Shown piece by piece: positions 1 through 64,000 of a stretch of DNA of 64,000 bases; the stretch's first letter is position 1, and each line of letters starts with the position of its first letter. Source of the DNA: Enterocloster aldenensis (lineage in GTDB: Bacteria; Bacillota; Clostridia; Lachnospirales; Lachnospiraceae); NCBI RefSeq assembly GCF_003434055.1, contig NZ_QVEX01000005.1:248001-312000 (forward strand), written 5' to 3'. The position numbers and the translations under genes are program-made. The notes under the pieces were generated by a model. That model did not search any database and had not been told where the DNA came from. It was given only the letters and a program-made list of their open reading frames with translations.

Positions 1-765
1 GGATGACAGTTCTCCATAGACACCATACGCTGTCCCGCTTAGGTCCATCCCAAGGATATCCCTCACGGTCCCGCTGAGTACCGTGCCGTTCCCATCCACA
101 AGAAGGATATCGGAACCTTCCTCCTGGCGGTAGCTTTCCATCTGTTTATAAAACATATCCTCATTCAGGTTAATCACCAGATGTCCGATTGCATCCCCAT
201 AATACATACCGGAATAAATGCGCTGCACATAGGACGTGATATACGGAATATACGGCTGGACCGGCAAATCGTTCTTCCTGGTGGGAACCCATCCCTCGGA
301 CAGGTCCCGTATGCCGTCCAGCCCGCTGCCCGTCACATAATGCCCATAATCGTACACCCCGTTTATCTTGGTTGTCTTAAGCCCCTCATCGTCCAGCAGG
401 ATGTTAACGGATATGATGTCACCCAGGGAATATGCAACGGAAGACAGGTTCTGGTTCATGTTATTCTGGAACACCATCTGCTCGTAGGAATTCTTATTCT
501 TTTTGTAGTTAAGGATATTATTGATAATACTGTAATTGTTCACCGTTGACCTGGACAAAAGTTCAATGGACTGCATGGACTGCTCCAGCGTATCGCTGAT
601 ATATACTAACATCTGGTACTGTTTTACCTTAAACTGCTGCTCCAGCACCTTTTTATAACTGCTCTGGCTGAAAAAGGAATTCAAAGAAAAAAAAGCAGCC
701 ATGATCAGACAGTTGCTTATAACCCATAACCTGTTAATAGAAATTTTAAATGGCTGTCCCTTCAT
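1..765 (-). CDS. YesM-type sensor histidine kinase, N-terminal part (runs off left edge)
   Basis: The first 255 residues are visible, reading leftwards from an ATG at 763-765 that follows an AGGGGAG ribosome binding site. A short basic start is followed by a membrane segment at about residues 13-32, then a long extracellular region rich in predicted helix (the QSMQSIELLSRS stretch and beyond). This matches the dCACHE-type sensor of YesM/LytS-class sugar-responsive kinases. The kinase core (HisKA-like and HATPase regions) would lie beyond the edge, so the assignment rests on layout and on the adjacent sugar-binding protein gene 138 bp upstream. Such kinases commonly control the neighbouring ABC sugar operon through an AraC-type response regulator, which is not in view. 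It could also be a chemoreceptor-like sensor, but the operon context favours a kinase. Confidence 0.7.
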   Translation of the reverse strand, partial: MKGQPFKISINRLWVISNCLIMAAFFSLNSFFSQSSYKKVLEQQFKVKQYQMLVYISDTLEQSMQSIELLSRSTVNNYSIINNILNYKKNKNSYEQMVFQNNMNQNLSSVAYSLGDIISVNILLDDEGLKTTKINGVYDYGHYVTGSGLDGIRDLSEGWVPTRKNDLPVQPYIPYITSYVQRIYSGMYYGDAIGHLVINLNEDMFYKQMESYRQEEGSDILLVDGNGTVLSGTVRDILGMDLSGTAYGVYGELSS

Positions 766-903
766 GGCGTACTCCCCTTCAGATCACACGGCGTGTCTAC
801 GCTGCAGCGCCCTATCCTTTTGTATTAGAAGGTGCTGCAGCCCAGACTGCAACACCTTCCAAAAGTATATCATATTATGGAATCCCCCACTACCTGCCGG
901 ATT

Positions 904-2244
904 TTATTTGGCGTTATTCACGGATTCCAGTATTGTCTTATAGGCAGCGGCCCCTGCCTCCTCCGGTGTTTTCTGTCCATATCCGGTTGCATACTGCTCG
1001 TCCATTATGGTATTCTCAATCACCGCGCTTCCAGGAACAAGCCACTCATAATCAATCCTCTGCGTATTTTCAATCAGGAGGTTAACGCCATCCACCACAA
1101 GGAGGGCATCTCCCTCCAGTAAAGGTGCAATTGTTTCACGGACAGAATCAGGCGCCGGAACCCCGCGTACCGTCATAAGTATCTTAGCCGCATCTTTATC
1201 ATTGATAAGGAAATCAATTAATGTGGCTGCTTCCTCGGGATGCTTGGAGCTTTTGCCAAGGGTCCATGGCATGGATGCCAGCATATAGGCTCCTCCGTTC
1301 TGTTTGGTTCCTGGAACTAGTGATATTCCCAGTTCTGTCTGGTCGGCCATAGCCGCATGGTCCTGCGGCATTGTTGCAATATGGTTAACCTCACATGCAG
1401 CATCACAGCTTAAGAACAGGTTATCCTGCTGGGACTCCTGCCCAACCGTCATGTCCAGCGGCGGGAATACTCCTGTTTCCCTCCACTTATTATACTGCCC
1501 ATACACATCCCCAAGCGCGGCTGAGAAATCCTGAAGTCCCCCTTCCTCGGTTGCAAACCACTGTCCGGCCTGGCGTACCATTGTCATCGTAAGGAAATAG
1601 GAGGGCTCTTTCATGCCATACTTGCCTGTCTTGTCATAAATCTCCTGACATGCCTTCTCAAAGTCATCCCATGACCAGTCATTGGTGGGATATTCTACCC
1701 CTGCCTCATCGAATATCTGTTTATTCCAGATAAAGAGAGGTCCGTTCAATCCACTTGGCACACCGTACTGCACACCGTTATACTGGGCCCATGTCAATGC
1801 GCTTTCCGGATAATCGTCCAGCTTCAGCTGGTTCCCGATATAAGGCGTCAGGTCACCCAGCTTATCATTGGCCGCCAGACTTGCAAAATATACGTTGTTG
1901 TCCAGCTGGTACACATCCGGTTCCGTGCCGGAAGAAATCTGGGTCATCAGCTTGTCGTGATAACCGTCAAATCCCTGGTATTCCGCGGTCACCTTAATGT
2001 CAGGATGTTTTTCCATGAACAGATCCAGCGCCTTTAACGTGGCCTCATGCCTTGCATCACTGCCCCACCAGGATACCCTCAGTTCCACCGGCTCCCCTGA
2101 AGCCTCCTTTGTGTCCGCTGCCGTTTTCCCCTGCGTTGCTGCCGTATCCGCGGTGGTGGCCTGTGTGGATGAACCACACGCTGATAATACCATTGCCGCA
2201 CCGGCTGCCATTGCTGCTACCTGCAGTTTCGACCATTTCTTCAT
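904..2244 (-). CDS. ABC transporter sugar-binding lipoprotein
   Basis: This is a 446-residue family-1 extracellular solute-binding protein. The N-terminus has a lysine-rich start, a hydrophobic stretch and the lipobox LSAC, so it should be a membrane-anchored lipoprotein, followed by a low-complexity Ala/Thr linker. I chose the ATG at 2244 because GGAGG lies just upstream; an ATG five codons earlier lacks this spacing. The protein should capture a carbohydrate and deliver it to the two permeases encoded upstream in the same direction (5362-6210 and 6228-7118). The adjacent alpha-mannosidase and mannose-6-phosphate isomerase suggest a mannose-containing oligosaccharide. No ATPase gene is present here, so a shared MsmK-type ATPase elsewhere probably energises uptake. 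The ligand is inference. Confidence 0.88.
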   Translation of the reverse strand: MKKWSKLQVAAMAAGAAMVLSACGSSTQATTADTAATQGKTAADTKEASGEPVELRVSWWGSDARHEATLKALDLFMEKHPDIKVTAEYQGFDGYHDKLMTQISSGTEPDVYQLDNNVYFASLAANDKLGDLTPYIGNQLKLDDYPESALTWAQYNGVQYGVPSGLNGPLFIWNKQIFDEAGVEYPTNDWSWDDFEKACQEIYDKTGKYGMKEPSYFLTMTMVRQAGQWFATEEGGLQDFSAALGDVYGQYNKWRETGVFPPLDMTVGQESQQDNLFLSCDAACEVNHIATMPQDHAAMADQTELGISLVPGTKQNGGAYMLASMPWTLGKSSKHPEEAATLIDFLINDKDAAKILMTVRGVPAPDSVRETIAPLLEGDALLVVDGVNLLIENTQRIDYEWLVPGSAVIENTIMDEQYATGYGQKTPEEAGAAAYKTILESVNNAK

Positions 2245-2260
2245 AACCCCAACCTCCATT

Positions 2261-5200
2261 TTATTTATGTTTGCAAGTTACTTTGTACGTTTTTATTTCA
2301 TACGGATGAATGGTAAACCGTATCTGCCCGTCTGTGACAGGGAGATCCTCCAGATGGCGCTCCAGCAGGTCTGTCTCCTCACACGAATCCACAGAAAATC
2401 CCATCGTCAGGACCACATCATTGACCGTATTGTATGTCTCGAATATCCTGAGCACGATTTCTTCCCCGTCCTCTGATTTCTTCACGGTATCAATGACAAT
2501 ATTATCACAGTTGGTATGGATATAGGAATGTTCATCCCTGGCAGCTTTTCCAGCCTGTACCAGGAGAGGGACATTGGCCTCATATCCGGCCTGAGCCACC
2601 CTGCCTTCTTTTATCCCGCCGTCATGGGGATAGAACCAGTAAGAGAAAGTATGGACTCCCTTATCACATGAATCCGATGGGAAATCCGCACTTCTTAGAA
2701 GACTCAGCACCATATCGGAATCCTGGATGGTATAACCGTATTTACAGTCATTCATCAGGGCCGCGCCGTGGCTTCCATCCGAGATATCGCCCCATTTATG
2801 TCCGCACACCTCGAACCGCGCCTCATCATAGCTGGTGGTGGAATGGTTTGGATGTTCCACATTGCCGAAGGCAATATCATATCTGGCTGTCAGCGTATGT
2901 ATATCCGCGGGGAATTCCACCCTGAGCATCTTCTGCCTTTCATCCCAGTCCACCCTGGTCCTGAATTCCATAAGCGGGGCATGATGGTACATGATGATAT
3001 CCTGCTCCACCGAAGAATGATGGACCGACTTCCTGACGGAAAGGACCGTATATAAGTCATTGTGTTCTTTTATGCACTGGCTGGTTCCGGTAAATGGGAA
3101 CGGGGCCTTGTCCTCCCTCTTTGTGGTTACCTCCCATGCAGACCCCCACTCCACCGGGATGTCTTCCTGAAGCTTAAGGCGGTTGCCCTTCCTTCCATCC
3201 TTTAGTATCTGGCGTCCCGTTGTCTTATCAAATACAGAGACAAGTTCACCGCCCCCGTCAATCCCTACCTGAAGCCAGTCATTGCTTATCTGCGTGATTC
3301 CATTTTCCTGTGTTAACGCGGCCTTTGACTGGGCAGCCGGGCCGTCTGTCCTGTGAGTGAGGTAATATACCTTGTACCCCAGGGCCGGCACATCCTCTGC
3401 CAGGAAGTCAATGGTACCGTCCTCTTTCAGGGCCTGCACCGGATATGCTCCTTTTCCGTCCACCACAGCCTCATATCCCCTGCCGTCAATGGATACCACC
3501 TGCCTGCGGCTCCAGGACAGGGTATTATATACGGTTACCGCCGCTTCATCCGGCTGGGCTATACATCTGAGGTTCTGCCGGATGCTCTCCTGCCCGATTC
3601 CTGCAATCTCCCCATACTCCCGGTCGCACTCCTCATAGACTTCGCGTATACAGGTTCCCGGCAGGATATCATGGAACTGGTTCAATAAAATCTTCTTCCA
3701 TCCTGCCTCCAGGTCCGCGCCCTGGTAGGTGCCATTTTCCAGATACTGGAATACAGATACAATTTCCGCGTCACGGAATAAAAGTTCGCTCTTACGGTTG
3801 TTCTTTTTATTATTGGCGGCAGTGGTATAGGTACCCCTGTGTTTTTCAAAGTACAGTTCCCCTGCCCATACAGGATAATCCTTCTCCTTGTCCAGTTCGT
3901 CAAAATACTGTTTTACGGTCCCAACCGTAACCTCAGGCATCATGGGAACCCTGTTAAGCCTTGTTACCGACTCCAGCATTTCCTTTGTGACGCCGCCGCC
4001 TCCGTCACCATGTCCATAGAGATAGAGAAGTGGGTCTCCATTTTCCTTGTTCTTAAAATGATCCATGGACTGCCTTACACCAGCTGCGGACAGGTCCCCA
4101 TTGTACAGCCCCAGCCCACGCTGCGTACACATGGACATCATCCCTGACAGGACCTCCGTGCCGTCCAGCCCTCTCCATTTGAATACGCTGTATGGAAATT
4201 CATTGGTCTCGTTCCAGGTCAGCTTTGTGGTAAAGAAATAATCCGTCCCTGCCTTCTTAAGGATCTGGGGCATTGCAGAAGAATATCCGAATACATCGGG
4301 CAGGAAGCAGATATTGGAATCGCTTCCCAGTTCCTTCTGGTAGAACCGCTTTCCATACATAATCTGCCGTACAAATGATTCGCCGCTGATCAAGTTGCAG
4401 TCCGGCTCCAGGTACATGCTTCCCAGCGTTTCCCAGCGCCCTTCCTTTACCCGTTCTTTTATCTGGGCAAACAGCTCCGGGTAGTATTTCTGGGCCATCT
4501 CGTAAAGGACCGGCATGCTCTGGCAGAACTTAAAGCTTTCATATTGTTCCATCAGGCGCAGCATGCTGGAAAATGTCCGGCTCACCTTCCTTACTGTTTC
4601 CTTTAGGGTCCAGTGCCATGCCACGTCAATATGGGAGTGTCCTGCAAAATACATCTTTACAGGAATCTTAATCTGATTATATCCGGCAATGGCCTTCACA
4701 TATTCACTGAGGGCCTGTTTCACGCTCTCATCAAAGGTATCTTGTTCTGAATAATCCAGTTTCAGCAGGGCCTGGTAAATTACATGCAGGACACGCTGTC
4801 TTGTGTACTCCTCACCGCAGCCCACAATAAAGTCAAATCCCGTCTTAACTTCAAAATAGAAATCCCATGCCGGCCTGTTAATGGCGGCAATCTCTGACTG
4901 GGTTATCACAACATCTGTCTTAAACACATTGTCGCTGTCTAAAATCAGGTCCTTGCAATACGTTTCAATCTCAACCTTATATTCTTCCCCACCCTGCGCA
5001 CATTCGGACAGCAGAATCATATTCCGGTTAAAGTCCAGTCCATTATAATGGTTTCCATTGACAGAAACGCAGCCCTCGCCTCCAACCTTAAGCAGGAGCA
5101 CTGCGGTCTCGCCTTTATAACCGGCGTCCAGTACAATATGGTTTTTGAGAAATACGGTCAGATCCGGACTGCCCACATGGATTCCTTCCGCCAGTTCTTC

Positions 5201-5347
5201 CCATTCCCCATCCATCATTTCATATTCTTCGGGATGGCGGTAATAACCTTGCTTTGCCATCCATCCTTTCACAGGCGTCCTGTGCCTGTAAAGCATCTGC
5301 TCCAGACGGTTAATTTCTGACTGGATTTTCTTTTCAACCTTTAACAT
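2261..5347 (-). CDS. GH38 family alpha-mannosidase
   Basis: This 1028-residue protein has no signal peptide and should act in the cytoplasm on imported mannosides. The catalytic N-terminal domain shows the zinc-binding HSHIDVAWHW motif (H239, D241) and the LPDVFGYS motif whose Asp (about D351) is the expected nucleophile. The middle and C-terminal beta-rich domains typical of GH38 follow. The start is the ATG at 5347, preceded by GAGGAGG; a longer reading frame upstream overlaps the permease gene and is unlikely to be used. The solute-binding protein gene follows after 16 bp. Together with manA and the ABC transporter this suggests degradation of alpha-mannosides, perhaps N-glycan fragments, to mannose and then fructose-6-phosphate. 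Linkage specificity cannot be read from sequence. Confidence 0.93.
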   Translation of the reverse strand: MLKVEKKIQSEINRLEQMLYRHRTPVKGWMAKQGYYRHPEEYEMMDGEWEELAEGIHVGSPDLTVFLKNHIVLDAGYKGETAVLLLKVGGEGCVSVNGNHYNGLDFNRNMILLSECAQGGEEYKVEIETYCKDLILDSDNVFKTDVVITQSEIAAINRPAWDFYFEVKTGFDFIVGCGEEYTRQRVLHVIYQALLKLDYSEQDTFDESVKQALSEYVKAIAGYNQIKIPVKMYFAGHSHIDVAWHWTLKETVRKVSRTFSSMLRLMEQYESFKFCQSMPVLYEMAQKYYPELFAQIKERVKEGRWETLGSMYLEPDCNLISGESFVRQIMYGKRFYQKELGSDSNICFLPDVFGYSSAMPQILKKAGTDYFFTTKLTWNETNEFPYSVFKWRGLDGTEVLSGMMSMCTQRGLGLYNGDLSAAGVRQSMDHFKNKENGDPLLYLYGHGDGGGGVTKEMLESVTRLNRVPMMPEVTVGTVKQYFDELDKEKDYPVWAGELYFEKHRGTYTTAANNKKNNRKSELLFRDAEIVSVFQYLENGTYQGADLEAGWKKILLNQFHDILPGTCIREVYEECDREYGEIAGIGQESIRQNLRCIAQPDEAAVTVYNTLSWSRRQVVSIDGRGYEAVVDGKGAYPVQALKEDGTIDFLAEDVPALGYKVYYLTHRTDGPAAQSKAALTQENGITQISNDWLQVGIDGGGELVSVFDKTTGRQILKDGRKGNRLKLQEDIPVEWGSAWEVTTKREDKAPFPFTGTSQCIKEHNDLYTVLSVRKSVHHSSVEQDIIMYHHAPLMEFRTRVDWDERQKMLRVEFPADIHTLTARYDIAFGNVEHPNHSTTSYDEARFEVCGHKWGDISDGSHGAALMNDCKYGYTIQDSDMVLSLLRSADFPSDSCDKGVHTFSYWFYPHDGGIKEGRVAQAGYEANVPLLVQAGKAARDEHSYIHTNCDNIVIDTVKKSEDGEEIVLRIFETYNTVNDVVLTMGFSVDSCEETDLLERHLEDLPVTDGQIRFTIHPYEIKTYKVTCKHK

Positions 5348-5361
5348 ATAGGCCTCCTCTT

Positions 5362-6210
5362 TTATCCTTTTAGTCCTGATGTGCTGACCCCATCCACAAA
5401 GTACTTCTGAAGGCAGAAGAACATCACGATTGCCGGAAGCACAGAACATAATGCCATGGCCATGACCGCTCCCCAGTTGTCTGCCCCGGTGGCGTCAATG
5501 GTTGTCCGCATTGCCAGGGCAACTGTATAAAGGTCAACCTTTGTCAGGTAAATCAGCTGATTCTGGAAATCATCCCAATTCCACATGAATGCAAAGATAG
5601 CAACAGAGAACAGGGACGGTTTGCACAGCGGGAAAATGATTCTTACAATGATACTGAACGTGGAACATCCGTCTATCTTGGCAGCCTCATCCAGTTCCTT
5701 TGGTATACCTTTGATGAACTGGGCCACCAGATAGATGAAGAACCCTCCTCCATTTCCAACCCCTAGGGCCGTGGGAATGATAAAGGGCAGATATGTATTA
5801 AGCCACCCAATCTTGCTGAATACCACATACCGGGACACAAGGGTTGTTGTGGCCGGAAGCATGATTGTCAGGAATAAGACGCTGAACCAGAATGACTTAA
5901 ACCTGAAGTCCACCCTTGCAAAGGCATATCCCACGAACAGGCTGATGACAAGGCTGCACACCACACAGTTGATGACCACAAAAAATGTATTCATGAAAAA
6001 CTTACCAAAGGTATACGGCCTGACCAATTTCCATCCGGCTGCAAAATTGTCAAACCGGAACTGGCTGGGAAGCAGGTCCGGGCTTGACAGCACCTCCGAT
6101 GAGGGCTTAAGGGCCGCAAATATCATCCATATCAGAGGATACAGCATAATCAGGCCAAGGAGGCTGATCAGGATATATACAATGAATTTCGTTAATGTAC
6201 TCCGTTTCAA
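5362..6210 (-). CDS. ABC sugar transporter permease (MalG/LacG type)
   Basis: This 282-residue integral membrane protein has about six membrane segments. The EAA loop, beginning at ELDEAAKIDG, is the site where the ATPase docks. Its length and its C-terminal ending (DGVSTSGLKG) are typical of the MalG-like subunit of CUT1 sugar importers. It follows the other permease gene with an 18-bp gap and precedes the alpha-mannosidase gene by 14 bp, so all are probably on one transcript. It should form the inner-membrane channel with the permease encoded at 6228-7118. Confidence 0.92.
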   Translation of the reverse strand: MKRSTLTKFIVYILISLLGLIMLYPLIWMIFAALKPSSEVLSSPDLLPSQFRFDNFAAGWKLVRPYTFGKFFMNTFFVVINCVVCSLVISLFVGYAFARVDFRFKSFWFSVLFLTIMLPATTTLVSRYVVFSKIGWLNTYLPFIIPTALGVGNGGGFFIYLVAQFIKGIPKELDEAAKIDGCSTFSIIVRIIFPLCKPSLFSVAIFAFMWNWDDFQNQLIYLTKVDLYTVALAMRTTIDATGADNWGAVMAMALCSVLPAIVMFFCLQKYFVDGVSTSGLKG

Positions 6211-6227
6211 TCGGTTCCCCTCCTCTC

Positions 6228-7118
6228 CTAATCATCATAATTCAGGAACTTCTTTTCCAGCAGATGCAGGATAAGCGCTGTGCCGGCAATCATGACCAGT
6301 AAGGCCCAGGATAAGGCTGATGCATATCCCACATTAAAATATTTAAAAGCATGCTGATACAGATAAATCACATAAAGCATGGCGGAATTTAAAGGACCGC
6401 CTCTTCCATTAAAAATAGTATACGGCGCCGCAAACATCTGGAATGCATTAATGGTCTGCATCAGTATGTTAAATGACATCATCGGCATGATTCCCGGCAG
6501 CGTTATATGTATGAATTTAGCCATCCTGCCTGCGCCGTCCATACTCGCCGCTTCATACAGTGAGGAGGGAATCTGTTTCAGGCCGGCCAGGAACACCACC
6601 ATGGATGACCCAAACTGCCACACTGTCAACAGGGAAATGGTAAAGAGCGTGTATTTGGGATTGCCAAGCCATGATACCCCTTGAATGCCCACCTGGGCCA
6701 GCAGTGCATTAATCACACCGTCCTTTACAAACAGGGCCTTCCACAGGATTGCAACCGCAATACTGGAACCAAGGATGGACGGGATATAGTAAACCGTCCG
6801 GAAAATCCCAATCCCCTTAATCTTCATGTTCAGTATCAAAGCAATACAGAGGGCAAAGACTATCTTGGCAGGCACCGCTATGAACACATACTTAAAGGTA
6901 ACCTTGACCGACTGGTAAAACACATCGTCCTGAAACATTTTCCCGTAATTGTCCAGGGCAATGAAGGATGGCTCGTTCAGCAGGTTATAATTCGTAAATG
7001 ACATTAGGAAACTATGTATGATTGGCCAGAGCTGAAAACAGATGATTCCTATAATCCACGGTAAAATCAGGATATAACCTATCAGATTGGCCCTGGTCTG
7101 TATTTTTTTCTGACTCAT
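6228..7118 (-). CDS. ABC sugar transporter permease (MalF/UgpA type)
   Basis: This 296-residue membrane protein has about six membrane segments and an EAA loop starting at SLYEAASMDGAG. A short cytoplasmic N-terminus precedes the first helix, as in MalF/LacF-like subunits of CUT1 importers. The ATG at 7118 follows a GGGGGTAAAG ribosome binding site. It is the first transporter gene of the leftward operon. A 177-bp AT-rich gap separates it from manA and may hold a separate promoter. Confidence 0.92.
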   Translation of the reverse strand: MSQKKIQTRANLIGYILILPWIIGIICFQLWPIIHSFLMSFTNYNLLNEPSFIALDNYGKMFQDDVFYQSVKVTFKYVFIAVPAKIVFALCIALILNMKIKGIGIFRTVYYIPSILGSSIAVAILWKALFVKDGVINALLAQVGIQGVSWLGNPKYTLFTISLLTVWQFGSSMVVFLAGLKQIPSSLYEAASMDGAGRMAKFIHITLPGIMPMMSFNILMQTINAFQMFAAPYTIFNGRGGPLNSAMLYVIYLYQHAFKYFNVGYASALSWALLVMIAGTALILHLLEKKFLNYDD

Positions 7119-7161
7119 CAGTCGCTTTACCCCCTTATCAAACCTATTGCTGTTATTTTAG

Positions 7162-7238
7162 GTTTTTTGTGGCATTATCACAACAGTACAAATCCTCACT
7201 TTTTCTTCTTTTTCTACAAACTTTATAGTTTTTTGTGG
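7162..7238. repeat. Direct repeat GTTTTTTGTGG upstream of the permease operon
   Basis: The 11-mer GTTTTTTGTGG occurs at 7162-7172 and again at 7228-7238, 66 bp apart (about six helical turns), in the AT-rich gap between manA and the first permease gene. The spacing fits a pair of regulator sites, for example for the response regulator expected to partner the YesM kinase, but poly-T runs also make chance repeats likely. Confidence 0.3.
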
Positions 7239-7295
7239 TTTTTAAATAATAAATATGCAAAATGCACAGTTTTTGGTTATTTGATAGGTATAATC

Positions 7296-8381
7296 CTATT
7301 GAGGGCCGCGCATCATCAGCAGGGATACCGGCTCATTGCCGGTACTTGTTATGGTGTATTCCCCAGAGACAGCAGGTATAAAGAACTGGTCGTTGATTCC
7401 AACTGTATATTCATGGACACTGCTCTTTAATATGCCTTTCCCTGATAGCACATAAAGGCAGCCGTATACCCCATCCCCCTGAAAGCTGCACGCGCCTTTT
7501 ACATCCATCCTCTCTATCTGGAAACAGGGAGTATCCTTATATCCGATAATCCTGCGTTTAATCCCCTGGCTCCATTCCACGTCCTCTGCGCGGATGCCGA
7601 AATGTCCCCTTACCTCATCCTCACTCATACCGCAATAGGAAAAGCAGTCAAACATCTTCTCAAAGCCCAGACCCTGGTGGCACATCCTGTCATCTATCCG
7701 GAACCCGGACGGCGTTACCTTCTCCACCCGTATGGTGTAATCCGTGGGTTCCTGGATTTCAATTATCATACAGCCGCTTCCGATTGCATGGGGAACTCCC
7801 CCTTTAACAAGATACGTTTCCCCGGGGGTTACCTGGATTCTGTTGAGCAGGCTTAACATTTTAACATAGTCCTGCCGCTCAAAACATCTCACCCACTCCT
7901 CCCTGGTGATTCCTTCCTTAAACCCCAGATAGATGCAGGCAGGCTCCTGACCGTCGCTTCTGGTGCCCAGTATGTACCAACATTCCGTCTTGCCGAACCG
8001 GCTGTTAAAAAGGCGTCCGGCCTTCTCACGGTCCGGATGGACCTGTATGGTCAGGCGCTCCTCACTGTCTATCATTTTAATCAGGACGCCTGTTGACGCT
8101 CCCCATCTGCCCACATGTCCCTTTCCCAGCATTTCCTCCGGATTGGACAGGATCAGCTGCTTGAGGGATATCTCCCTGTCTTCATCCAGACGGCAGATTC
8201 CTTCCTCTATCTCCTCCCGGCCTGCATTCAGCGCCCTTGTTGTGGAAAACATCCATTCTTCCGGGAAATGGCCGTCCTTTGCCCCCTGTTCGCCATGGAT
8301 ACGTCCAATTTCCCTGCCCCCTGTATAGGTCCTCCACACACGCTCCCCCCTAAGTTTTAATGGCCCATATGAATCTGACAT
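7296..8381 (-). CDS. manA: Mannose-6-phosphate isomerase, class I
   Basis: This 361-residue enzyme should interconvert mannose-6-phosphate and fructose-6-phosphate in the cytoplasm, using one zinc ion. The metal ligands of the type I family are visible: Q113 and H115 in TIQVHPD, E133 in GKTECWYIL, and H198 in GGVPHAIGSG. A C-terminal cupin-like segment completes the fold. It lies upstream of the ABC permeases and the alpha-mannosidase in the same direction, so it probably channels mannose released from imported mannosides into glycolysis after phosphorylation. No mannokinase gene is seen nearby. Confidence 0.93.
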   Translation of the reverse strand: MSDSYGPLKLRGERVWRTYTGGREIGRIHGEQGAKDGHFPEEWMFSTTRALNAGREEIEEGICRLDEDREISLKQLILSNPEEMLGKGHVGRWGASTGVLIKMIDSEERLTIQVHPDREKAGRLFNSRFGKTECWYILGTRSDGQEPACIYLGFKEGITREEWVRCFERQDYVKMLSLLNRIQVTPGETYLVKGGVPHAIGSGCMIIEIQEPTDYTIRVEKVTPSGFRIDDRMCHQGLGFEKMFDCFSYCGMSEDEVRGHFGIRAEDVEWSQGIKRRIIGYKDTPCFQIERMDVKGACSFQGDGVYGCLYVLSGKGILKSSVHEYTVGINDQFFIPAVSGEYTITSTGNEPVSLLMMRGPQ

Positions 8382-8699
8382 GTTCTTCTACCCCTTCCTT
8401 TATCTTTTATTGTTTTGCCGCCAGGCCATTTTGGAACATCCATTTTGTCCCATAATGCCCAGGTTTATTTCCAGCATATGAAATTCTGCTTTTTATGCAA
8501 CGGTACAATCCATCAAAAAAACCTCCATTCTCTTAATTCAGCGCATAATTTAGCCTGTCCTAAGAAAAAATACTGGTAATCTGCTATAAAGTAGTATATA
8601 ATGGGCAAAGATGATGAGGCGAAGGTGTTCCTTTTGCCTCTTTGTTGTCTGATAAACAATATTGCTTATGATGATAGATTCAGGAAAGAGGGTGACAAC
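8382..8699. other. Divergent intergenic region between manA and the DUF3881 gene
   Basis: I see no gene in these 318 bp. A TATAAT at 8597-8602 could be the -10 box of the rightward DUF3881 promoter, but the matching -35 (around 8574) is poor. The leftward manA promoter should also lie here; I could not fix its boxes. Confidence 0.4.
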
Positions 8700-9578
8700 A
8701 TGCATAAGTTTATGCGGACCATTGGATTCAGTATGTACCAGAAGAAACAGGATATGGAAAAACTGCTGCGGCGCCTGGCAAAAGAGGCTGAGCGCATAGG
8801 ACAGCTATCTGAACGGGAAGGCAGTACGTTCTGCGAACTGCGGGCAGAGACAGCCCCTGGCATGGGTGTTGCCATGGCTGGTGAGATGAGCCCCAAGGGA
8901 ACCTTCAGCCGGGAGTATTACTTTCCTTATGTTACCAGCACAGATGTAAGCTCTGATGCGGAATGTTCCGTCCAGCGCCATACGGAGCGGGAGACATACG
9001 CCGGACTGCTGGACGAATACAGGGTGGGGATTTCCCTGATTTTCTATATAGAAAACTCCATGGAGTACCGTATGCGGCACGCCGGGCGCCAGGCAGTCCT
9101 TCCTCACGGCGCAGCCCTGACAGGGTTGTGTGTCCAGGGCCGGATCCTGCTTCCCATCCAGAAAACAGAACAGCAGGCCGAGGATTCCAGGATGGCCGCC
9201 CGCAAGCGCAGCAGTCTCTTGGAAGCAGCCAAGCGCGGGGACGAGGATGCCATCGAGACGCTGACCATTGAAGACATCGACCTCTATTCCATGGTGTCCA
9301 GGCGCATTGCCCATGAGGATGTGTACTCCATCATAGAAACCTGCTTCATGCCCTGCGGTGTTGAATGCGACCAGTATTCGGTCATTGGCGGGATAACAGC
9401 GGTTGATTTGAACAAAAACAGGATAACAGGCGAGGAGATTTACAATCTGACCCTGGACTGTAATGACATGGTTTTCCATGTGATAATCAACAAACAGGAC
9501 CTCTTAGGAGAGCCCAAAACAGGCCGCCGTTTTAAAGGCCAGGTGTGGATGCAGGGAACTTTGAAATTTGAGGCTTGA
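8700..9578 (+). CDS. DUF3881 family protein
   Basis: This 292-residue protein matches my recollection of DUF3881, a family of unknown function common in Lachnospiraceae. It begins MHKFMRTIGFSMY and has no signal peptide or membrane segment, so it is probably cytoplasmic. I chose the ATG at 8700 because AGGAAAGAGGGTG lies upstream; an in-frame ATG at 8601 sits inside the likely -10 region. It is a single-gene unit, with a GC-rich inverted repeat and a tRNA downstream. No catalytic motif stands out. Confidence 0.75.
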   Translation: MHKFMRTIGFSMYQKKQDMEKLLRRLAKEAERIGQLSEREGSTFCELRAETAPGMGVAMAGEMSPKGTFSREYYFPYVTSTDVSSDAECSVQRHTERETYAGLLDEYRVGISLIFYIENSMEYRMRHAGRQAVLPHGAALTGLCVQGRILLPIQKTEQQAEDSRMAARKRSSLLEAAKRGDEDAIETLTIEDIDLYSMVSRRIAHEDVYSIIETCFMPCGVECDQYSVIGGITAVDLNKNRITGEEIYNLTLDCNDMVFHVIINKQDLLGEPKTGRRFKGQVWMQGTLKFEA

Positions 9579-9608
9579 TTTTTTTCCCAATATAGGTTAT
9601 TATATATT

Positions 9609-9633
9609 GCGGGCCGTATGAATTACGGCCCGC
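9609..9633. terminator. Perfect GC-rich hairpin after the DUF3881 gene
   Basis: A perfect 10-bp stem (GCGGGCCGTA at 9609-9618 with its complement at 9624-9633) encloses a 5-base loop. It lies between the DUF3881 gene and tRNA-Arg. No T-tract follows on the plus strand, so termination is plausible but not certain. Confidence 0.45.
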
Positions 9634-9656
9634 AGTAAAATGCATATGATGCATAT

Positions 9657-9730
9657 GTTTCTGTAGCTCAGCAGGATAGAGCGTCCGCCTCCTAAGCGGA
9701 AGGCCAGCGGTTCGAATCCGCTCAGGAACA
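9657..9730 (+). tRNA. tRNA-Arg, anticodon CCT
   Basis: A complete cloverleaf can be drawn. The acceptor stem is GTTTCTG with CAGGAAC, positions 8-9 are TA, and the D-arm stem is GCTC/GAGC. The anticodon stem TCCGC/GCGGA has loop CTCCTAA, giving anticodon CCT. The T-arm is AGCGG-TTCGAAT-CCGCT and the discriminator base is A. The 3' CCA is not encoded. It reads AGG arginine codons. A rho-independent terminator follows within 10 bp. Confidence 0.96.
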
Positions 9731-9739
9731 TTGGTGCAA

Positions 9740-9782
9740 CGCCGGAAACCTTTTTATAAGATTTCCGGCGTTTATGTTTTTT
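9740..9782 (+). terminator. Terminator after tRNA-Arg
   Basis: A perfect 9-bp stem, CGCCGGAAA at 9740-9748 with TTTCCGGCG at 9762-9770, is followed by a T-rich tract with a run of six Ts. It sits 9 bp after the tRNA 3' end and should stop its transcription. Confidence 0.85.
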
Positions 9783-9826
9783 GTGGGTCTTTAGCAGTCC
9801 ACAAATCTTATTTTTTTATATGGCAT

Positions 9827-10663
9827 ATGGAAAATGTAATAAAAAATCTACTGCATATCCCATGCGAGGAAAAAGAATTTAACGGCGCAGAAACCCTCCC
9901 ACTGTTTTTGAGAAGGACTTATCTTTGGAAGGTCCTGCAAATAGCAGACATGAGTTTCTTATCAGCGGCGCCAATAGAGAAGGTCAATCTTGCAGCCATG
10001 CGGAAGCATAGAACAAAGCTAATGGAAACCACCGGGCTGGAATGTGCATTCCAGCTTAAAACGATTTCTGCTTATGCCAAGCAGAAAATGCTGCTGACGA
10101 TTCTTTATAAGGGAATTGTCGATGCTAACGTCACAAAGATGGCTAAAATTTTGAATGTAAGTAAAATGTCGGTAACACGCTGTTTTGATGAGTTGGAAGC
10201 ATTTCAGCTTGGTATGATTGATGATAACGGAAAAGCCGGACGACACTTTCGGTGGACCAAAACCAAAGGTGAGCTTTGGGAAACTGTGCGGCCGTTTTTG
10301 CGCAATCCAGTGGAAAAGGAATTTTCACTTGACTGCCTACCGCCCTGGCCACTGCCGATAAGCGGGCTTACGGCAATCAGCCATTTTTCCATGCTGGCAG
10401 ATAATTCCTTTGGGACTTATGCAATAACCAAACAAGCAGTAAAGGACCTGCACCCAGAAAATCTGCCGTAAGTGCCGATGGGGGAGCTTCCGACAGCCGT
10501 CATACAGGTCATGGGATATATCTGTCATTATGAAGGGACTGAGGAATTTGTTATTGATCCCTTATCCGCAGTGCTGTCGCTTACCCAAGAGGAATTAGAC
10601 GATCCACGTATTGAAGGTGCAGTTAAAGAAATTATGGAGGAATTCATCTTTGATAGGACTTAA
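9827..10663 (+). pseudogene. AbiEi-like winged-helix protein, interrupted by a stop codon
   Basis: The frame encodes a winged-helix-like protein, with a helix-turn-helix at VTKMAKILNVSKMSVTRC and a wing before GRHFRWTKT. A TAA at 10469-10471 interrupts it in the same frame, after which about 64 more residues continue to 10663. Such proteins are often annotated as type IV (AbiEi) antitoxins or MarR-like regulators and sit next to a nucleotidyltransferase, as here. Because the partner is also damaged, I read this as a decayed gene rather than programmed readthrough. A truncated 214-residue product that still binds DNA is possible. The start at 9827 is the least certain point. Confidence 0.65.
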
Positions 10664-11326
10664 TGTTTTTAAGGAGTATTTCAAGGAATATGCTGAACAG
10701 TATGTTTTAATCGGAGGTGCGGCCTGCGATATTATCTTTGAAGAGCAGGACACGGCATTCCGTACAACGAAGGATTTAGATATGGTGCTGGTTGCGGAGG
10801 CGCTTACTCCAGAATTTGGCCGCAGGTTCTGGCAGTTTGTGCAGGATTCCCTTATATGATTGAATTATTTTCTAAAGCAGAAAATACGCTCCGTAGTGAG
10901 GATGCCGGCCCATGTATACCGTTACCATTAGGAGACGATATTTCAAGTCTATCAGCCATCCTACTGAACGAAGAATATTATTCCATGCTGCTCAATGGTA
11001 AAATAGTTCTTTCTGATATCTCGATATTATCACATACATACCTGATTCCATTCAAGGCAAAAGCATGGCTGGATTACCGTGACAGAAGGGCTGATGGACA
11101 GCATGTTGATGAAAAGGATATCCGCAAACACAAAAATGATATCATCCGGCTGGCAACACTCCTAACCGGTACTGAGCAATGTGAATTGCCTAAGCCTGTC
11201 CAGCATGACATTGCCCTTTTTATTGACAGTCTGCGCAGTGAGCCAGTCAATCTAAAGACCTTGAAAATCCCCGGCATCCGCTTCGAGGATATTTTGACGG
11301 TTCTATCACAGGTATATCTGAAATAA
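10650..11326 (+). pseudogene. AbiEii-like nucleotidyltransferase, frameshifted
   Basis: The 5' part reads from a TTG at 10650, after GGAGG, and has the nucleotidyltransferase-like run VLIGGAACDIIFE then RTTKDLDMVL, with the expected GG and DLD-type motif. Around 10850 the frame breaks: the first frame stops at 10857-10859 and the rest (MIELFSKAENTL onwards, to 11326) continues in another frame. The join appears to lack a segment, so a deletion probably caused the shift. Intact members act as toxins or tRNA-modifying nucleotidyltransferases paired with a winged-helix antitoxin. Here both partners are broken, so the module is probably inactive. Confidence 0.65.
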
Positions 11327-11335
11327 AACTGCATG

Positions 11336-11380
11336 AAAAAAGCCGGAGACCTGGAATTTTCAGGGTCTCCGGCTTTTTTT
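11336..11380. terminator. Bidirectional terminator
   Basis: The stem pairs AGCCGGAGAC (from 11341) with GTCTCCGGCT (to 11374), with one bulge near the loop. Seven Ts follow on the plus strand and an A-run precedes it, so it can act in both directions. It separates the broken nucleotidyltransferase gene from the convergent PTS EIIC gene. Confidence 0.85.
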
Positions 11381-11433
11381 ACTTTCATATATCTTCCAGC
11401 TGATAGGGCATCCTTAACCGCTGACAAACAGAT

Positions 11434-12744
11434 TCAGCCAATCCCAAACAGGCCGGCCAGGAACTTCAGCACCCAGGAGTAGAACAGGCTCATGGAAACG
11501 CAATCCACATCTGTCATTGTGTAGGCCGCCAGTGACGGCAGTCCCTCAATAAAAATCTGTCCCAGATAGGGGGCAACCAGTGCCGGCAATAAGGAAATGA
11601 ACAAGCCATGTACAATACATGCAATAATTGTACCGCGCCTGCCGCCTGTGGCATTGGCAAAAATACCGGCCGTACCTCCGGCAAAGAAATTAGACATAAT
11701 TCCGGGAATAACCATAGGCAGTCCAAATACAGGCCATAGGAACATCCCTACCACTGTACCGATTGTGGTAAATACAAAACCGTACACAATGGCATTCGGT
11801 GCAAACGTAAAAAGCACCGGGCAGTCCAATGCCGGACGCGCACCAGGAACCACCTTCTCAGCGATTCCTGCAAATGCGGGAACCAGCTCGGCAATAAGCA
11901 GGCGGACACCTGTAAGGAGAACAAACAGGCCGGCACAGAACATGATACCTTGTATGATGGCAAATACAATATAATTCTTATCCCCGGCAGCTTCCGCAAC
12001 CACCTCCGGCCCGGCCAATACCGCCATGATGACATACAGCGGAACCATCACAGAGCCCACGGCAAGATATGTATCCTGTAAAAAAGAAAGTTTAGCCGGG
12101 AATTTTATATCCTCGGTGGATTTTGTAACATCACCGGTCAGCTTTGAAACACCTGCGCTGAGCAGGTAGCCCAATGTACAAAAATGCCCAAGGGCAATAT
12201 CGTCACTGCCTGTAATCTTACGGACAACGGGCTGTGCAAGTGCAGGAAATAAGATACAGCATATCCCGCCAAGTACGGCGCCTATAAGCACGGCGCTCAT
12301 GTGGCTAAAACCACACAGGCCCACGCCAAACAGTATGCTGGCCATGGCCATATAAATCGGGGCCTCTCCATTAAGGAATACATACTTCCATCTGGTCAGC
12401 CGCGCAATAACCAGGTTTACCACAAAAATGCCTGCGTATGCCAATGCAATATCACGGCCTATCATATCATTCTGCATTGCAACGGCCAGCACCGCTTCAA
12501 TGGATGCCACTGACCCCTGGATTCCAAGGCCGGCCGCAAACCATGTGCCGAAAGGTTCCAGCGCCCCCACGATAACGCCTGAACCAGCGGACAGGATCAT
12601 AAATCCCATCATTGTTTTAAATGTGCCGCTAAAGCAGGCGCCGGCGGACTTTTTTTGTAAAATCAGCCCCAGCAGGGCAACAATCCCCAATACCATTGCT
12701 GCATTTATCAGGATGTTGTCAATGATAAATGTTAATATACCCAT
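11434..12744 (-). CDS. PTS transporter EIIC, ascorbate (UlaA/SgaT) family
   Basis: This 436-residue, strongly hydrophobic protein has about ten to twelve membrane segments and the character of the UlaA/SgaT EIIC family. It should move a sugar or sugar acid across the inner membrane while EIIB phosphorylates it. The EIIB gene lies 50 bp upstream in the same direction, and EIIA is encoded divergently at 13423. Its length is normal for the family. Substrates other than ascorbate are known or suspected in this family. The catabolic genes here (two SIS enzymes and a split transketolase) do not resemble the ula pathway, so I would not call it an ascorbate transporter. Confidence 0.9.
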   Translation of the reverse strand: MGILTFIIDNILINAAMVLGIVALLGLILQKKSAGACFSGTFKTMMGFMILSAGSGVIVGALEPFGTWFAAGLGIQGSVASIEAVLAVAMQNDMIGRDIALAYAGIFVVNLVIARLTRWKYVFLNGEAPIYMAMASILFGVGLCGFSHMSAVLIGAVLGGICCILFPALAQPVVRKITGSDDIALGHFCTLGYLLSAGVSKLTGDVTKSTEDIKFPAKLSFLQDTYLAVGSVMVPLYVIMAVLAGPEVVAEAAGDKNYIVFAIIQGIMFCAGLFVLLTGVRLLIAELVPAFAGIAEKVVPGARPALDCPVLFTFAPNAIVYGFVFTTIGTVVGMFLWPVFGLPMVIPGIMSNFFAGGTAGIFANATGGRRGTIIACIVHGLFISLLPALVAPYLGQIFIEGLPSLAAYTMTDVDCVSMSLFYSWVLKFLAGLFGIG

Positions 12745-12794
12745 ACTTACCTCCTTTTGTCCATACAGGATACCTTCTAAATACTACCGCATAT

Positions 12795-13085
12795 TTATAA
12801 CCAGTTATTCTCTTGTAAAACCTTCTGCAGTTTTTCCCGAATCTCCTGTCTGTTTACCAGACTCTTAAGATAGATTTTGTTGGGGAATAATTTAAACGTA
12901 TCAAATTGGGTTTTAAAGTTGATTCCAGCTATCAGGATATCCGCCTGCTTAGAAGAAGCGGATAGCATGTCACTATGATCAACATGCGCCTGCACCCCCA
13001 ATTCTTTTAAAACTGCCTCCACCGCCATCTGGCACACCAAGCTGCTCCCGCAGCCATTGCCGCAAACCATCAGAATATTAATCAT
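12795..13085 (-). CDS. PTS EIIB component, ascorbate/lactose-type Cys domain
   Basis: This 96-residue cytoplasmic protein starts MINILMVCGNGCGSSL. C8 in the CGNGCGSS loop is the expected phosphocysteine. I chose the ATG at 13085; the ATG eight codons upstream overlaps the GGGGG ribosome binding site. EIIB accepts phosphate from EIIA (13423) and passes it to the sugar carried by EIIC. The upstream region holds a TTGCAA site (13140-13145) shared with the divergent EIIA promoter. Confidence 0.92.
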   Translation of the reverse strand: MINILMVCGNGCGSSLVCQMAVEAVLKELGVQAHVDHSDMLSASSKQADILIAGINFKTQFDTFKLFPNKIYLKSLVNRQEIREKLQKVLQENNWL

Positions 13086-13422
13086 CGTATCTTCACACCC
13101 CCTTTCCATATGAAATCAAACTGCATACCTTGCTAGAAGTTGCAAGATATTTGTTCTTTTTTACAACTTTAAAGTTTTTTATTTCAAAACCAATCATTTC
13201 CTATCTTTTATCATAAACCTTTATTTAAAAATGTCAATATATTTTTAGATTGAAAGAGCATTTTTTTCATCATTATGAACAAAATCATGCAAAAATCCCC
13301 CTGGCCATTAACAGTAAAATAAAAATCAAAAAATATTTCTTGCAATATCTTGCAATTATTCACAAAAAAGTTTATAATGGCCTCATCAAATGTTAAAACT
13401 TGAGCGAAAGGAGAAAGGTACC
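13086..13422. promoter_or_regulatory. Divergent PTS control region with TTGCAA operators
   Basis: This 337-bp AT-rich stretch separates the leftward EIIB/EIIC genes from the rightward EIIA operon. The palindromic hexamer TTGCAA occurs at 13140-13145, 13340-13345 and 13350-13355. The last two are exactly 10 bp apart. The sequence ATATCTTGCAA is shared by the leftward copy (read on the minus strand) and the rightward copy. The same hexamer occurs twice upstream of the DeoR gene. I infer these are operators of that DeoR-family repressor. Confidence 0.55.
13350..13378 (+). promoter_or_regulatory. Sigma-A promoter of the EIIA-SIS-transketolase operon
   Basis: TATAAT at 13373-13378 lies 17 bp after TTGCAA at 13350-13355, which would serve as the -35 box. 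The -35 therefore coincides with one of the putative operators, so a bound repressor would block RNA polymerase. Confidence 0.7.
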
Positions 13423-13893
13423 ATGCTTTTTAAAGATATTGTAGATGCCAAACGCTGCGCCTTTTTTAACGATGCCGTGGACTGGCGTGACGCAATCCGC
13501 AAAAGCTGCATCCCACTTAAAAAAACAGGCTGTGCAACGGCGGATTATGAAGAACGTATCATTCAATGCGTAGAAGAATTTGGTCCCTATATTGTAATTG
13601 TACCGGGCTTGGCCATTCCGCACTCAACAAAAGGTTCTCCAGGTGTCACCCAGACTGCCATTGCCTTCACAAAATTTGAAAAGCCGGTATCCTTTGACCC
13701 CGCGGACAGGGAAAAAGACGCCACGCTTTTCTTCACACTAGCAGCCGTGGATGATGAAAAGCACCTGGAAAATATGCGCCAGTTATTTACCATTCTTTCA
13801 GATGGGCAGATACTGGAACAGCTGTCACATGTAAAAAGCGAAGACGACCTGCTGGAATTGGACAAGGCCCTGAGCCGGATGCCGTTCGTATAA
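13423..13893 (+). CDS. PTS EIIA component (fructose/mannitol/ascorbate-type)
   Basis: This 156-residue protein has the EIIA-2 fold signature, with the phosphorylatable His (about H67) in GLAIPHSTKG. It should take phosphate from HPr and pass it to the EIIB encoded divergently at 12795-13085. The start is the ATG at 13423 behind GGAGAAAGG. It is the first gene of a rightward operon with two SIS-domain genes and both transketolase halves. Splitting the PTS genes across a divergent promoter lets one repressor control transport and catabolism together. Confidence 0.9.
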   Translation: MLFKDIVDAKRCAFFNDAVDWRDAIRKSCIPLKKTGCATADYEERIIQCVEEFGPYIVIVPGLAIPHSTKGSPGVTQTAIAFTKFEKPVSFDPADREKDATLFFTLAAVDDEKHLENMRQLFTILSDGQILEQLSHVKSEDDLLELDKALSRMPFV

Positions 13894-13927
13894 TAGCACA
13901 AAAATAAATTTTGAAGGAGGATACTTT

Positions 13928-14986
13928 ATGATTGACACAAGCGGTTCCATTTTTTGGAAGGAAATCTTCCAACAGCCAAAGGCTGTTGCTGACTGTATTG
14001 CGGCAAACCGCGACCTTTGCCGGAAGGTTGGCGAGAAGGTCAAGGCCCGCGGAATCAAAACAGCAGTATTGGCAGGGCGCGGTTCCAGCGACCATGCAAA
14101 CCTGGTAGGGCGGTATCTGCTGGAAACAAAATGCGGCATGGTAGTCAGCATCAGCGCCCCCAGCGTGGTCACGGCATATAAGTCAGCCCCGGATTACTCC
14201 AATGTCCTAATGATAGCGGTATCCCAGTCCGGCGCGGCCCAGGACCTCTTTGAGGTAATGAAGGAATGCGACAGGCAGGGCGGCGTCTGCGTAGGCATTA
14301 CAAATGTGGAGGATTCCCTGATGACGCAGGCCGGCAGCTACAGGCTTAACAACCATTGCGGCCCGGAACAAAGCGTCACTGCCGGAAAGTCATATATGAC
14401 ACAGGTGACCATACTTACCATGATTGCCGCATACATATCCGGTGATGGGGAATTGTTGGATACCTTGGATAAAGCCCCGGAAATCGTGGCCGCAGCCCTT
14501 ACAGGATTGGAGGCCCAGGTACGGGATGTGGTGCGCTTTTACAGGGAGACCGAACACCTTCTGCTGGTGGGCCGCGGGTTAATGGACGCCCTGGCGAATG
14601 AAGCTGAATTAAAAATACAGGAAACAAGCTATCTGGACGCCCGCTGCTATGGTTCGGCCGATTACCGTCACGGCCCCATTGCCACAGCCCAGCGGTTCGT
14701 CCCATACATGTTTTTCCTGGCCGATAAAAAAACAGATTACTGCGGCCAGGCATTGCTTAAACGCCTGAAGGAAGAAACCGGTATCTGGTGCACGGTCATA
14801 ACAAATAAGCCGGAACTTGCGGCCCTTGGTGATACAAGCGTGCTCCTGCCCCCGGAATACGATGGCATAAAGGCCGTATTCACAGCCGCTGTTTTTGCGC
14901 AGATGTTCTCCTGCCTGTGCAGCCTAAGCCGCGGCTTTAACCCCGACGCCCCCAAGGGCGTGAGTAAGAAGACAGTTACTGTTTAG
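13928..14986 (+). CDS. Double SIS-domain sugar-phosphate isomerase/deaminase-like protein
   Basis: This 352-residue protein contains two SIS domains and resembles the isomerase half of GlmS and the AgaS/NagB-II proteins, without a glutaminase domain. Features include the first SIS loop LAGRGSSDHAN, the second site AVSQSGAAQD and the C-terminal NPDAPKGVSKKTVTV, which resembles the C-terminal loop of GlmS-type isomerases. It probably acts in the cytoplasm on the sugar phosphate made by the PTS, as an aldose-ketose isomerase, an amino-sugar deaminase or a deglycase. It lies 34 bp after EIIA, with GGAGG upstream. The exact reaction cannot be read from sequence. Confidence 0.8.
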   Translation: MIDTSGSIFWKEIFQQPKAVADCIAANRDLCRKVGEKVKARGIKTAVLAGRGSSDHANLVGRYLLETKCGMVVSISAPSVVTAYKSAPDYSNVLMIAVSQSGAAQDLFEVMKECDRQGGVCVGITNVEDSLMTQAGSYRLNNHCGPEQSVTAGKSYMTQVTILTMIAAYISGDGELLDTLDKAPEIVAAALTGLEAQVRDVVRFYRETEHLLLVGRGLMDALANEAELKIQETSYLDARCYGSADYRHGPIATAQRFVPYMFFLADKKTDYCGQALLKRLKEETGIWCTVITNKPELAALGDTSVLLPPEYDGIKAVFTAAVFAQMFSCLCSLSRGFNPDAPKGVSKKTVTV

Positions 14987-15021
14987 TATCCCTTTGCAGA
15001 AAACAGAAAGGATTGAGAATC

Positions 15022-16128
15022 ATGAGCACAACAGAGATATCCATGCTGCGCTACATCAAGGAAACGCCTGACCAGGTACGCGCCAATATCGGGGACAGCA
15101 AAAATCTGACCAGACGCATGGTGGACCTCTTCCTAATCCACCCATACAGGACCATATGGCTGGTTGCCTGCGGTTCAAGCTGCAACGCCTGCCATTGCGC
15201 CCGCTATTACATGAAGAGCCGGCTTGGCGCAGAAGTAAAAATCGTTACGCCATTCACATTTAACCACTATGAACACGACATGACGCCAGAGGATTTCGTG
15301 GTATGCATATCCCAGAGCGGATGCAGTACAAATACAATTGAATCACTGCGCCTGTGCCGGAAGCTGGGCGTTCCGGCCATCGGGCTTACAGGCAATATCC
15401 ATTCGGATTTCAAGAATGAGGCAGATGAGGTCATAGACTTTGGACTGGGAAGTGAAAAACTGGATTTTGTCACAAAAGGAGTCGTAACCCTGACAGCCTT
15501 TTTAATGCTGTTTGCCCTTCATGCGGCCCGCGCCCAGAACATACTCAGTGATGAAGACGTGATTGCGGATAAAAAACAGATGATGGCCTGCATGGACAGT
15601 TACGATGCCCTGATTGCGGCATATCCCGCTTATTTCGAGGCAAACAAGCAAAAGCTCCTTTCCATGGAACGAGTGTACCTTATCGGCGCCGGGGCAAACT
15701 ATGGCACTGTTTTGGAAGGAGCAGTAAAAATCGGGGAGACCGTACATATCCTGGCAGTGGGATATGAGATAGACGAATCCATCCACGGCCCCCAGATTCA
15801 GTTGACGCCTAATTATAATCTCTTCTTTTTAGACCCGGGTGATGAAACGAGCACACGCATCCGGCAGGAGTGGCAGGCCGCGCAGAAAATAACAGACCGC
15901 GTATTTGCCCTTTCAAACAACCCGGACCTTAAAGGGACAGGGGTCATGCGTGTGCCCGCAGTGGAGGACGAATTGTTCAGCCCGCTGTACAGCCTTGCAT
16001 TTGTACAGCTGACAGCCTATTATGTGGCCGAAACAAACTATACCTGGCATCAGCATCCGTTATTGCAGGATTTTAAAACAATGCTGTCAGGCAAATCCGA
16101 CACATATAAAGCCTATGACTGCACTTAA
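15022..16128 (+). CDS. Second SIS-domain protein, FrlB/deglycase-like
   Basis: This 368-residue protein also has two SIS domains, with a loop at LVACGSSCNACHCARYY and a phosphosugar site at CISQSGCSTNT. Its length and pattern recall fructoselysine-6-phosphate deglycases (FrlB/GfrF) more than GlmS, though it could be another isomerase. I chose the ATG at 15022; a TTG three codons earlier is less likely. Two SIS enzymes behind a PTS resembles the gfr loci that process Amadori-type sugars, but here transketolase genes follow, which is unusual. The substrate is unknown. Confidence 0.72.
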   Translation: MSTTEISMLRYIKETPDQVRANIGDSKNLTRRMVDLFLIHPYRTIWLVACGSSCNACHCARYYMKSRLGAEVKIVTPFTFNHYEHDMTPEDFVVCISQSGCSTNTIESLRLCRKLGVPAIGLTGNIHSDFKNEADEVIDFGLGSEKLDFVTKGVVTLTAFLMLFALHAARAQNILSDEDVIADKKQMMACMDSYDALIAAYPAYFEANKQKLLSMERVYLIGAGANYGTVLEGAVKIGETVHILAVGYEIDESIHGPQIQLTPNYNLFFLDPGDETSTRIRQEWQAAQKITDRVFALSNNPDLKGTGVMRVPAVEDELFSPLYSLAFVQLTAYYVAETNYTWHQHPLLQDFKTMLSGKSDTYKAYDCT

Positions 16129-16192
16129 TAACCACCATCCCACGGCCATGGCCGCACCGTATTCTAAAATCCACTTTAAGGAGGTATGATTC

Positions 16193-17041
16193 ATGGAAGC
16201 AGCAGAACGGAAGACACTTAAGAAATTCTCGGCACAGCTCAGGATTGATCAGCTGGAAATGTTTAAACAGCGGGGTATGGGACATATTGGCGGATGCCTG
16301 TCCGTTACGGAACTTATCAGCGTACTATATGGCAAACAAATGAAATATGACCCTGCCAATCCTGATTGGAAGGGACGTGATTACCTGGTCATGAGCAAGG
16401 CCCATGCAGCCCCGGCAGTGGAAGCAGCACTGGCTGAAAAAGGATTCTTTGACAAACAGCTACTACTCACAATGGATAATATCGGCACGCATATCCCAAG
16501 CCATGTTGACCGTCTGTTAACACCTGGCATTGACGTGACCGGAGGTTCTCTGGGACAGGGCGCCAGCATTGCTGCGGGTATTGCCTACGGTCTTAAACAT
16601 GAAGGCATCAATGACCAGTATGTGTACGTATGTATTGGCGACGGCGAACTCAATGAAGGACAGAACTGGGAGGCCTTCCAGTTCATGGCCCATAACGGCT
16701 TAAATAACTGTATTGTATTCATTGATAATAACAAACGCCAGCACGACGGATACTGTAACGATGTCCTTAAACCTTTCAGCTATGAAGAAAAAATGAAGGC
16801 ATTCGGGTTCTGGTGCAAAACAGCAGACGGTTCCAGCGAGGAAGCCATAGACAATGCCATCGAAGAAGCAAAACAGGTAAAGGACAAGGCTGTATGCATT
16901 GTCCTGGATACAATTAAAGGTCAGGGCGTAAAATACTACGAGGATATGCCGGACAACCATTCCCCTAAGGTATTCGAAGAAGGACGCGCCATGATTGACG
17001 CTGCCATTGCAGAACTTAAAAAAATCACGGAGGAGGAGTAA
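16193..17041 (+). CDS. Transketolase, N-terminal (TPP-binding) subunit
   Basis: This 282-residue subunit holds the thiamine diphosphate-binding half of transketolase. The motif GDGELNEGQ followed after about 25 residues by FIDNN is the classical TPP/Mg2+ signature, and GHIGGCLS near the start is the substrate-side motif. It needs the C-terminal subunit encoded 5 bp downstream at 17047 to form an active enzyme that moves two-carbon ketol units. A dedicated split transketolase inside a PTS operon suggests the pathway cleaves a ketose phosphate. Confidence 0.93.
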   Translation: MEAAERKTLKKFSAQLRIDQLEMFKQRGMGHIGGCLSVTELISVLYGKQMKYDPANPDWKGRDYLVMSKAHAAPAVEAALAEKGFFDKQLLLTMDNIGTHIPSHVDRLLTPGIDVTGGSLGQGASIAAGIAYGLKHEGINDQYVYVCIGDGELNEGQNWEAFQFMAHNGLNNCIVFIDNNKRQHDGYCNDVLKPFSYEEKMKAFGFWCKTADGSSEEAIDNAIEEAKQVKDKAVCIVLDTIKGQGVKYYEDMPDNHSPKVFEEGRAMIDAAIAELKKITEEE

Positions 17042-17046
17042 GGGCT

Positions 17047-18012
17047 ATGCTGAAACAAAATAGGACAAAAGAACCGGGCGGCGAGCTGCGCAACCAGTTT
17101 GGGGCCACCCTGAAAGAACTGGCTGAAACAGATGACCGGATCATGATACTGGATGCAGACCTTGGCGGCGCATCATTTTTCCTCAGGTTTAAGGAAAGCC
17201 ACCCTGACCGCTTTATAGATACAGGTATCTGTGAGGCGAACATGTTTGGTGTGGCTGCCGGGCTTTCTTTGCGCGGATACACTCCATTTGTACATACAAT
17301 GTCTGCATTCGTAACGCGCCGCGCCCTTGACCAGCTTTATATTTCCTGCGCCTATCAGAAAAATACCATAAATATTTTCGGGTCCGACCCCGGCTTTTGT
17401 TCCGGATTTGACGGAGGAAGCCATTCCTGCTTCGAAGACCTTGCGGTCATGCGCACCATTCCAGGCGCCATTGTATGCGATCCCTGCGACCAGGTACAGC
17501 TGGACTGGATGGTCCGCGAATGTGCATCACGCCGGGACGGCGCCATACACTACATCCGCGCTTACCGCAAAAATGTGCGTGAAGTATATGAACAAGGCAC
17601 GGTATTCGGGTTAGGAAAAGGCCAGGTACTGGTACCTGGTTCTGACGTACTGTTAATAGGCAGCGGATATCTGATGAGCGATGCCCTGGATGCTGCCGAG
17701 TCCCTGAAGGAAAAGGGCATCAGTGTGGAAGTGGTGGACCCGGTTACCGTAAAGCCCTTTGATGAGGAGCTTATCTGGAGAGAAGCCCAGGACAAAAAGC
17801 TGGTAGTTACGTATGAGAACCACAGTGTGATAAACGGAATCGGCAGCGCCGTGGCTGACGTGCTGGCCCGGCATGGTGCAGGCGTACCACTGTTAAAGAT
17901 CGGTGTGAATGATGTATTTGGACAGGTCGGCACAGTGGATTTACTGAAAATAGAATTCAAGCTCACAAGCAACGATGCGGTAAACGCAATCCTGGCTGCC
18001 CTATCCAAATAA
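17047..18012 (+). CDS. Transketolase, C-terminal subunit
   Basis: This 321-residue protein carries the Pyr domain (residues about 20-185) and the C-terminal transketolase domain. The glutamate in TGICEANMFGVAAGLS should activate the TPP held by the partner subunit. Its start lies 5 bp after the stop of the N-terminal subunit, so the two are translationally linked. It ends the operon, which is followed by a strong terminator. Confidence 0.92.
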   Translation: MLKQNRTKEPGGELRNQFGATLKELAETDDRIMILDADLGGASFFLRFKESHPDRFIDTGICEANMFGVAAGLSLRGYTPFVHTMSAFVTRRALDQLYISCAYQKNTINIFGSDPGFCSGFDGGSHSCFEDLAVMRTIPGAIVCDPCDQVQLDWMVRECASRRDGAIHYIRAYRKNVREVYEQGTVFGLGKGQVLVPGSDVLLIGSGYLMSDALDAAESLKEKGISVEVVDPVTVKPFDEELIWREAQDKKLVVTYENHSVINGIGSAVADVLARHGAGVPLLKIGVNDVFGQVGTVDLLKIEFKLTSNDAVNAILAALSK

Positions 18013-18030
18013 ACATGCATGGGCAGACTG

Positions 18031-18085
18031 CCAAAAACCGTCAGGACCAGGCAATGATATGCCTGGTCCTGACGGTTTTTGGTCC
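18031..18085. terminator. Strong bidirectional terminator between the transketolase and DeoR genes
   Basis: A perfect 23-bp stem (18031-18053 with 18060-18082) encloses a 6-base loop. The arms begin CCAAAAACCG and end CGGTTTTTGG, giving T-rich ends in both directions. It ends both the rightward PTS operon and the leftward DeoR gene. Confidence 0.9.
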
Positions 18086-18108
18086 TTAAGCCTCACAGAA
18101 CGTCTATG

Positions 18109-18873
18109 TTAATCATTTTGTACCACAATAAAATTAGGGGGTAGCAGTATATCCTGCTCCTGGGGAGGGCTGACTATTATGCTGTCAAATGCACTCAGGT
18201 TGGAAAAACGGCAGAAACTTGTCTTCCCAAGTTTGCTGGAATCAGCCAGCAGATAGTTCTTATTTGAATACTTCATTGCAACTTCCTTAACGGGAACCGT
18301 ATCAATATCATCATTGTATACCATCTGGTGCACAAGTTCAATTCCTGAACACCCAAAGAACGCATGGTCGAAATGGAATTGGGACACCATCTTCTCAGTA
18401 TATACCCCCATTGTGCTCTCATGAAACTGTGTATAGTGGCCTCCCAGGAGGAAGATATCAACATTCATCTTCTTTAACCTTCGCGGAATCAGAAGATTGT
18501 GCGTAACAATCTTAATCTTTTTATCCTGGATGAAATCAATCATGGGAGCAATGGTGGTACCGCCGTCAAGGAATACGCAGTCCCCGTCATGAACAAAACC
18601 AGCTGCAAATTTAGCAATGGCGTTCTTTTCCTCTGTGTATTCAGTAAGTTTCTCACTGGTCACAAGCGGTGTAACATGATCTGGCACAACCGGTTCCACG
18701 CGCTTGGCTCCTGAACGGACACGGACAACAAAGCCCTCTTTGTCAAGCCGTTCAAAATCACGGCGGACCGTTGCTTCTGAAACATCCAGCTCGGATGCTA
18801 TTTCCTTAAGTGAAACGGTATTTTTATCCCGCAGCTTATTTAAAATATAGCTGGCGCGTTCTGTTGCAATCAT
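18109..18873 (-). CDS. DeoR/GlpR-family transcriptional repressor
   Basis: This 254-residue protein has an N-terminal DeoR helix-turn-helix (SLKEIASELDVSEATVRRDF) and a C-terminal DeoRC sensor domain with FLDGGTT and the LADSSKLG phosphosugar-binding run. It should repress sugar genes until a phosphorylated intermediate binds. I chose the ATG at 18873, behind GAGGGG. It converges with the PTS-transketolase operon, and TTGCAA sites lie upstream of it and at both PTS promoters, so it probably controls that operon and itself. Confidence 0.88.
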   Translation of the reverse strand: MIATERASYILNKLRDKNTVSLKEIASELDVSEATVRRDFERLDKEGFVVRVRSGAKRVEPVVPDHVTPLVTSEKLTEYTEEKNAIAKFAAGFVHDGDCVFLDGGTTIAPMIDFIQDKKIKIVTHNLLIPRRLKKMNVDIFLLGGHYTQFHESTMGVYTEKMVSQFHFDHAFFGCSGIELVHQMVYNDDIDTVPVKEVAMKYSNKNYLLADSSKLGKTSFCRFSNLSAFDSIIVSPPQEQDILLPPNFIVVQND

Positions 18874-18899
18874 AGTAAGCACCCCTCACAGTTTAATAC

Positions 18900-18938
18900 T
18901 TGCAAATTATTACAAAAAATTGCAAACTCTGTTTGCAT
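18900..18938. promoter_or_regulatory. TTGCAA operator cluster upstream of the DeoR gene
   Basis: TTGCAA occurs at 18900-18905 and 18920-18925, 20 bp apart, with a near copy TTGCAT at 18933-18938. The spacing in whole helical turns matches the 10-bp spaced pair at the EIIA promoter. I infer autoregulation by the DeoR protein. Confidence 0.5.
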
Positions 18939-19004
18939 TTGTCATATATAGAATAACCCATTCCGCAACAAATTACAAGCTGTTTTCTAGAAAGAAGTAT
19001 ACCC

Positions 19005-20582
19005 TCACGTATAATCCTCAACCCTGCCCGACGGCAGCCTCAGCACCCGGTTAATCCCAATCTGCTCAACAAACCGCCTATTGTGGCTGACAACCATGAT
19101 GGTCCCTTCAAACCGCCTGAAATTCCTTCCGATAACCTCCTGGGTTTCAGGGTCAAGATGATTGGTGGGTTCATCGAGGATAAGGAAGTTGGCCTTTTGC
19201 AGCAAGATCCTGCACAGTGCAATACGGGCTTTCTCACCTGGTGACAGGACCTCAGCCTTTTTATTGATATCGTCTTCATAAAATAAAAAATTACTTAAAA
19301 CAGAACGCAGCTGTTTCATCGTGCATCCCTGGGCACTGACATTTTCCAGAACTGTTTTTTGCAGATCAAGCTGTTCAAGTTCCTGGGCATAATAGGCCAC
19401 ATCTGTATTGGGATGGAACCGGATATTTCCTCTGTCAGGCGTCTGGATACCCATCATCAGCTTTAACAATGTGGACTTTCCAACCCCGTTTTCGCCAACC
19501 ACCAGAAAGCGTTCCTTTGCGTTAATATGAAAATTCAGGTCCCTGTACAGGTACGGCTGGTTTGGATAATGAAACCACAGTCCTTCTACTTCCAGTGGGA
19601 TACCGGCACCCTCCCGCAGGGGGCGGATATCCATTTTAACGCGCCTGCAGACCCCTTCGCGCCTGTGCAGCGCATCCTGTTTCTTCTCCAGGCGCAGCGC
19701 CCGCTCCTGACCCATGCGCTTAATGGCATGATTGGTACGGCTTGCCTGTCTTGCCCTCTGTACAAACCCTTCCAGTTCTTTTATCTCCTTTTCTTCCCGG
19801 TCAATCACAAGTTCCTGCAGACGTTTTTCCTGTTCGTATTTCTTCTTGTAAATATCATAATTCCCATCATATACGGATATCTTGTGCGTGGACTTATTAA
19901 TGAACAGGATTTTATTTATAACCTGGTTCAGAAAGTCTGTGTCATGGCTGATAATCAAAACCATGCCTTTGTAATTCCTTAAAAAATCAGTTACAAACCC
20001 TCTTGTTCCTTCGTCCAAATGATTGGTGGGTTCGTCCAAAAGCAGGATTTCAGGCTTTGAGTACAGGACGCGGGCAAAGGCAATCTTGGATTTCTGGCCC
20101 CCGGACAACCGGTTAATCGGCATATCCAGTAAATCAATATCAATCCCCATACGTTCAATGATGGTCAGCAAAATATGTCCCGCCTCATAACAATCATAAT
20201 ACTCCAGTTGTGACTGCAGCTGATCCATCCGTTTTAGCAGCCGGATCTGCTCCTGGTCCCCTGCTGATTCCAGTTTCTGGTAAACCAGGTTCAGCTCTTC
20301 CTGCAGCCTGCCTATCGGGCGCCCTTCCTGCAGATAATCCAGGACCGTTCCGGTTTCCTCCCCAATCACCACTTCCTGGGGCAGATGGCCAATCCGCAAA
20401 TTTCCCGCCACGATACTGCCGCTGTCTAATTCCTGCTCACCCAGCAGGATACGGAACAGCGTTGTCTTTCCCGCCCCGTTGACTCCAACAACGCCTGCCT
20501 TATCATATCTGCTGATGTCAAAATCCGCATCCTCATATATTATTTTGTTCCCAAAAGCCAGGTTCATTTTAATGCCTTTCAT
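19005..20582 (-). CDS. ABC-F family ATPase (ribosome protection type)
   Basis: This protein of about 525 residues has two ABC ATPase domains joined by a charged helical linker and no membrane segments, which defines the ABC-F class. Walker A motifs are GVNGAGKTTL and GENGVGKSTL. Signature motifs are LSGGQKS and a variant LSPGEKA. Both Walker B runs end LLDEPTNHLDE or LILDEPTNHLD. Proteins of this type displace antibiotics from the ribosome or act as translation factors. The start is unclear among TTG 20597, ATG 20582 and ATG 20567. It follows a MATE gene on the same transcript, behind an attenuator-like leader, which supports a drug-resistance role. Confidence 0.85.
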   Translation of the reverse strand: MKGIKMNLAFGNKIIYEDADFDISRYDKAGVVGVNGAGKTTLFRILLGEQELDSGSIVAGNLRIGHLPQEVVIGEETGTVLDYLQEGRPIGRLQEELNLVYQKLESAGDQEQIRLLKRMDQLQSQLEYYDCYEAGHILLTIIERMGIDIDLLDMPINRLSGGQKSKIAFARVLYSKPEILLLDEPTNHLDEGTRGFVTDFLRNYKGMVLIISHDTDFLNQVINKILFINKSTHKISVYDGNYDIYKKKYEQEKRLQELVIDREEKEIKELEGFVQRARQASRTNHAIKRMGQERALRLEKKQDALHRREGVCRRVKMDIRPLREGAGIPLEVEGLWFHYPNQPYLYRDLNFHINAKERFLVVGENGVGKSTLLKLMMGIQTPDRGNIRFHPNTDVAYYAQELEQLDLQKTVLENVSAQGCTMKQLRSVLSNFLFYEDDINKKAEVLSPGEKARIALCRILLQKANFLILDEPTNHLDPETQEVIGRNFRRFEGTIMVVSHNRRFVEQIGINRVLRLPSGRVEDYT

Positions 20583-20614
20583 AATTCTATCTTTCAACCT
20601 CCTCAGTCCATGGC

Positions 20615-22036
20615 TTACCTGTCTGTTCTCTCTACTGTTCTCTCTTCTAATCCATCCGCCTGCCTCTTATCCTGCTCCGTCTTTTTAAGGATCAGCCCTC
20701 TGTTTTCCCATCCCCTGCTTCTAAAGTAAAACCATCCGGCCACCGCAGGGATAAAAGGTGAAACCGCCTGCCCGATATACACGCCGGGAAATCCAATTCC
20801 TGCGGCAAATGCCAACAGCCAGCTTACGGGAAGCCTGACAATGACCGCGTCCAACAGGGCATTGACCATGGCAATGTTTGCAGAGCCGGTTCCGATGGCA
20901 AAGGAATCAAATGTATACATGACCGCGTATATCAGGCTGTTTGCCCCGCAGCATATCCTCAAATACAGGATTCCGTCTTCAATCACATCCGTGCTGACCG
21001 GGTCAAATAACATGATGACCGGCTTTGCAAAAATCTGTACCAGGATGACCACAATAAGCGTAATTGACAGATTCAGGCCCAGTCCTGCCCTGGTTATTTT
21101 CTTTACCCTTTCAATCTTTTGGGCGCCCATATTCTGTCCCACCATGGCTGTTACGGCCTGCCCGATTGCCCAGCAGGGCATGCCGGCAAGTGTATTGACC
21201 TTTAACCCAACGCCGGACGCCGCGGCCACCGGGACACCAAAGTTATTAAGCATGCCTGTAATCAATAGATAGGAAATATTGACAACAGCCATCTGGATGG
21301 CTGTGGGCAGCCCCACTTTTAAAATAGCGGCTGCCTTATCCCTTATCATGGTAAAATGGCTGGGCCTGAAATCAAAAATAAAGTTCTTTTTCTTTAAATG
21401 TACCACGGAAATCACAAGGGAAATGCCCTGTGAAAAAACAGTGGCATAAGCAGCTCCTTTTGTCCCTAATCCCAGCGGACCCACCAGGATGATGTCCAGT
21501 GCAACATTAACCGCGGCTGCGGCCGCAACAAAATAAAGCGGGCTTTTTGAATCACCTAACCCTTTCATAATGGAGCACACAGCATTATAGCCAAACACAA
21601 ATACAGTGCCCCAGCAGATGATTTCCATATAACTGCAGGCGTCCGCCATTGCTTCCAAAGGAACATTCAGCACCCGGAAAAGCGGTTCATATACATGAAG
21701 CCCTGCCACAGTAACAATAATTGAGGCAATAAAAGCAATTGAGAACAAGGTCCCCACGGTCTCCCTCTGCCCCGTCTCATCACCCAATCCCTTATACTGG
21801 GCAGCCACCACCGTGCCTCCCATGGTAATACCGATGCACACCGAGTTGATAATGAATCCTATCATGGAAGCATTGCTTACAGCGGCAAGCCCGTTTTTTC
21901 CCACTGCCCTGCCCACCACCAGCATATCAACAATGCTGTAAAAGGATTGCAGCAGGTTGGCTAAGAGCAAGGGAAGCGCAAAGGCAGCCAGCTTTCCCGG
22001 TACGCTTCCTGTTGTCAGGTCCTGTTTATCTTTCAT
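20615..22036 (-). CDS. MATE family efflux transporter
   Basis: This 473-residue protein has about twelve membrane segments and the duplicated MATE fold, beginning with LTTGSVPGKLAAFALPLLLANLLQ. It should export cationic drugs or metabolites in exchange for Na+ or H+. The ABC-F gene starts 32 bp downstream. The upstream 320 bp holds a consensus promoter, a short leader reading frame and two terminator hairpins. A hydrophilic C-terminal tail rich in Arg, Glu and Lys is longer than usual. Confidence 0.9.
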   Translation of the reverse strand: MKDKQDLTTGSVPGKLAAFALPLLLANLLQSFYSIVDMLVVGRAVGKNGLAAVSNASMIGFIINSVCIGITMGGTVVAAQYKGLGDETGQRETVGTLFSIAFIASIIVTVAGLHVYEPLFRVLNVPLEAMADACSYMEIICWGTVFVFGYNAVCSIMKGLGDSKSPLYFVAAAAAVNVALDIILVGPLGLGTKGAAYATVFSQGISLVISVVHLKKKNFIFDFRPSHFTMIRDKAAAILKVGLPTAIQMAVVNISYLLITGMLNNFGVPVAAASGVGLKVNTLAGMPCWAIGQAVTAMVGQNMGAQKIERVKKITRAGLGLNLSITLIVVILVQIFAKPVIMLFDPVSTDVIEDGILYLRICCGANSLIYAVMYTFDSFAIGTGSANIAMVNALLDAVIVRLPVSWLLAFAAGIGFPGVYIGQAVSPFIPAVAGWFYFRSRGWENRGLILKKTEQDKRQADGLEERTVERTDR

Positions 22037-22057
22037 TGTTAACCCTACCTTTCATAA

Positions 22058-22098
22058 TAAAAAAACAGAGGGACTGCGCCAATCCAGTGCGCCCTCTG
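22058..22098 (-). terminator. Second leader terminator just before the MATE gene
   Basis: CAGAGGG and its complement (22066-22072 with 22092-22098) form a stem extended by an inner pairing with a small bulge. On the minus strand a run of seven Ts follows. It lies only about 25 bp before the MATE start codon, so it must be overridden for expression. Confidence 0.7.
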
Positions 22099-22124
22099 CT
22101 TTCCGGCTAAGTAACCTTATCCAT

Positions 22125-22159
22125 AACAAAAGGCGGCAGACCAAACATTGTCTGCCGCC
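22125..22159 (-). terminator. First leader terminator (attenuator)
   Basis: A perfect 10-bp stem, GGCGGCAGAC (minus strand, 22150-22159) with its complement at 22132-22141, has an 8-base loop. It is followed by TTTTGTT on the minus strand. It lies 30 bp after the leader-peptide stop codon. Confidence 0.78.
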
Positions 22160-22188
22160 CCAAAAAATTAAATAGATACTTAAAATAT

Positions 22189-22359
22189 CTAATAAATCCC
22201 TATTGGAAAACACGAAAATGAAATCCCAAAGCCATTGCTTTGGAACGTTGGGACAATATCCCTGCCAAACATCATTTCCGTATTCTCAGGCTCCGTACAA
22301 TGTTTTATCATGTTAAATTGTGCGGAGCTATCATCAATGCAGAACTTACCAAATAACAT
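22189..22359 (-). CDS. Putative 56-residue leader peptide of the MATE/ABC-F attenuator
   Basis: A short reading frame runs from the ATG at 22359 (ribosome binding site GGAAAGGGTGGG) to a TAG at 22189-22191. It begins MLFGKFCIDDSS and ends FSCFPIGIY, with a Phe/Cys-rich second half. It starts 46 bp after a consensus promoter and stops 30 bp before a terminator hairpin. That layout matches ribosome-mediated attenuation of antibiotic-resistance ABC-F and efflux genes, where a drug-stalled ribosome prevents terminator formation. Whether it is translated, and its function, are inference. Confidence 0.6.
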   Translation of the reverse strand: MLFGKFCIDDSSAQFNMIKHCTEPENTEMMFGRDIVPTFQSNGFGISFSCFPIGIY

Positions 22360-22404
22360 TGCACCCACCCTTTCCTTGTGTATTTTCCTTATATGTCATA
22401 TGAT

Positions 22405-22433
22405 ATTATAACCACTCTCCTAAACCCTGTCAA
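22405..22433 (-). promoter_or_regulatory. Consensus sigma-A promoter for the MATE/ABC-F leader
   Basis: On the minus strand TTGACA (22428-22433) and TATAAT (22405-22410) are both perfect and separated by 17 bp. The -35 box lies just before the stop codon of the EAL protein gene. A promoter this strong upstream of two terminators fits attenuation control. Confidence 0.88.
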
Positions 22434-25400
22434 GCTTCCTCATCAGGAAATCCTTTTCAAACGCCTCTACCTCCATGGGCTTCCCATACAGGTATCCCTG
22501 TCCGATCATGCATCTGCATTTCTTCAGATACGCTTCCTGCAGTTCCTCCTCAATGCCTTCGGCAATGGTCTGTATCTTCATGTCATGGCACATGGAAATG
22601 ATATGCTTGACAATCTGGCCGCTGACCTTGTCCCGGTCAATCTTATCCACCAGGCTCTTATCCAGCTTCAGCACGTCAAATTCCACATCGGAAAGGATAT
22701 CCATGTTGCTGTATTTGGTGCCGAAATCATCCAGGGATATCCGGTAGCCAAGCTTCTTAAATTCCGCCAGGGCCTTGTAGACCATGTCCCGTCCCAGTTC
22801 CCCTATGCTCTCTGTCACCTCTATCTCCAGCTTATTGGGAGACACATCGTATTTTTTCGCAATGGATGCCACGCTGGATACAATATCCGCATTCAGCAGG
22901 GTCATCCTGGAAAAATTAAATGACAGGACCTCTTCCCTGCAGCCCATACGGCCCCAATGTTCCAGCAGGCGGCAGCATTCCTCAAACACAAACAGGTCCA
23001 CATAACTTATCAGGTTCTCCCGTTCCAGTACGCCGATGAACCCGGAGGGCATGATGATTCCCTTCTCAGGATGATAATACCGTATCAATGCCTCTGCCCC
23101 GGCACACGTACCGGTCTTCAGATACAGCTTTGGCTGCAGTACCACCCTGAACTCCCCGCTTTCGATGCTGCGGAGCAGGCCTTTGATTAAATCCAGGCGG
23201 CCGGAACCGGTCATGCCGGGTTTTGTCTCATAATACCGCTGCTTGTCAATCCGCATCAGTTCCCCGGCCTGCTTCATGGCCCAGTCCAGGTTCTTCTGCC
23301 TGTCATCCCATACCCTGCCCGCGGAAACAGACATATCCTGCCTGCTGTTCAATTCCCGTACAAGGGAGCTGGACCTGTGCTCAAACTCAGAATAGGAAAT
23401 ATTTTCCATCACAATATCAAACTCATTGCTGTTTAGCCGGAATACCGCACAGCCGCCGAACCGCCGCCCTATGATTCCTGCTGCCTGGCGGATCAGCGCA
23501 TCTCCTGCCTCGGTCCCCCTTATATCGTTAACCGACTTCAAATCATTGATGTCAATTATGATGACGCCAATGGAAACAACGTTGTCTGCTTTGAAGGACC
23601 TGCGGAACCGGTCATAGCTGCTCCTGTTGAGCAGCCCGGTCAGGGAATCTTTATAGATGCTGTACTCCAGCTTTATTGCATCCTGCCGTCTGCTGATTTC
23701 CTGTGCAATGAAAAACAGAAGCATATTCACCAGGTCCAGGGAATCCTGGCCCCTGCGTTCCAGCATCACAATATAACCCAGTTCCCCCTTTTTACAGACA
23801 ATGGGGAATACGGCCATATTGGAAACCTGTTCCCGTTCCATATCCTGATATAGTTCAAAAGACTCAGGCAGTATATCCTGGGGTTCTTCTATGTCCCTGA
23901 CCCCGCCCTGGTGGTTCTGGTCCAGCCATTCCTGGATATGGCCTTCCAGGCTGCCGCTGGCAGGGGGCCCGTCCCTTTCATCCCTGCGGAAGGCGCACTC
24001 ATAGCCGAATCCATTTTCCTTCTGAAGGTATATCAGGACATGTCCGGCCTTATAATGGTCCGCCAGCACGTCCATCATGCGTCTCATAGACTCTTCCATG
24101 GTCCTGGCTTCTATCATGGCATAGATGCAGCTTATCACCTTATTGGCCACCTCTGCCCTGGTATCCGGTATGCCTGTTAAGGGTTCGGTCTTACTGCTTT
24201 CATAGGCCGCTTCAATGCCAATGGTCAGGACCGCGGGCATTCCCTTCCACTCCACCATGCGCGTCTTCATAAGGCGCTTTATGCCCTGCCTGGGGTCTGT
24301 GTTTTCCCACAGGGAGAAACGGTCCCATTCCCAGTTAAAGCCATTGCAGAACATACATGGTTTGCTGCTTCCATAAAACAGTTCATGGCATTTACGGCCC
24401 CGGCAGTCTTCCTCTGCCATACCGATCATCCTGTAATAAGCCTGGTTGGCTTCAATCAGTTCATATGTATCAGGGTCGATGAGACAGGCTGCATCGCCTA
24501 CGGATGATAAAAGCTGGGCAAACTCATTCCCCTGCGCTTCCTGTCCTGCCCTTTCCTGTTCCTTATCTGGGTCCTTCCTCCCCTCCCTGTCCAGCAGGCA
24601 GAATACGCCGAATATGTGATTGCCGGCAGGTTCCTGAAACATATATACAGCCAGCTGGACATGGCGCAGCCTGTCCCCATCAAACAGCCGCCTGTAATTC
24701 ATGGACACCCTATGTCTGCCTGCCTCAAACCTTGCCAGAAGGCTTTCCCTGTCAAAGTAAAGCCTGAAGTCCTTCCTGTCTTCCGGTTTGACGCCCTTGT
24801 ACTCAAGCATGTTCAGAAGCCTGCTGTAACTGTGCTCCTCCATATGCCCCAGGCAGCGCTTCCAGTTCCCGTAAAGCCGCATCACCCGGTCCCCTGTCAG
24901 GTCCACCTCAGCGTGAGCCAGGGAATCTTCCAAAAGCAGCTGATTGACCCTGGCCTGCCTGATATAGGCGTTCTCCAGCTCCTTGAGCCTGGTGATGTCC
25001 TCAAACCGGCCCAGTACAATCTCCGGGCAGCCCTCCTCATAGGACAGGACCTCCAGTTCCATGGCAAACCAGCTGTATTCCCCATCCCGGTTCTTAAGCC
25101 TGATCTCACACCGCGCATGGTCCCCTCCTGTCCGCAGGACACGGAATGCCTGCAGGAAGGTCTCCTTAAATCCAGGATGCACCATATCAGAGTCCGCCCA
25201 CACCTCAGGAAATCCCTGTATCTGCTTCTCCGTACCGTATGTGACCTTGCGGTCCGTATAGATGAGGGCCGTCCCGCTGGTCATATTGTACTCAAAGACC
25301 TCTTCCCAGCTCACATTCATGGACCACCGCTTCATCTGTTCCAGGTCCGCCATATTCTGGTGATACCCGGTTATCAGGACCCTCCCGTCCGGAAGCTGGC

Positions 25401-25749
25401 GGGACCTGCCCGCACACCGCACCGGAATATCCCCCCACTCCGGGTGGTTCCATGTATACTGGACCTCACACAGCTTACCCGTATGGACAATCCGGTTCAT
25501 GACATCATTAACATATGCATGGTTTCCCCTGTTGATACGCTTGTACCAAAACTCAAAACACGCCTCCGGGGACATATTCTCCTTTGCCCCCAGCAGCCTG
25601 GCCATGGTCCCGTCAATATAAAATTTCACATTCTGCATATCCTTGTCTGTCACCATGTTCCACAGCCCCAGCTCCGACATATGCAGGATATCCTGTACCC
25701 AGTCCATATCATGAAATACAAAGCATTTGGTGAAATCCTTATCTTCCAT
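22420..25749 (-). CDS. PAS/GAF sensor protein with degenerate GGDEF and EAL domain (c-di-GMP phosphodiesterase)
   Basis: This 1109-residue soluble protein has PAS-like domains over roughly the first 530 residues, a GAF-like region, a GGDEF-family domain (about 690-850) and a C-terminal EAL domain. The cyclase motif reads NSNEF instead of GGDEF, so cyclase activity is unlikely. The EAL domain keeps EALIR, NFS, EVTES, LDDFG, KLDK, AEGIE and QGY, so it probably hydrolyses c-di-GMP. The degenerate GGDEF may bind GTP and regulate it. It stands alone, preceded by a divergent-free AT-rich gap. A long opposite-strand frame over its 5' half is a coding shadow. Confidence 0.88.
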   Translation of the reverse strand: MEDKDFTKCFVFHDMDWVQDILHMSELGLWNMVTDKDMQNVKFYIDGTMARLLGAKENMSPEACFEFWYKRINRGNHAYVNDVMNRIVHTGKLCEVQYTWNHPEWGDIPVRCAGRSRQLPDGRVLITGYHQNMADLEQMKRWSMNVSWEEVFEYNMTSGTALIYTDRKVTYGTEKQIQGFPEVWADSDMVHPGFKETFLQAFRVLRTGGDHARCEIRLKNRDGEYSWFAMELEVLSYEEGCPEIVLGRFEDITRLKELENAYIRQARVNQLLLEDSLAHAEVDLTGDRVMRLYGNWKRCLGHMEEHSYSRLLNMLEYKGVKPEDRKDFRLYFDRESLLARFEAGRHRVSMNYRRLFDGDRLRHVQLAVYMFQEPAGNHIFGVFCLLDREGRKDPDKEQERAGQEAQGNEFAQLLSSVGDAACLIDPDTYELIEANQAYYRMIGMAEEDCRGRKCHELFYGSSKPCMFCNGFNWEWDRFSLWENTDPRQGIKRLMKTRMVEWKGMPAVLTIGIEAAYESSKTEPLTGIPDTRAEVANKVISCIYAMIEARTMEESMRRMMDVLADHYKAGHVLIYLQKENGFGYECAFRRDERDGPPASGSLEGHIQEWLDQNHQGGVRDIEEPQDILPESFELYQDMEREQVSNMAVFPIVCKKGELGYIVMLERRGQDSLDLVNMLLFFIAQEISRRQDAIKLEYSIYKDSLTGLLNRSSYDRFRRSFKADNVVSIGVIIIDINDLKSVNDIRGTEAGDALIRQAAGIIGRRFGGCAVFRLNSNEFDIVMENISYSEFEHRSSSLVRELNSRQDMSVSAGRVWDDRQKNLDWAMKQAGELMRIDKQRYYETKPGMTGSGRLDLIKGLLRSIESGEFRVVLQPKLYLKTGTCAGAEALIRYYHPEKGIIMPSGFIGVLERENLISYVDLFVFEECCRLLEHWGRMGCREEVLSFNFSRMTLLNADIVSSVASIAKKYDVSPNKLEIEVTESIGELGRDMVYKALAEFKKLGYRISLDDFGTKYSNMDILSDVEFDVLKLDKSLVDKIDRDKVSGQIVKHIISMCHDMKIQTIAEGIEEELQEAYLKKCRCMIGQGYLYGKPMEVEAFEKDFLMRKLDRV

Positions 25750-25857
25750 TCTTTTTCCTCATCTGTCTGTAATATTCCGACAGCCAAATATTATTTTTAA
25801 TCATACCATTGCATGAAAGGCGCACTATCCGTTTTTTATGAATTTTTCCGACTGCTG

Positions 25858-26688
25858 TCAGAAATCCCTGCTTTTATCCATCGCAGGCAGTCCAGCTCCC
25901 CCTTTGTCCGTGGGCGCGCATCCGAACATTTTCTTATACGCCCTGAAAAAGCTGGAATAATCCCCAAACCCTGCATTGGAAGCTGCCTCCGCTGCCGGTA
26001 TCCCTGCCGACAGCTCACCCCGCACCACTGCCATACGCTTGTATAGTATATAACGCGCCACCGTGGTACCGGTTGCCCTCTTAAATATGGAGGTCAGATG
26101 GTTCTTACTCATGTAAAATGTCCCGGCAAGCCCTTCCAGGGTCAGAGGCTCTTTCAGATGCTCATTGATATAGCGGATGATATCCCTGGCCTGTCCGTCC
26201 TTTCCCCCGGATGCCCCTGCCCCATCCTGACAGATTGCAAAAATCTTAGTCAAAATAGACAGCATCCGTGCGCTAATTGCAATATCCTGTAAATCCTTCC
26301 CATAGGAACCGCACTCTTCAAGGGCATGGAAATACCACTCCATCTGAAACTGCTCCTCGTAACAGCACCAGCCCCTGGCAAAGGGCCCCAGCAGCAGCTC
26401 CCGCTCCCGTTCCCCCAGCAGCTCCTTTACAAAATGCACACGTATGCGGTGGTACTCTTCCCCATCCAGCACCTTCAAACCGTGGAAACACCCGGGCGGG
26501 ATGACGATAAGGCTTCCAGGCCTTGGGATATATGGCCTTCCTTCCAGAAGATATTCCACATTGCCTGTTATCATATAGTAAATCTCGTAACTGTCATGGC
26601 AGTGCATCTTATACTCCATATCAGCCTCATCGCTGCGTGTATGGGCATACATCACCCCGTTGGTCCTAAAGCTTTCCTCCTGGTACAA
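25858..26688 (-). CDS. AraC-family transcriptional regulator
   Basis: This 276-residue protein has an N-terminal cupin-like sensor (HCHDSYEIYYMITG) and a C-terminal AraC domain with two helix-turn-helix motifs (LEGLAGTFYMSKNHLTSIFKRATG and, later, AASNAGFGDYSSFFRAYKKMFG). It probably senses a sugar or related ligand and activates a nearby or unlinked carbohydrate gene set. It is a single gene; the aspA gene lies upstream in the same direction behind a terminator. Its target cannot be told from the sequence. Confidence 0.87.
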   Translation of the reverse strand: MYQEESFRTNGVMYAHTRSDEADMEYKMHCHDSYEIYYMITGNVEYLLEGRPYIPRPGSLIVIPPGCFHGLKVLDGEEYHRIRVHFVKELLGERERELLLGPFARGWCCYEEQFQMEWYFHALEECGSYGKDLQDIAISARMLSILTKIFAICQDGAGASGGKDGQARDIIRYINEHLKEPLTLEGLAGTFYMSKNHLTSIFKRATGTTVARYILYKRMAVVRGELSAGIPAAEAASNAGFGDYSSFFRAYKKMFGCAPTDKGGAGLPAMDKSRDF

Positions 26689-26924
26689 TGTGTTTCCTTT
26701 CCGCCGTTTTCACACGGCTTCTTCACTGTTATGTCCATTGTACCAAATAATGTGCTGATTGCAATATTTTTTTGGCTTATGACAATGGTTCCTGCAATGC
26801 ATTTATCATATAATATGTCCTGTAAGCAAGAACACATACAGCAAATGAATTGTTGCGAAAACCGAAAGGGCCCTCCCCCTTTCACACATTTTATCCCCCT
26901 TTATACACAATACAATACAATTAC

Positions 26925-26960
26925 AAAAATGCCAGACATCCCCAGTGTCTGGCATTTTTG
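26925..26960 (-). terminator. Terminator after aspA
   Basis: The stem pairs GCCAGACA (26931-26938) with TGTCTGGC (26946-26953), extended by A/T pairs, and has T-rich tails on both strands. It lies directly after the aspA stop on the minus strand. Confidence 0.85.
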
Positions 26961-26962
26961 TG

Positions 26963-28414
26963 TTATAATTCCTTTGCACGGTCCTTCTCCCCGCCGGCAC
27001 TCCCTCCCATCTTATGATACTCCACCAGATGTCCTGGCTGTGTCATATCCTTAAGGTTCAGGCACTGGTCCAGCTGTGCTTCTGTCATCAGCTTTTCTTC
27101 CAGCACGATTCTCCTTACAGGGATTCCCGTTTCCATGGAACGCTTGGCAATATCCGCTGACTTTTTATACCCCAGGGCAGGGCACAGGGCGGTTGCAAGG
27201 GCAGCGCTGGACTCCACCAGCCTGCGGCAGTGTTCCCGGTTGGCGGTAATCCCCAGGATGCAGTTGTCAATCAGGGTCTCCACCGCCCCCTTAAGGGTAT
27301 CGATGGATTCAAATATCTTATAGAATATCACTGGCTCAAATGCATTTAACTCCATCTGTCCTGCTTCGGCCGCCATGGTCACGGTAACATCATTGCCAAT
27401 GATGTTAAACGCAACCTGTGAAACAACTTCCGGAATCACAGGATTGATCTTTCCCGGCATGATGGAGGAACCATTCTGCCTGGGCGGCAGGTTAATCTCC
27501 CCCAGCCCGGCCTTTGGCCCGCTGGACAGAAGACGCAGGTCATTGCATATCTTGGAAAGATTCACGGCACAGATGCGCAGGGTGGATGAAGTATGTACAA
27601 AACAGTCCAGATTCTGGGTGGCGTCAAACAGGTCGTCTGCCTGGACGCACTCTGTCTGGCACACAAGGTTGATATTGCGGATGATGTGGAACAGGTAAAC
27701 CGGATTCACATTTATGGCCGTGCCCACAGCAGTGGCGCCGATATTCAGATACTTAAGTTCATCCATCTGTTCCCTGATCCTTCTGATGTCCCTTCCAATC
27801 ACAGCAGCATACGCCTCAAAGGACTGCCCCAGCCTGATGGGGACCGCATCCTGAAGCTGGGTCCTTCCCATCTTAACCACATCGTCAAACTCAATGGACT
27901 TCTGATGGAGGGATTTCTGCAGACGTTCCAGTTCATCCAGAAGGCCGGGCAGCAGGCCCAGGATGGTCAGCTTGCCGGCGCAGGGTATCACGTCATTGGT
28001 GGACTGGGCCATGTTCACATGGTCATTGGGATGGACCAGGGAATAGTCCCCTTTTGTGCCGCCCAGGATCTCGATTGCCCGGTTGGCAATCACCTCGTTG
28101 GCATTCATATTGGCGGAGGTCCCGGCCCCGCCCTGGATGGCGTCCACAATGAACTGCCCGTGAAGCTTCCCCCCTATGATTTCATCACATGCAGCCACAA
28201 TGGCATTCCCCACGCGCTCATCCAGCACATGGGCCGTCATATTGGTAAACGCCGCCGCCTTCTTGATCCTGGCCAGGTTCCTGATAAACTCCCCGTGGAG
28301 CGGCCTTCCCGTAATATGGAAATTATTCTTTGCCCGCAGCGTCTGAACCCCGTAATACGCCTTCACCGGCACCTCCATTGTTCCGATGGAATCAGATTCC
28401 TTCCTGGTAACCAT
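26963..28414 (-). CDS. aspA: Aspartate ammonia-lyase
   Basis: This 483-residue enzyme of the fumarase/aspartase superfamily should convert aspartate to fumarate and ammonia in the cytoplasm. The superfamily signature GSSIMPGKINPVIPE is present, as are GGAGTSANMNANEV and the N-terminal VKAYYGVQTLRA run, which fit AspA better than FumC. I chose the ATG at 28414, behind GGAGGAAGG; the longer frame lacks a good site. It is monocistronic with its own terminator. FumC-type activity cannot be fully excluded, but AspA is the better call. Confidence 0.87.
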   Translation of the reverse strand: MVTRKESDSIGTMEVPVKAYYGVQTLRAKNNFHITGRPLHGEFIRNLARIKKAAAFTNMTAHVLDERVGNAIVAACDEIIGGKLHGQFIVDAIQGGAGTSANMNANEVIANRAIEILGGTKGDYSLVHPNDHVNMAQSTNDVIPCAGKLTILGLLPGLLDELERLQKSLHQKSIEFDDVVKMGRTQLQDAVPIRLGQSFEAYAAVIGRDIRRIREQMDELKYLNIGATAVGTAINVNPVYLFHIIRNINLVCQTECVQADDLFDATQNLDCFVHTSSTLRICAVNLSKICNDLRLLSSGPKAGLGEINLPPRQNGSSIMPGKINPVIPEVVSQVAFNIIGNDVTVTMAAEAGQMELNAFEPVIFYKIFESIDTLKGAVETLIDNCILGITANREHCRRLVESSAALATALCPALGYKKSADIAKRSMETGIPVRRIVLEEKLMTEAQLDQCLNLKDMTQPGHLVEYHKMGGSAGGEKDRAKEL

Positions 28415-28754
28415 ATGATACCTTCCTCCCGCAATCTTGTATTGACAGGCGTCCGGAACACCCATGCCCCTGCCGCCCATCTGTATATCTGGATCATAAC
28501 ACGTTCCGGTCCAAAAGAAAACACTTTGGGAAACTATTGGTTTTATTAACTAAATTAAGTTAAAAATTAATTTAATAATAAAATTGACTCTTTTCCTTAA
28601 TTTAATAAAGTATTCAAAGGTCCATACCGCTTATTTCTGGTTATACTGTCATATTTTAATGGCTCTAAAAATCCGTTTCACGCCCATACTAATCATGAAG
28701 CCTGAATGTGGCTGAACCATGTCCTCATTTTTTCAACAGAAAGGAGTGTTATTC

Positions 28755-28973
28755 ATGAATTTATGCAGCTGTGAATCAAACGTACCTGCATCCAAATGCG
28801 GATGCGGCAAGGAACTTCCTGCTCCAGGCCCCGGCGTCCAGTTAGCAATCGCAACCGTTCCCATGCAGCCCTGGGAAACACCGTATGAGCCTGCAAAAGC
28901 ATTGAAACAGGGAACCATTTTCCCATGTCTGGACCTGCCATTCTTCTTAGTAGGAGGTGAAAAACATGTCTGA
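28755..28973 (+). CDS. cotJA: Spore coat-associated protein CotJA
   Basis: This 72-residue protein has a Cys-rich N-terminus (CSCESNVPASKCGCG) and then the conserved core VQLAIATVPMQPWETPYEPAKALKQG in part, ending in the family's typical FPCLDLPFF run. It is the first gene of a three-gene spore coat operon, and AAGGAG lies just before the ATG at 28755. Its stop overlaps the start of cotJB. Its presence shows that the organism belongs to a spore-forming lineage. Confidence 0.92.
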   Translation: MNLCSCESNVPASKCGCGKELPAPGPGVQLAIATVPMQPWETPYEPAKALKQGTIFPCLDLPFFLVGGEKHV

Positions 28974-29262
28974 CCGCTGCACACTGCTTCAGCAGATTAA
29001 TGAAATCAGTTTTGTTGTCAATGACTTAAACCTTTATCTGGATACCCATCCAACAGACACCAGCGCACTGGAGGAATTCAGCCAGGCGATGGCACAGAGA
29101 AGGCAGCTTTTAGACGCGTTTGCAAAGGAATATGAACCCCTTACCTTAAACTGCGTCTGTCCTGATACCAACAACAAATCCGAATCCCACACAAAATACC
29201 CCGGACAGAAACATTTTACCTGGTCTGACGGACCTCTGCCCTGGGACATCCAAAACAATTAA
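28966..29262 (+). CDS. cotJB: Spore coat protein CotJB
   Basis: This 98-residue protein matches CotJB by size, by the EISFVVNDLNLYLDTHP run and by the C-terminal FTWSDGPLPWDIQ. I chose the ATG at 28966, behind AGGAGG; it overlaps the cotJA stop codon. It is made in the mother cell and incorporated into the spore coat in Bacillus; the same is inferred here. Confidence 0.92.
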   Translation: MSDRCTLLQQINEISFVVNDLNLYLDTHPTDTSALEEFSQAMAQRRQLLDAFAKEYEPLTLNCVCPDTNNKSESHTKYPGQKHFTWSDGPLPWDIQNN

Positions 29263-29276
29263 GGAGGTGCCATGCC

Positions 29277-29888
29277 ATGTGGACTTATGAAAAACGGTTA
29301 CAGTTTCCAGTTAAAATCACCCAGACCTGCCCTAAGACAGCGTCATTAATCATCAGCCAGTTCGGCGGTCCTGACGGAGAGCTTGCCGCATCCATGCGTT
29401 ATCTTTCCCAGCGCTACACCATGCCATGCAAGGAGGTAGGCGGACTGCTGACAGATATTGGTACAGAGGAGCTTGCACACCTGGAAATGATCTGCGCCAT
29501 TATCTATCAGCTGACCAAGAACCTGACTGCGGAACAGGCAAAAACCGCTGGGTTTGACGCGTATTATATCGACCACACCACTGCCCTGTGGCCAACCGCT
29601 GCAGCCGGCGTGCCTTTCAATGCCTGCGAATTCCAGTCCAAGGGAGATGCCATCACGGATCTTCACGAGGACCTGGCTGCGGAGCAGAAGGCCAGGACCA
29701 CCTATGATAACCTGATCCGTGTCATCGAAAACCCGGAAGTACGTGAACCCCTTAAATTCCTGCGCGCCAGGGAAGTGGTTCATTTCCAGCGTTTCGGGGA
29801 GGCGCTGGAAAAGATTAAATCCAAACTGGACGAAAAGAACTTCTATTATTTTAACGCTGAGTTTGACAAGCAGTTTGTAAAGGAATAA
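29277..29888 (+). CDS. cotJC: Spore coat protein CotJC, manganese-catalase family
   Basis: This 203-residue protein resembles non-haem manganese catalases. The helical bundle shows a metal-ligand pattern with EELAHLEM and later EVVHFQRFGE. CotJC is a structural spore coat protein that may also detoxify hydrogen peroxide. It follows cotJB by 14 bp, with GGAGG before its start, and ends the operon ahead of a hairpin. Confidence 0.93.
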   Translation: MWTYEKRLQFPVKITQTCPKTASLIISQFGGPDGELAASMRYLSQRYTMPCKEVGGLLTDIGTEELAHLEMICAIIYQLTKNLTAEQAKTAGFDAYYIDHTTALWPTAAAGVPFNACEFQSKGDAITDLHEDLAAEQKARTTYDNLIRVIENPEVREPLKFLRAREVVHFQRFGEALEKIKSKLDEKNFYYFNAEFDKQFVKE

Positions 29889-29931
29889 AATATACCATCA
29901 GGATAAAAGATAACCATTTCAGGATAAAAAG

Positions 29932-29980
29932 ATAACCAGGCGGCCGGCAGATACAATTACCTGCCGGCCTTCCTGGTTAT
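29932..29980. terminator. Hairpin between convergent cotJC and the LysR gene
   Basis: AACCAGG and GGCCGGCAG pair with CTGCCGGCC and CCTGGTT to form a long stem with a 10-base loop. It lies between two convergent genes and abuts the LysR stop codon, so it probably ends transcription from both sides. Confidence 0.75.
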
Positions 29981-30919
29981 TTATGGGTTCTGGATAATCT
30001 CACAGTCAAAGTCCGGATGGAATATTGCGGTTGCCTGCTCCTTCATATATGTAACGAATGTCTGTACTGCAAAAGACAGGTACTGGTTCTTCTTAGTAAC
30101 CATCACAACCCTCCACAGGGAGGATGGGTGTTCAATATCCACCTGCGCTATACTTGGCTCCGGGTACATATCAAGGATACGCCTCGGTATGATGGAGATG
30201 CCCATGTTAATCTTAACCAGCTGGACAATGAAGTCCCACTGGGATGCCTCTACCAGGACGCGGGGCTCGAATCCCGCCTCCCTGCATCCGTTAACAATGT
30301 TGCTGTTCAGCATATATTCCTCGCCCAGCAGCACAAACTTTTCATTGCGCAGCTGCTCGTATCTGACCCGGCCGCATCCGGCCAGCTGGTGCTGTGTGCT
30401 AACCACCAGCACATTCTTATCTTCCACAACCGGCACCACGTCAAATGCGCCGGTGATGACCGGACAGATGGTAAAGCCCACATCCAGTTCTCCCTTGTCC
30501 ACCAATAACTGGATATGTTTTGCACCATGCTGGTCAATCTGGAACTCTATGCCCGGATACAATCCTATGAATCCTGCTATCAGGCTTGGAAATACGCAGG
30601 TTCCAATAATAGGCGGGATACCCACACGGATTACTCCCTTTTGCAGGCTTGTCAGGTCATGCATGGCCCGGAAAATAGAATCATGCTGCTCTATCACGCC
30701 CTTTGCCATGGCATAAAGCTGTCTGCCGCAGTCCGTAATCTGCACCTTTTTTCCTGACATGTAAATCAGCTGCACTCCCAGGTTTTCTTCTAAGTGCTTC
30801 ATGGCCTTACTGAGAGTAGGCTGGGAAACATACAGTTTTTTCGCTGCTTCGGAAAACCCGTTCGCCTCTACAATACCTACAAAATACCGGAGTTGTTTGA
30901 TATCCAAATAGCCCACCAT
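29981..30919 (-). CDS. LysR-family transcriptional regulator
   Basis: This 312-residue protein has an N-terminal LysR helix-turn-helix (GFSEAAKKLYVSQPTLSKAMKHLEENLG) and a LysR substrate-binding domain from about residue 95. It lies 76 bp after the dctM-like gene and is probably the last gene of the leftward TRAP operon. It may activate that operon by sensing its substrate. A palindrome near position -65 of the operon promoter (36996-37028) is a candidate binding site. Confidence 0.87.
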   Translation of the reverse strand: MVGYLDIKQLRYFVGIVEANGFSEAAKKLYVSQPTLSKAMKHLEENLGVQLIYMSGKKVQITDCGRQLYAMAKGVIEQHDSIFRAMHDLTSLQKGVIRVGIPPIIGTCVFPSLIAGFIGLYPGIEFQIDQHGAKHIQLLVDKGELDVGFTICPVITGAFDVVPVVEDKNVLVVSTQHQLAGCGRVRYEQLRNEKFVLLGEEYMLNSNIVNGCREAGFEPRVLVEASQWDFIVQLVKINMGISIIPRRILDMYPEPSIAQVDIEHPSSLWRVVMVTKKNQYLSFAVQTFVTYMKEQATAIFHPDFDCEIIQNP

Positions 30920-30995
30920 CCTTATCTTGCATCCATCCTAACATCTGACCTTTGATTTGTCAATCAATGGCTTCAGAAAATCCCCCTCCTCCCAG

Positions 30996-32267
30996 TCAGG
31001 CCATCCGGCCGGGCAGCCACAAGCTGATTGCCGGAACCAGATTGACCAGCACCAATATGAAAAGCATCATGAAAATATACGGCCACAGCGGTCTTACCAC
31101 CCGCTCAAAGGGACGGTTAAAGGTTCCCACCGACACGAAAATATTCAATCCGAAAGGCGGCGTCAGCATACCGATTGCACAGTTCAGCACAATAATCATG
31201 CCCAGGTGAAGCGTATCAAGCCCAATGACCTGCGCCATGGGAAGAACCAGGGGAGTCAGTACAATGACAATGGAATTGGGATCCATGAACATACCCGCCA
31301 CAAGGAACAAAAGGTTAATGATAAGAAGGACCACATAACTGGATGTGCCTGAGGTCAATGCCACGATTTTCTGGGGCACCTGGGCCGCGGTCAGTATCCA
31401 GGACAAAAGGGATCCAGCGCCAATCAGGATGAATATCATGGCAACCATGCGCCCGGATGTGATGCCGATTTCAAATACATCCTTAAATGAAATGGACCGG
31501 TAGATGAATAACTCCACTACCAGCACATATGCAACCGCCACAGCGGCCGCTTCCGTAGGCGTCATGACCCCTGCATAGATTCCCACCAGGATGATGACCG
31601 GAAGTCCCAATGCCCAGAATGCTTTGCCGGTTGCCTGTAAGACCTCCTTGAAGGTAGCTGGCTTTTGCCGCGGTATTTTGTTACGGATTGCATCAATACA
31701 GACATAAACGCTGAAAACAACGGCAATCAGCACGCCCACAGAAAGCCCTGACATGAACAGCTTTCCCACCGAAGCGCCTGCCGAGACGCCATAAAGGATC
31801 ATTGCAATCCCAGGCGGAACCAGCATTGCCAGCGTACTGCTTGCAGTAATGCATCCAATGGCGGAATCAGGGTCATATCCGTCTTTGCAGAGCGCCGGAT
31901 AAAGGATTAAACCGATTGCCACAATGGCTGCCGGTCCTGCGCCTGAGATAGCGCCAAAAATCGTACATGTGACAACCGTGGTAATTGCAAGTCCCCCGGG
32001 CAGATGTCCAACCAGCTTATTTGCAAAATTGACCAGCTTATGTCCGATATCCCCCTTAGACATGATATCGGCCGCGTACATGAAGAACGGGATGGACAGC
32101 AGGGAAAATGTATCAATCCCTCCCACCATACGCTGTATGGTAAGACCCATGTCCATTCCCGGAAAATTCATACGCAGGGCCGCCAGACACGGGATTATCA
32201 TAGACATGAATATAGGTACCCCAAGAATCAGAAGCCCCAAAAAAAGCACACCGCAGACCGCTAACAT
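30996..32267 (-). CDS. dctM: TRAP transporter large permease (DctM/SiaM type)
   Basis: This 423-residue, strongly hydrophobic protein has about twelve membrane segments of the DctM family. It is the Na+-driven transport subunit of a TRAP importer. I chose the ATG at 32267, behind AAGGAGGG; it overlaps the end of the dctQ gene. With the small permease and the solute receptor it forms a complete TRAP system for an organic acid-like substrate. Confidence 0.93.
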   Translation of the reverse strand: MLAVCGVLFLGLLILGVPIFMSMIIPCLAALRMNFPGMDMGLTIQRMVGGIDTFSLLSIPFFMYAADIMSKGDIGHKLVNFANKLVGHLPGGLAITTVVTCTIFGAISGAGPAAIVAIGLILYPALCKDGYDPDSAIGCITASSTLAMLVPPGIAMILYGVSAGASVGKLFMSGLSVGVLIAVVFSVYVCIDAIRNKIPRQKPATFKEVLQATGKAFWALGLPVIILVGIYAGVMTPTEAAAVAVAYVLVVELFIYRSISFKDVFEIGITSGRMVAMIFILIGAGSLLSWILTAAQVPQKIVALTSGTSSYVVLLIINLLFLVAGMFMDPNSIVIVLTPLVLPMAQVIGLDTLHLGMIIVLNCAIGMLTPPFGLNIFVSVGTFNRPFERVVRPLWPYIFMMLFILVLVNLVPAISLWLPGRMA

Positions 32268-32785
32268 TCCGTTCCCTCCTTCCCAGTCCTGAAGCCGCTG
32301 CATAATTTCATGAAATTACGCAGGTATACATACGACATCAGGCCAAATCCAATATTCGTGGACAGATAAATCAGCCAGATTGGAATTGCAATGGCAATAC
32401 TGGTATTGCCGCCTTTATACTGCATGATGGTAAATCCAATGCTGATATAAGTCATATAAACGGACAGTCCCACACTAATCAGGCAGATAAGGGCCTGATA
32501 AACCAGTTTTGCCCTTCCCTTTAAAAAATTGGACAACAAATCCACGCCCACATGTGTATGATACCGGGCGCAGGAACTGATTCCAAAAAAGGTTACCCAG
32601 ACCACCACGTACCGGGCCAGCTCCTCAGACCATGCAAATGCGGTCTGAAAAAAATAGCGCGCAATCACATTAGCAAACACAATCCCGGAAATAGTAAGCA
32701 GGCCCAGGCTCATGACTACATTTTCTATTTGTTCTGTGGCACAGTCAATACGCTCCAGAACACTTTTTTTCTCCAGAGTGTCCAT
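32261..32785 (-). CDS. dctQ: TRAP transporter small permease (DctQ type)
   Basis: This 174-residue protein has four membrane segments and the FAWSEELARYVVVW run typical of DctQ. It forms the membrane complex with DctM, whose gene start it overlaps by 7 bp. The solute receptor gene lies upstream. Confidence 0.92.
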   Translation of the reverse strand: MDTLEKKSVLERIDCATEQIENVVMSLGLLTISGIVFANVIARYFFQTAFAWSEELARYVVVWVTFFGISSCARYHTHVGVDLLSNFLKGRAKLVYQALICLISVGLSVYMTYISIGFTIMQYKGGNTSIAIAIPIWLIYLSTNIGFGLMSYVYLRNFMKLCSGFRTGKEGTEC

Positions 32786-32847
32786 TCTTAATTCTCCCTC
32801 ATTTTAAAAAACCGGGCAGCATTTTCAGATGCCCGGTTATATGATGT

Positions 32848-33948
32848 TTACTGTTCCCCGGTAATTTCTTTTCTGGCAGCCACTATGGCGTCATAAATCT
32901 TCTCACCTTCCGCGCCCTGGCTGGTCCGTGCATATTCCTGTACCGGAACCATGGCTGTGCGCCATGCAGCCTTCTGCTCATCATCCAGCTCATGGATTGC
33001 TGTCTTTCCGGTATCCGCAATCAACTTTTCATCCTTTTCAGCCAATGCAAGGGTTTCCTCAAGACAGACGCGTCCTCCCTGCTTAACGCCCTGGGTGATT
33101 GCTTCCTGTATGTCCGCATCCAGTCCGTCGTACCAGGCTTTATTGATTAACACAACCTGGTCCAGTCCTGAATGGTTGGTTTTTGTGATATCTGTCTGTA
33201 CTTCATGGAACTTCATATCATAAATCGTATCAATGGGATTCTCCTGTCCGTCCAGCGCCTTATTCTGAAGGGCGCCGTAAGTCTCCCCAAAATCCATTGT
33301 GATGCCGGTAGCGCCTAACACTTCCGCCTGTTTAAAAAGAATCGGCGAGTTCATCACGCGCACCTTAAGCCCCTTCATATCCGCCGGGTCAAGCAATGGC
33401 TTATTGGCTGACCACACTTTATAACCGGTCTGCCAGATTGCCATGGTCAGGATACCCTTTTCCGTGGTGGTGTCCCTGAGGGATTTGATTGCGTCGGACT
33501 GATAAAGTTCATAGAGCTGTTCCGGATCATCCGGAAGAAGATACGGCGTATCCAGCAAGGTCATCATGGGACAGGTCCCGCCCAGATAAGAGGTGGGCAC
33601 CACCACGCACTCAATTGTGCCGAACTGCGCGCCCTCCACCTGGTCCCTTTGTCCGCCCAGCTGGGATGATGGGTAAATCTGTGCCTCCACCCTGCCGCCT
33701 GTCATCTCTTCCACCACCTCTGCCAACTTCTGGCACCCCAGGTCGCGCGCGCTTCCCGGTGATGATACGTGGCTGATTTTCATGACAATCTTATCTCCGG
33801 ACGGAGCCTCTGCTTCAGTGCTTCCCCCGGCAGCCGTTCCCTGGGATGCCGGTGCTTCTGTCTGCGGCTTGGCGCTGCCGCCGCATGCACCCAGCAGGAA
33901 TGTCATTGCTAAAGAAACTGATAAAACCGCCAAAACCTTTTTTTTCAT
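32848..33948 (-). CDS. dctP: TRAP transporter solute-binding lipoprotein (DctP type)
   Basis: This 366-residue DctP-family receptor has a signal sequence with lipobox LGAC and an Ala/Ser/Glu-rich linker. The conserved Arg that usually binds a substrate carboxylate lies in GLKVRVMNSPI. I chose the ATG at 33948 behind GAGGAGGG. It captures the substrate outside the cell for DctQM. The neighbouring cyclic amidohydrolase and nitrilase suggest an amide, ureide or cyclic imide acid, which is inference. Confidence 0.92.
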   Translation of the reverse strand: MKKKVLAVLSVSLAMTFLLGACGGSAKPQTEAPASQGTAAGGSTEAEAPSGDKIVMKISHVSSPGSARDLGCQKLAEVVEEMTGGRVEAQIYPSSQLGGQRDQVEGAQFGTIECVVVPTSYLGGTCPMMTLLDTPYLLPDDPEQLYELYQSDAIKSLRDTTTEKGILTMAIWQTGYKVWSANKPLLDPADMKGLKVRVMNSPILFKQAEVLGATGITMDFGETYGALQNKALDGQENPIDTIYDMKFHEVQTDITKTNHSGLDQVVLINKAWYDGLDADIQEAITQGVKQGGRVCLEETLALAEKDEKLIADTGKTAIHELDDEQKAAWRTAMVPVQEYARTSQGAEGEKIYDAIVAARKEITGEQ

Positions 33949-33983
33949 TGTAACCCTCCTCATGTTATTAAGTTTATATGTGA

Positions 33984-35348
33984 CTACTTCATACAGGATT
34001 GAATGCGCCTTACAAACCTTCCATAACCCTTCTGGCCAACAAAGGCCCCGTTATCCCCCACCAGCCTGCCGCGCACAAATACCAGTTCCGGGAACCCCTT
34101 AAGAATCTTCCCGTCAAATGGTGACCATCCACATTTTGAAACAATCTTATCATTGCTGACCATTTCCGCCCTATCCATGTCAAGAACCACCATATCGGCA
34201 TCCGCCCCCACTGCAATCTGTCCTTTCTGCGGAAAGAGTCCATAGACTTTTGCAGGGTTCTCACACATGCATTCCACTACCCTGTTAATGCTTGTCCTTC
34301 CCTCGCTGACTCCGTTAAGCATCAGGCGCAGGGATGTCTCTATTCCCGGAATCCCATTGGGCGCATCCCATATATCCGTTTCTCCCGGCACCTTCTGCTC
34401 CTTGGGATAAGGGCAGTGGTCGGAACCGATGGTGGTCACAAAACCCTGGTCAAACTTCTTCCAGAGAAGCGCCTGGTTCTCAGCCGTATTCATTGGCGGG
34501 GTAAATTTTGCCCAGGGCCCCTTTTTCTCTAGGTCCTCAACCGTAAGGTTGAAATAATGGGGACAGCTTTCCGCATAAATCTCATACCCCTGCTCACGGG
34601 CATCCCGAAGCTGGGTCAGAAGGTCCGGCTGGCTCACATGGGCGATGACAACCCTGCAGCCTGTTTCCTTTGCAATGGAAATAACGGTCTGGACCGCAAC
34701 ATATTCCGCCAGCTTGGAACGCCATTCCCATTGGGAGTGATAGTCTGTCCGGCCTGCGGCCTTTAAGACCTCCTCATTGTACTGGCATATGCCGTCATCC
34801 TCACAGTGGATCAATACCGTGCCGCCCATGCGGGCCACCTCGGTAAAGCTGCGCATGAGGAACGCCGTGTGCATGGCCTTTACCCCGTGCAGATTGCAGG
34901 TAAATGTCTTAAATCCCGTGATTCCCGCATCCCACATGGCCTGCAGTTCTTCCACATTATCCGGGGAAATGCCTCCTTTCAGGCCAAAATCCACGCATGC
35001 CCGTTCGCTGAGATAATCAATCTTCTCAAGCAGGGGACCAATGGAATACACGGCCGGAAGCGTCCGGTGATGGTCCACGATGGTAGTGATGCCTCCTACC
35101 GCAGCCGCCATGGTGCCTGTCTCAAATTCTTCACGGTCCGTATATCCCGGATCCATCATGTGGGTGTGGCCGTCCACACATCCGGGCATTACATGACGTC
35201 CTTTTACATCGATTACCTTTTTTGCCTCACAGCCGCTGCCAGGCGCCAGCAGAGCCGCTATTTTCCCATCTGAAACCAGGATGTCCGCCGGGGTGCAGCT
35301 TTTTGAGGAAACAACCAGTGCATTTGCAATTAATAACTCTCTGTTCAT
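33984..35348 (-). CDS. Cyclic amidohydrolase (dihydropyrimidinase/allantoinase-like)
   Basis: This 454-residue enzyme belongs to the cyclic amidohydrolase family. VDGHTHMMDPG holds the first metal-binding histidines. GFKTFT carries the lysine likely to be carboxylated, followed by metal ligands at LIHCEDD and VIAHVSQPD and the catalytic Asp in TIGSDHCP. It should open a cyclic amide such as a hydantoin, dihydropyrimidine, allantoin or imide. Its start overlaps the end of the tandem nitrilase gene by 4 bp, so the two probably act in sequence: ring opening, then amide or carbamoyl hydrolysis. Confidence 0.85.
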   Translation of the reverse strand: MNRELLIANALVVSSKSCTPADILVSDGKIAALLAPGSGCEAKKVIDVKGRHVMPGCVDGHTHMMDPGYTDREEFETGTMAAAVGGITTIVDHHRTLPAVYSIGPLLEKIDYLSERACVDFGLKGGISPDNVEELQAMWDAGITGFKTFTCNLHGVKAMHTAFLMRSFTEVARMGGTVLIHCEDDGICQYNEEVLKAAGRTDYHSQWEWRSKLAEYVAVQTVISIAKETGCRVVIAHVSQPDLLTQLRDAREQGYEIYAESCPHYFNLTVEDLEKKGPWAKFTPPMNTAENQALLWKKFDQGFVTTIGSDHCPYPKEQKVPGETDIWDAPNGIPGIETSLRLMLNGVSEGRTSINRVVECMCENPAKVYGLFPQKGQIAVGADADMVVLDMDRAEMVSNDKIVSKCGWSPFDGKILKGFPELVFVRGRLVGDNGAFVGQKGYGRFVRRIQSCMK

Positions 35349-36898
35349 ATTGTCAGCTCCTTATAATAGTTTGGATTTCTTCCATAAACAATATTGGTGC
35401 CGGGCACCACTTCCTTGGATTTGCTGAGAGACGTATGGATCATGCCGGAAGCAGTCTGCTCCAAGGTGCAGAATGTGGTAAACAGCTTACCGCCGTCCGG
35501 GTTCACCCCAAGGCTGTAGTCCATGCTGCCGCAGGGGGTGGTGCGCAGGACAAATACCTTGTTCTCCGCTGCCCGTGTCTGCATCATCTTCATGGTATCC
35601 CCAGTGTTCTTCCTGTCAAACCAGATTAATATATCTGCTCCTTTTAACATGGCAACGCGGGCAATCTCCGGGATTTCCATCTCCTCCCCAAATACAGCGG
35701 CCACACAGCAGCCAGGGAACAATTCCAGAACACGGATTTCATCCGCATCCCCGCTTCCATCTATATGGGAAGCAGGAAGTTCTCCCTTGATGCCATCCGC
35801 GTTGAATACCACTGCCCTTTTTCCCCCTCCATCCGTGCCATACGCTGTCACGGCGCAGATATGATCCGGCATGTGGCTGCAAAGGTACTCCATGGACCCG
35901 GCATTAAAACCCATGCCCTCCTTCATTTCCGGCAATACTGCCAGTCTGGAATCCAGGATTGCAGCGCGCCTGATTCCATCCACGGCCTTTTTAACGTAAT
36001 CCGCTTCATCCGTACAGTCAAACCGGATCACGGCCGTAAAACACTCCAGGTCTGAAAGTCTGTAAGGACGCTCAATCACAGCCGTGACCGGCAGTGTGCG
36101 GATTGGCTCTGCCAGTATACGGTAAAGCTCCGGCCTGCGTCCTTTAAGAGGCGGCATTTCCTTTAGCTCCAGTTCATATGTAAGCATCTCTTCCTTATCC
36201 GGCGAACATTCCGCCGCGATATCGCCGTCTGGAGTCACAATCATGCTGCGGCCCAGGCAGGTGACGGTGCTGCTTTCAATGCCTGCTTTATCACAGACCG
36301 CTATGTATACCCCGTTCTCCTTGGCCCTGGCCTGCAGCATGAATTGGTACTGCTGGTTCGTGAGCTGGTCCGGGGTGCATGCAGATGCAACCAGGTTCAC
36401 TGCGTCCAGGATCAGTCCGGCGCCTTTTAACCTCAGGATCCGGACGATTTCAGGTATGCGCCCGTCCGCACAGACCATCACGCCGATTTTCCCGAACTCC
36501 GTGTCAAATACGCACCCCGGTTCTCCCTGGGAAAACCATTTCCCATCAAAATGCCAAAGATTGGATTTATAAGCTTTGGCAATCATTTCCCCGCTTCTGT
36601 CAAATACTGCAACTCCATTATAAAGGACGCCGTCCTCAAACATGGCTGTCCCAACCGCAAGGTACACCTGGTTCCCAGCTGCAAGTTCCGACATCCTTGA
36701 TAAAAAATCAGGTATATTGCTCAAAGAGTCCGGCTCTTTCTCCAGGCCTATCATATAAGCCGGATATGCGCATTCCGGCAAAAGGATCAGATCCGCTCCT
36801 TCCTGGCACGCCTCCCTGATTTTCTGCTGGATCCTGTGGGACGTGTTTTGAAAACGGTTGATATCATCTGCCAAAAGTTGTATGACTGTTAGTTTCAT
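35345..36898 (-). CDS. Tandem nitrilase-fold hydrolase with an intact first and degenerate second domain
   Basis: This 517-residue protein is about twice the length of a usual nitrilase-family amidase. The first domain (about 1-265) has the Glu-Lys-Cys triad: E in LLPECAYP, K in AKAYKSNLW and C in VMVCADGRIPE. The second domain (about 285-505) keeps the fold, with LAVLPEMKEG and EIPEIARVAMLKGAD, but has Phe-Gly-Glu where the catalytic Cys should be and lacks the Lys. It is probably a structural or regulatory pseudo-hydrolase fused to an active amidase or carbamoylase. It is first in the operon, behind a consensus promoter. Confidence 0.85.
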   Translation of the reverse strand: MKLTVIQLLADDINRFQNTSHRIQQKIREACQEGADLILLPECAYPAYMIGLEKEPDSLSNIPDFLSRMSELAAGNQVYLAVGTAMFEDGVLYNGVAVFDRSGEMIAKAYKSNLWHFDGKWFSQGEPGCVFDTEFGKIGVMVCADGRIPEIVRILRLKGAGLILDAVNLVASACTPDQLTNQQYQFMLQARAKENGVYIAVCDKAGIESSTVTCLGRSMIVTPDGDIAAECSPDKEEMLTYELELKEMPPLKGRRPELYRILAEPIRTLPVTAVIERPYRLSDLECFTAVIRFDCTDEADYVKKAVDGIRRAAILDSRLAVLPEMKEGMGFNAGSMEYLCSHMPDHICAVTAYGTDGGGKRAVVFNADGIKGELPASHIDGSGDADEIRVLELFPGCCVAAVFGEEMEIPEIARVAMLKGADILIWFDRKNTGDTMKMMQTRAAENKVFVLRTTPCGSMDYSLGVNPDGGKLFTTFCTLEQTASGMIHTSLSKSKEVVPGTNIVYGRNPNYYKELTI

Positions 36899-37174
36899 TG
36901 CCCCTCCTTTTTATTAATAACTTTTTTCTATGGTTTGTTTACTATTTAATTAAAATTATAGCCATAAAGAATATTGTTGTCAATATAGATAAATGATTAT
37001 AACAATTCAATTATTTTATCGTTATAATTACCAAAATTCATAGTCTGAAACCCATATCCTAATCCCTTCCACTCATTTACCGTACATTTAAATAAAAATG
37101 GGTTATCATAACATGGATAATGCATTTATTTTGTTCTACAATAAGTATCCGACAATATTTTAGGGAGGTATCAG
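36899..37174. promoter_or_regulatory. Divergent control region of the TRAP operon and the sodium symporter
   Basis: On the minus strand TTGACA (36978-36983) and TATAAT (36955-36960) lie 17 bp apart, giving a perfect consensus promoter for the nitrilase-amidohydrolase-TRAP operon. Upstream, ATTATAAC (36996-37003) and GTTATAAT (37021-37028) form an 8-bp inverted repeat centred near -65, where LysR activators usually bind. The rightward symporter promoter was not resolved. Confidence 0.7.
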
Positions 37175-38518
37175 GTGAACAGCGTACAAATAAACCCGGA
37201 ACGGGATTCCTGGAAATCCAGATGGGGATTCATCCTTGCCTGTATCGGCTCTGCCGTGGGCATGGGCAACATATGGATGTTTCCCGCCAGGGTATCCAGA
37301 TATGGAGGAGGGACATTCCTCCTGCCTTATTTCTTTTTTGTAATTATCATAGGGCTCTCAGGGGTAATCGGGGAAATGTCCTTTGGAAGGGCCGCCCGTT
37401 CCGGCCCCATGGGCGCCTTTGGGTATGCGGCGGCCAGGCGTTGGAATAACAGACGGTTAGGCGAGGCCATTGGCTGCATCCCTGTAATCGGTTCCCTGGC
37501 GCTGGCCATCGGTTATTCTGTGATTGTGGGGTGGATACTCAAATACTGCGTGGGCGCATTTACCGGTGCGGTCCTTGCGCCTGACAGCATAGATGGTTTC
37601 AGCCATGCTTTCGGGTCAATGGCGTCTGCCTTTGGCAATAACTGGTGGCAGACAGCAGGGCTTGCCATAACTTTCATCATCATGGTACTGGGTATTTCCA
37701 ATGGAATTGAGCGGATTAATAAACTTATCATGCCTCTGTTTTTCTTCCTGTTTTTCGGGCTGGCCGTGTATATGGCGTTCCAGCCCCATGCAGCAGATGG
37801 GTACCGGTATATTTTCCGGATTGACAGGAAAGGGCTTCTGGATCCCATGACCTGGGTATTTGCCCTTGGACAGGCATTCTTCTCCCTTTCCCTGGCAGGC
37901 AATGGAACATTGATATACGGTTCTTATCTGGAGGATACCGAGGATGTTATGGGCGCTGCCTGGAAAGTGGCGTTATTTGATACACTGGCCGCGCTTTTGG
38001 CTGCCTTTGTGATCATCCCGGCCATGGCAGCAGCCGGCTCCCGGCTGGACCAGGGCGGTCCCGGACTGATATTCATCTTCCTTCCAAACCTGTTTAAGTC
38101 CATGCCAGGAAGCCGTATCCTGGTTGCCGCATTTTTCGTGGCCGTGCTCTTTGCAGGAATCTCTTCCCTGATCAACCTGTTTGAGGCGCCGATTGCAACC
38201 ATGGAGCAGCAGTTATCCATGAGCCGGAAAACCGCCGTAACAGCCATGGTGTCCGCTGGGTTTGTCATAGGAATCTGCATCCAGGGCATGGTGGCTGACT
38301 GGATGGACTTTGTGTCCATCTATATATGCCCCCTTGGGGCGGCGCTGGCCGGCATCATGTTTTTCTGGGTGTGTGGATGGGATTATGTTCAGGATGAGGT
38401 TGGAAAAGGACGTATGCATGGGCCCGGGAAATGTTTTTCCTTTATGGCCAGATATGTGTTCTGCGGATTGACGGTCCTTGTATTTATACTAGGTATTTCA
38501 TTTGGCGGCATTGGGTGA
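37175..38518 (+). CDS. Sodium-dependent neurotransmitter:sodium symporter family transporter
   Basis: This 447-residue protein has about eleven or twelve membrane segments and the family's N-terminal signature, GSAVGMGNIWMFP, at the sodium site. It should import an amino acid or related amine with Na+. I chose the GTG at 37175, behind GGGAGG. It diverges from the TRAP/amidohydrolase operon, so it may take up a related nitrogen compound, though that is inference. Confidence 0.9.
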   Translation: MNSVQINPERDSWKSRWGFILACIGSAVGMGNIWMFPARVSRYGGGTFLLPYFFFVIIIGLSGVIGEMSFGRAARSGPMGAFGYAAARRWNNRRLGEAIGCIPVIGSLALAIGYSVIVGWILKYCVGAFTGAVLAPDSIDGFSHAFGSMASAFGNNWWQTAGLAITFIIMVLGISNGIERINKLIMPLFFFLFFGLAVYMAFQPHAADGYRYIFRIDRKGLLDPMTWVFALGQAFFSLSLAGNGTLIYGSYLEDTEDVMGAAWKVALFDTLAALLAAFVIIPAMAAAGSRLDQGGPGLIFIFLPNLFKSMPGSRILVAAFFVAVLFAGISSLINLFEAPIATMEQQLSMSRKTAVTAMVSAGFVIGICIQGMVADWMDFVSIYICPLGAALAGIMFFWVCGWDYVQDEVGKGRMHGPGKCFSFMARYVFCGLTVLVFILGISFGGIG

Positions 38519-38592
38519 GGATCCGTATCTTTTTCTCCCATACCGTATTGACTCTGTCTCAAAAAAAGTAGTATACTTCTTACTATATATGT

Positions 38593-38630
38593 GACTCCCT
38601 GTCACCTGCTTTCTGACAGGGGGACTTTTA
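38593..38630 (+). terminator. Terminator after the sodium symporter gene
   Basis: CCCTGTCA (38597-38604) and TGACAGGG (38614-38621) form a perfect 8-bp stem, followed by a T-rich tail. It separates the symporter from the MATE gene. Confidence 0.75.
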
Positions 38631-38703
38631 TTCCTGTGGATATGGGGGCATGATACGGCTCCGTTTTCCTGCCAATATCCCCAACGAAAGACGAGGTAAT
38701 GAG

Positions 38704-40095
38704 ATGACATCTGCACCAACAGAGAATACGGACAATAATCCCCTGGGTTCCGTGCCCATCAACATCCTTCTGGCCCGCTTTGCCATTCCCAGCATCATCG
38801 CCATGCTGGTCAGCGCGCTGTACAATATCGTGGACCAGTTCTTTATCGGAAGAAGCGTGGGCATGCTGGGCAATGCTGCCACCAATGTGGCGTTTCCCCT
38901 GACCATCACCTGTACTGCGGTATCCCTTATGTGCGGGATTGGCGGTTCCGCCAACTTTAACCTGGCCATGGGACGTGGTGAAAAGGAGGAGGCACGGCGT
39001 TACGCAGGCAATTCCATCTTCCTGCTTTTTGCCATCGGCCTGATCCTCTGCCTGGTGGTACGGATTTTCTTAAAGCCCATGATGGTCCTGTTCGGGGCCA
39101 CGCCGGAAGTGCTGGATTACTCACTGACCTACACCGGAATCACAAGCCTTGGATTCCCCTTCCTGATTCTTGCCACCGGCGGTTCCAACCTGGTGCGGGC
39201 GGACGGAAGCCCCAGATACTCCATGGTATGCACCCTTGCAGGCGCTGTCATCAATACAATATTGGATCCCCTTTTCATTTTCGGCTTCCATATGGGAATG
39301 GCCGGGGCCGCACTGGCAACCATTATTGGGCAGATTGTATCCGGGCTCATGGTCATTGGATATCTGACGCGTTTTAAGACCGTGTACCTGTCCCTGCGAT
39401 CCCTGCGGCCGCTGCCTTCCCATATAAAGGCCATTGCGGCACTGGGCATGGCCCCGTTCTTTAACCAGATGGCCATGATGGTGATACAGATTGTGATGAA
39501 CAATACCCTGCGGTATTACGGCGCGCAGTCCCACTATGGCAGCGAAATCCCGCTGGCCTGCGCAGGCATCATTACCAAGGTAAACATGATATTCTTTTCC
39601 CTGGTCATCGGCCTTTCCCAGGGACTGCAGCCCATTGTCAGCTATAATTACGGGGCCGGGAACTATGAGCGTGTGCGGGAGGCTTACCTGAAGGCGGTAT
39701 GCATTGCCACGGCCATATCAACTTTTTCATTTTTATGTTTCCAGCTGGTGCCCCGCCAGATCATCGGCATTTTCGGTTCGGGAAGCGAGGAATATTTCCA
39801 CTTTGCAGAGCAGTACTTCCGGATTTTCCTGTTCTTCACTTTTTTGAACGGGCTTCAGCCCATTACGGCCAATTTCTTTACCTCCATCGGTAAGGCGGCC
39901 AAGGGCATCTTCATCTCCCTTACCCGGCAGATCATCTTCCTCCTGCCCCTGATCATAATCCTGCCCCTGATTTTCGGCATTGAAGGTGTCATGTACTCTG
40001 CGCCTGTGGCCGATCTGATGGCAGCTGCCCTTGCCGCGCTGTTCGTGGTCAGGGAGCTGTCCCAGATGAAACAGCTGCAGCAGGCAGAAGGGTAA
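38704..40095 (+). CDS. MATE family efflux transporter
   Basis: This 463-residue membrane protein has about twelve segments and the MATE pattern, with NPLGSVPINILLARFAIPSI near the start and LYNIVDQFFIGRSVG. It should export drugs or metabolites using an ion gradient. I chose the ATG at 38704, behind GAGG, over an upstream ATG. It is monocistronic and convergent with the racemase gene across a strong terminator. It is only distantly similar to the MATE protein encoded at 20615-22036. Confidence 0.9.
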   Translation: MTSAPTENTDNNPLGSVPINILLARFAIPSIIAMLVSALYNIVDQFFIGRSVGMLGNAATNVAFPLTITCTAVSLMCGIGGSANFNLAMGRGEKEEARRYAGNSIFLLFAIGLILCLVVRIFLKPMMVLFGATPEVLDYSLTYTGITSLGFPFLILATGGSNLVRADGSPRYSMVCTLAGAVINTILDPLFIFGFHMGMAGAALATIIGQIVSGLMVIGYLTRFKTVYLSLRSLRPLPSHIKAIAALGMAPFFNQMAMMVIQIVMNNTLRYYGAQSHYGSEIPLACAGIITKVNMIFFSLVIGLSQGLQPIVSYNYGAGNYERVREAYLKAVCIATAISTFSFLCFQLVPRQIIGIFGSGSEEYFHFAEQYFRIFLFFTFLNGLQPITANFFTSIGKAAKGIFISLTRQIIFLLPLIIILPLIFGIEGVMYSAPVADLMAAALAALFVVRELSQMKQLQQAEG

Positions 40096-40143
40096 TCCAT
40101 ACCGGTTGGGACCTGCCGGCAAGGCCCGGATGGCCGGTCGTAT

Positions 40144-40212
40144 AAAAAAGAAAGGACGGTACAGTCCCAGGCCATTCCCGGCCATGGGACTGCACACGTC
40201 CTTTCTTTTTAT
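40144..40212. terminator. Bidirectional terminator between the MATE and racemase genes
   Basis: A long imperfect stem pairs AAAGAAAGGACG at the left with CGTCCTTTCTTT at the right, and has an inner stem at CAGTCCCAGGCC. It ends in A-runs and T-runs on the two sides. It separates convergent genes. Confidence 0.85.
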
Positions 40213-40247
40213 CCTGCCTCACGGACAGTGCTTGCTAAGTCAATATC

Positions 40248-40919
40248 CTATCTGCGGATGGACTCAAAATAAGCAAATAATCCTTCTGCCAGCACCGGGT
40301 CAATGACAGGTATCCCCACCTCGTCCTCAATCTCCCCGGCGATTCCAATGGTGGTAAGTCCGGTGCATCCCAGCGCAATGACGTCAGCGCCCTTTTCCTT
40401 CAGCTCACGGGCCGTCTTAAGACAGGAAGCCCTTCCCTCCGGGGTCATCAGATCCAGGGTGCTGTCCACGCCTTCCGGCTTGCCCAGGGCAACGATTCTT
40501 TCCGGGATCATCCGCAGATACGCCTTGGGGGCATAGTCCACAATCCCAAGGACAGCAATCTTCTGCCCATACCTCATGGCCAGGGAAACCGTTGTCTCCC
40601 CGCCTCCTGTGACCTTCATCCCCGGAAGGGCCCTGCGGACCTCCTCCACCCCGGGATCGTCGGCACAGCTGACAATAATCATGTCCACATCCTCAAAGGA
40701 TTTGGCTGTCTCCACGATCTTAGGCACTGCAATCTGCTCCAGTTCATGGCTGTGGATTCCCTCCGGCTGGTCCGGGATACACTTTGATATGCACCTGATT
40801 CCCGGATAATACTGTTCAATGATATTGCCGTGCATGTCCACAAAATCCTGGTCCTCTGATGTCAGTACCCGGATGACCCCTACCCGGAATTCCTTCCCCT
40901 TCTCCATATCCATCTCCAT
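40248..40919 (-). CDS. Aspartate/glutamate/hydantoin racemase family protein
   Basis: This 223-residue protein has the paired catalytic cysteines of the cofactor-independent racemase family, in VSCADDPGVEE and ALGCTGLTTIG. It could racemise an amino acid, hydantoin or related acid. The start is uncertain among the ATGs at 40919, 40913 and 40907. It is the last gene of the leftward cluster with the M29 aminopeptidase, AroM and DUF1177 genes. That context suggests processing of unusual peptides or their D-amino acids. Confidence 0.85.
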   Translation of the reverse strand: MEMDMEKGKEFRVGVIRVLTSEDQDFVDMHGNIIEQYYPGIRCISKCIPDQPEGIHSHELEQIAVPKIVETAKSFEDVDMIIVSCADDPGVEEVRRALPGMKVTGGGETTVSLAMRYGQKIAVLGIVDYAPKAYLRMIPERIVALGKPEGVDSTLDLMTPEGRASCLKTARELKEKGADVIALGCTGLTTIGIAGEIEDEVGIPVIDPVLAEGLFAYFESIRR

Positions 40920-40990
40920 TCCGCCGCCAGCGTACGCGGCATAAAACCAATATCAGCAGCCGCTCCCATAGCCGCGGCCGTCCGGTAAGA

Positions 40991-41932
40991 TCACACAACA
41001 AACCTTCCCTTATCAATAACCATCTCATCATCCAGATACAGGGTCGGCTCCAATATGATGCCGTCCATATGGCATTCCGCCTTATTAACGCCGCCAAATG
41101 AAGTATTGGTGCCAAAAGCAATGTGTACCGTACCGTAAACCTTTTCATCCTCCAGGATGACGCCATTCAGCACAGCTGCTTCATTGGTGCCGATTCCCAG
41201 TTCGCCGATGGTGGCATTGCGCTCATTGGCCAGCAGTATATCCAGCTTCTCACTCTTATCCCCGGTGACTTCCTGAAGCTTTCCCTTCTTCACCACCACG
41301 CGCAGGGGTGACCCAAGCCTGCCGATTCCCACCATGGAACCATCGATTATCATTTCCCCGTCAGCGCCGTCCTCCAGCGGGGCAATGTATGCTTCGCCGG
41401 AAGGAAGGTTGCCGCACTGTCCGGGTTTCCTGTAAACGCCAGGGCTGGGCACTCCTTTCCTTCCATCCAGGTTCAGTGTAAGGACGCAGCCGTCCTTTTC
41501 AATCCGGGCCGTCTTACTGGCGGTCAGCATCCCTGTTATCCGGGCCGTCAGCTGTTCCACTGCGGCGTAATCCGCGGTCATGGCGCCCTGGCTGAACATC
41601 TTCTCCGTAATCCCGGGCATGGTAGCCACCCTTGTGCCTGTCTCAGCCGCGCGTATCCTGGCATTGGTGTGGGTCAGGGACTTGGCGGTGGGGCAGATTA
41701 CAATGTCTGCTGCCTTCATGGCTTCTGCCACTGCCTTTGGCGGCTCCTCACCATTCAGTTCCCGCTCCTTCATGACCATCATCATGGCCTCGCAGCCAAG
41801 GTTCACGGCCCCTTTATACAGGGCCTGGGCAATGTTCACCCTGCTGTCATCTGTTACAATCAATACTTCCTCGCCCTGCTTTGCACCCATACAGTCCCTC
41901 AGGATATTCTGGGCAATATCTATTAAATCCAT
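40991..41932 (-). CDS. M29-like aminopeptidase
   Basis: This 313-residue protein resembles the M29 aminopeptidase/NicX-like family, with NLPSGEAYIAPLEDGADG and later GELGIGTNEAA and VHIAFGTNTSFGG as metal-site elements. It should remove N-terminal residues from short peptides in the cytoplasm, with divalent metals. It lies 10 bp downstream of the aroM gene. It is divergent across the DUF1177 start from an OPT peptide transporter, so peptide turnover is a plausible role. A dioxygenase-like activity, as in NicX, is less likely. Confidence 0.8.
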   Translation of the reverse strand: MDLIDIAQNILRDCMGAKQGEEVLIVTDDSRVNIAQALYKGAVNLGCEAMMMVMKERELNGEEPPKAVAEAMKAADIVICPTAKSLTHTNARIRAAETGTRVATMPGITEKMFSQGAMTADYAAVEQLTARITGMLTASKTARIEKDGCVLTLNLDGRKGVPSPGVYRKPGQCGNLPSGEAYIAPLEDGADGEMIIDGSMVGIGRLGSPLRVVVKKGKLQEVTGDKSEKLDILLANERNATIGELGIGTNEAAVLNGVILEDEKVYGTVHIAFGTNTSFGGVNKAECHMDGIILEPTLYLDDEMVIDKGRFVV

Positions 41933-41942
41933 CTTCCATCTC

Positions 41943-42620
41943 CTATTTCACATCGGTCAGTTCGGAAATGACCCTGGCCAGCAATGTCCTTGGAAGGACG
42001 ACCAGCTTGCCGGTCTCCTTTGCGAACATATCTTTCATTTCCTGGGTAAATCCGATACAGTCCAGTACAACCAGGTCCGCATCCATATCCTTAATCTCCC
42101 TGGCAGCCGAGGCCAGGTCTTCCCACGGTCCGTAGGGGGAGGCCGGCACGGCCTTTACATGGTCCACGAAATTGGACCATTTCTTCTCACACTGCCCTAC
42201 CTGAAGGGGCGAAGGGGTCACTGTGACAATGCTTGACTTCTTGGTCAGCAGCGGCACTACCTTGTTAAGGATGTGGCACGGATAGACCAACGGGACATTG
42301 GACGTAAGGCTTTCCGGGAAATCCCCTGTGCAGAAAAACATGATCAGCCTTGCGCCTTCGGCCTCCAGCTCATTGATGCACTCCTGCAGCCTTGGAAGGA
42401 TATACCGCTCCGCAAATGTCACCGACGTGCCGTCTGTAAGCCGGGACACCAGCACATAATCGTCCCTTTCCGGTTTAAATCCAGCTATCTGCTCCACGGT
42501 CAGGCCGTCCAAACCGCCTCTCTGGGACAGCTCCACCCTACCGTCAAAAATATGCATAATATCCGATGTCACATCGGTCCTGGGCGCCTGTCCAATGGTT
42601 ACTGCTCCTATCTTCATCAT
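41943..42620 (-). CDS. AroM family protein
   Basis: This 225-residue protein matches the AroM family, a group of unknown function with a racemase-like fold. The N-terminal VTIGQAPRTDVTSD run is characteristic. Its reaction is unknown. It lies 10 bp upstream of the M29 gene on the same strand and follows an 18-bp minisatellite located between it and the DUF1177 gene. With the racemase, aminopeptidase, OPT transporter and DUF1177/DUF917 proteins it belongs to a cluster of uncertain purpose. Confidence 0.85.
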   Translation of the reverse strand: MMKIGAVTIGQAPRTDVTSDIMHIFDGRVELSQRGGLDGLTVEQIAGFKPERDDYVLVSRLTDGTSVTFAERYILPRLQECINELEAEGARLIMFFCTGDFPESLTSNVPLVYPCHILNKVVPLLTKKSSIVTVTPSPLQVGQCEKKWSNFVDHVKAVPASPYGPWEDLASAAREIKDMDADLVVLDCIGFTQEMKDMFAKETGKLVVLPRTLLARVISELTDVK

Positions 42621-42640
42621 AAGTCCCCTTTCCGGCGTCT

Positions 42641-42803
42641 GCTTTCCTGCCTGCGTCTGGCTATCCTGCCTGCACCTGCTTTCCTGCCTGCATCCGCTTT
42701 CCTGCCTGCATCCGCTTTCCTGCCTGCATCCGCTTTCCTGCCTGCATCCGCTTTCCTGCCTGCATCCGCTTTCCTGCCTGCATTCGCTTTCCTGTCTGCA
42801 TTC
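42641..42803. repeat. 18-bp minisatellite (nine units)
   Basis: Nine tandem copies of an 18-bp unit, consensus GCTTTCCTGCCTGCATCC on the plus strand, occupy the gap between the aroM and DUF1177 genes. The first unit (42641-42659) has 19 bp and the second (42660-42677) is diverged. Units 3-7 (42678-42767) are identical and the last two carry CATTC or a T change. On the minus strand each unit holds an AGGAAAG run and an ATG. Identical central and diverged outer units point to recent slippage. Confidence 0.95.
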
Positions 42804-42829
42804 GCCGTATATGCGTTTTACCAGCTGCC

Positions 42830-43771
42830 CTAATCCGCCTTTCCCAGTGTCTGAAGGTGATTCATTGGCCCGTACAGTTTCTTCAGAAGCTCATACTCCT
42901 CTTCATCATAAAACTTAAGGTCGCCCTTGCCGAAGTACTTGGCAACCTCCAGCATGAACCTGGCAGCTTCCTCCACATCGGCAAAATGGCTGGCGCCGGT
43001 GGCACAGCCGGGAACCATGACCTCGGTGGTGATGGCCACACCCACAACCGGGGCGTCCGTGGCCGTACATGGCTGAAGCACGCTGTTAAGATGGTGCACA
43101 TTATTGCCATAGGGCGTGATGTCCTGGGTAGCCAGGGGGAACACATAGGGGAGACGTCCGGTGGTAATCTGCATCTGCTCCAGGAGATCCTCGGAAGTGC
43201 GCAGTATGTATCCCTCTTTCACGGTGGGGGAAATGGCAAATCCCCTTGTGTTGATGACCCTGTTTCCCTTGGTGGTATCCACGGACAGGATTGCATCCAG
43301 CTCCGGTGACACCTCTTCCCGGTTCACCTGGGACATCTCCACAGGCGACCCCATGAATGGAACCGGCTTATGGGGCGCCGTGGGCGCATGGGGGCAGATC
43401 TGGGTGGAGATAAACACATCGCCTTCCAGATAATCCCCCTTGTTCTGCATATCCAGAAGCTTGGCCGCAGCCGCAATGGCTGCCAGCGCGCCGTCCCCGT
43501 CAGACACAAAGCCAATCATCTCAGGCCTTGCCCCGATTCCGCCAAGGCGGCCCAGAAGGCCGATGGTTGGCGCATCGCCTCCATTTGTCTTTCCCCTTGT
43601 CCCGGGAATGCGCACTTTAACCATGTCCGTGCTTCCCTTAGGACCTTTCAGCTCATATACCTCAATATCAGCATCTGCCTTAATTCCCCTCAGGTAATTT
43701 TCCACGTCTTTTCCTGTTACCGTACTGCTGTCCAGCACGTCGAACGTTTCGATAATCTGTTTAATCAACAT
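42830..43771 (-). CDS. DUF1177 family protein
   Basis: This 313-residue protein matches DUF1177, a family of unknown function. It has TIGLLGRLGGIGARPEMIGF, DVFISTQICPHAPTAPH and a C-terminal helical region. The acidic and histidine residues in the middle could bind metal, but this is not established. I chose the ATG at 43771, behind TTGGAGG. It has a good promoter (43803-43831) and diverges from the OPT transporter gene, so the two are probably co-regulated. Confidence 0.85.
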   Translation of the reverse strand: MLIKQIIETFDVLDSSTVTGKDVENYLRGIKADADIEVYELKGPKGSTDMVKVRIPGTRGKTNGGDAPTIGLLGRLGGIGARPEMIGFVSDGDGALAAIAAAAKLLDMQNKGDYLEGDVFISTQICPHAPTAPHKPVPFMGSPVEMSQVNREEVSPELDAILSVDTTKGNRVINTRGFAISPTVKEGYILRTSEDLLEQMQITTGRLPYVFPLATQDITPYGNNVHHLNSVLQPCTATDAPVVGVAITTEVMVPGCATGASHFADVEEAARFMLEVAKYFGKGDLKFYDEEEYELLKKLYGPMNHLQTLGKAD

Positions 43772-43802
43772 AAGGTTTACCTCCAAATTTTTATTTAATT
43801 TG

Positions 43803-43831
43803 ATTATAATGTGTTTACCTTTTAGGTGCAA
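43803..43831 (-). promoter_or_regulatory. Promoter of the DUF1177-AroM-M29-racemase genes
   Basis: On the minus strand TTGCAC (43826-43831) and TATAAT (43803-43808) are separated by 17 bp, about 32 bp upstream of the DUF1177 start. Confidence 0.75.
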
Positions 43832-43874
43832 CCCGTTTTTAAATCGAAATATTTAATAGAATTTTTATTTATAT

Positions 43875-43946
43875 TTGACATTTTTTATCTTTATGTATAA
43901 AATCTTAATAAGAGTTGCGGATGGCCGTGCAGTTTCTGGGGCCATC
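43875..43946 (+). promoter_or_regulatory. Promoter and leader hairpin of the OPT transporter gene
   Basis: TTGACA (43875-43880) and TAAAAT (43898-43903) are 17 bp apart. In the 5' leader, GATGGCC (43920-43926) and GGCCATC (43940-43946) form a 7-bp stem followed by a T/A-rich tract, which could weakly attenuate transcription. Confidence 0.65.
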
Positions 43947-43987
43947 TTATTTATTATCTTAATAAACACACAAAGGAGAGTGGATTT

Positions 43988-45661
43988 ATGGAAAAAGAAA
44001 AAATCCCGCAGGAATTAATCATTCCCGCATCTGAACACCCAAAAGCATTTGAACCAGCTGTATTGATACTCAACATTGTCATGTGCTGCCTGGGCGCCAT
44101 CATCGGCCTGGAACTGATTGTGCGTACCGGTGTTACGCCTAACACCTCCATTGTGGGTGCGCTGTTTGCCATCCTCATATCCCGCATACCCATTGCGTTC
44201 CTTCAGAAGTACCGCAGCGTACACCGCCAGAACCTAATCCAGACCTCTATATCAGGCGCAACCTTCTCCGCTGCCAACTGTCTGATCCTGCCCATCGGTA
44301 TCCCGGTTGTCATGGGGCGTCCCGAATTAATGTTTCCAATGCTGATCGGCGTTTTCCTGGCCACCTGTATCGATGCAACCATCCTTTACAAAACCTTTGA
44401 CTCGGAAATGTATCCGGCGGAAGGCGCCTGGCCTCCGGGCGTTGCTGCCGCTGAATCCATCCTTGCGGTTGTGGAAAAGGGCCGTAAGGCATTCCTTTTA
44501 ATCATTGGTATTGCCATTGGCTGGGTAGGCAAGATTGCAGGTATCCCCACAGACCTTCTGGGCGTTTCCTGGTTCGGCGATTTCTTTGCCATGCTGGCTC
44601 TGGGCATCGGCTCTATCGTCATCGGCGTCATCAAGAACAACGGTATCATCCTGTCCCTGTTCGGGCACAGCGCAGCCTTTGTATCCAACATGTTTGGCAC
44701 TGATTTTGTGTTCAGTGATTATGCCATGATCAACTACATGCCTCACGGCGTCATGATCGGGGCAGGGGCCGTCTCACTGATTCAGTGCGCCCGCATGCTC
44801 TTTAAAAAGGGCAGTGATGAAGACACAGCCGCAGGCAAGTTCTCTAGCAGCATGAAGACCTTAAAGAGGACCCTGGGCTGGGGTTATGTGGCCTACTTTG
44901 TAACAGCCTTCATCCTGGCGCTGCTCTGCGGCATCATAAGCAACATGAGCTTTGTCACCCTTATCATATGGCTGGTTTTCTCTGCATTTGCAGCAATTTC
45001 CTCTGAACTGATCGTAGGTATCTCCGCCATGTACTCCGGATGGTTCCCGGGCTTTGCAACTGCCCTTATCTTCCTGCTGGTGGGTATGCTTCTTGGCTTC
45101 CCGCCCATGGCCCTTGCCGTCATGGTAGGATTTACCTCTGCAACGGGTCCGGCCTTCTCCGACATGGCCTATGACCTAAAGTGCGGTTATATCTTAAGAG
45201 GTTCAGGACAGTATCCGGAACTGGAAAAAGAAGGAAGAAAACAGCAGTATTATTCCGAAATGCTTTCCTTTATCATAGCCTTCATCATGGTTGCCCTTCT
45301 GGCCAACAAATACTTCAGCCAGGACCTGTTCGCACCTGTCAGCAAGACATTTGCAACCACCATTGATGCCGGCACCAACTCCGAAGTTGCCAAATGGCTG
45401 TTCATCTGGGCCATCCCAGGCGCCATCATCCAGTTAATCGGCGGCAACCGCCAGATCGGTATCCTTTTTGCAACCGGCCTGTTGGTGGGGACCACCATGA
45501 ACGGCGTCACCATCATTACCGGACTCATCATCCGTTTCATCGCGGTAAAACGCAACAAGGCCAACGAGCAGATCCTCAATATCCTGGGCGCCGGCGCATT
45601 GGCGGGAGCAGCGGTATACAGCTTCTTTACCGCAACCCTTGGCCTGGCAAAGAAAAAGTAG
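43988..45661 (+). CDS. OPT family oligopeptide transporter
   Basis: This 557-residue membrane protein has about fourteen to sixteen segments. It matches the OPT family, with SGATFSAANCLILPIGIPV and later GFTSATGPAFSDMAYDLKCGY. Members import oligopeptides or metal-peptide complexes with protons. It starts the rightward operon with a nitroreductase and a small protein, and it diverges from the DUF1177/AroM/M29/racemase genes. The combination suggests peptide import and intracellular processing. Confidence 0.9.
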   Translation: MEKEKIPQELIIPASEHPKAFEPAVLILNIVMCCLGAIIGLELIVRTGVTPNTSIVGALFAILISRIPIAFLQKYRSVHRQNLIQTSISGATFSAANCLILPIGIPVVMGRPELMFPMLIGVFLATCIDATILYKTFDSEMYPAEGAWPPGVAAAESILAVVEKGRKAFLLIIGIAIGWVGKIAGIPTDLLGVSWFGDFFAMLALGIGSIVIGVIKNNGIILSLFGHSAAFVSNMFGTDFVFSDYAMINYMPHGVMIGAGAVSLIQCARMLFKKGSDEDTAAGKFSSSMKTLKRTLGWGYVAYFVTAFILALLCGIISNMSFVTLIIWLVFSAFAAISSELIVGISAMYSGWFPGFATALIFLLVGMLLGFPPMALAVMVGFTSATGPAFSDMAYDLKCGYILRGSGQYPELEKEGRKQQYYSEMLSFIIAFIMVALLANKYFSQDLFAPVSKTFATTIDAGTNSEVAKWLFIWAIPGAIIQLIGGNRQIGILFATGLLVGTTMNGVTIITGLIIRFIAVKRNKANEQILNILGAGALAGAAVYSFFTATLGLAKKK

Positions 45662-45681
45662 CGTAAAAGGAGTCATTACAT

Positions 45682-46197
45682 ATGGATGTTATTGAAGCCA
45701 TCAGGCAGAGACGGAGCACCCGGTCTTTCAGCAGCCGGATGGTACCTGACGAAATGCTGAGGGAGCTGGTAAGGGCGGGTGCGCTGGCCCCCAGCGCCAG
45801 CAACCTTCAGGCCTGGCAGTTCTATCTGCTGACAGATCCTGTCCTTGTACGCAAGATAGACCTGTTCAGCCCCGGACTAAGCGGCAATCCCCCGGTCATC
45901 ATGGCAATCTGCTCCGACATGGAATATGCCTCCATACACGGCTCCCCCAACTCTGAAGTCTACGGCTGCATCATGGATGCTTCCATGGCAGCGGAAAACA
46001 TCATGCTGAGGGCAGCGGAGCTGGGGCTGGGCACCTGTGCGGTCAAATCATACAATGAAGCTGCGGTGAGAAAGCTTCTGAAGCTTCCTCCCCATTACCG
46101 CATGGAGCTGCTCATATCCATCGGATACCCCCAGGGCGCGCCCAGGCAGCGCCGCCTGCGGCCCATGGAGGAAATGCTTCACTACAATACGGATTAA
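45682..46197 (+). CDS. Nitroreductase family protein
   Basis: This 171-residue protein has the FMN-binding nitroreductase pattern: RRSTRSF near the start, LAPSASNLQAWQFYLL, and GLGTCAVKSYNE near the C-terminus. It should use FMN and NAD(P)H to reduce a substrate in the cytoplasm. It lies 20 bp after the OPT gene, with AAAAGGAG before its ATG. The natural substrate is unknown. Confidence 0.88.
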   Translation: MDVIEAIRQRRSTRSFSSRMVPDEMLRELVRAGALAPSASNLQAWQFYLLTDPVLVRKIDLFSPGLSGNPPVIMAICSDMEYASIHGSPNSEVYGCIMDASMAAENIMLRAAELGLGTCAVKSYNEAAVRKLLKLPPHYRMELLISIGYPQGAPRQRRLRPMEEMLHYNTD

Positions 46198-46210
46198 ACG
46201 GAGGCCCGCA

Positions 46211-46480
46211 ATGAAACAGGATAAATACTTCGAACTTCTGGTTTACATGATTACCAGCGCAGCCGGACTTAAAGGCGAACCCCGTATCTATGGCCCCCTA
46301 AGGATGATAGAAGCATCCGGGCGCCTGTGCATGCTTATGCTGGAGGAAAATCCTGATAATCAGGACTTAAAGGAACTGGCTGAAATCATCGAAGCCGGCA
46401 AACACAAAACCGCCTCGGATGAAGATGGTTTCTACCAGATGCTTCAGGATGCGGCCGCTAAGTTAGTTGACCTTTTATAG
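46211..46480 (+). CDS. Small conserved protein (DUF6092-like)
   Basis: This 89-residue protein, starting MKQDKYFELLVYMITSAAG, is 13 bp downstream of the nitroreductase gene with GGAGG nearby. It resembles the small DUF6092 family that I recall next to OPT and DUF917 genes, but that assignment is tentative. It is predicted to be helical and cytoplasmic, with no catalytic motif. It ends the operon. Confidence 0.65.
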   Translation: MKQDKYFELLVYMITSAAGLKGEPRIYGPLRMIEASGRLCMLMLEENPDNQDLKELAEIIEAGKHKTASDEDGFYQMLQDAAAKLVDLL

Positions 46481-46528
46481 ATTGCGTTACTAAATCCCGT
46501 GAAAATCACAAAAAGATAATTCTAAAAT

Positions 46529-46576
46529 GACCCACATTAAATGCCTGGCTAAACAGCAAGGTATTTAGTGTGGGTC
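46529..46576. terminator. Inverted repeat between convergent genes
   Basis: GACCCACATTAAATGCC and GGTATTTAGTGTGGGTC pair over 17 bp with two mismatches and enclose a 14-base loop. It separates the small protein gene from the convergent DUF917 gene. T-tracts are weak. Confidence 0.6.
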
Positions 46577-46598
46577 AAACACATGGATTACAGTCCCA

Positions 46599-47684
46599 TC
46601 AGCGGAACAGATCCTCGTTATATGGTACAAGCTCCTTTTTAAGGATACCCTCCACCTCTTCCAGAAGGCCCTTCTGATACATTCCCGCCCCCAGTATCAG
46701 GCGTGCTTTTGGAATCTTCAGCATGATCACATCCATGTCATTGTCAATCTCAGCGCTGGAAAGGGCAAGTCCTGTTGCAGCGTCCAGGGTACAGAGAAGA
46801 TCCGGGAAGGTCCCGGCTCTCTGGCCGTTCTTTTCCAAGGTCATATACTCATTCCAGTAGGTCAGTTCATAATCATCCCCATCCGCCTTAATGTGGACGG
46901 AACCAACATCATATCCCCCATCCATGCACAAGGTATAATCACAGGTTGTCCCACGGCAGATTACCTGGGCGTCATAATTCTTCTTAAGGAATTCAAGGTA
47001 ACCTTCCACGTCATCCTTATTATCCAGATATCCTCTGCCGATATCCAGGGCCTGGGCGATTGCGCCCACAGCCGCCTTCTCCTCCGCGTATTCTGCTGTC
47101 ACAGGATTACGGAGCACGCAGCACAGTCCGCCTGCCGCAACCGCGGTCTGGCGGATTAGGTGGGAGGTGGCATTCATGGAGCCTTTCGCAATGGTTTCCA
47201 CATACTTATCCCCCTTGCCGCCGCAGGCCGCCTGGACGGTCCTATAATCCGGGCACAGGTTCAGCCCGATGCTTCCCATGGGGCCCGTGGGATGGGCGCG
47301 GCCATTGCTGGGCGCATCCACCATAGGTATGCCGGTAAGGGCCGAGATGACCCAGCCGTTGGATGTGGACACGCCGCCGTTCTCACAGGTAGTGAAGCCT
47401 GAAATTTTAGCGCCGCTGCTGTTCTCAAAGTTCTTAAGCACTGTCTTCCAGTGATTAACCGTACAGCAGGTATCCTTGGCTGACGGCGCGCCTACCATGG
47501 ATACATTGACAATGGTCTGCTCCGGCTTAAGCTCCGTGATATCCAGCATGGTGATGGCATCCGTATGCCGGAATGCTTCTTCCACGGCATCAAGCCCCAT
47601 CTTCATGCTGCCGCCTCCGCCCCCGCCTAACAGGAGACCGCCGTAAAGCGCCTGGATACAGTCGTCTTTTGTTAATTTAATCAT
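46599..47684 (-). CDS. DUF917 family protein
   Basis: This 361-residue protein matches DUF917, a family related to hydantoinase/oxoprolinase-like proteins. It has a Gly-rich LLLGGGGGGSM motif near the start and GGVSTSNGWVISALTGIPMVDA. I chose the ATG at 47684, behind GGAGGG, because upstream in-frame codons show no family sequence. It converges with the OPT operon and shares its neighbourhood. A role in cleaving cyclic or gamma-linked amides is possible but unproven. Confidence 0.85.
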   Translation of the reverse strand: MIKLTKDDCIQALYGGLLLGGGGGGSMKMGLDAVEEAFRHTDAITMLDITELKPEQTIVNVSMVGAPSAKDTCCTVNHWKTVLKNFENSSGAKISGFTTCENGGVSTSNGWVISALTGIPMVDAPSNGRAHPTGPMGSIGLNLCPDYRTVQAACGGKGDKYVETIAKGSMNATSHLIRQTAVAAGGLCCVLRNPVTAEYAEEKAAVGAIAQALDIGRGYLDNKDDVEGYLEFLKKNYDAQVICRGTTCDYTLCMDGGYDVGSVHIKADGDDYELTYWNEYMTLEKNGQRAGTFPDLLCTLDAATGLALSSAEIDNDMDVIMLKIPKARLILGAGMYQKGLLEEVEGILKKELVPYNEDLFR

Positions 47685-47758
47685 GCGTAACCCTCCATTT
47701 GTATGAATTATTAAAAAACATCCTGTAATCAGTCTAGTGGGAATCATGGTTTTTGTCA

Positions 47759-47806
47759 ATAAAAAACCCAACGTGGTGCGCATCGCTGAGAGGCGTGTTG
47801 GGTTCT
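47759..47806 (-). terminator. Terminator of gdhA
   Basis: AACCCAAC (47765-47772) and GTTGGGTT (47797-47804) pair perfectly, and the minus strand continues into a run of Ts. It follows the gdhA stop. Confidence 0.85.
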
Positions 47807-47846
47807 GTTGTTATCCATATATGGTCCTGTGTAGTATCAATATATC

Positions 47847-49193
<1,347 letters not shown>

Positions 49194-49242
49194 CTAGGTT
49201 TATGTATGAAGTGTTGGGGATGCCTTTTTTACCAGACAAACA

Positions 49243-49282
49243 CTTTAACAAAAAGTATAACAAGTTAATTTGTTAAAGTCAA
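49243..49282 (-). promoter_or_regulatory. gdhA promoter with flanking inverted repeat
   Basis: On the minus strand TTGACT (49277-49282) and TATACT (49254-49259) lie 17 bp apart. CTTTAACAAA (49243-49252) and TTTGTTAAAG (49269-49278) form a perfect 10-bp inverted repeat with a 16-bp spacer that brackets the -10 box. The -35 overlaps the slipin stop codon. Confidence 0.7.
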
Positions 49283-50397
49283 TGTTTTTCTGTTCCGGCC
49301 AGCTCCGCAAGCTGCTCCAGCACTCCCTTTCCGCCGTTCAGGGTAATGTTCCCCACCTTATCGCAGATGCGCTCCAGATATTCCATCTCCTTGAGTTTGA
49401 ACAATGTCCTGTTCTCATCCATGAGTTTCGCCGTGTTTAAAAGGCTTCTGGTGGAAGCCACCTCCTCCCTTCTCATGATTACATTTGCCTGGGCCTTTTT
49501 TTCTGCAACCAGTACCGTGTTCATGATTTCCCGTATTTCCCCGGGAAGGATGATATCCTTGATGCCTGCGCCGGTAATCTCCACACAGTACTCCTCCTGA
49601 TACTCCTTCAGACGCTCCAGCACATAGGCCCCGATTTCCTCCTTCTGTGCCAGAAGCTCATCTAAACGGTATCTTCCCACATACTCCCTCAGCTTTAGCT
49701 GCACGCAGGTATAGATCTGGGACGCCGCGCCCTCCACCTGACGGACCAGCTTTTCCGGGTTCACAATCCTGTAATTGCAGATGACATTCAGGCGGACCGC
49801 CACCTTATCCGCAGTAAGGATTTCCTGGCCGGAGATATCCAGCTGCTGGATCTTCATATTGAATATCTTACAGGTCACCTCTTTCCCATAATTCCAGAAA
49901 TAATAAGTTCCTGTCTCCAGACGTTTTTCATACCGGTTATCATAATAAAGCAGCCCTATCTCCCCGTCCTTGACAATGATTTTCTTATAGTACCTGGCAG
50001 GCATCAGATCCATATAGAACCTGGGCAGGCTCTCCTCCATGCACGGCCTGGTGATGTCTATGTTCCGGAATTCATTTTCCTCAAATACATTCCAGAATAA
50101 GGACTCAGGCTTTGTCAGGACCTCCCTGTACGCCTTATTCACAAACCGCAGGGCAATGCACTCATCCGGCAGCACATTCTTCACCACCCGGTCCGCAAAC
50201 CCCTTATCCCCCATCAGTATTTCCTCGGGAATACCGCAGGTCCTGACCTCGCCGGTCATGGGAACTATATCCACCTCATACCCCAGGGCTTTTACAAAGG
50301 AATATCTGCCCGCGGTCAGAAGCTTTATGAACTTTCCATTCTTTGTAAGGTAACCGCATTCCTGGTCCTTAATTATATAGTGTCTGACAATACCCAT
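49279..50397 (-). CDS. SPFH/band-7 (slipin) domain protein
   Basis: This 372-residue protein contains an SPFH domain (about residues 140-290). The segment LDISGQEILTADKVAVRLNVICNYRI and the following AASQIYTCVQLKLREYVGRYRL are typical of slipins. The N-terminal 130 residues resemble an added module, and no clear membrane anchor is visible. SPFH proteins form ring assemblies at membranes. It lies downstream of rtcB on the same strand, separated by about 535 bp that holds a YrlA-like RNA, and is read as part of the same RNA-repair module. Confidence 0.87.
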   Translation of the reverse strand: MGIVRHYIIKDQECGYLTKNGKFIKLLTAGRYSFVKALGYEVDIVPMTGEVRTCGIPEEILMGDKGFADRVVKNVLPDECIALRFVNKAYREVLTKPESLFWNVFEENEFRNIDITRPCMEESLPRFYMDLMPARYYKKIIVKDGEIGLLYYDNRYEKRLETGTYYFWNYGKEVTCKIFNMKIQQLDISGQEILTADKVAVRLNVICNYRIVNPEKLVRQVEGAASQIYTCVQLKLREYVGRYRLDELLAQKEEIGAYVLERLKEYQEEYCVEITGAGIKDIILPGEIREIMNTVLVAEKKAQANVIMRREEVASTRSLLNTAKLMDENRTLFKLKEMEYLERICDKVGNITLNGGKGVLEQLAELAGTEKH

Positions 50398-50716
50398 CTT
50401 GTTTTATCCTCCCTTCAGACGCTGATTATCATGCAAAAATGTCATTTAACATGACAGTTTATCCTAATTAGTAAAAGAAAAGGCCGTGCCTGGTCCCATA
50501 TCCATGTCGTGCGGGTCTGTCCTTAAGCAGGAAGCCGGCTAAGGGCAGGCAGGGCAGGATGGAACTAATCTCCCTGCCTGGTCCTTAAGGGGCTGCCTCC
50601 GGTATCCGGACAGACACTGGCCGGACATGGACTGCCTTTCCCGGTGCCTGCATGTGCATCCACATGCAGCCCACGGGTGGGGCAAAGCCCAGGCCTTCCT
50701 TTTCCCTTTGGGTGAG
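50398..50716 (-). other. Structured gene-free leader between the YrlA-like RNA and the slipin gene
   Basis: I see no open reading frame with a good start in this stretch. A perfect 9-bp hairpin (CTGCATGTG with CACATGCAG, 50648-50669) and a GGCAGG/CCTGCC pairing make it strongly structured. It may be the 3' part of the RNA or a leader of the slipin mRNA. Confidence 0.45.
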
Positions 50717-50850
50717 AAACACATTTTTTGTGTTTTCCTAATGATTGCTATACCACTTAGCTATGCAGCGGAACAGTTCTGCCCCGGTGCAGCAGGATTC
50801 GAACCCGCGTCACATCATTCCATCATGAACAAAAGCAGATTGACGGCATA
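50717..50850 (-). ncRNA. YrlA-like bacterial Y RNA (circularly permuted tRNA mimic)
   Basis: On the minus strand, in order: half of an outer stem AATGAT (50814-50819), a 5-base spacer like a variable loop, and a T-arm GCGGG-TTCGAAT-CCTGC (50792-50808). Next comes an acceptor-like stem capped by loop GAAC (50764-50791), then TA like U8/A9 (50762-50763). A D-arm GCTA-AGTGGTA-TAGC (50747-50761) and the other outer-stem half ATCATT (50740-50745) complete it. This is a tRNA opened at the anticodon and closed at the acceptor end, as in YrlA Y RNAs, which sit near rtcB. A 7-bp hairpin with an A5 loop follows at 50717-50735. Outer boundaries are approximate. Confidence 0.8.
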
Positions 50851-50932
50851 CCCTGCGCCAGGGGCGCGGGCACCGGCGGGCGCCGGGGCAGGTTCGCTGC
50901 CCAACGGAATGCCCTGCCTGATATCAGCCTGC

Positions 50933-52168
50933 CTACCCTTTAACAACTCCAATGGTCTTAAGCCGTTTGACCGGAACCACCAAATCCTGCTGGCAGTCCA
51001 TGACCTCTTCTATGTCCTTATAGGCAAAACGGCTCTCTTCCGCTACGTCCGCCTTACCTTTCTTTCCCAGGATGACGCCCTGTTTCTGCAGATCCAGTAT
51101 TACCTCCTCACAGGAAAATGCCGCCATGGCGCCTTTTCTGGAGTAGCGGCGTCCGGCTCCATGGGAGGAAGAGCAGAAGCTCTCAGGATTCCCTTTTCCC
51201 ATGACCACATAGCTGTAGGAACCCATGGCTCCCGGAATCACTGCCAATTCCCCGTTCCCTGCCCGGACAGCCCCTTTCCTGTGCACCCATACATCCTTAT
51301 CATAATGGTGTTCAAGGGCTGCATAGTTGTGATGGCAGTTGATATCCCCGGAAAACTCCAGATTAAAATCCGTATACTTACCAATGTATTTCTCCAGCAC
51401 CGCCTTTACGGCCAGCATCATCTTTTCCCGGTTCTCCCTTGCAAAATCCATGGACAGCTGCATCCAGTTCAGGTACTGCTTTCCCTCATGGCTGTCCGTG
51501 GGCAGGAATGCCAGGCGGTATTCATCCGGCACATCGCTGTACCATCTCCGGTTCAGCTCCCTTGCCTTGTTGTGGAAATAATCGCACACCGACTTGCCTA
51601 TATGGCGGCTTCCCGAATGAATCATCACACAGAGGTATCCCTCCTCATCCTCCTGAAGCTCTATGAAGTGGTTTCCGCCGCCTAACGTCCCAATCTGGTA
51701 AAATCCTGCTTCCAACTGTCCAAGCAGCTCCCCGTCCTCCTCATAGCGTTCCAGCTCATTGTATGCATTCTCCATGGTATAGCAGGGCATCTCCGTCTTA
51801 TGGTGGGCAAATCCCACCGGAACATTTCTCATGATATCCCCTATCATGGCCTGTATTAGGGATCCGTTGCCGGTCATGATTTCCTTTATATCAGCCACCC
51901 TTATGTTGGTCTGCATATAGGCCATACCGCAGCCGATATCCACGCCCACCGCATTGGGTATCACCACTCCCTCGGCGGCAATGACGCCTCCTATGGGCAT
52001 TCCCATACCCGCATGGGTGTCCGGCATCAGGCTGACCCATTTATGAAGGAACGGAAGCCTTGACAGATGATATGCCTGTTCCATGCAGCTCTTTTCCAGC
52101 GAACCGCGTTCCTTTAACCATACCCTTACCGGAAACCTCATATTTTCTTTCTCATACATCACAAACAT
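50933..52168 (-). CDS. rtcB: RtcB family RNA-splicing ligase
   Basis: This 411-residue protein has the size and motif order of E. coli RtcB. D76 and C80 in VGVDIGCGM, H167 in GGGNHFIE, H184 in IHSGSRH and the HH pair at 279-280 (NCHHNYA) bind manganese. H336 in SSSHGAGR is the expected guanylylated histidine, and HRKGA is also conserved. It should join RNA ends with 2',3'-cyclic phosphate and 5'-OH using GTP, as in tRNA or rRNA repair. I chose the ATG at 52168, behind AAGGAAG. The YrlA-like RNA lies 3' on the same strand, and WYL regulator genes diverge from it. Confidence 0.94.
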   Translation of the reverse strand: MFVMYEKENMRFPVRVWLKERGSLEKSCMEQAYHLSRLPFLHKWVSLMPDTHAGMGMPIGGVIAAEGVVIPNAVGVDIGCGMAYMQTNIRVADIKEIMTGNGSLIQAMIGDIMRNVPVGFAHHKTEMPCYTMENAYNELERYEEDGELLGQLEAGFYQIGTLGGGNHFIELQEDEEGYLCVMIHSGSRHIGKSVCDYFHNKARELNRRWYSDVPDEYRLAFLPTDSHEGKQYLNWMQLSMDFARENREKMMLAVKAVLEKYIGKYTDFNLEFSGDINCHHNYAALEHHYDKDVWVHRKGAVRAGNGELAVIPGAMGSYSYVVMGKGNPESFCSSSHGAGRRYSRKGAMAAFSCEEVILDLQKQGVILGKKGKADVAEESRFAYKDIEEVMDCQQDLVVPVKRLKTIGVVKG

Positions 52169-52277
52169 ATATCTCACTTCCTTTCAGTTCCTATTTGTAA
52201 TCCTCATATATTTGCGTATGTATTTTGCTTACACCCATATGATATCCGGTCCAGGCCCGGAAATCATTTAAAAAAAG

Positions 52278-52323
52278 TTGCGAACTTCCAGTTTTACCAT
52301 TTATAATCATATTTATAAAATGG
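52278..52323. promoter_or_regulatory. Shared rtcB/WYL control region with palindrome
   Basis: TTGCGA (52278-52283) and TATAAT (52302-52307) give a rightward promoter with an 18-bp spacer for the WYL genes. An inverted repeat, CCATTTATAA (52297-52306) with TTATAAAATGG (52313-52323), overlaps the -10 box. It is a good candidate operator for the WYL proteins, controlling both directions. Confidence 0.5.
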
Positions 52324-52404
52324 TTCAGGCCCGCGGCGCATGGGCGGAAGTTCCGGCAGAAATCCCGGCAGAAATTCCAGCGCATCCCGGGCAGAAGGGG
52401 CACT

Positions 52405-53652
52405 ATGGCTGAATTTCAGGAATTAATCAAGAATTTTGACAGGATACGTGATTATATGCGGCAGTTCTACATCTATGGTTTTAAGGTCAGGAACGATTTC
52501 CAGGATAAAAGTCCCAGGACATATGATAATGAACGGCGCAGGATTGAAAGCTGGCTGGCAGATTATACCCAGTCAGACTACACGCCAAAAGGCAAGCATG
52601 TGTATATCAATGTGGACAGCAAGACCATTTCCCAGAATCCCCTTTACGCTGCCTGGAAGTCCAAAAGCTTTACAGACAATGACCTGATGCTGCATTTTTT
52701 CATCCTGGACCTGCTTCACGCTGTCCCTGATGGCATGACGGCTGCCTCGCTTTGTGATGAGATTTCCAGGTCCTACGGGGTGGTGTTTGACAGCCAGACC
52801 GTCCGCCTTAAGTTAAAGGAGTATGAAAACCTGGGCATCCTGCGCTCCGGGAAATCAGGCAGGAACCTGGTCTACGCCCTGTCCCCCCGGCTTCCCGTGG
52901 ATGACGCGGCGTGGTCCCATCTTATGGACGCCATGGAATTCTTCCAGGAGGCAGCGCCCTTTGGTTTTATCGGAAGCACCATCCTGGACCGGGAAGACCG
53001 CTGCAACAGCCTGTTCCAGTTCAAGCACCACTTCATCGTCCATACCCTGGAAGACGGTGTCCTGGCCCATATCCTGACCGCCATCCACGACCGGCGCATG
53101 ATTACATATGAAAATAAAAGCAGCCGCAGCAACGCAGTAAGCACCCACACCTGCGTTCCCCTCAAAATCCTTGTCAGCACCCAGACGGGCCGCAGGTACC
53201 TGTGCCTCTACCATCCTGAGCTGCGCAGGTTCAGCAATGCCCGCCTGGACTCCATACAGAAGGTGGTCTCCGGTGAACCATATGAAGCATACAGCAAGGT
53301 ACTGAGTGACCTGGAGCAGAATCAGGGAAAATGCTGGGGCGTATCCTTTGGAAACGGGCGGAACCGCCTGCAGGAGGTCTGCATCAAACTCCGCATTGAC
53401 GAAGAAAAAGAACCTTATATCCTGAACCGCCTCTACCGCGAGGGCCGGGGCGGCCAGGTCATGAAAATACGGGAAAACGAATACCTGTACAGCGGTATGT
53501 TTTTTGATACCAATGAAATGCTGTCCTGGATCAAGACATTTACAGGAAGGATCCTGGACATACAGGGAACGGACCAGTTCTCCATTGCAAAGATAACCCA
53601 TGACTGGGAAAAGATGTATCAGATGTATTGCGGTGCAGATGTCCAGCCGTAA
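52405..53652 (+). CDS. WYL-domain transcriptional regulator (first of pair)
   Basis: This 415-residue protein has an N-terminal winged-helix-like region (about 85-165, with AASLCDEISRSYGVVFDSQTVRLKLKEY in part) and a WYL domain from about residue 215, with RRYLCLYHPELRRFSNARLDSI as the WYL-type core. WYL proteins sense nucleic acids or nucleotide ligands and control stress and defence genes. It diverges from rtcB and is followed by a second WYL gene 45 bp downstream. It probably regulates the rtcB-RNA-slipin genes. Confidence 0.87.
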   Translation: MAEFQELIKNFDRIRDYMRQFYIYGFKVRNDFQDKSPRTYDNERRRIESWLADYTQSDYTPKGKHVYINVDSKTISQNPLYAAWKSKSFTDNDLMLHFFILDLLHAVPDGMTAASLCDEISRSYGVVFDSQTVRLKLKEYENLGILRSGKSGRNLVYALSPRLPVDDAAWSHLMDAMEFFQEAAPFGFIGSTILDREDRCNSLFQFKHHFIVHTLEDGVLAHILTAIHDRRMITYENKSSRSNAVSTHTCVPLKILVSTQTGRRYLCLYHPELRRFSNARLDSIQKVVSGEPYEAYSKVLSDLEQNQGKCWGVSFGNGRNRLQEVCIKLRIDEEKEPYILNRLYREGRGGQVMKIRENEYLYSGMFFDTNEMLSWIKTFTGRILDIQGTDQFSIAKITHDWEKMYQMYCGADVQP

Positions 53653-53697
53653 AGATGCCCTAACAGGCTCCAATCCATCAGAAGGAAGGTGAAAGAC

Positions 53698-54723
53698 TTG
53701 GAATTATTTGATAAAATATACGGCTGCTATTACCATATCATCCGCCGCATGCTGAACCAGGCCGCGGATCATCCCCTTACCAGACAGGATATGGAGGACA
53801 TATGCAGGACCCTGGGATTTCAGGAAAGCGCCCTTGCCATCCTTCCCAAGATAAAGGACGGCACATGGCCCTTATTCCAGGAAAATGGCCTCCGCACCTA
53901 CACGTCCCGGCTTCACACCCCGCCCTGTCCCCTGCCCCTGACCAGCCTACAGAAAGCCTGGCTGCGTTCCCTTCTGTCAGACCCCAGGATCCATCTGTTT
54001 TTAGACGAAACGGAACAAGCCGGCCTGGAACAGCTCCTTGCGGACACCCAGCCCCTATATAATGAAAGGGACTTCTATTATTTTGACAGATATAAGGACG
54101 GGGACCCTTACGACTCACCGGAATACAGGGAACATTTTCACATAATCCTGACCGCACTAAGGGAACACCGGATCCTGCTAACTGCCTATGAGGGCAAAAA
54201 AGGGCGCACCCACACCTTCGAGGTACTCCCTTACCAGCTTCAGTATTCTTCCAAGGATGACAAGTTCCGCCTATGCTGTCTCCGGCACAGCCGCGGCCGT
54301 TTCTGCCGCAACACACTGTTAAACCTGAGCCGCATCAAACATTGCCGCCTGTCACCCGAACCGCCTGTCACTGTCACTGACGGCGTACATACACTTGAAT
54401 CATTCCGTTTTAAGCCTGTGCAGAAAGCCCCGGAACCAGTCCTTCTTAAAATCAGAGGCGAGCGCAACTCCCTGGAGCGGTGCATGCTCCACTTTGCCAA
54501 CTATGAAAAGCACACGGAATATGACGAGGACTGCAAATGCTGGCTCTGCTCCATTTACTATGACCTGGCAGATGAAACAGAACTTCTTATCGACATCCTT
54601 TCCTTCGGCCCGGTGGTACAGGTACTGGGGCCAAAATCCTTTGTGCGGCAGGTGCGGGACAGGGTGGTGAGACAGCATGAATTGCTTTATGGGGTGGTGG
54701 GGATTGAAGGTTGCGGGGGGTGA
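53698..54723 (+). CDS. WYL-domain protein (second of pair)
   Basis: This 341-residue protein has a shorter N-terminal region and a WYL domain, with FRLCCLRHSRGRFCRNTLLNLSRI as its core. I chose the TTG at 53698, because AAGGAAGG lies at proper distance; the GTG at 53689 is too close. Paired WYL genes often form hetero-oligomers. A giant foldback begins 12 bp after its stop. Confidence 0.84.
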   Translation: MELFDKIYGCYYHIIRRMLNQAADHPLTRQDMEDICRTLGFQESALAILPKIKDGTWPLFQENGLRTYTSRLHTPPCPLPLTSLQKAWLRSLLSDPRIHLFLDETEQAGLEQLLADTQPLYNERDFYYFDRYKDGDPYDSPEYREHFHIILTALREHRILLTAYEGKKGRTHTFEVLPYQLQYSSKDDKFRLCCLRHSRGRFCRNTLLNLSRIKHCRLSPEPPVTVTDGVHTLESFRFKPVQKAPEPVLLKIRGERNSLERCMLHFANYEKHTEYDEDCKCWLCSIYYDLADETELLIDILSFGPVVQVLGPKSFVRQVRDRVVRQHELLYGVVGIEGCGG

Positions 54724-54735
54724 GGTGCATCCGTT

Positions 54736-54970
54736 GGTGAGTGGAAGGGGGATGGGGGATTCGGATACGGCTTTGGGCTTAGCTGCTCTAAGCCCGCGGG
54801 AAGCGGCGCTGGACAAGAGGCTGGCTGCCAAAACTCGCGCCCAGTCTCTTCCAACTGTTTTGATATCGGGCTCAAACATTGGCGCCAGCCTCTTAGCACC
54901 GCTTCCCGCAGGCTAAGACCAGCACAGCCCTACAGAAGCATCCGAATCCCCCATCCCCCTTCCACTCACC
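54736..54970. repeat. Large imperfect foldback 1
   Basis: The two arms (about 95 bases each, 54736-54830 and 54876-54970) are complementary. The outer 31 bp are perfect (GGTGAGTGGA at the left, with its complement at the right end) and the inner part has scattered mismatches and small bulges. Several differences are C/T or A/G exchanges that would be G-U pairs in an RNA made from the minus strand. The element starts 12 bp after the WYL gene stop. Confidence 0.9.
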
Positions 54971-55586
54971 CGCTACGTATCCCATCTGTTCCGCATCTCT
55001 TGAATCCGGGTGGGTAGGATTGGCCGCCGGCTTGGGTGTTCTTGGATTTCTTACTGGTGTCCATGATTTTTTTTCATTGTTTTTAGGTCATATTTAATGT
55101 TTATTTATCATCTCTTGCCTTTTAAATCCTTATTTTTTCACTCTTAGCCTTTGGGTTCTTATCTATTAGTTCTTATCTTTTAGTTCTTACCCTTTAGTTC
55201 CTTATCTTTTAAACCTTTATTTTTAGTTCCTGTTTTTTAGTCCCTATTTTAGTTTTTATCTTTACTGTGAAATATTAATTATCAAGTTACCAAAATAGCT
55301 TAAACAGTCCGCCAAGATTTACTTTACTATCTTTTGACTTCTATTTTCAGTTTTAATCCTTTATTTTACATAATGATTTATACTTTTACTGCATATTTAC
55401 CAATAGTCTTATTATGCTATTTATCCAAATATGAATACACAACAGGACAAACAGAATTGGGGGATATATTTTCCTAAGTTTACTAAGATATGGTTTTTAG
55501 AATAGGCCAGAGTAAGTAAATACAGCTTTAGATATTTTATTTTTCCACAGGGTTGTTTAGCTCATCTAGCGGTTGGGATATACAGT
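54971..55586. other. AT-rich gene-free stretch with degenerate T-rich repeats
   Basis: I see no gene. From about 55140 to 55260 a degenerate 15-base motif related to TTAGTTCTTATCTTT repeats several times. The stretch separates the two large foldbacks. Confidence 0.6.
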
Positions 55587-55851
55587 CCGGGGAGCGGGGC
55601 AGGGCGGGCGGCGGCGGATAGGACGTATAGTTCCGGAGGATGTAGCTTCTTAGGGGGTGGCAGGCAGAAAGGCGGGGGTGAGTTCTGGCATCAAAGCCAG
55701 AACTCAAGGTGGTTTGAGCTGAGAAAGCTCTTCAGAGTTTCTCAGCGAATAGCACCGATTCCCCGTCTTTCTGCCTGTCAGCCCCTTAGAAGCCACATCC
55801 TCCGGAACTCAGCGTCCTATCCGCCGCTGCCCGTCCTGCCCCGCTCCCCGG
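55587..55851. repeat. Large imperfect foldback 2
   Basis: Arms of about 91 bases (55587-55677 and 55761-55851) pair with about ten mismatches. Five mismatches become G-U pairs if the plus strand is transcribed, which hints at RNA-level pairing. Inner hairpins include GAGTTCTGGC/GCCAGAACTC and GCTGAGAAA/TTTCTCAGC. It lies 27 bp from a small unknown gene. No sequence similarity to foldback 1 is apparent. Confidence 0.9.
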
Positions 55852-55878
55852 GCGTACCCTTCACAAAAAAACTCAAAG

Positions 55879-56130
55879 CTAAACATCCCTCAACTTCTTA
55901 ATCAACATCTCCACCGCCTCAACCCCAGACCCGCATTCCAAATCCTCCCCCAGGATATACCGGATGGCTTCCCTCCACTCATCCAGGGAATAAGAAGCTA
56001 TATTAATCCTGCGGAGTGCATACAGCACATCCTCTATGTAAAAACTATTATGGAGGTCCGATAAATACTGACAGCCCGCTAATTCCTGCAGTCTGATTAA
56101 CAGACCCCCCTGGTTTTTCTCCGGCTTCAT
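55879..56130 (-). CDS. Small protein of unknown function
   Basis: This 83-residue protein, MKPEKNQGGLLIRLQELAGCQYLSDL in part, is soluble and probably helical. I do not recognise a family. Its ATG lies 135 bp from the divergent Xre regulator, so the two may be co-regulated through the repeated GTGCAACCTAT sites. Length and codon pattern look like a real gene, but its role is unknown. Confidence 0.6.
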   Translation of the reverse strand: MKPEKNQGGLLIRLQELAGCQYLSDLHNSFYIEDVLYALRRINIASYSLDEWREAIRYILGEDLECGSGVEAVEMLIKKLRDV

Positions 56131-56178
56131 TCATAACTCCTATTCCGCATTTCAGCATCTATATTTTCATTTTCTCTT

Positions 56179-56241
56179 GTGCAACCTATACATTGCAATT
56201 ATATACGACATTTATCGTAAAATCAAGGAAGTGCAACCTAT
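56179..56241. promoter_or_regulatory. Direct repeats GTGCAACCTAT upstream of the Xre gene
   Basis: GTGCAACCTAT occurs at 56179-56189 and again at 56231-56241, 52 bp apart, in the region between the divergent small gene and the Xre regulator gene. Five helical turns separate them. They are candidate operators for the Xre protein. Confidence 0.5.
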
Positions 56242-56265
56242 TTCTTGCATATTATGGAGGGTGCC

Positions 56266-56523
56266 ATGGAACAAAAAATAAAGCAGGATTTCAGAATCGG
56301 ACCAAACATCCGTAAATACCGCCTGCAGTCCCACATGACCCAGGAGCAGGTAACAGCCAAAATGCAGCTCATGGGCATTAACATTTCACGCAGCATATAC
56401 TCACAGATAGAGGGCGGTACTTATAATATCCGGGTTTCCGAGCTGGCCGCCATGAAGGAAATATTTAACATAAATTATGAATCTTTTTTCGAAGGAATCT
56501 CCGTGAATACGCAGGAATTATAA
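56266..56523 (+). CDS. Xre-family transcriptional regulator
   Basis: This 85-residue protein is a single helix-turn-helix domain of the Xre/Cro type, with IRKYRLQSHMTQEQVTAKMQ and the recognition helix near RSIYSQIEGGTYNI. I chose the ATG at 56266, behind GGAGGG. It probably represses itself and the divergent small gene. Confidence 0.82.
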   Translation: MEQKIKQDFRIGPNIRKYRLQSHMTQEQVTAKMQLMGINISRSIYSQIEGGTYNIRVSELAAMKEIFNINYESFFEGISVNTQEL

Positions 56524-56541
56524 AGACTTAAATAAATACAT

Positions 56542-56577
56542 GAACAGGCCGCCTGTCATATGACAGACGGCCTGTTC
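56542..56577. terminator. Hairpin between the Xre and adhE genes
   Basis: GAACAGGCCG and CGGCCTGTTC pair perfectly, with a second inner stem CTGTCA/TGACAG. The genes are convergent. T-tracts are weak, so termination is probable rather than certain. Confidence 0.65.
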
Positions 56578-56619
56578 CAAACACAAAGGATAAAGGTATT
56601 TACCCATAATGGGTACGAA

Positions 56620-59232
56620 TTATTTACCGTAGTAAGCTTTTAAATACATTTCTTTAATCTCGCTCATAAGAGGATATCTTGGGTTGGCGCCGGTACACTG
56701 GTCATCAAATGCCTGCTCAACCATTTCATCCAGCCTGTCTAAGAAATCTTTCTCATCAATGCCGTAATCCTTAATACAGGACTTGATTCCAACGGCTCTC
56801 TTAAGTTCCTCTGTCTTCTCAATCAGCTTCTTAACTGCCTCAGCATCGTCCTTGGCCTGGATTCCGCAGAACCTTGCACACTCTGCATACCTTGCCTGTG
56901 TATGCGGATACTGGTACTGTGAGAAGGTACCCATCTTGCGTGGATTCTCAGCGGCATTGAAATCAATGACCAGGGAGATTAACAGTGCATTTGCAACACC
57001 GTGTGGCAGGTGGTGGAAAGCGCCCAGCTTATGCGCCATGGAGTGGCATACTCCCAGGAACGCATTGGCGAATGCCATACCGGCCATGCAGGAAGCATCA
57101 GCCATCTTCTGACGTGCCTCTACGTTAGTCGGCTCATTGTAAGCAGTTGGCAGGTAGTCAAACACATTCTTCATGGCCTTAAGTGCAAGGCCGTCCGTGT
57201 AATCGGTAGCCATGACAGAAGCATATGCCTCAAGTGCATGGGTCAGGACGTCAACGCCGGATGCGCTTGTCAGTCCTCTTGGCTGGCTCATCATATTATC
57301 AGTGTCCACAATTGCCATGTTTGGCAGGAGGGCATAGTCAGCCAGCGGATATTTGATGCCGGTCTCCTGGTCTGTGATGACTGCGAAAGGCGTAACCTCG
57401 GAACCAGTACCTGAGGAAGTTGGAACTGCAATGAAATATGCCTTCTCACCCATTTTCGGGAATGTATATACACGTTTCCGGATATCGATGAAACGCATTG
57501 CCATATCCATGAAGTCCACTTCCGGATGCTCATAAAGGACCCACATAATCTTGGCCGCATCCATTGCGGAACCGCCGCCCATTGCAATGATTACGTCCGG
57601 CTCAAAGTCCCTCATAAGCTTTGCGCCAGCCTGTGCATTGGCAAGGGTCGGGTCTGGCTGTACATCGGAGAACACGGTATAGGTAAGTCCCATCTCGTTG
57701 AGACGGTCTGTGATAACATGGGTATATCCATTCTTATACAGGAAGGAGTCGGTTACGATGAATGCCCTCTTCTTGCCCATTACATCCTTTAATTCATTTA
57801 ATGCCACAGGCAGACAGCCCTTCTTAAAGTATACCTTCTCAGGTGCACGGAACCACAGCATGTTCTCTCTCCTTTCAGCAACGGTCTTGATATTCAGTAA
57901 ATGCTTCACCCCAACGTTCTCAGACACGGAGTTTCCGCCCCAGGAACCGCAGCCCAGTGTTAAGGATGGGGCCAGCTTGAAGTTGTACAGGTCACCGATG
58001 CCGCCGTGGGAGGAAGGTGTATTGATTACAATACGGCAGGTCTTCATCCTTAAAGCATGCTTCATGATTTTTTCTTCTTCATTTACATTCACATACAGGG
58101 AAGCAGTGTGTCCGTATCCGCCGTCAGCCACCAGGCGCTCTGCCTTATCCAGCGCCTCGTCAAATGTCTTGGCCTTGTACATGGCCAGTACGGGAGACAG
58201 CTTCTCATGTGCGAACTCTTCGCTGATATCCACGGACTCAACCTCGCCAATCAGGATCTTGGTATCTTCCGGAACTTCCACGCCTGCAAGCCTGGCAATG
58301 GCAGCTGCCTTCTGTCCGACAATCTTGGCATTCAGCGCGCCGTTAACCAGGATGGTCTTGCGGACCTTCTCAATCTCGCCTGGCTTTAAGAAATAACAGC
58401 CTCTATATTCAAATTCTTTTCTGACTTCATTGTAAATGGATTCCAGGACAGTCACGGACTGCTCGGAAGCACAGATCATACCATTGTCAAATGTCTTGGA
58501 ATGGATGATGGAGTTTACTGCCATCTTGATTTCAGCGGTCTCATCAATGATGACCGGTGTGTTGCCGGCGCCAACGCCCAGTGCTGGCTTTCCTGAGGAA
58601 TAAGCAGCCTTAACCATTCCAGGTCCGCCTGTTGCCAGGATTAAATCCGCATCCCTCATGACCTCGTTGGTCAGTTCCAGTGAAGGCACGTCAATCCAGC
58701 CAATGATTCCTTCCGGTGCTCCGGCCTTTACCGCTGCGTCCAGGACAATCTTAGCAGCCGCAATAGTGCATCCCTTTGCACGCGGATGTGGGGAAATGAT
58801 GATTGCGTTGCGTGTTTTCAGGGCAATCAGTGTCTTGAAGATAGCGGTTGAAGTCGGGTTGGTGGTGGGGATGACAGCTGCAATCAGGCCAATCGGCTCT
58901 GCAATCTTCTTGATACCGTACTCCTTATCTTCCTCAATCACGCCAACTGTCTTGGTATCCTTATATGCATTGTAAATATACTCGGCCGCATAGTTGTTTT
59001 TGATGACCTTGTCTTCCACAATACCCATGCCGGTCTCTTCCACTGCCATCTTTGCAAGAGGAAGACGCATCTTATCAGCCGCGCTGGCAGCTGCAAAGAA
59101 TATTTTGTCTACCTGCTCCTGTGTGTAAGTAGCAAAAATTTTCTGTGCTTCGCGCATTGCATTCATTTTTGCATTCAGTCCGTCCACGCTGTCGATGATT
59201 TCCGGAACAACCTGCTCGATTTTCTTTGCCAT
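56620..59232 (-). CDS. adhE: Bifunctional acetaldehyde/alcohol dehydrogenase
   Basis: This 870-residue enzyme has an N-terminal acylating aldehyde dehydrogenase (catalytic Cys about 254 in GMICASEQS) and a C-terminal iron alcohol dehydrogenase, with metal-binding HSMAHKLGAFHHLPHG. It converts acetyl-CoA to acetaldehyde and ethanol, using NADH. I chose the ATG at 59232, directly behind GGAGGAAAAGG. A Rex-like box lies about 90 bp upstream at 59323-59340, consistent with induction at high NADH. It probably forms spirosomes, as in other bacteria. Confidence 0.96.
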   Translation of the reverse strand: MAKKIEQVVPEIIDSVDGLNAKMNAMREAQKIFATYTQEQVDKIFFAAASAADKMRLPLAKMAVEETGMGIVEDKVIKNNYAAEYIYNAYKDTKTVGVIEEDKEYGIKKIAEPIGLIAAVIPTTNPTSTAIFKTLIALKTRNAIIISPHPRAKGCTIAAAKIVLDAAVKAGAPEGIIGWIDVPSLELTNEVMRDADLILATGGPGMVKAAYSSGKPALGVGAGNTPVIIDETAEIKMAVNSIIHSKTFDNGMICASEQSVTVLESIYNEVRKEFEYRGCYFLKPGEIEKVRKTILVNGALNAKIVGQKAAAIARLAGVEVPEDTKILIGEVESVDISEEFAHEKLSPVLAMYKAKTFDEALDKAERLVADGGYGHTASLYVNVNEEEKIMKHALRMKTCRIVINTPSSHGGIGDLYNFKLAPSLTLGCGSWGGNSVSENVGVKHLLNIKTVAERRENMLWFRAPEKVYFKKGCLPVALNELKDVMGKKRAFIVTDSFLYKNGYTHVITDRLNEMGLTYTVFSDVQPDPTLANAQAGAKLMRDFEPDVIIAMGGGSAMDAAKIMWVLYEHPEVDFMDMAMRFIDIRKRVYTFPKMGEKAYFIAVPTSSGTGSEVTPFAVITDQETGIKYPLADYALLPNMAIVDTDNMMSQPRGLTSASGVDVLTHALEAYASVMATDYTDGLALKAMKNVFDYLPTAYNEPTNVEARQKMADASCMAGMAFANAFLGVCHSMAHKLGAFHHLPHGVANALLISLVIDFNAAENPRKMGTFSQYQYPHTQARYAECARFCGIQAKDDAEAVKKLIEKTEELKRAVGIKSCIKDYGIDEKDFLDRLDEMVEQAFDDQCTGANPRYPLMSEIKEMYLKAYYGK

Positions 59233-59322
59233 TTCCTTTTCCTCCATTTTTCCTTCATTTTTCCTTGTGTTTGTGATGCATTGGGGCTGCATCAGCCTGT
59301 TTGGGTTGGGGTATTATTCTTA

Positions 59323-59340
59323 TTGATAATTAATTAACAA
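59323..59340. promoter_or_regulatory. Rex-like operator upstream of adhE
   Basis: TTGATAATTAATTAACAA differs at one position from the Rex consensus TTGTTAA-N4-TTAACAA. It lies about 90 bp upstream of adhE, so NADH-sensitive repression is likely. Confidence 0.75.
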
Positions 59341-59456
59341 TCTCACTGTTTGCATTATAACCCTTCGTTAAAAATATGTCAATATGTATTTTAAAATATT
59401 TTTGTTTTTTCATATTTGGACAGGCTTGATTGTTAAAAACAAATCAGGAAAAGGCT

Positions 59457-59503
59457 GAAAAGGAAACGGCCCCGGAACTTCCCGTTCCAAAACCGTTTCC
59501 TTC
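59457..59503 (-). terminator. Terminator after the aldehyde dehydrogenase gene
   Basis: GGAAACGG (59462-59469) and CCGTTTCC (59493-59500) form the base of a longer stem. T-runs follow on the minus strand. It ends the aldehyde dehydrogenase gene before adhE's leader. Confidence 0.8.
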
Positions 59504-59522
59504 TATATGATTATACCCTGTT

Positions 59523-61010
59523 TTATTTTACAGGATAAAATCCTGTTGGGGACTCGCTGAGATTGATCATGATGTTCTTCATCTGGGTATAATGCTCCAG
59601 CATTACCTTATGGGTTTCACGTCCAATGCCGGATGCCTTATAGCCGCCAAATGGCGCTCCCTCCGGAATGGCATTGTAGGTGTTCACCCACATGCGTCCT
59701 GTTTCAACGGCCCGTGACACCCGCAGGGCCCTGTTGATATCCCTGGTCCATACGGCTCCTCCCAGGCCGTATTCGCTGTCATTGGCCATGTCAATCACCT
59801 CATCCTCTGTCCTGAACTTAAGGATGCAGGCAACCGGCCCGAAGATTTCTTCCTGGGCAACCCTCATGTGGTTTGTGACATTTCCAAGGAGGGTGGGCTT
59901 AAGGAAGCAGCCGTTTTCCAGTCCCTCTGACTTTAGCTGTTCACCTCCGCAGAGAAGTTCTGCGCCCTCCGCCTTTCCGATTTCTATGTACTGAAGGATT
60001 TTTTCCATCTGGCCCTTGTTAATCTGGCTGCCCATCTGGGTGTCTGCCTCCCAGGGAAGCCCCACCTTGACCTGGTTAAACCGCTTCACTGCCTCTTTCA
60101 CGAACCTGTCATAAATGCTTTCCTGGACAAATACCCTGGAACCCGCGCAGCACACCTGGCCCTGGTTAAAGAGGATGCCCATCTGCAGGCCGTCCATGGC
60201 CATTTCCCAATCACAGTCCTCAAAGAAGATATTAGCCGACTTTCCCCCCAATTCCAGGGTGGACGGTATCAGTTTCTGTGCAGCTGCCAGCGCAACATTC
60301 CTGCCCACTTCCGTGGACCCGGTAAAGGCCAGCTTCCTGAAGCCCTTATGCTCCAGCATATATTGGCCGGACCTGGAGCCGGAACCGGTCAGCACGTTAA
60401 ACACGCCCGCCGGAAGCACATCCTGAATCAGCCCTGCAAGTTCCAGCACGCTTAATGGGGTGGCGCTGGAGGACTTAAATACAGTGCAGCAGCCGCTTGC
60501 CAGCACCGGCGCCAGTTTCCAGGCAGCCATGAGGAATGGGAAGTTCCAGGGCACGATCTGCCCAACCACGCCGATGGGCTCCCTGAGGATCAGGCTTAAC
60601 GTACTTTCCCCAAGCATGTTGGCGCTTCCCTCATCCGCCATGATGCAGCCCGCAAAGTAACGGAAATGCTGGGCGGACATAGGTATATCCACGGTCATGG
60701 TCTCCCTGATTGGCTTGCCGTTGTCCAGGGATTCCACCATTGCCAGGTGTTCCCGGTTGGCGTCAATGATATCCGCAATCTTGTTTAAAATAGCGGCTCT
60801 TTCATTGACTGTCACGTGTTTCCAGGACTCAAAAGCTTTCCAGGCTGCCTTTACAGCCTCATCCACATCCTCCTTTGTCGCCTCCGCACACTCAGCCAGC
60901 ACGCTGCTGTCCGCGGGGCAGTATGTCTTAAAGGTCCTGCCGTCAGAAGAATCCTTCCACCGGCCTCCGATAAACAACTGGTATCTGGCCTTAAGTTCTA
61001 CATTATGCAT
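59523..61010 (-). CDS. Aldehyde dehydrogenase family protein
   Basis: This 495-residue NAD(P)-dependent dehydrogenase has the catalytic Cys in FNQGQVCCAGSR, the glutamate-bearing LELGGKSANI and the substrate/NAD region IVPWNFPFLM. It oxidises an aldehyde to an acid in the cytoplasm. I chose the ATG at 61010, behind GGAGAGGAG. It stands between the adhE and iron alcohol dehydrogenase genes. Its promoter is preceded by a perfect palindrome of Rex-like half-sites. The preferred aldehyde is unknown. Confidence 0.9.
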   Translation of the reverse strand: MHNVELKARYQLFIGGRWKDSSDGRTFKTYCPADSSVLAECAEATKEDVDEAVKAAWKAFESWKHVTVNERAAILNKIADIIDANREHLAMVESLDNGKPIRETMTVDIPMSAQHFRYFAGCIMADEGSANMLGESTLSLILREPIGVVGQIVPWNFPFLMAAWKLAPVLASGCCTVFKSSSATPLSVLELAGLIQDVLPAGVFNVLTGSGSRSGQYMLEHKGFRKLAFTGSTEVGRNVALAAAQKLIPSTLELGGKSANIFFEDCDWEMAMDGLQMGILFNQGQVCCAGSRVFVQESIYDRFVKEAVKRFNQVKVGLPWEADTQMGSQINKGQMEKILQYIEIGKAEGAELLCGGEQLKSEGLENGCFLKPTLLGNVTNHMRVAQEEIFGPVACILKFRTEDEVIDMANDSEYGLGGAVWTRDINRALRVSRAVETGRMWVNTYNAIPEGAPFGGYKASGIGRETHKVMLEHYTQMKNIMINLSESPTGFYPVK

Positions 61011-61175
61011 TGTAAATTCTCCTCTCCACACTTGGTACAGCATACGGACAGGCTTTTAGGGTACAAAAAAAACATGTATCTTAAAGCCAGCCCATGACTG
61101 CCCTAAAACACCATGTTTCCAGAAAAACCCTCCACTTTGGAAGATTAATACGGTTGTGTTACCCCTCTGGCCACT

Positions 61176-61240
61176 ATGATATATCATAAGACAGGCAATA
61201 GTCAACAAAAATCTTTTATTTAACAAACCAATTTTGTTAA
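61176..61240 (-). promoter_or_regulatory. Aldehyde dehydrogenase promoter with Rex-like palindrome
   Basis: On the minus strand TTGACT (61200-61205) and TATCAT (61176-61181) lie 18 bp apart. Just upstream, TTAACAAA (61220-61227) and TTTGTTAA (61233-61240) form a perfect inverted repeat with a 5-bp spacer, built of Rex half-sites facing outward. Confidence 0.55.
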
Positions 61241-61263
61241 TATTGCATTAACACCATGCTTCT

Positions 61264-62421
61264 TTACTCCCCAACATAAGCCTGACGGTAAATCTCAATT
61301 ACCTGTTCCCTGGTTGCAGTCCTTGGGTTTGTCAGCTGGCATACATCCTTCTTGGCATTGTCAGCCATGATTCCAAAGTCCTCCTCCCTTACTCCCAGCT
61401 GCTTTAAATCCGTAGGGATTTCCAGCTGCCTGCTCAGCTTCTTAATGGCCTCAATTGCCTTTTCAGCTGCGCATGTTACGGAAATGCCTTCTACCTGGAC
61501 ACCCATTGCCTGAGCCACATCCCTGAACCGGTTCATATTGCCAATCAGGTTGTAGCTCTCAACATATGGCAGCAGGATTGCATTGCATACGCCGTGGGGC
61601 AGGTTATAAAAGCCGCCCAGCTGATGCGCCATGGCATGGACATAACCAAGGGATGCATTGTTAAATGCAATTCCCGCCAGGTACTGGGCATAAGCCATCT
61701 TATCCCTGGCTTTCATGTAATTTCCATTGGCAACTGCCTTGGGAAGGTAGTGGGCAATCATCTTAATGGCCATGATGGCCGCAGCGTCTGTCAGCGGATT
61801 GGCATCCGTGGACACATAAGCTTCAATGGCATGGGTCAGCGCATCCATGCCCGTGGATGCTGTCAGTGACGGCGGCATATCCTTCATAAGCTCAGGATCG
61901 TTGATGGCAATCTGAGGTGTGACACGCCAGTCAACAATGGCCATTTTTACCTTGCGGGAAGTATCTGTGATGATGCAGAACCTGGTTATCTCTGACGCGG
62001 TCCCTGCGGTGGTATTGATGGCCATAAGCGGAATCATTGGTTTTGAAGACTTATCAACCCCCTCAAAATCAGCAATCTGCCCGCCATTGGCAGCAACCAG
62101 TCCGATACCTTTTGCACAGTCATGGGAAGAACCGCCGCCCAGGGAAATGATGGAATTGCATTCATTTTCCTGATAAAACCTTGCCCCGGCCTCCACGTTC
62201 TTATCCGTTGGGTTGGGTTCTGCTCCTGCAAAAATACAGGCCTCAATACCTGCCTTTTTAAGAATCCCCTGTACCCTGTCAGCCATTCCTATCTGCCCCA
62301 GATACCGGTCCGTTACAATCAGGCACTTCTTTGCGCCTAAACTCTTTACAAGATCCCCAGCTTCCTGAACCGCACCTTCACCAAATACATTGCGTGTAGG
62401 CAAAAAATAATATGTAGACAT
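61264..62421 (-). CDS. Iron-containing alcohol dehydrogenase
   Basis: This 385-residue enzyme has the GGGSSHDCAKGIG nucleotide-binding run and the metal-site run HAMAHQLGGFYNLPHG, as in FucO and propanediol dehydrogenases. It should reduce an aldehyde to an alcohol with NAD(P)H and iron. It has its own consensus promoter. The exact substrate cannot be told from sequence. Confidence 0.93.
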   Translation of the reverse strand: MSTYYFLPTRNVFGEGAVQEAGDLVKSLGAKKCLIVTDRYLGQIGMADRVQGILKKAGIEACIFAGAEPNPTDKNVEAGARFYQENECNSIISLGGGSSHDCAKGIGLVAANGGQIADFEGVDKSSKPMIPLMAINTTAGTASEITRFCIITDTSRKVKMAIVDWRVTPQIAINDPELMKDMPPSLTASTGMDALTHAIEAYVSTDANPLTDAAAIMAIKMIAHYLPKAVANGNYMKARDKMAYAQYLAGIAFNNASLGYVHAMAHQLGGFYNLPHGVCNAILLPYVESYNLIGNMNRFRDVAQAMGVQVEGISVTCAAEKAIEAIKKLSRQLEIPTDLKQLGVREEDFGIMADNAKKDVCQLTNPRTATREQVIEIYRQAYVGE

Positions 62422-63052
62422 ACTGCTACCCCCTTATATTTTTGCATCCCGCCCCAGCTGTCCGGGCCAGGGCAGGTGCCTAAAACTGATTATATCCAGG
62501 CTTTTTAATCTGTCAATTAAAATATTATTTTAACATTTATTTGATAATATTTTGATTAATATCGATTTTTTATTAACATTATACTTATAGTCCTGCTTGT
62601 TAAGTTTTCTTAATAATTTTTCTGTAATTATAAAATGCAGAACAAAATGACTACATTAGATGGATAAAAATCTTCTGTTTTCGATTTGGGTAAATATGGA
62701 AAATAATGAGGGGGTGTGAAGGGAATTAAAACATAATATTCTGTATAAATAGGCAAATATAAAAAACTTACACAATGGCCAATAAAATTAGCACGGATGT
62801 TTGATATGCTTTTAACAATTTTTCTGATAAATTTTTCCAGTTTGTGCTCATAAAACGATTAAAAGGCCATAGGATTTTGCATATTATTTAACAATAATAC
62901 AAAATTCTACAGCTTCATTTTTGAAAAAGCATGTTATTATTTTAAGATATCAGCATCAGATAAACAATAAATCCATAAAAACCAGATACATGTGAATCAA
63001 TTAACAACTATTTCTGCTTCCAGATACCGGCCAGTACCCGTGCTTTTAGCTT
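62422..63052. other. AT-rich gene-free region upstream of the iron alcohol dehydrogenase gene
   Basis: I see no gene in these 631 bp. Near the left end, TTGACA (62511-62516) and TATAAT (62489-62494) on the minus strand, 16 bp apart, give a strong promoter. A 17-bp palindrome centred near 62525 abuts its -35. Repeated TTAACA/TTAATA elements lie upstream. Nothing structured was seen to the right. Confidence 0.7.
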
Positions 63053-63607
63053 TTATGTAAATCTCCATCGCAATCCATATGCCGTAATCCATGTGCCTTC
63101 ATAGGATGTATCCGGTTTTTCCAGACAGCTGTCACTGAAGACATAGTTCCACCCTGGCAGGGCTGTATCCGAATATAACCTATCCTCAAACAGGCTGCCT
63201 CTTATCAAGACAGATTCTCCTCGCAGAAGCGCGCCCAGGGTATCCGTATCCTCCCACAGCCAAGGGAACCCTCTGTATTCAAAGAAGAGGATGCTAGGGT
63301 CTGTTTGAAAATTGCTTTCCGTCAGCTGTGCGTCCCACTTTGTGGGAGATTTGGTCCCGATGAGGGAGGCGTAGCGGGCTACGTTGACCGAATTGGGACC
63401 AAATATGCCGCGAAGTGGGGCGCGCAGATGGCGGGAATGAATTTTCAAACAGACCCTAGGTCCCAGCACATGCCTGTATTCCTCAAACTGCCGGTCTACC
63501 TTCCCTGTCTGCTTATAAATCCATCCTTCCGGCCCCTGGGGGGTAACAAGGTTGACAAGAACCGGAAGTTTCTGATCCGATTTGTCCAGATAGTCGAATA
63601 ACTTCAT
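63053..63607 (-). CDS. Unknown protein carrying an in-frame MITE insertion
   Basis: The 184-residue frame starts MKLFDYLDKSDQKLPVLVNL, behind GGGGGATAT, and ends in a Trp-rich region. I do not recognise the family. Residues from about 51 to 105 are encoded by a palindromic element inserted at a CTAG site. Removing 162 bp restores V-L-G-P-S-I-L-F-F-E in the same frame, so the ancestral protein had about 130 residues. The insert adds 54 residues without a stop. The gene follows an SDR oxidoreductase gene on the same strand. Confidence 0.6.
   Translation of the reverse strand: MKLFDYLDKSDQKLPVLVNLVTPQGPEGWIYKQTGKVDRQFEEYRHVLGPRVCLKIHSRHLRAPLRGIFGPNSVNVARYASLIGTKSPTKWDAQLTESNFQTDPSILFFEYRGFPWLWEDTDTLGALLRGESVLIRGSLFEDRLYSDTALPGWNYVFSDSCLEKPDTSYEGTWITAYGLRWRFT
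63294..63459. mobile_element. 158-bp MITE with CTAG target duplication
   Basis: The element is bounded by CTAG at 63294-63297 and 63456-63459. Its ends form a 16-bp perfect inverted repeat (GGTCTGTTTGAAAATT and complement), extended by CTAG. The inside folds back along its length, with TTTGGTCCC and GGGACCAAA paired. It encodes no transposase, so it is a non-autonomous MITE that would have been mobilised in trans. Confidence 0.9.
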
Positions 63608-63646
63608 ATATCCCCCATTTCCAAAGGGGACCGATACCAGATATTT

Positions 63647-64000
63647 TTAAAACCCAATCATGGCCCCGCCGTCCACCACAAGGCTTGTCCCCGTGACAAA
63701 CCTGGATGCGTCTGAGGCAAGGTATAAGGCAGCCCATCCAATATCCTCGGGCTGTCCGAACTTCTTCATGGGGGTCCTCCCGATAATCCGTTGCGCCCTC
63801 CCGGGGTCGTCTGCATTGGAATACCTCAACATCGGCGTATCGGTCCATCCCGGGACAATCGCATTAAACCGGATGCCTGTGCCTGACAGTTCTGATGCAA
63901 AGGAACGCATCATGCCCAGCGTACCGGACTTGGCCATGGAGTATCCCAGCACGCCGGTTACACCGATGAACCCTGTCTCTGAGGAAAGGAATATAACGCT
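63647..64000 (-). CDS. SDR-family oxidoreductase, C-terminal part (runs off right edge)
   Basis: The last 117 residues of a short-chain dehydrogenase are visible. The catalytic serine lies in FLSSETG and the Tyr-Lys pair in YSMAKSG. The tail GTSLVVDGGAMIGF is typical of classical SDRs. The start lies beyond the edge. It should use NAD(P)H on a sugar or alcohol. The MITE-carrying gene begins 39 bp downstream and may be co-transcribed. Confidence 0.88.
   Translation of the reverse strand, partial: SVIFLSSETGFIGVTGVLGYSMAKSGTLGMMRSFASELSGTGIRFNAIVPGWTDTPMLRYSNADDPGRAQRIIGRTPMKKFGQPEDIGWAALYLASDASRFVTGTSLVVDGGAMIGF

Follow-up and report, generated by a model that had tools for sequence, protein, structure and literature searches.

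On the minus strand of the window (the whole 64,000-nucleotide stretch of Enterocloster aldenensis DNA that was analyzed), a tRNA-like domain in permuted order lies between rtcB and a gene encoding a slipin. Comparison with related loci shows a predicted permuted tRNA fold in which the residues of the tRNA elbow are kept. We read this element as the tRNA-mimic domain of a slipin-linked RNA, as yet without a name, which may dock repair factors that bind the tRNA elbow; we put the probability of this reading at about one half. The structure is well supported; the function is what we infer. The predicted RNA genes of this family precede slipin on its 5′ side and share its strand, in tRNA-damage and RNA-repair loci. 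Features of the window are collected in Table 1.

Table 1. Features of the permuted tRNA-like element and its surroundings (positions in the window; elements of minus-strand features are given in the 5′ to 3′ direction)
Feature	Position	Strand	Basis
Permuted tRNA-like (YrlA-like) domain, core of the finding	50736-50822	minus	R3 53.4 bits, Rfam YrlA 25.9 bits, pair counts
Anticodon-stem-like half ATGAT, partner 50741-50745	50818-50814	minus	sequence and pair counts
Variable loop GTGAC, 5 nt	50813-50809	minus	sequence reading
T-arm GCGGG-TTCGAAT-CCTGC, 5 bp, TTCGAAT loop	50808-50792	minus	sequence and pair counts
Capped acceptor-like hairpin: 4 bp, C.C mismatch, 7 bp, GAAC loop	50791-50764	minus	sequence, pair counts, fold
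TA at U8-A9 position	50763-50762	minus	invariant in 11/11 alignment rows
D-arm GCTA-AGTGGTA-TAGC, 4 bp, GG in loop	50761-50747	minus	11-row alignment
Single base A between D-arm and half stem	50746	minus	sequence reading
Anticodon-stem-like half ATCAT	50745-50741	minus	sequence and pair counts
3′ flanking hairpin AAACACA-AAAAA-TGTGTTT	50735-50717	minus	sequence; folded as hairpin
Conserved 5′ block GGTGCC...GGTATGCCG	50844-50874	minus	alignment of 11
Conserved 3′ block GGGAAAAGGAA	50706-50696	minus	alignment of 11, not in every row
Conserved 3′ block GGCAGTC	50636-50630	minus	alignment of 11, not in every row
Conserved 3′ block GGATACC	50607-50601	minus	alignment of 11, not in every row
Intergenic stretch expected to hold the whole RNA, 535 nt	50398-50932	minus	flanking ORFs
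Slipin (Band 7/SPFH), stomatin/HflK-like	49279-50397	minus	PF01145, 4.2e-27
RtcB RNA ligase	50933-52177	minus	PF01139, 5.6e-112
Divergent gene, no Pfam family	52405-53652	plus	Pfam scan
WYL-like regulator, weak	53689-54723	plus	PF13280, 4.9e-4, 20.5 bits vs cut-off 21.8

The permuted tRNA-like fold and its comparative support

A preliminary description of this DNA had read a tRNA cut open at the anticodon from the minus strand, and this geometry was borne out by the order of the elements, the MFE fold of the core, a covariance match across phyla, and pair counts. The stability of the single sequence was ordinary (z-scores of -1.3 and -1.9 in two folding tests); since these values are unremarkable, proof of the structure rests on comparison. 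The domain was not recognized as a tRNA: ARAGORN and Rfam (at gathering thresholds) reported a sole tRNA in the window, near position 9657. It has no anticodon loop, and its acceptor-like stem has neither a CCA nor a free end.

Relatives were fetched with the window's slipin, and the best 80 of 322 loci were taken as L001 to L080. The first ten are clostridial (with titles such as Lachnospiraceae bacterium, Clostridium citroniae, and Clostridia bacterium), L011 is titled Oscillospiraceae, and L012 to L080 are Bacteroidota of various groups by title, with L013 titled only 'bacterium'. Three covariance models were used: (i) R1, modeling the tRNA-like unit, with genome G003 included in its training; (ii) R2, modeling a domain 5′ of the unit, from 28 Bacteroidota loci; and (iii) R3, again modeling the unit, trained on Bacteroidota alone with no clostridial sequence. 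The Bacteroidota alignments (14, 28, and 28 sequences) were hand-picked subsets of the 69 loci L012 to L080.

In the alignment of the 11 clostridial sequences (the window and L001 to L010), 93.8% of cells pair, and both-side changes were counted in 25 cells compared with 8.6 in shuffles. The acceptor-like helix displayed both-side changes in all five of its pairs. The D-arm is constant in these rows apart from a single column of the loop and a G inserted in some sequences, and is therefore uninformative on pairing there. Positions U8, A9, A14, G15, G18, G19, A21, C48, T54, T55, C56, A58, and C61 (tRNA numbering by our own assignment) are invariant. For the 28 Bacteroidota units, 96.8% of cells pair and 155 cells changed on both sides, against 42.6 in shuffles; such changes with pairing kept were seen in 16 of 19 pairs and covered all four helices, while controls with a slid register collapsed. 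Lack of covariation had been named beforehand as an outcome that would speak against the fold, and the reverse was found. RNAalifold, run on nothing but a MAFFT alignment of 28 Bacteroidota sequences, returned the same permuted fold with four of the five anticodon-stem pairs. A search with a covariance model from related genomes had also been suggested; the Bacteroidota-trained R3 recovered the window with E = 4.2e-13 (score in Table 1) and matched each of L001 to L010 at E = 1e-11 or lower.

The units might instead be remnants of a tandem tRNA array, in the form of decayed tRNAs that happen to have survived. Real tRNA arrays do occur near some Bacteroidota loci, and ordinary tandem tRNAs scored up to 47.7 bits with R1 (L106) and 28.4 bits with R3 (L010). 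Since the covariance models also score tandem tRNAs, we wrote a stricter parser that requires the whole geometry. Throughout L001 to L080 it returned 56 units on the slipin strand and none on the opposite strand; five dinucleotide-block shuffles, with one strand scanned, gave 0, 0, 1, 0, and 0 units. All but one of the 56 lie at most 900 nt 5′ of slipin, spread over 51 of the 80 loci, and the remaining one (L057, position 3781), the only ordinary tRNA that the parser met, is a tRNA according to ARAGORN. When 15 tRNA-rich loci were parsed, the matches were the six units before slipin and nothing else. ARAGORN, applied to all 80 loci, overlapped the unit in L053 alone among the 76 loci with a unit in place; there, its tRNA call spans two modules. 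The Rfam tRNA model, run on ten loci, slightly exceeded its cut-off at L077 5432-5496, L077 5505-5558, and L026 5613-5682. The pair counts, with covariation on both sides in all four helices, refute decay for the family, though single diverged members may fit it; for the element as such we regard it as hardly credible.

A second alternative takes the topology at face value: as in some algae and archaea, the unit could be a permuted tRNA gene, whose transcript RtcB circularizes at the anticodon and whose acceptor is then cut to yield a working tRNA. Permuted tRNA genes (PMC3978253) share with the window's unit the 3′ half placed first and the joint at the anticodon. The topology is right, RtcB is encoded next door, and in three loci (L013, L074, and L077) the acceptors have 7-8 bp with linkers of 16-20 nt. 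In contrast to a tRNA, the window's acceptor is a 4-bp stem followed by a mismatch and a GAAC-capped stem of 7 bp, without CCA and short of a 7-bp acceptor; acceptors of 5-7 bp, usually capped by short loops, form the majority among the 61 parsed units, and processing is only hypothetical here. We consider this explanation very improbable for the element.

The units with long acceptors are located at L013 5339-5421, L074 5379-5464, and L077 5376-5462; the sequence TCCA comes directly after the 3′ half in L013. These three could be true permuted tRNA genes.

Linkage to slipin and rtcB

The unit was found on the 5′ side of slipin and on the same strand in 76 of the 80 loci, at a distance of 248-637 nt (median 431) measured to where the slipin match begins. 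The four loci in which R1 detected no unit at E ≤ 0.002 are L011, L040, L056, and L066; of these, L040 has the 5′ domain and L066 offers only 546 nt upstream. The ten loci L001 to L010 all have the order rtcB, RNA, slipin. For L012 to L080, tblastn with the window's RtcB located a relative on the downstream side of slipin in 50 of the 69 and only upstream in three (L058, L062, and L073). No rtcB was found by this search in 16 of the 80 loci, all within L012 to L080, and some of these contigs are short. The association with rtcB stated in the preliminary description thus holds for the RNA-repair neighborhood, but the steadier neighbor is slipin, as the unit keeps its place wherever rtcB is.

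Since L001 to L080 had been picked by slipin, tests independent of slipin were made on whole genomes. A first set sampled the phylum Bacteroidota, to which G033 (Chryseolinea, source of L036) belongs, evenly with 198 genomes. R2 matched eight of them, and slipin was found at E ≤ 1e-70 in seven. Each of these seven has an R2 match 385-718 nt upstream of slipin, with contig and strand in common; at least one of them, G033, was part of R2 training. Two weaker slipin matches (E of 1e-21 to 1e-23) among the 198 genomes came without R2. Conversely, one R2 match (G479, L126 3137-3181; 45 nt, 24.5 bits) came without a slipin match in the genome, and the surrounding 6 kb contained no R1 unit.

A second set consisted of the 299 genomes in the family of G003 (L004, Clostridium asparagiforme). 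Slipin was present in 16 of them and the unit in 15 of the 16. For 14, it lies 251-526 nt upstream of slipin; one of these is G003, used for R1, and two score only 24-27 bits, with no tRNA called there by ARAGORN. ARAGORN likewise called no tRNA at the three weakest units of the set. In G331, the unit lies 2.9 kb upstream of slipin, beside rtcB, and in G074 slipin is present with no unit detected. Phage records gave no slipin match at E ≤ 1e-15. Comparison thus shows slipin as the steadier putative partner, with linkage in both groups.

In G331, the RNA and slipin are separated by an ORF that is at least 396 aa long and had no Pfam match (L118 1883-3072, and L124).

R1 on its own was unspecific, as it matched 265 of the 299 genomes at E ≤ 0.001. 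Among 30 loci fetched from that scan, ARAGORN identified ordinary tRNAs in 12; the remaining 18 comprise 13 that adjoin slipin and/or a close rtcB and five (L099, L100, L103, L105, and L108) that do not.

Four of these five (L099, L100, L103, and L108; positions ~1501-1575) form a second YrlA-like group with the flanking motif CAGCTA...TTTACT(T/G)C. The units in L099, L103, and L108 adjoin an ORF of one family, as judged by its N-terminus; it is at least 468-469 aa long and had no Pfam match in the two cases scanned (L099 and L103). L099 and L108 also have a distant RtcB, and in L103 both divergent genes of the window have relatives. The group possibly marks another Ro-free Y RNA partner.

A constant position before slipin is equally well accommodated by the main rival to the docking domain: a cis-acting leader, i.e. 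a mimic in the slipin mRNA leader that is read by a tRNA-binding factor, or reads out damaged-tRNA status, and sets slipin expression. Operator tRNA mimics set gene expression in this way. The unit tracks slipin when rtcB moves, and in Citrobacter a related partial element lies between slipin and a sigma54-like site next to rtcR. Against a leader, a simple scan of the window found no terminator-like site on the RNA strand from the unit to slipin, although other mechanisms are possible, and the several modules in tandem in some Bacteroidota exceed what an operator needs. We regard a leader function as possible but doubtful.

The Citrobacter locus (L129) reads rtcR (on the opposite strand), the sigma54-like site, a T-arm with acceptor hairpin, slipin, and RlaP. 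An Escherichia coli locus (L127) is arranged like it, with no rtcR listed in the stretch. For both, R1 and R2 gave nothing significant, and R3 matched the T-arm and acceptor only, at the non-significant E-values of 0.26 and 0.28; these elements are possible family members. In Burkholderia (L130) and Subdoligranulum (L128), R3 matched upstream of slipin at E of ~1e-4, with 26 bits, which is within the tandem-tRNA range; ARAGORN calls an odd tRNA beside the L130 match. Because of this overlap in scores, the weak matches in L122, L123, L128, and L130 rest on position rather than score.

In E. coli, the slipin and RlaP locus (L127 7001-8925) lies between yjbD and lysC. At least 80% of a leader-slipin-RlaP query was covered in 1617 of 5426 complete E. 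coli genomes.

Extent of the RNA and relation to Y RNAs

The tRNA mimic looks like one domain of a longer conserved RNA and does not seem to be a lone Y RNA. The intergenic stretch is free of genes on the minus strand; an unsupported plus-strand ORF crosses it. In Bacteroidota, two hairpins lie 5′ of the unit; 98.6% of their cells pair, and 11 of the 13 pairs display both-side changes, counts that lean towards this register as it came from RNAalifold on the same sequences. Outside its training set, R2 found 38 of 41 Bacteroidota loci at E ≤ 0.03; 37 of these matches lie directly 5′ of an R1 unit, and the other is L040, which has no clear unit. Searched in 29 sources (the window and clostridial sequences), R2 fell below E = 1 only in L093, L101, L104, and L095 (E of 0.0036-0.011), with the unit following 29-36 nt further 3′ in each; the remaining 25 sources, including the window, gave no match. 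Comparison thus shows a separate, conserved and covarying 5′ domain in Bacteroidota with matches in four clostridial relatives. In these four, R2 matches the place equivalent to the window's conserved 5′ block, which is not itself matched; the block is probably the counterpart of the second hairpin of the Bacteroidota domain.

Conserved blocks continue 3′ of the unit in the Bacteroidota alignment as they do in the clostridial one, and in some relatives the sequence at the place of the 3′ hairpin is hairpin-like by eye but different. More than one R1 match in place was seen in eight of the 76 loci. The interval first described, 50717-50850, contains the unit and also takes in the 3′ hairpin; the full RNA is probably much longer than this interval.

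The flanking blocks GGTGCC, GGGAAA, and GGATACC resemble those of a cobalamin riboswitch, but this identity was dropped as Rfam gave no cobalamin match at E ≤ 10. An inverted repeat, CAGGCAGGG...CCCTGCCTG, at 50531-50596 between the 3′ blocks and slipin was noticed through weak Rfam matches to microRNA families on both strands. A promoter and terminator scan of the window yielded nothing above shuffles.

The nearest Rfam family is YrlA (RF02553), matched at a relaxed threshold at 50742-50816 with E = 0.0033 for 701 bases. The score of 25.9 bits falls far below the gathering score of 69 bits, and the match covers positions 23-86 of the 114 in the model, leaving the Ro-binding basal stem unmatched. 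YrlA was also the best Rfam match for the units of L002 (25.4 bits), L004 (42.9), L006 (38.7), L007 (33.7), and L010 (37.6); the basal stem is unmatched in L002, L006, L007, and L010, whereas L004 aligns over model positions 1-114 with deletions. The YrlA likeness first proposed for the element, and the Rfam search suggested to check it, therefore gave a divided result: the permuted design and the nearest family agree, and the score and the Ro stem do not.

Bacterial Y RNAs have so far been understood as Ro partners. An ordinary YrlA RNA with its Ro gene at a distant genomic site would explain the best Rfam matches, and a TROVE domain (PF05731) was indeed found in six of 45 Bacteroidota genomes with slipin (from 46 of the 69 loci, minus L048); in one, G033, it lies on a different contig from the RNA. 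TROVE was missing from the other 39 and from all ten clostridial genomes searched (those of L001, L002, and L004 to L011, the last without a clear unit). These include the nearest relative, L001 (G001), whose slipin is 97% identical to that of the window. The absence of TROVE largely refutes an ordinary YrlA RNA for the window's group; with all scores below 69 bits and the Ro stem unmatched in the window, we judge it highly unlikely. The Ro-independent role anticipated in the preliminary description is supported by the same counts, and comparison shows that the predicted RNA needs no Ro.

YrlA and the present RNA have in common a tRNA-like domain of permuted order that contains a T-arm, a capped acceptor, and a D-arm. 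Unlike YrlA, the latter has a slipin linkage, a separate conserved 5′ domain, mostly no TROVE gene, no matched Ro stem in the window, and in some Bacteroidota two modules in tandem, perhaps three by eye. YrlA genes can adjoin rtcB (PMC7790460), and the tRNA-like domain of YrlA binds PNPase and is modified by DusA and TruB (PMC8394870). The Salmonella rsr-yrlBA-rtcBA operon, controlled by RtcR, likewise combines RNA-repair genes with a tRNA-like RNA, and in Citrobacter rtcR stands beside the slipin locus; here, however, slipin takes the place of Rsr/Ro next to the RNA, and WYL-like genes, not RtcR, stand beside the window's rtcB. A permuted (two-piece) tmRNA also has its T-arm before the 5′ half of the acceptor, but the window's unit has a full D-arm and an anticodon-like stem. 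Identity with tmRNA was dropped, as only L011 gave a weak match (14.2 bits). No model for the RNA family was found in Rfam 15, and among the papers listed in literature searches none evidently linked slipin with a tRNA-like RNA, although an earlier mention in the YrlA literature is possible.

Gene neighborhood and proposed role

The window's RtcB aligned to Pyrococcus horikoshii RtcB (1uc2) with conserved active-site His and Cys motifs kept. The slipin, with its Band 7 domain, matched PH stomatin at 3.6e-19 and resembles stomatin, QmcA, and HflK; no membrane helix was seen by eye at its N-terminus. A relative of the divergent gene at 52405-53652 stands beside rtcB in seven of L001 to L010 and in L011. 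Ten ORFs picked from three Bacteroidota loci were scanned with Pfam. They comprise (i) in L027, Thg1, an AAA_33 kinase-like protein, and an exonuclease-like protein; (ii) in L045, two RlaP and a HEPN_AbiU2 protein; (iii) in L036, a pseudouridine synthase; and (iv) three ORFs without family, one in L027 and two in L036. The partner genes (RtcB, and in some relatives RlaP, Thg1, and RtcR) point to tRNA repair. Damaged tRNAs switch on the RtcR-controlled operon (PMC7790460), a P. aeruginosa SPFH gene lies within the rtc locus (PMC13086221), and rtcB, a slipin, and a tRNA array increase in Anabaena when TrcR is lost (PMC10272220).

The docking-domain reading would work as follows. The RNA would be transcribed with, or just before, slipin and would present one or more tRNA elbows. 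With its acceptor capped and its anticodon open, the mimic could be neither aminoacylated nor decoded. The elbow may dock RtcB or its helpers, PNPase, or tRNA-cutting nucleases; the docked proteins would be brought to a slipin-containing complex, and cut tRNAs would be repaired or cleared. In shape the unit matches an RtcB substrate, a tRNA whose anticodon loop is open while the two halves stay together, and judging from its sequence it appears to keep the features seen by readers of the tRNA elbow and to lack those needed for translation. The kept elbow, this topology, and the binding of PNPase by YrlA together favor a docking domain for repair or decay factors, and a direct role as RtcB substrate is weakened by the fact that slipin, not RtcB, is the constant partner.

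More tentatively, the loci may define a new family of long RNAs linked to slipin, in which a conserved 5′ domain is joined to at least one permuted tRNA module. The family would be common to Bacillota and Bacteroidota, and Pseudomonadota, E. coli among them, may have divergent forms of it. Such an RNA might assemble into a ring-shaped RNP free of Ro, with SPFH (slipin) subunits in place of the Ro ring and with mimics that recruit RtcB, RlaP, Thg1, or PNPase to cut tRNAs. If true, a Ro-free, slipin-tied relative would suggest that the use of tRNA-mimic modules reaches beyond Ro; slipins in RNA-repair loci would gain a candidate RNA partner, and the binding partners of Y RNA tRNA mimics would become testable in new organisms, perhaps E. 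coli.

In three flavobacterial loci, tRNA arrays precede slipin (L067 2711-5340, L074 1996-3198, and L077 2063-3822), with 16, 12, and 15 tRNAs by ARAGORN, respectively; they recall the stress-induced trn array of Anabaena (PMC10272220). Two further Rfam matches above gathering lie on the minus strand of the window: an abiF RNA (RF03085) at 47766-47802, directly downstream of a glutamate dehydrogenase gene, and a uup RNA (RF03060) at 22290-22335.
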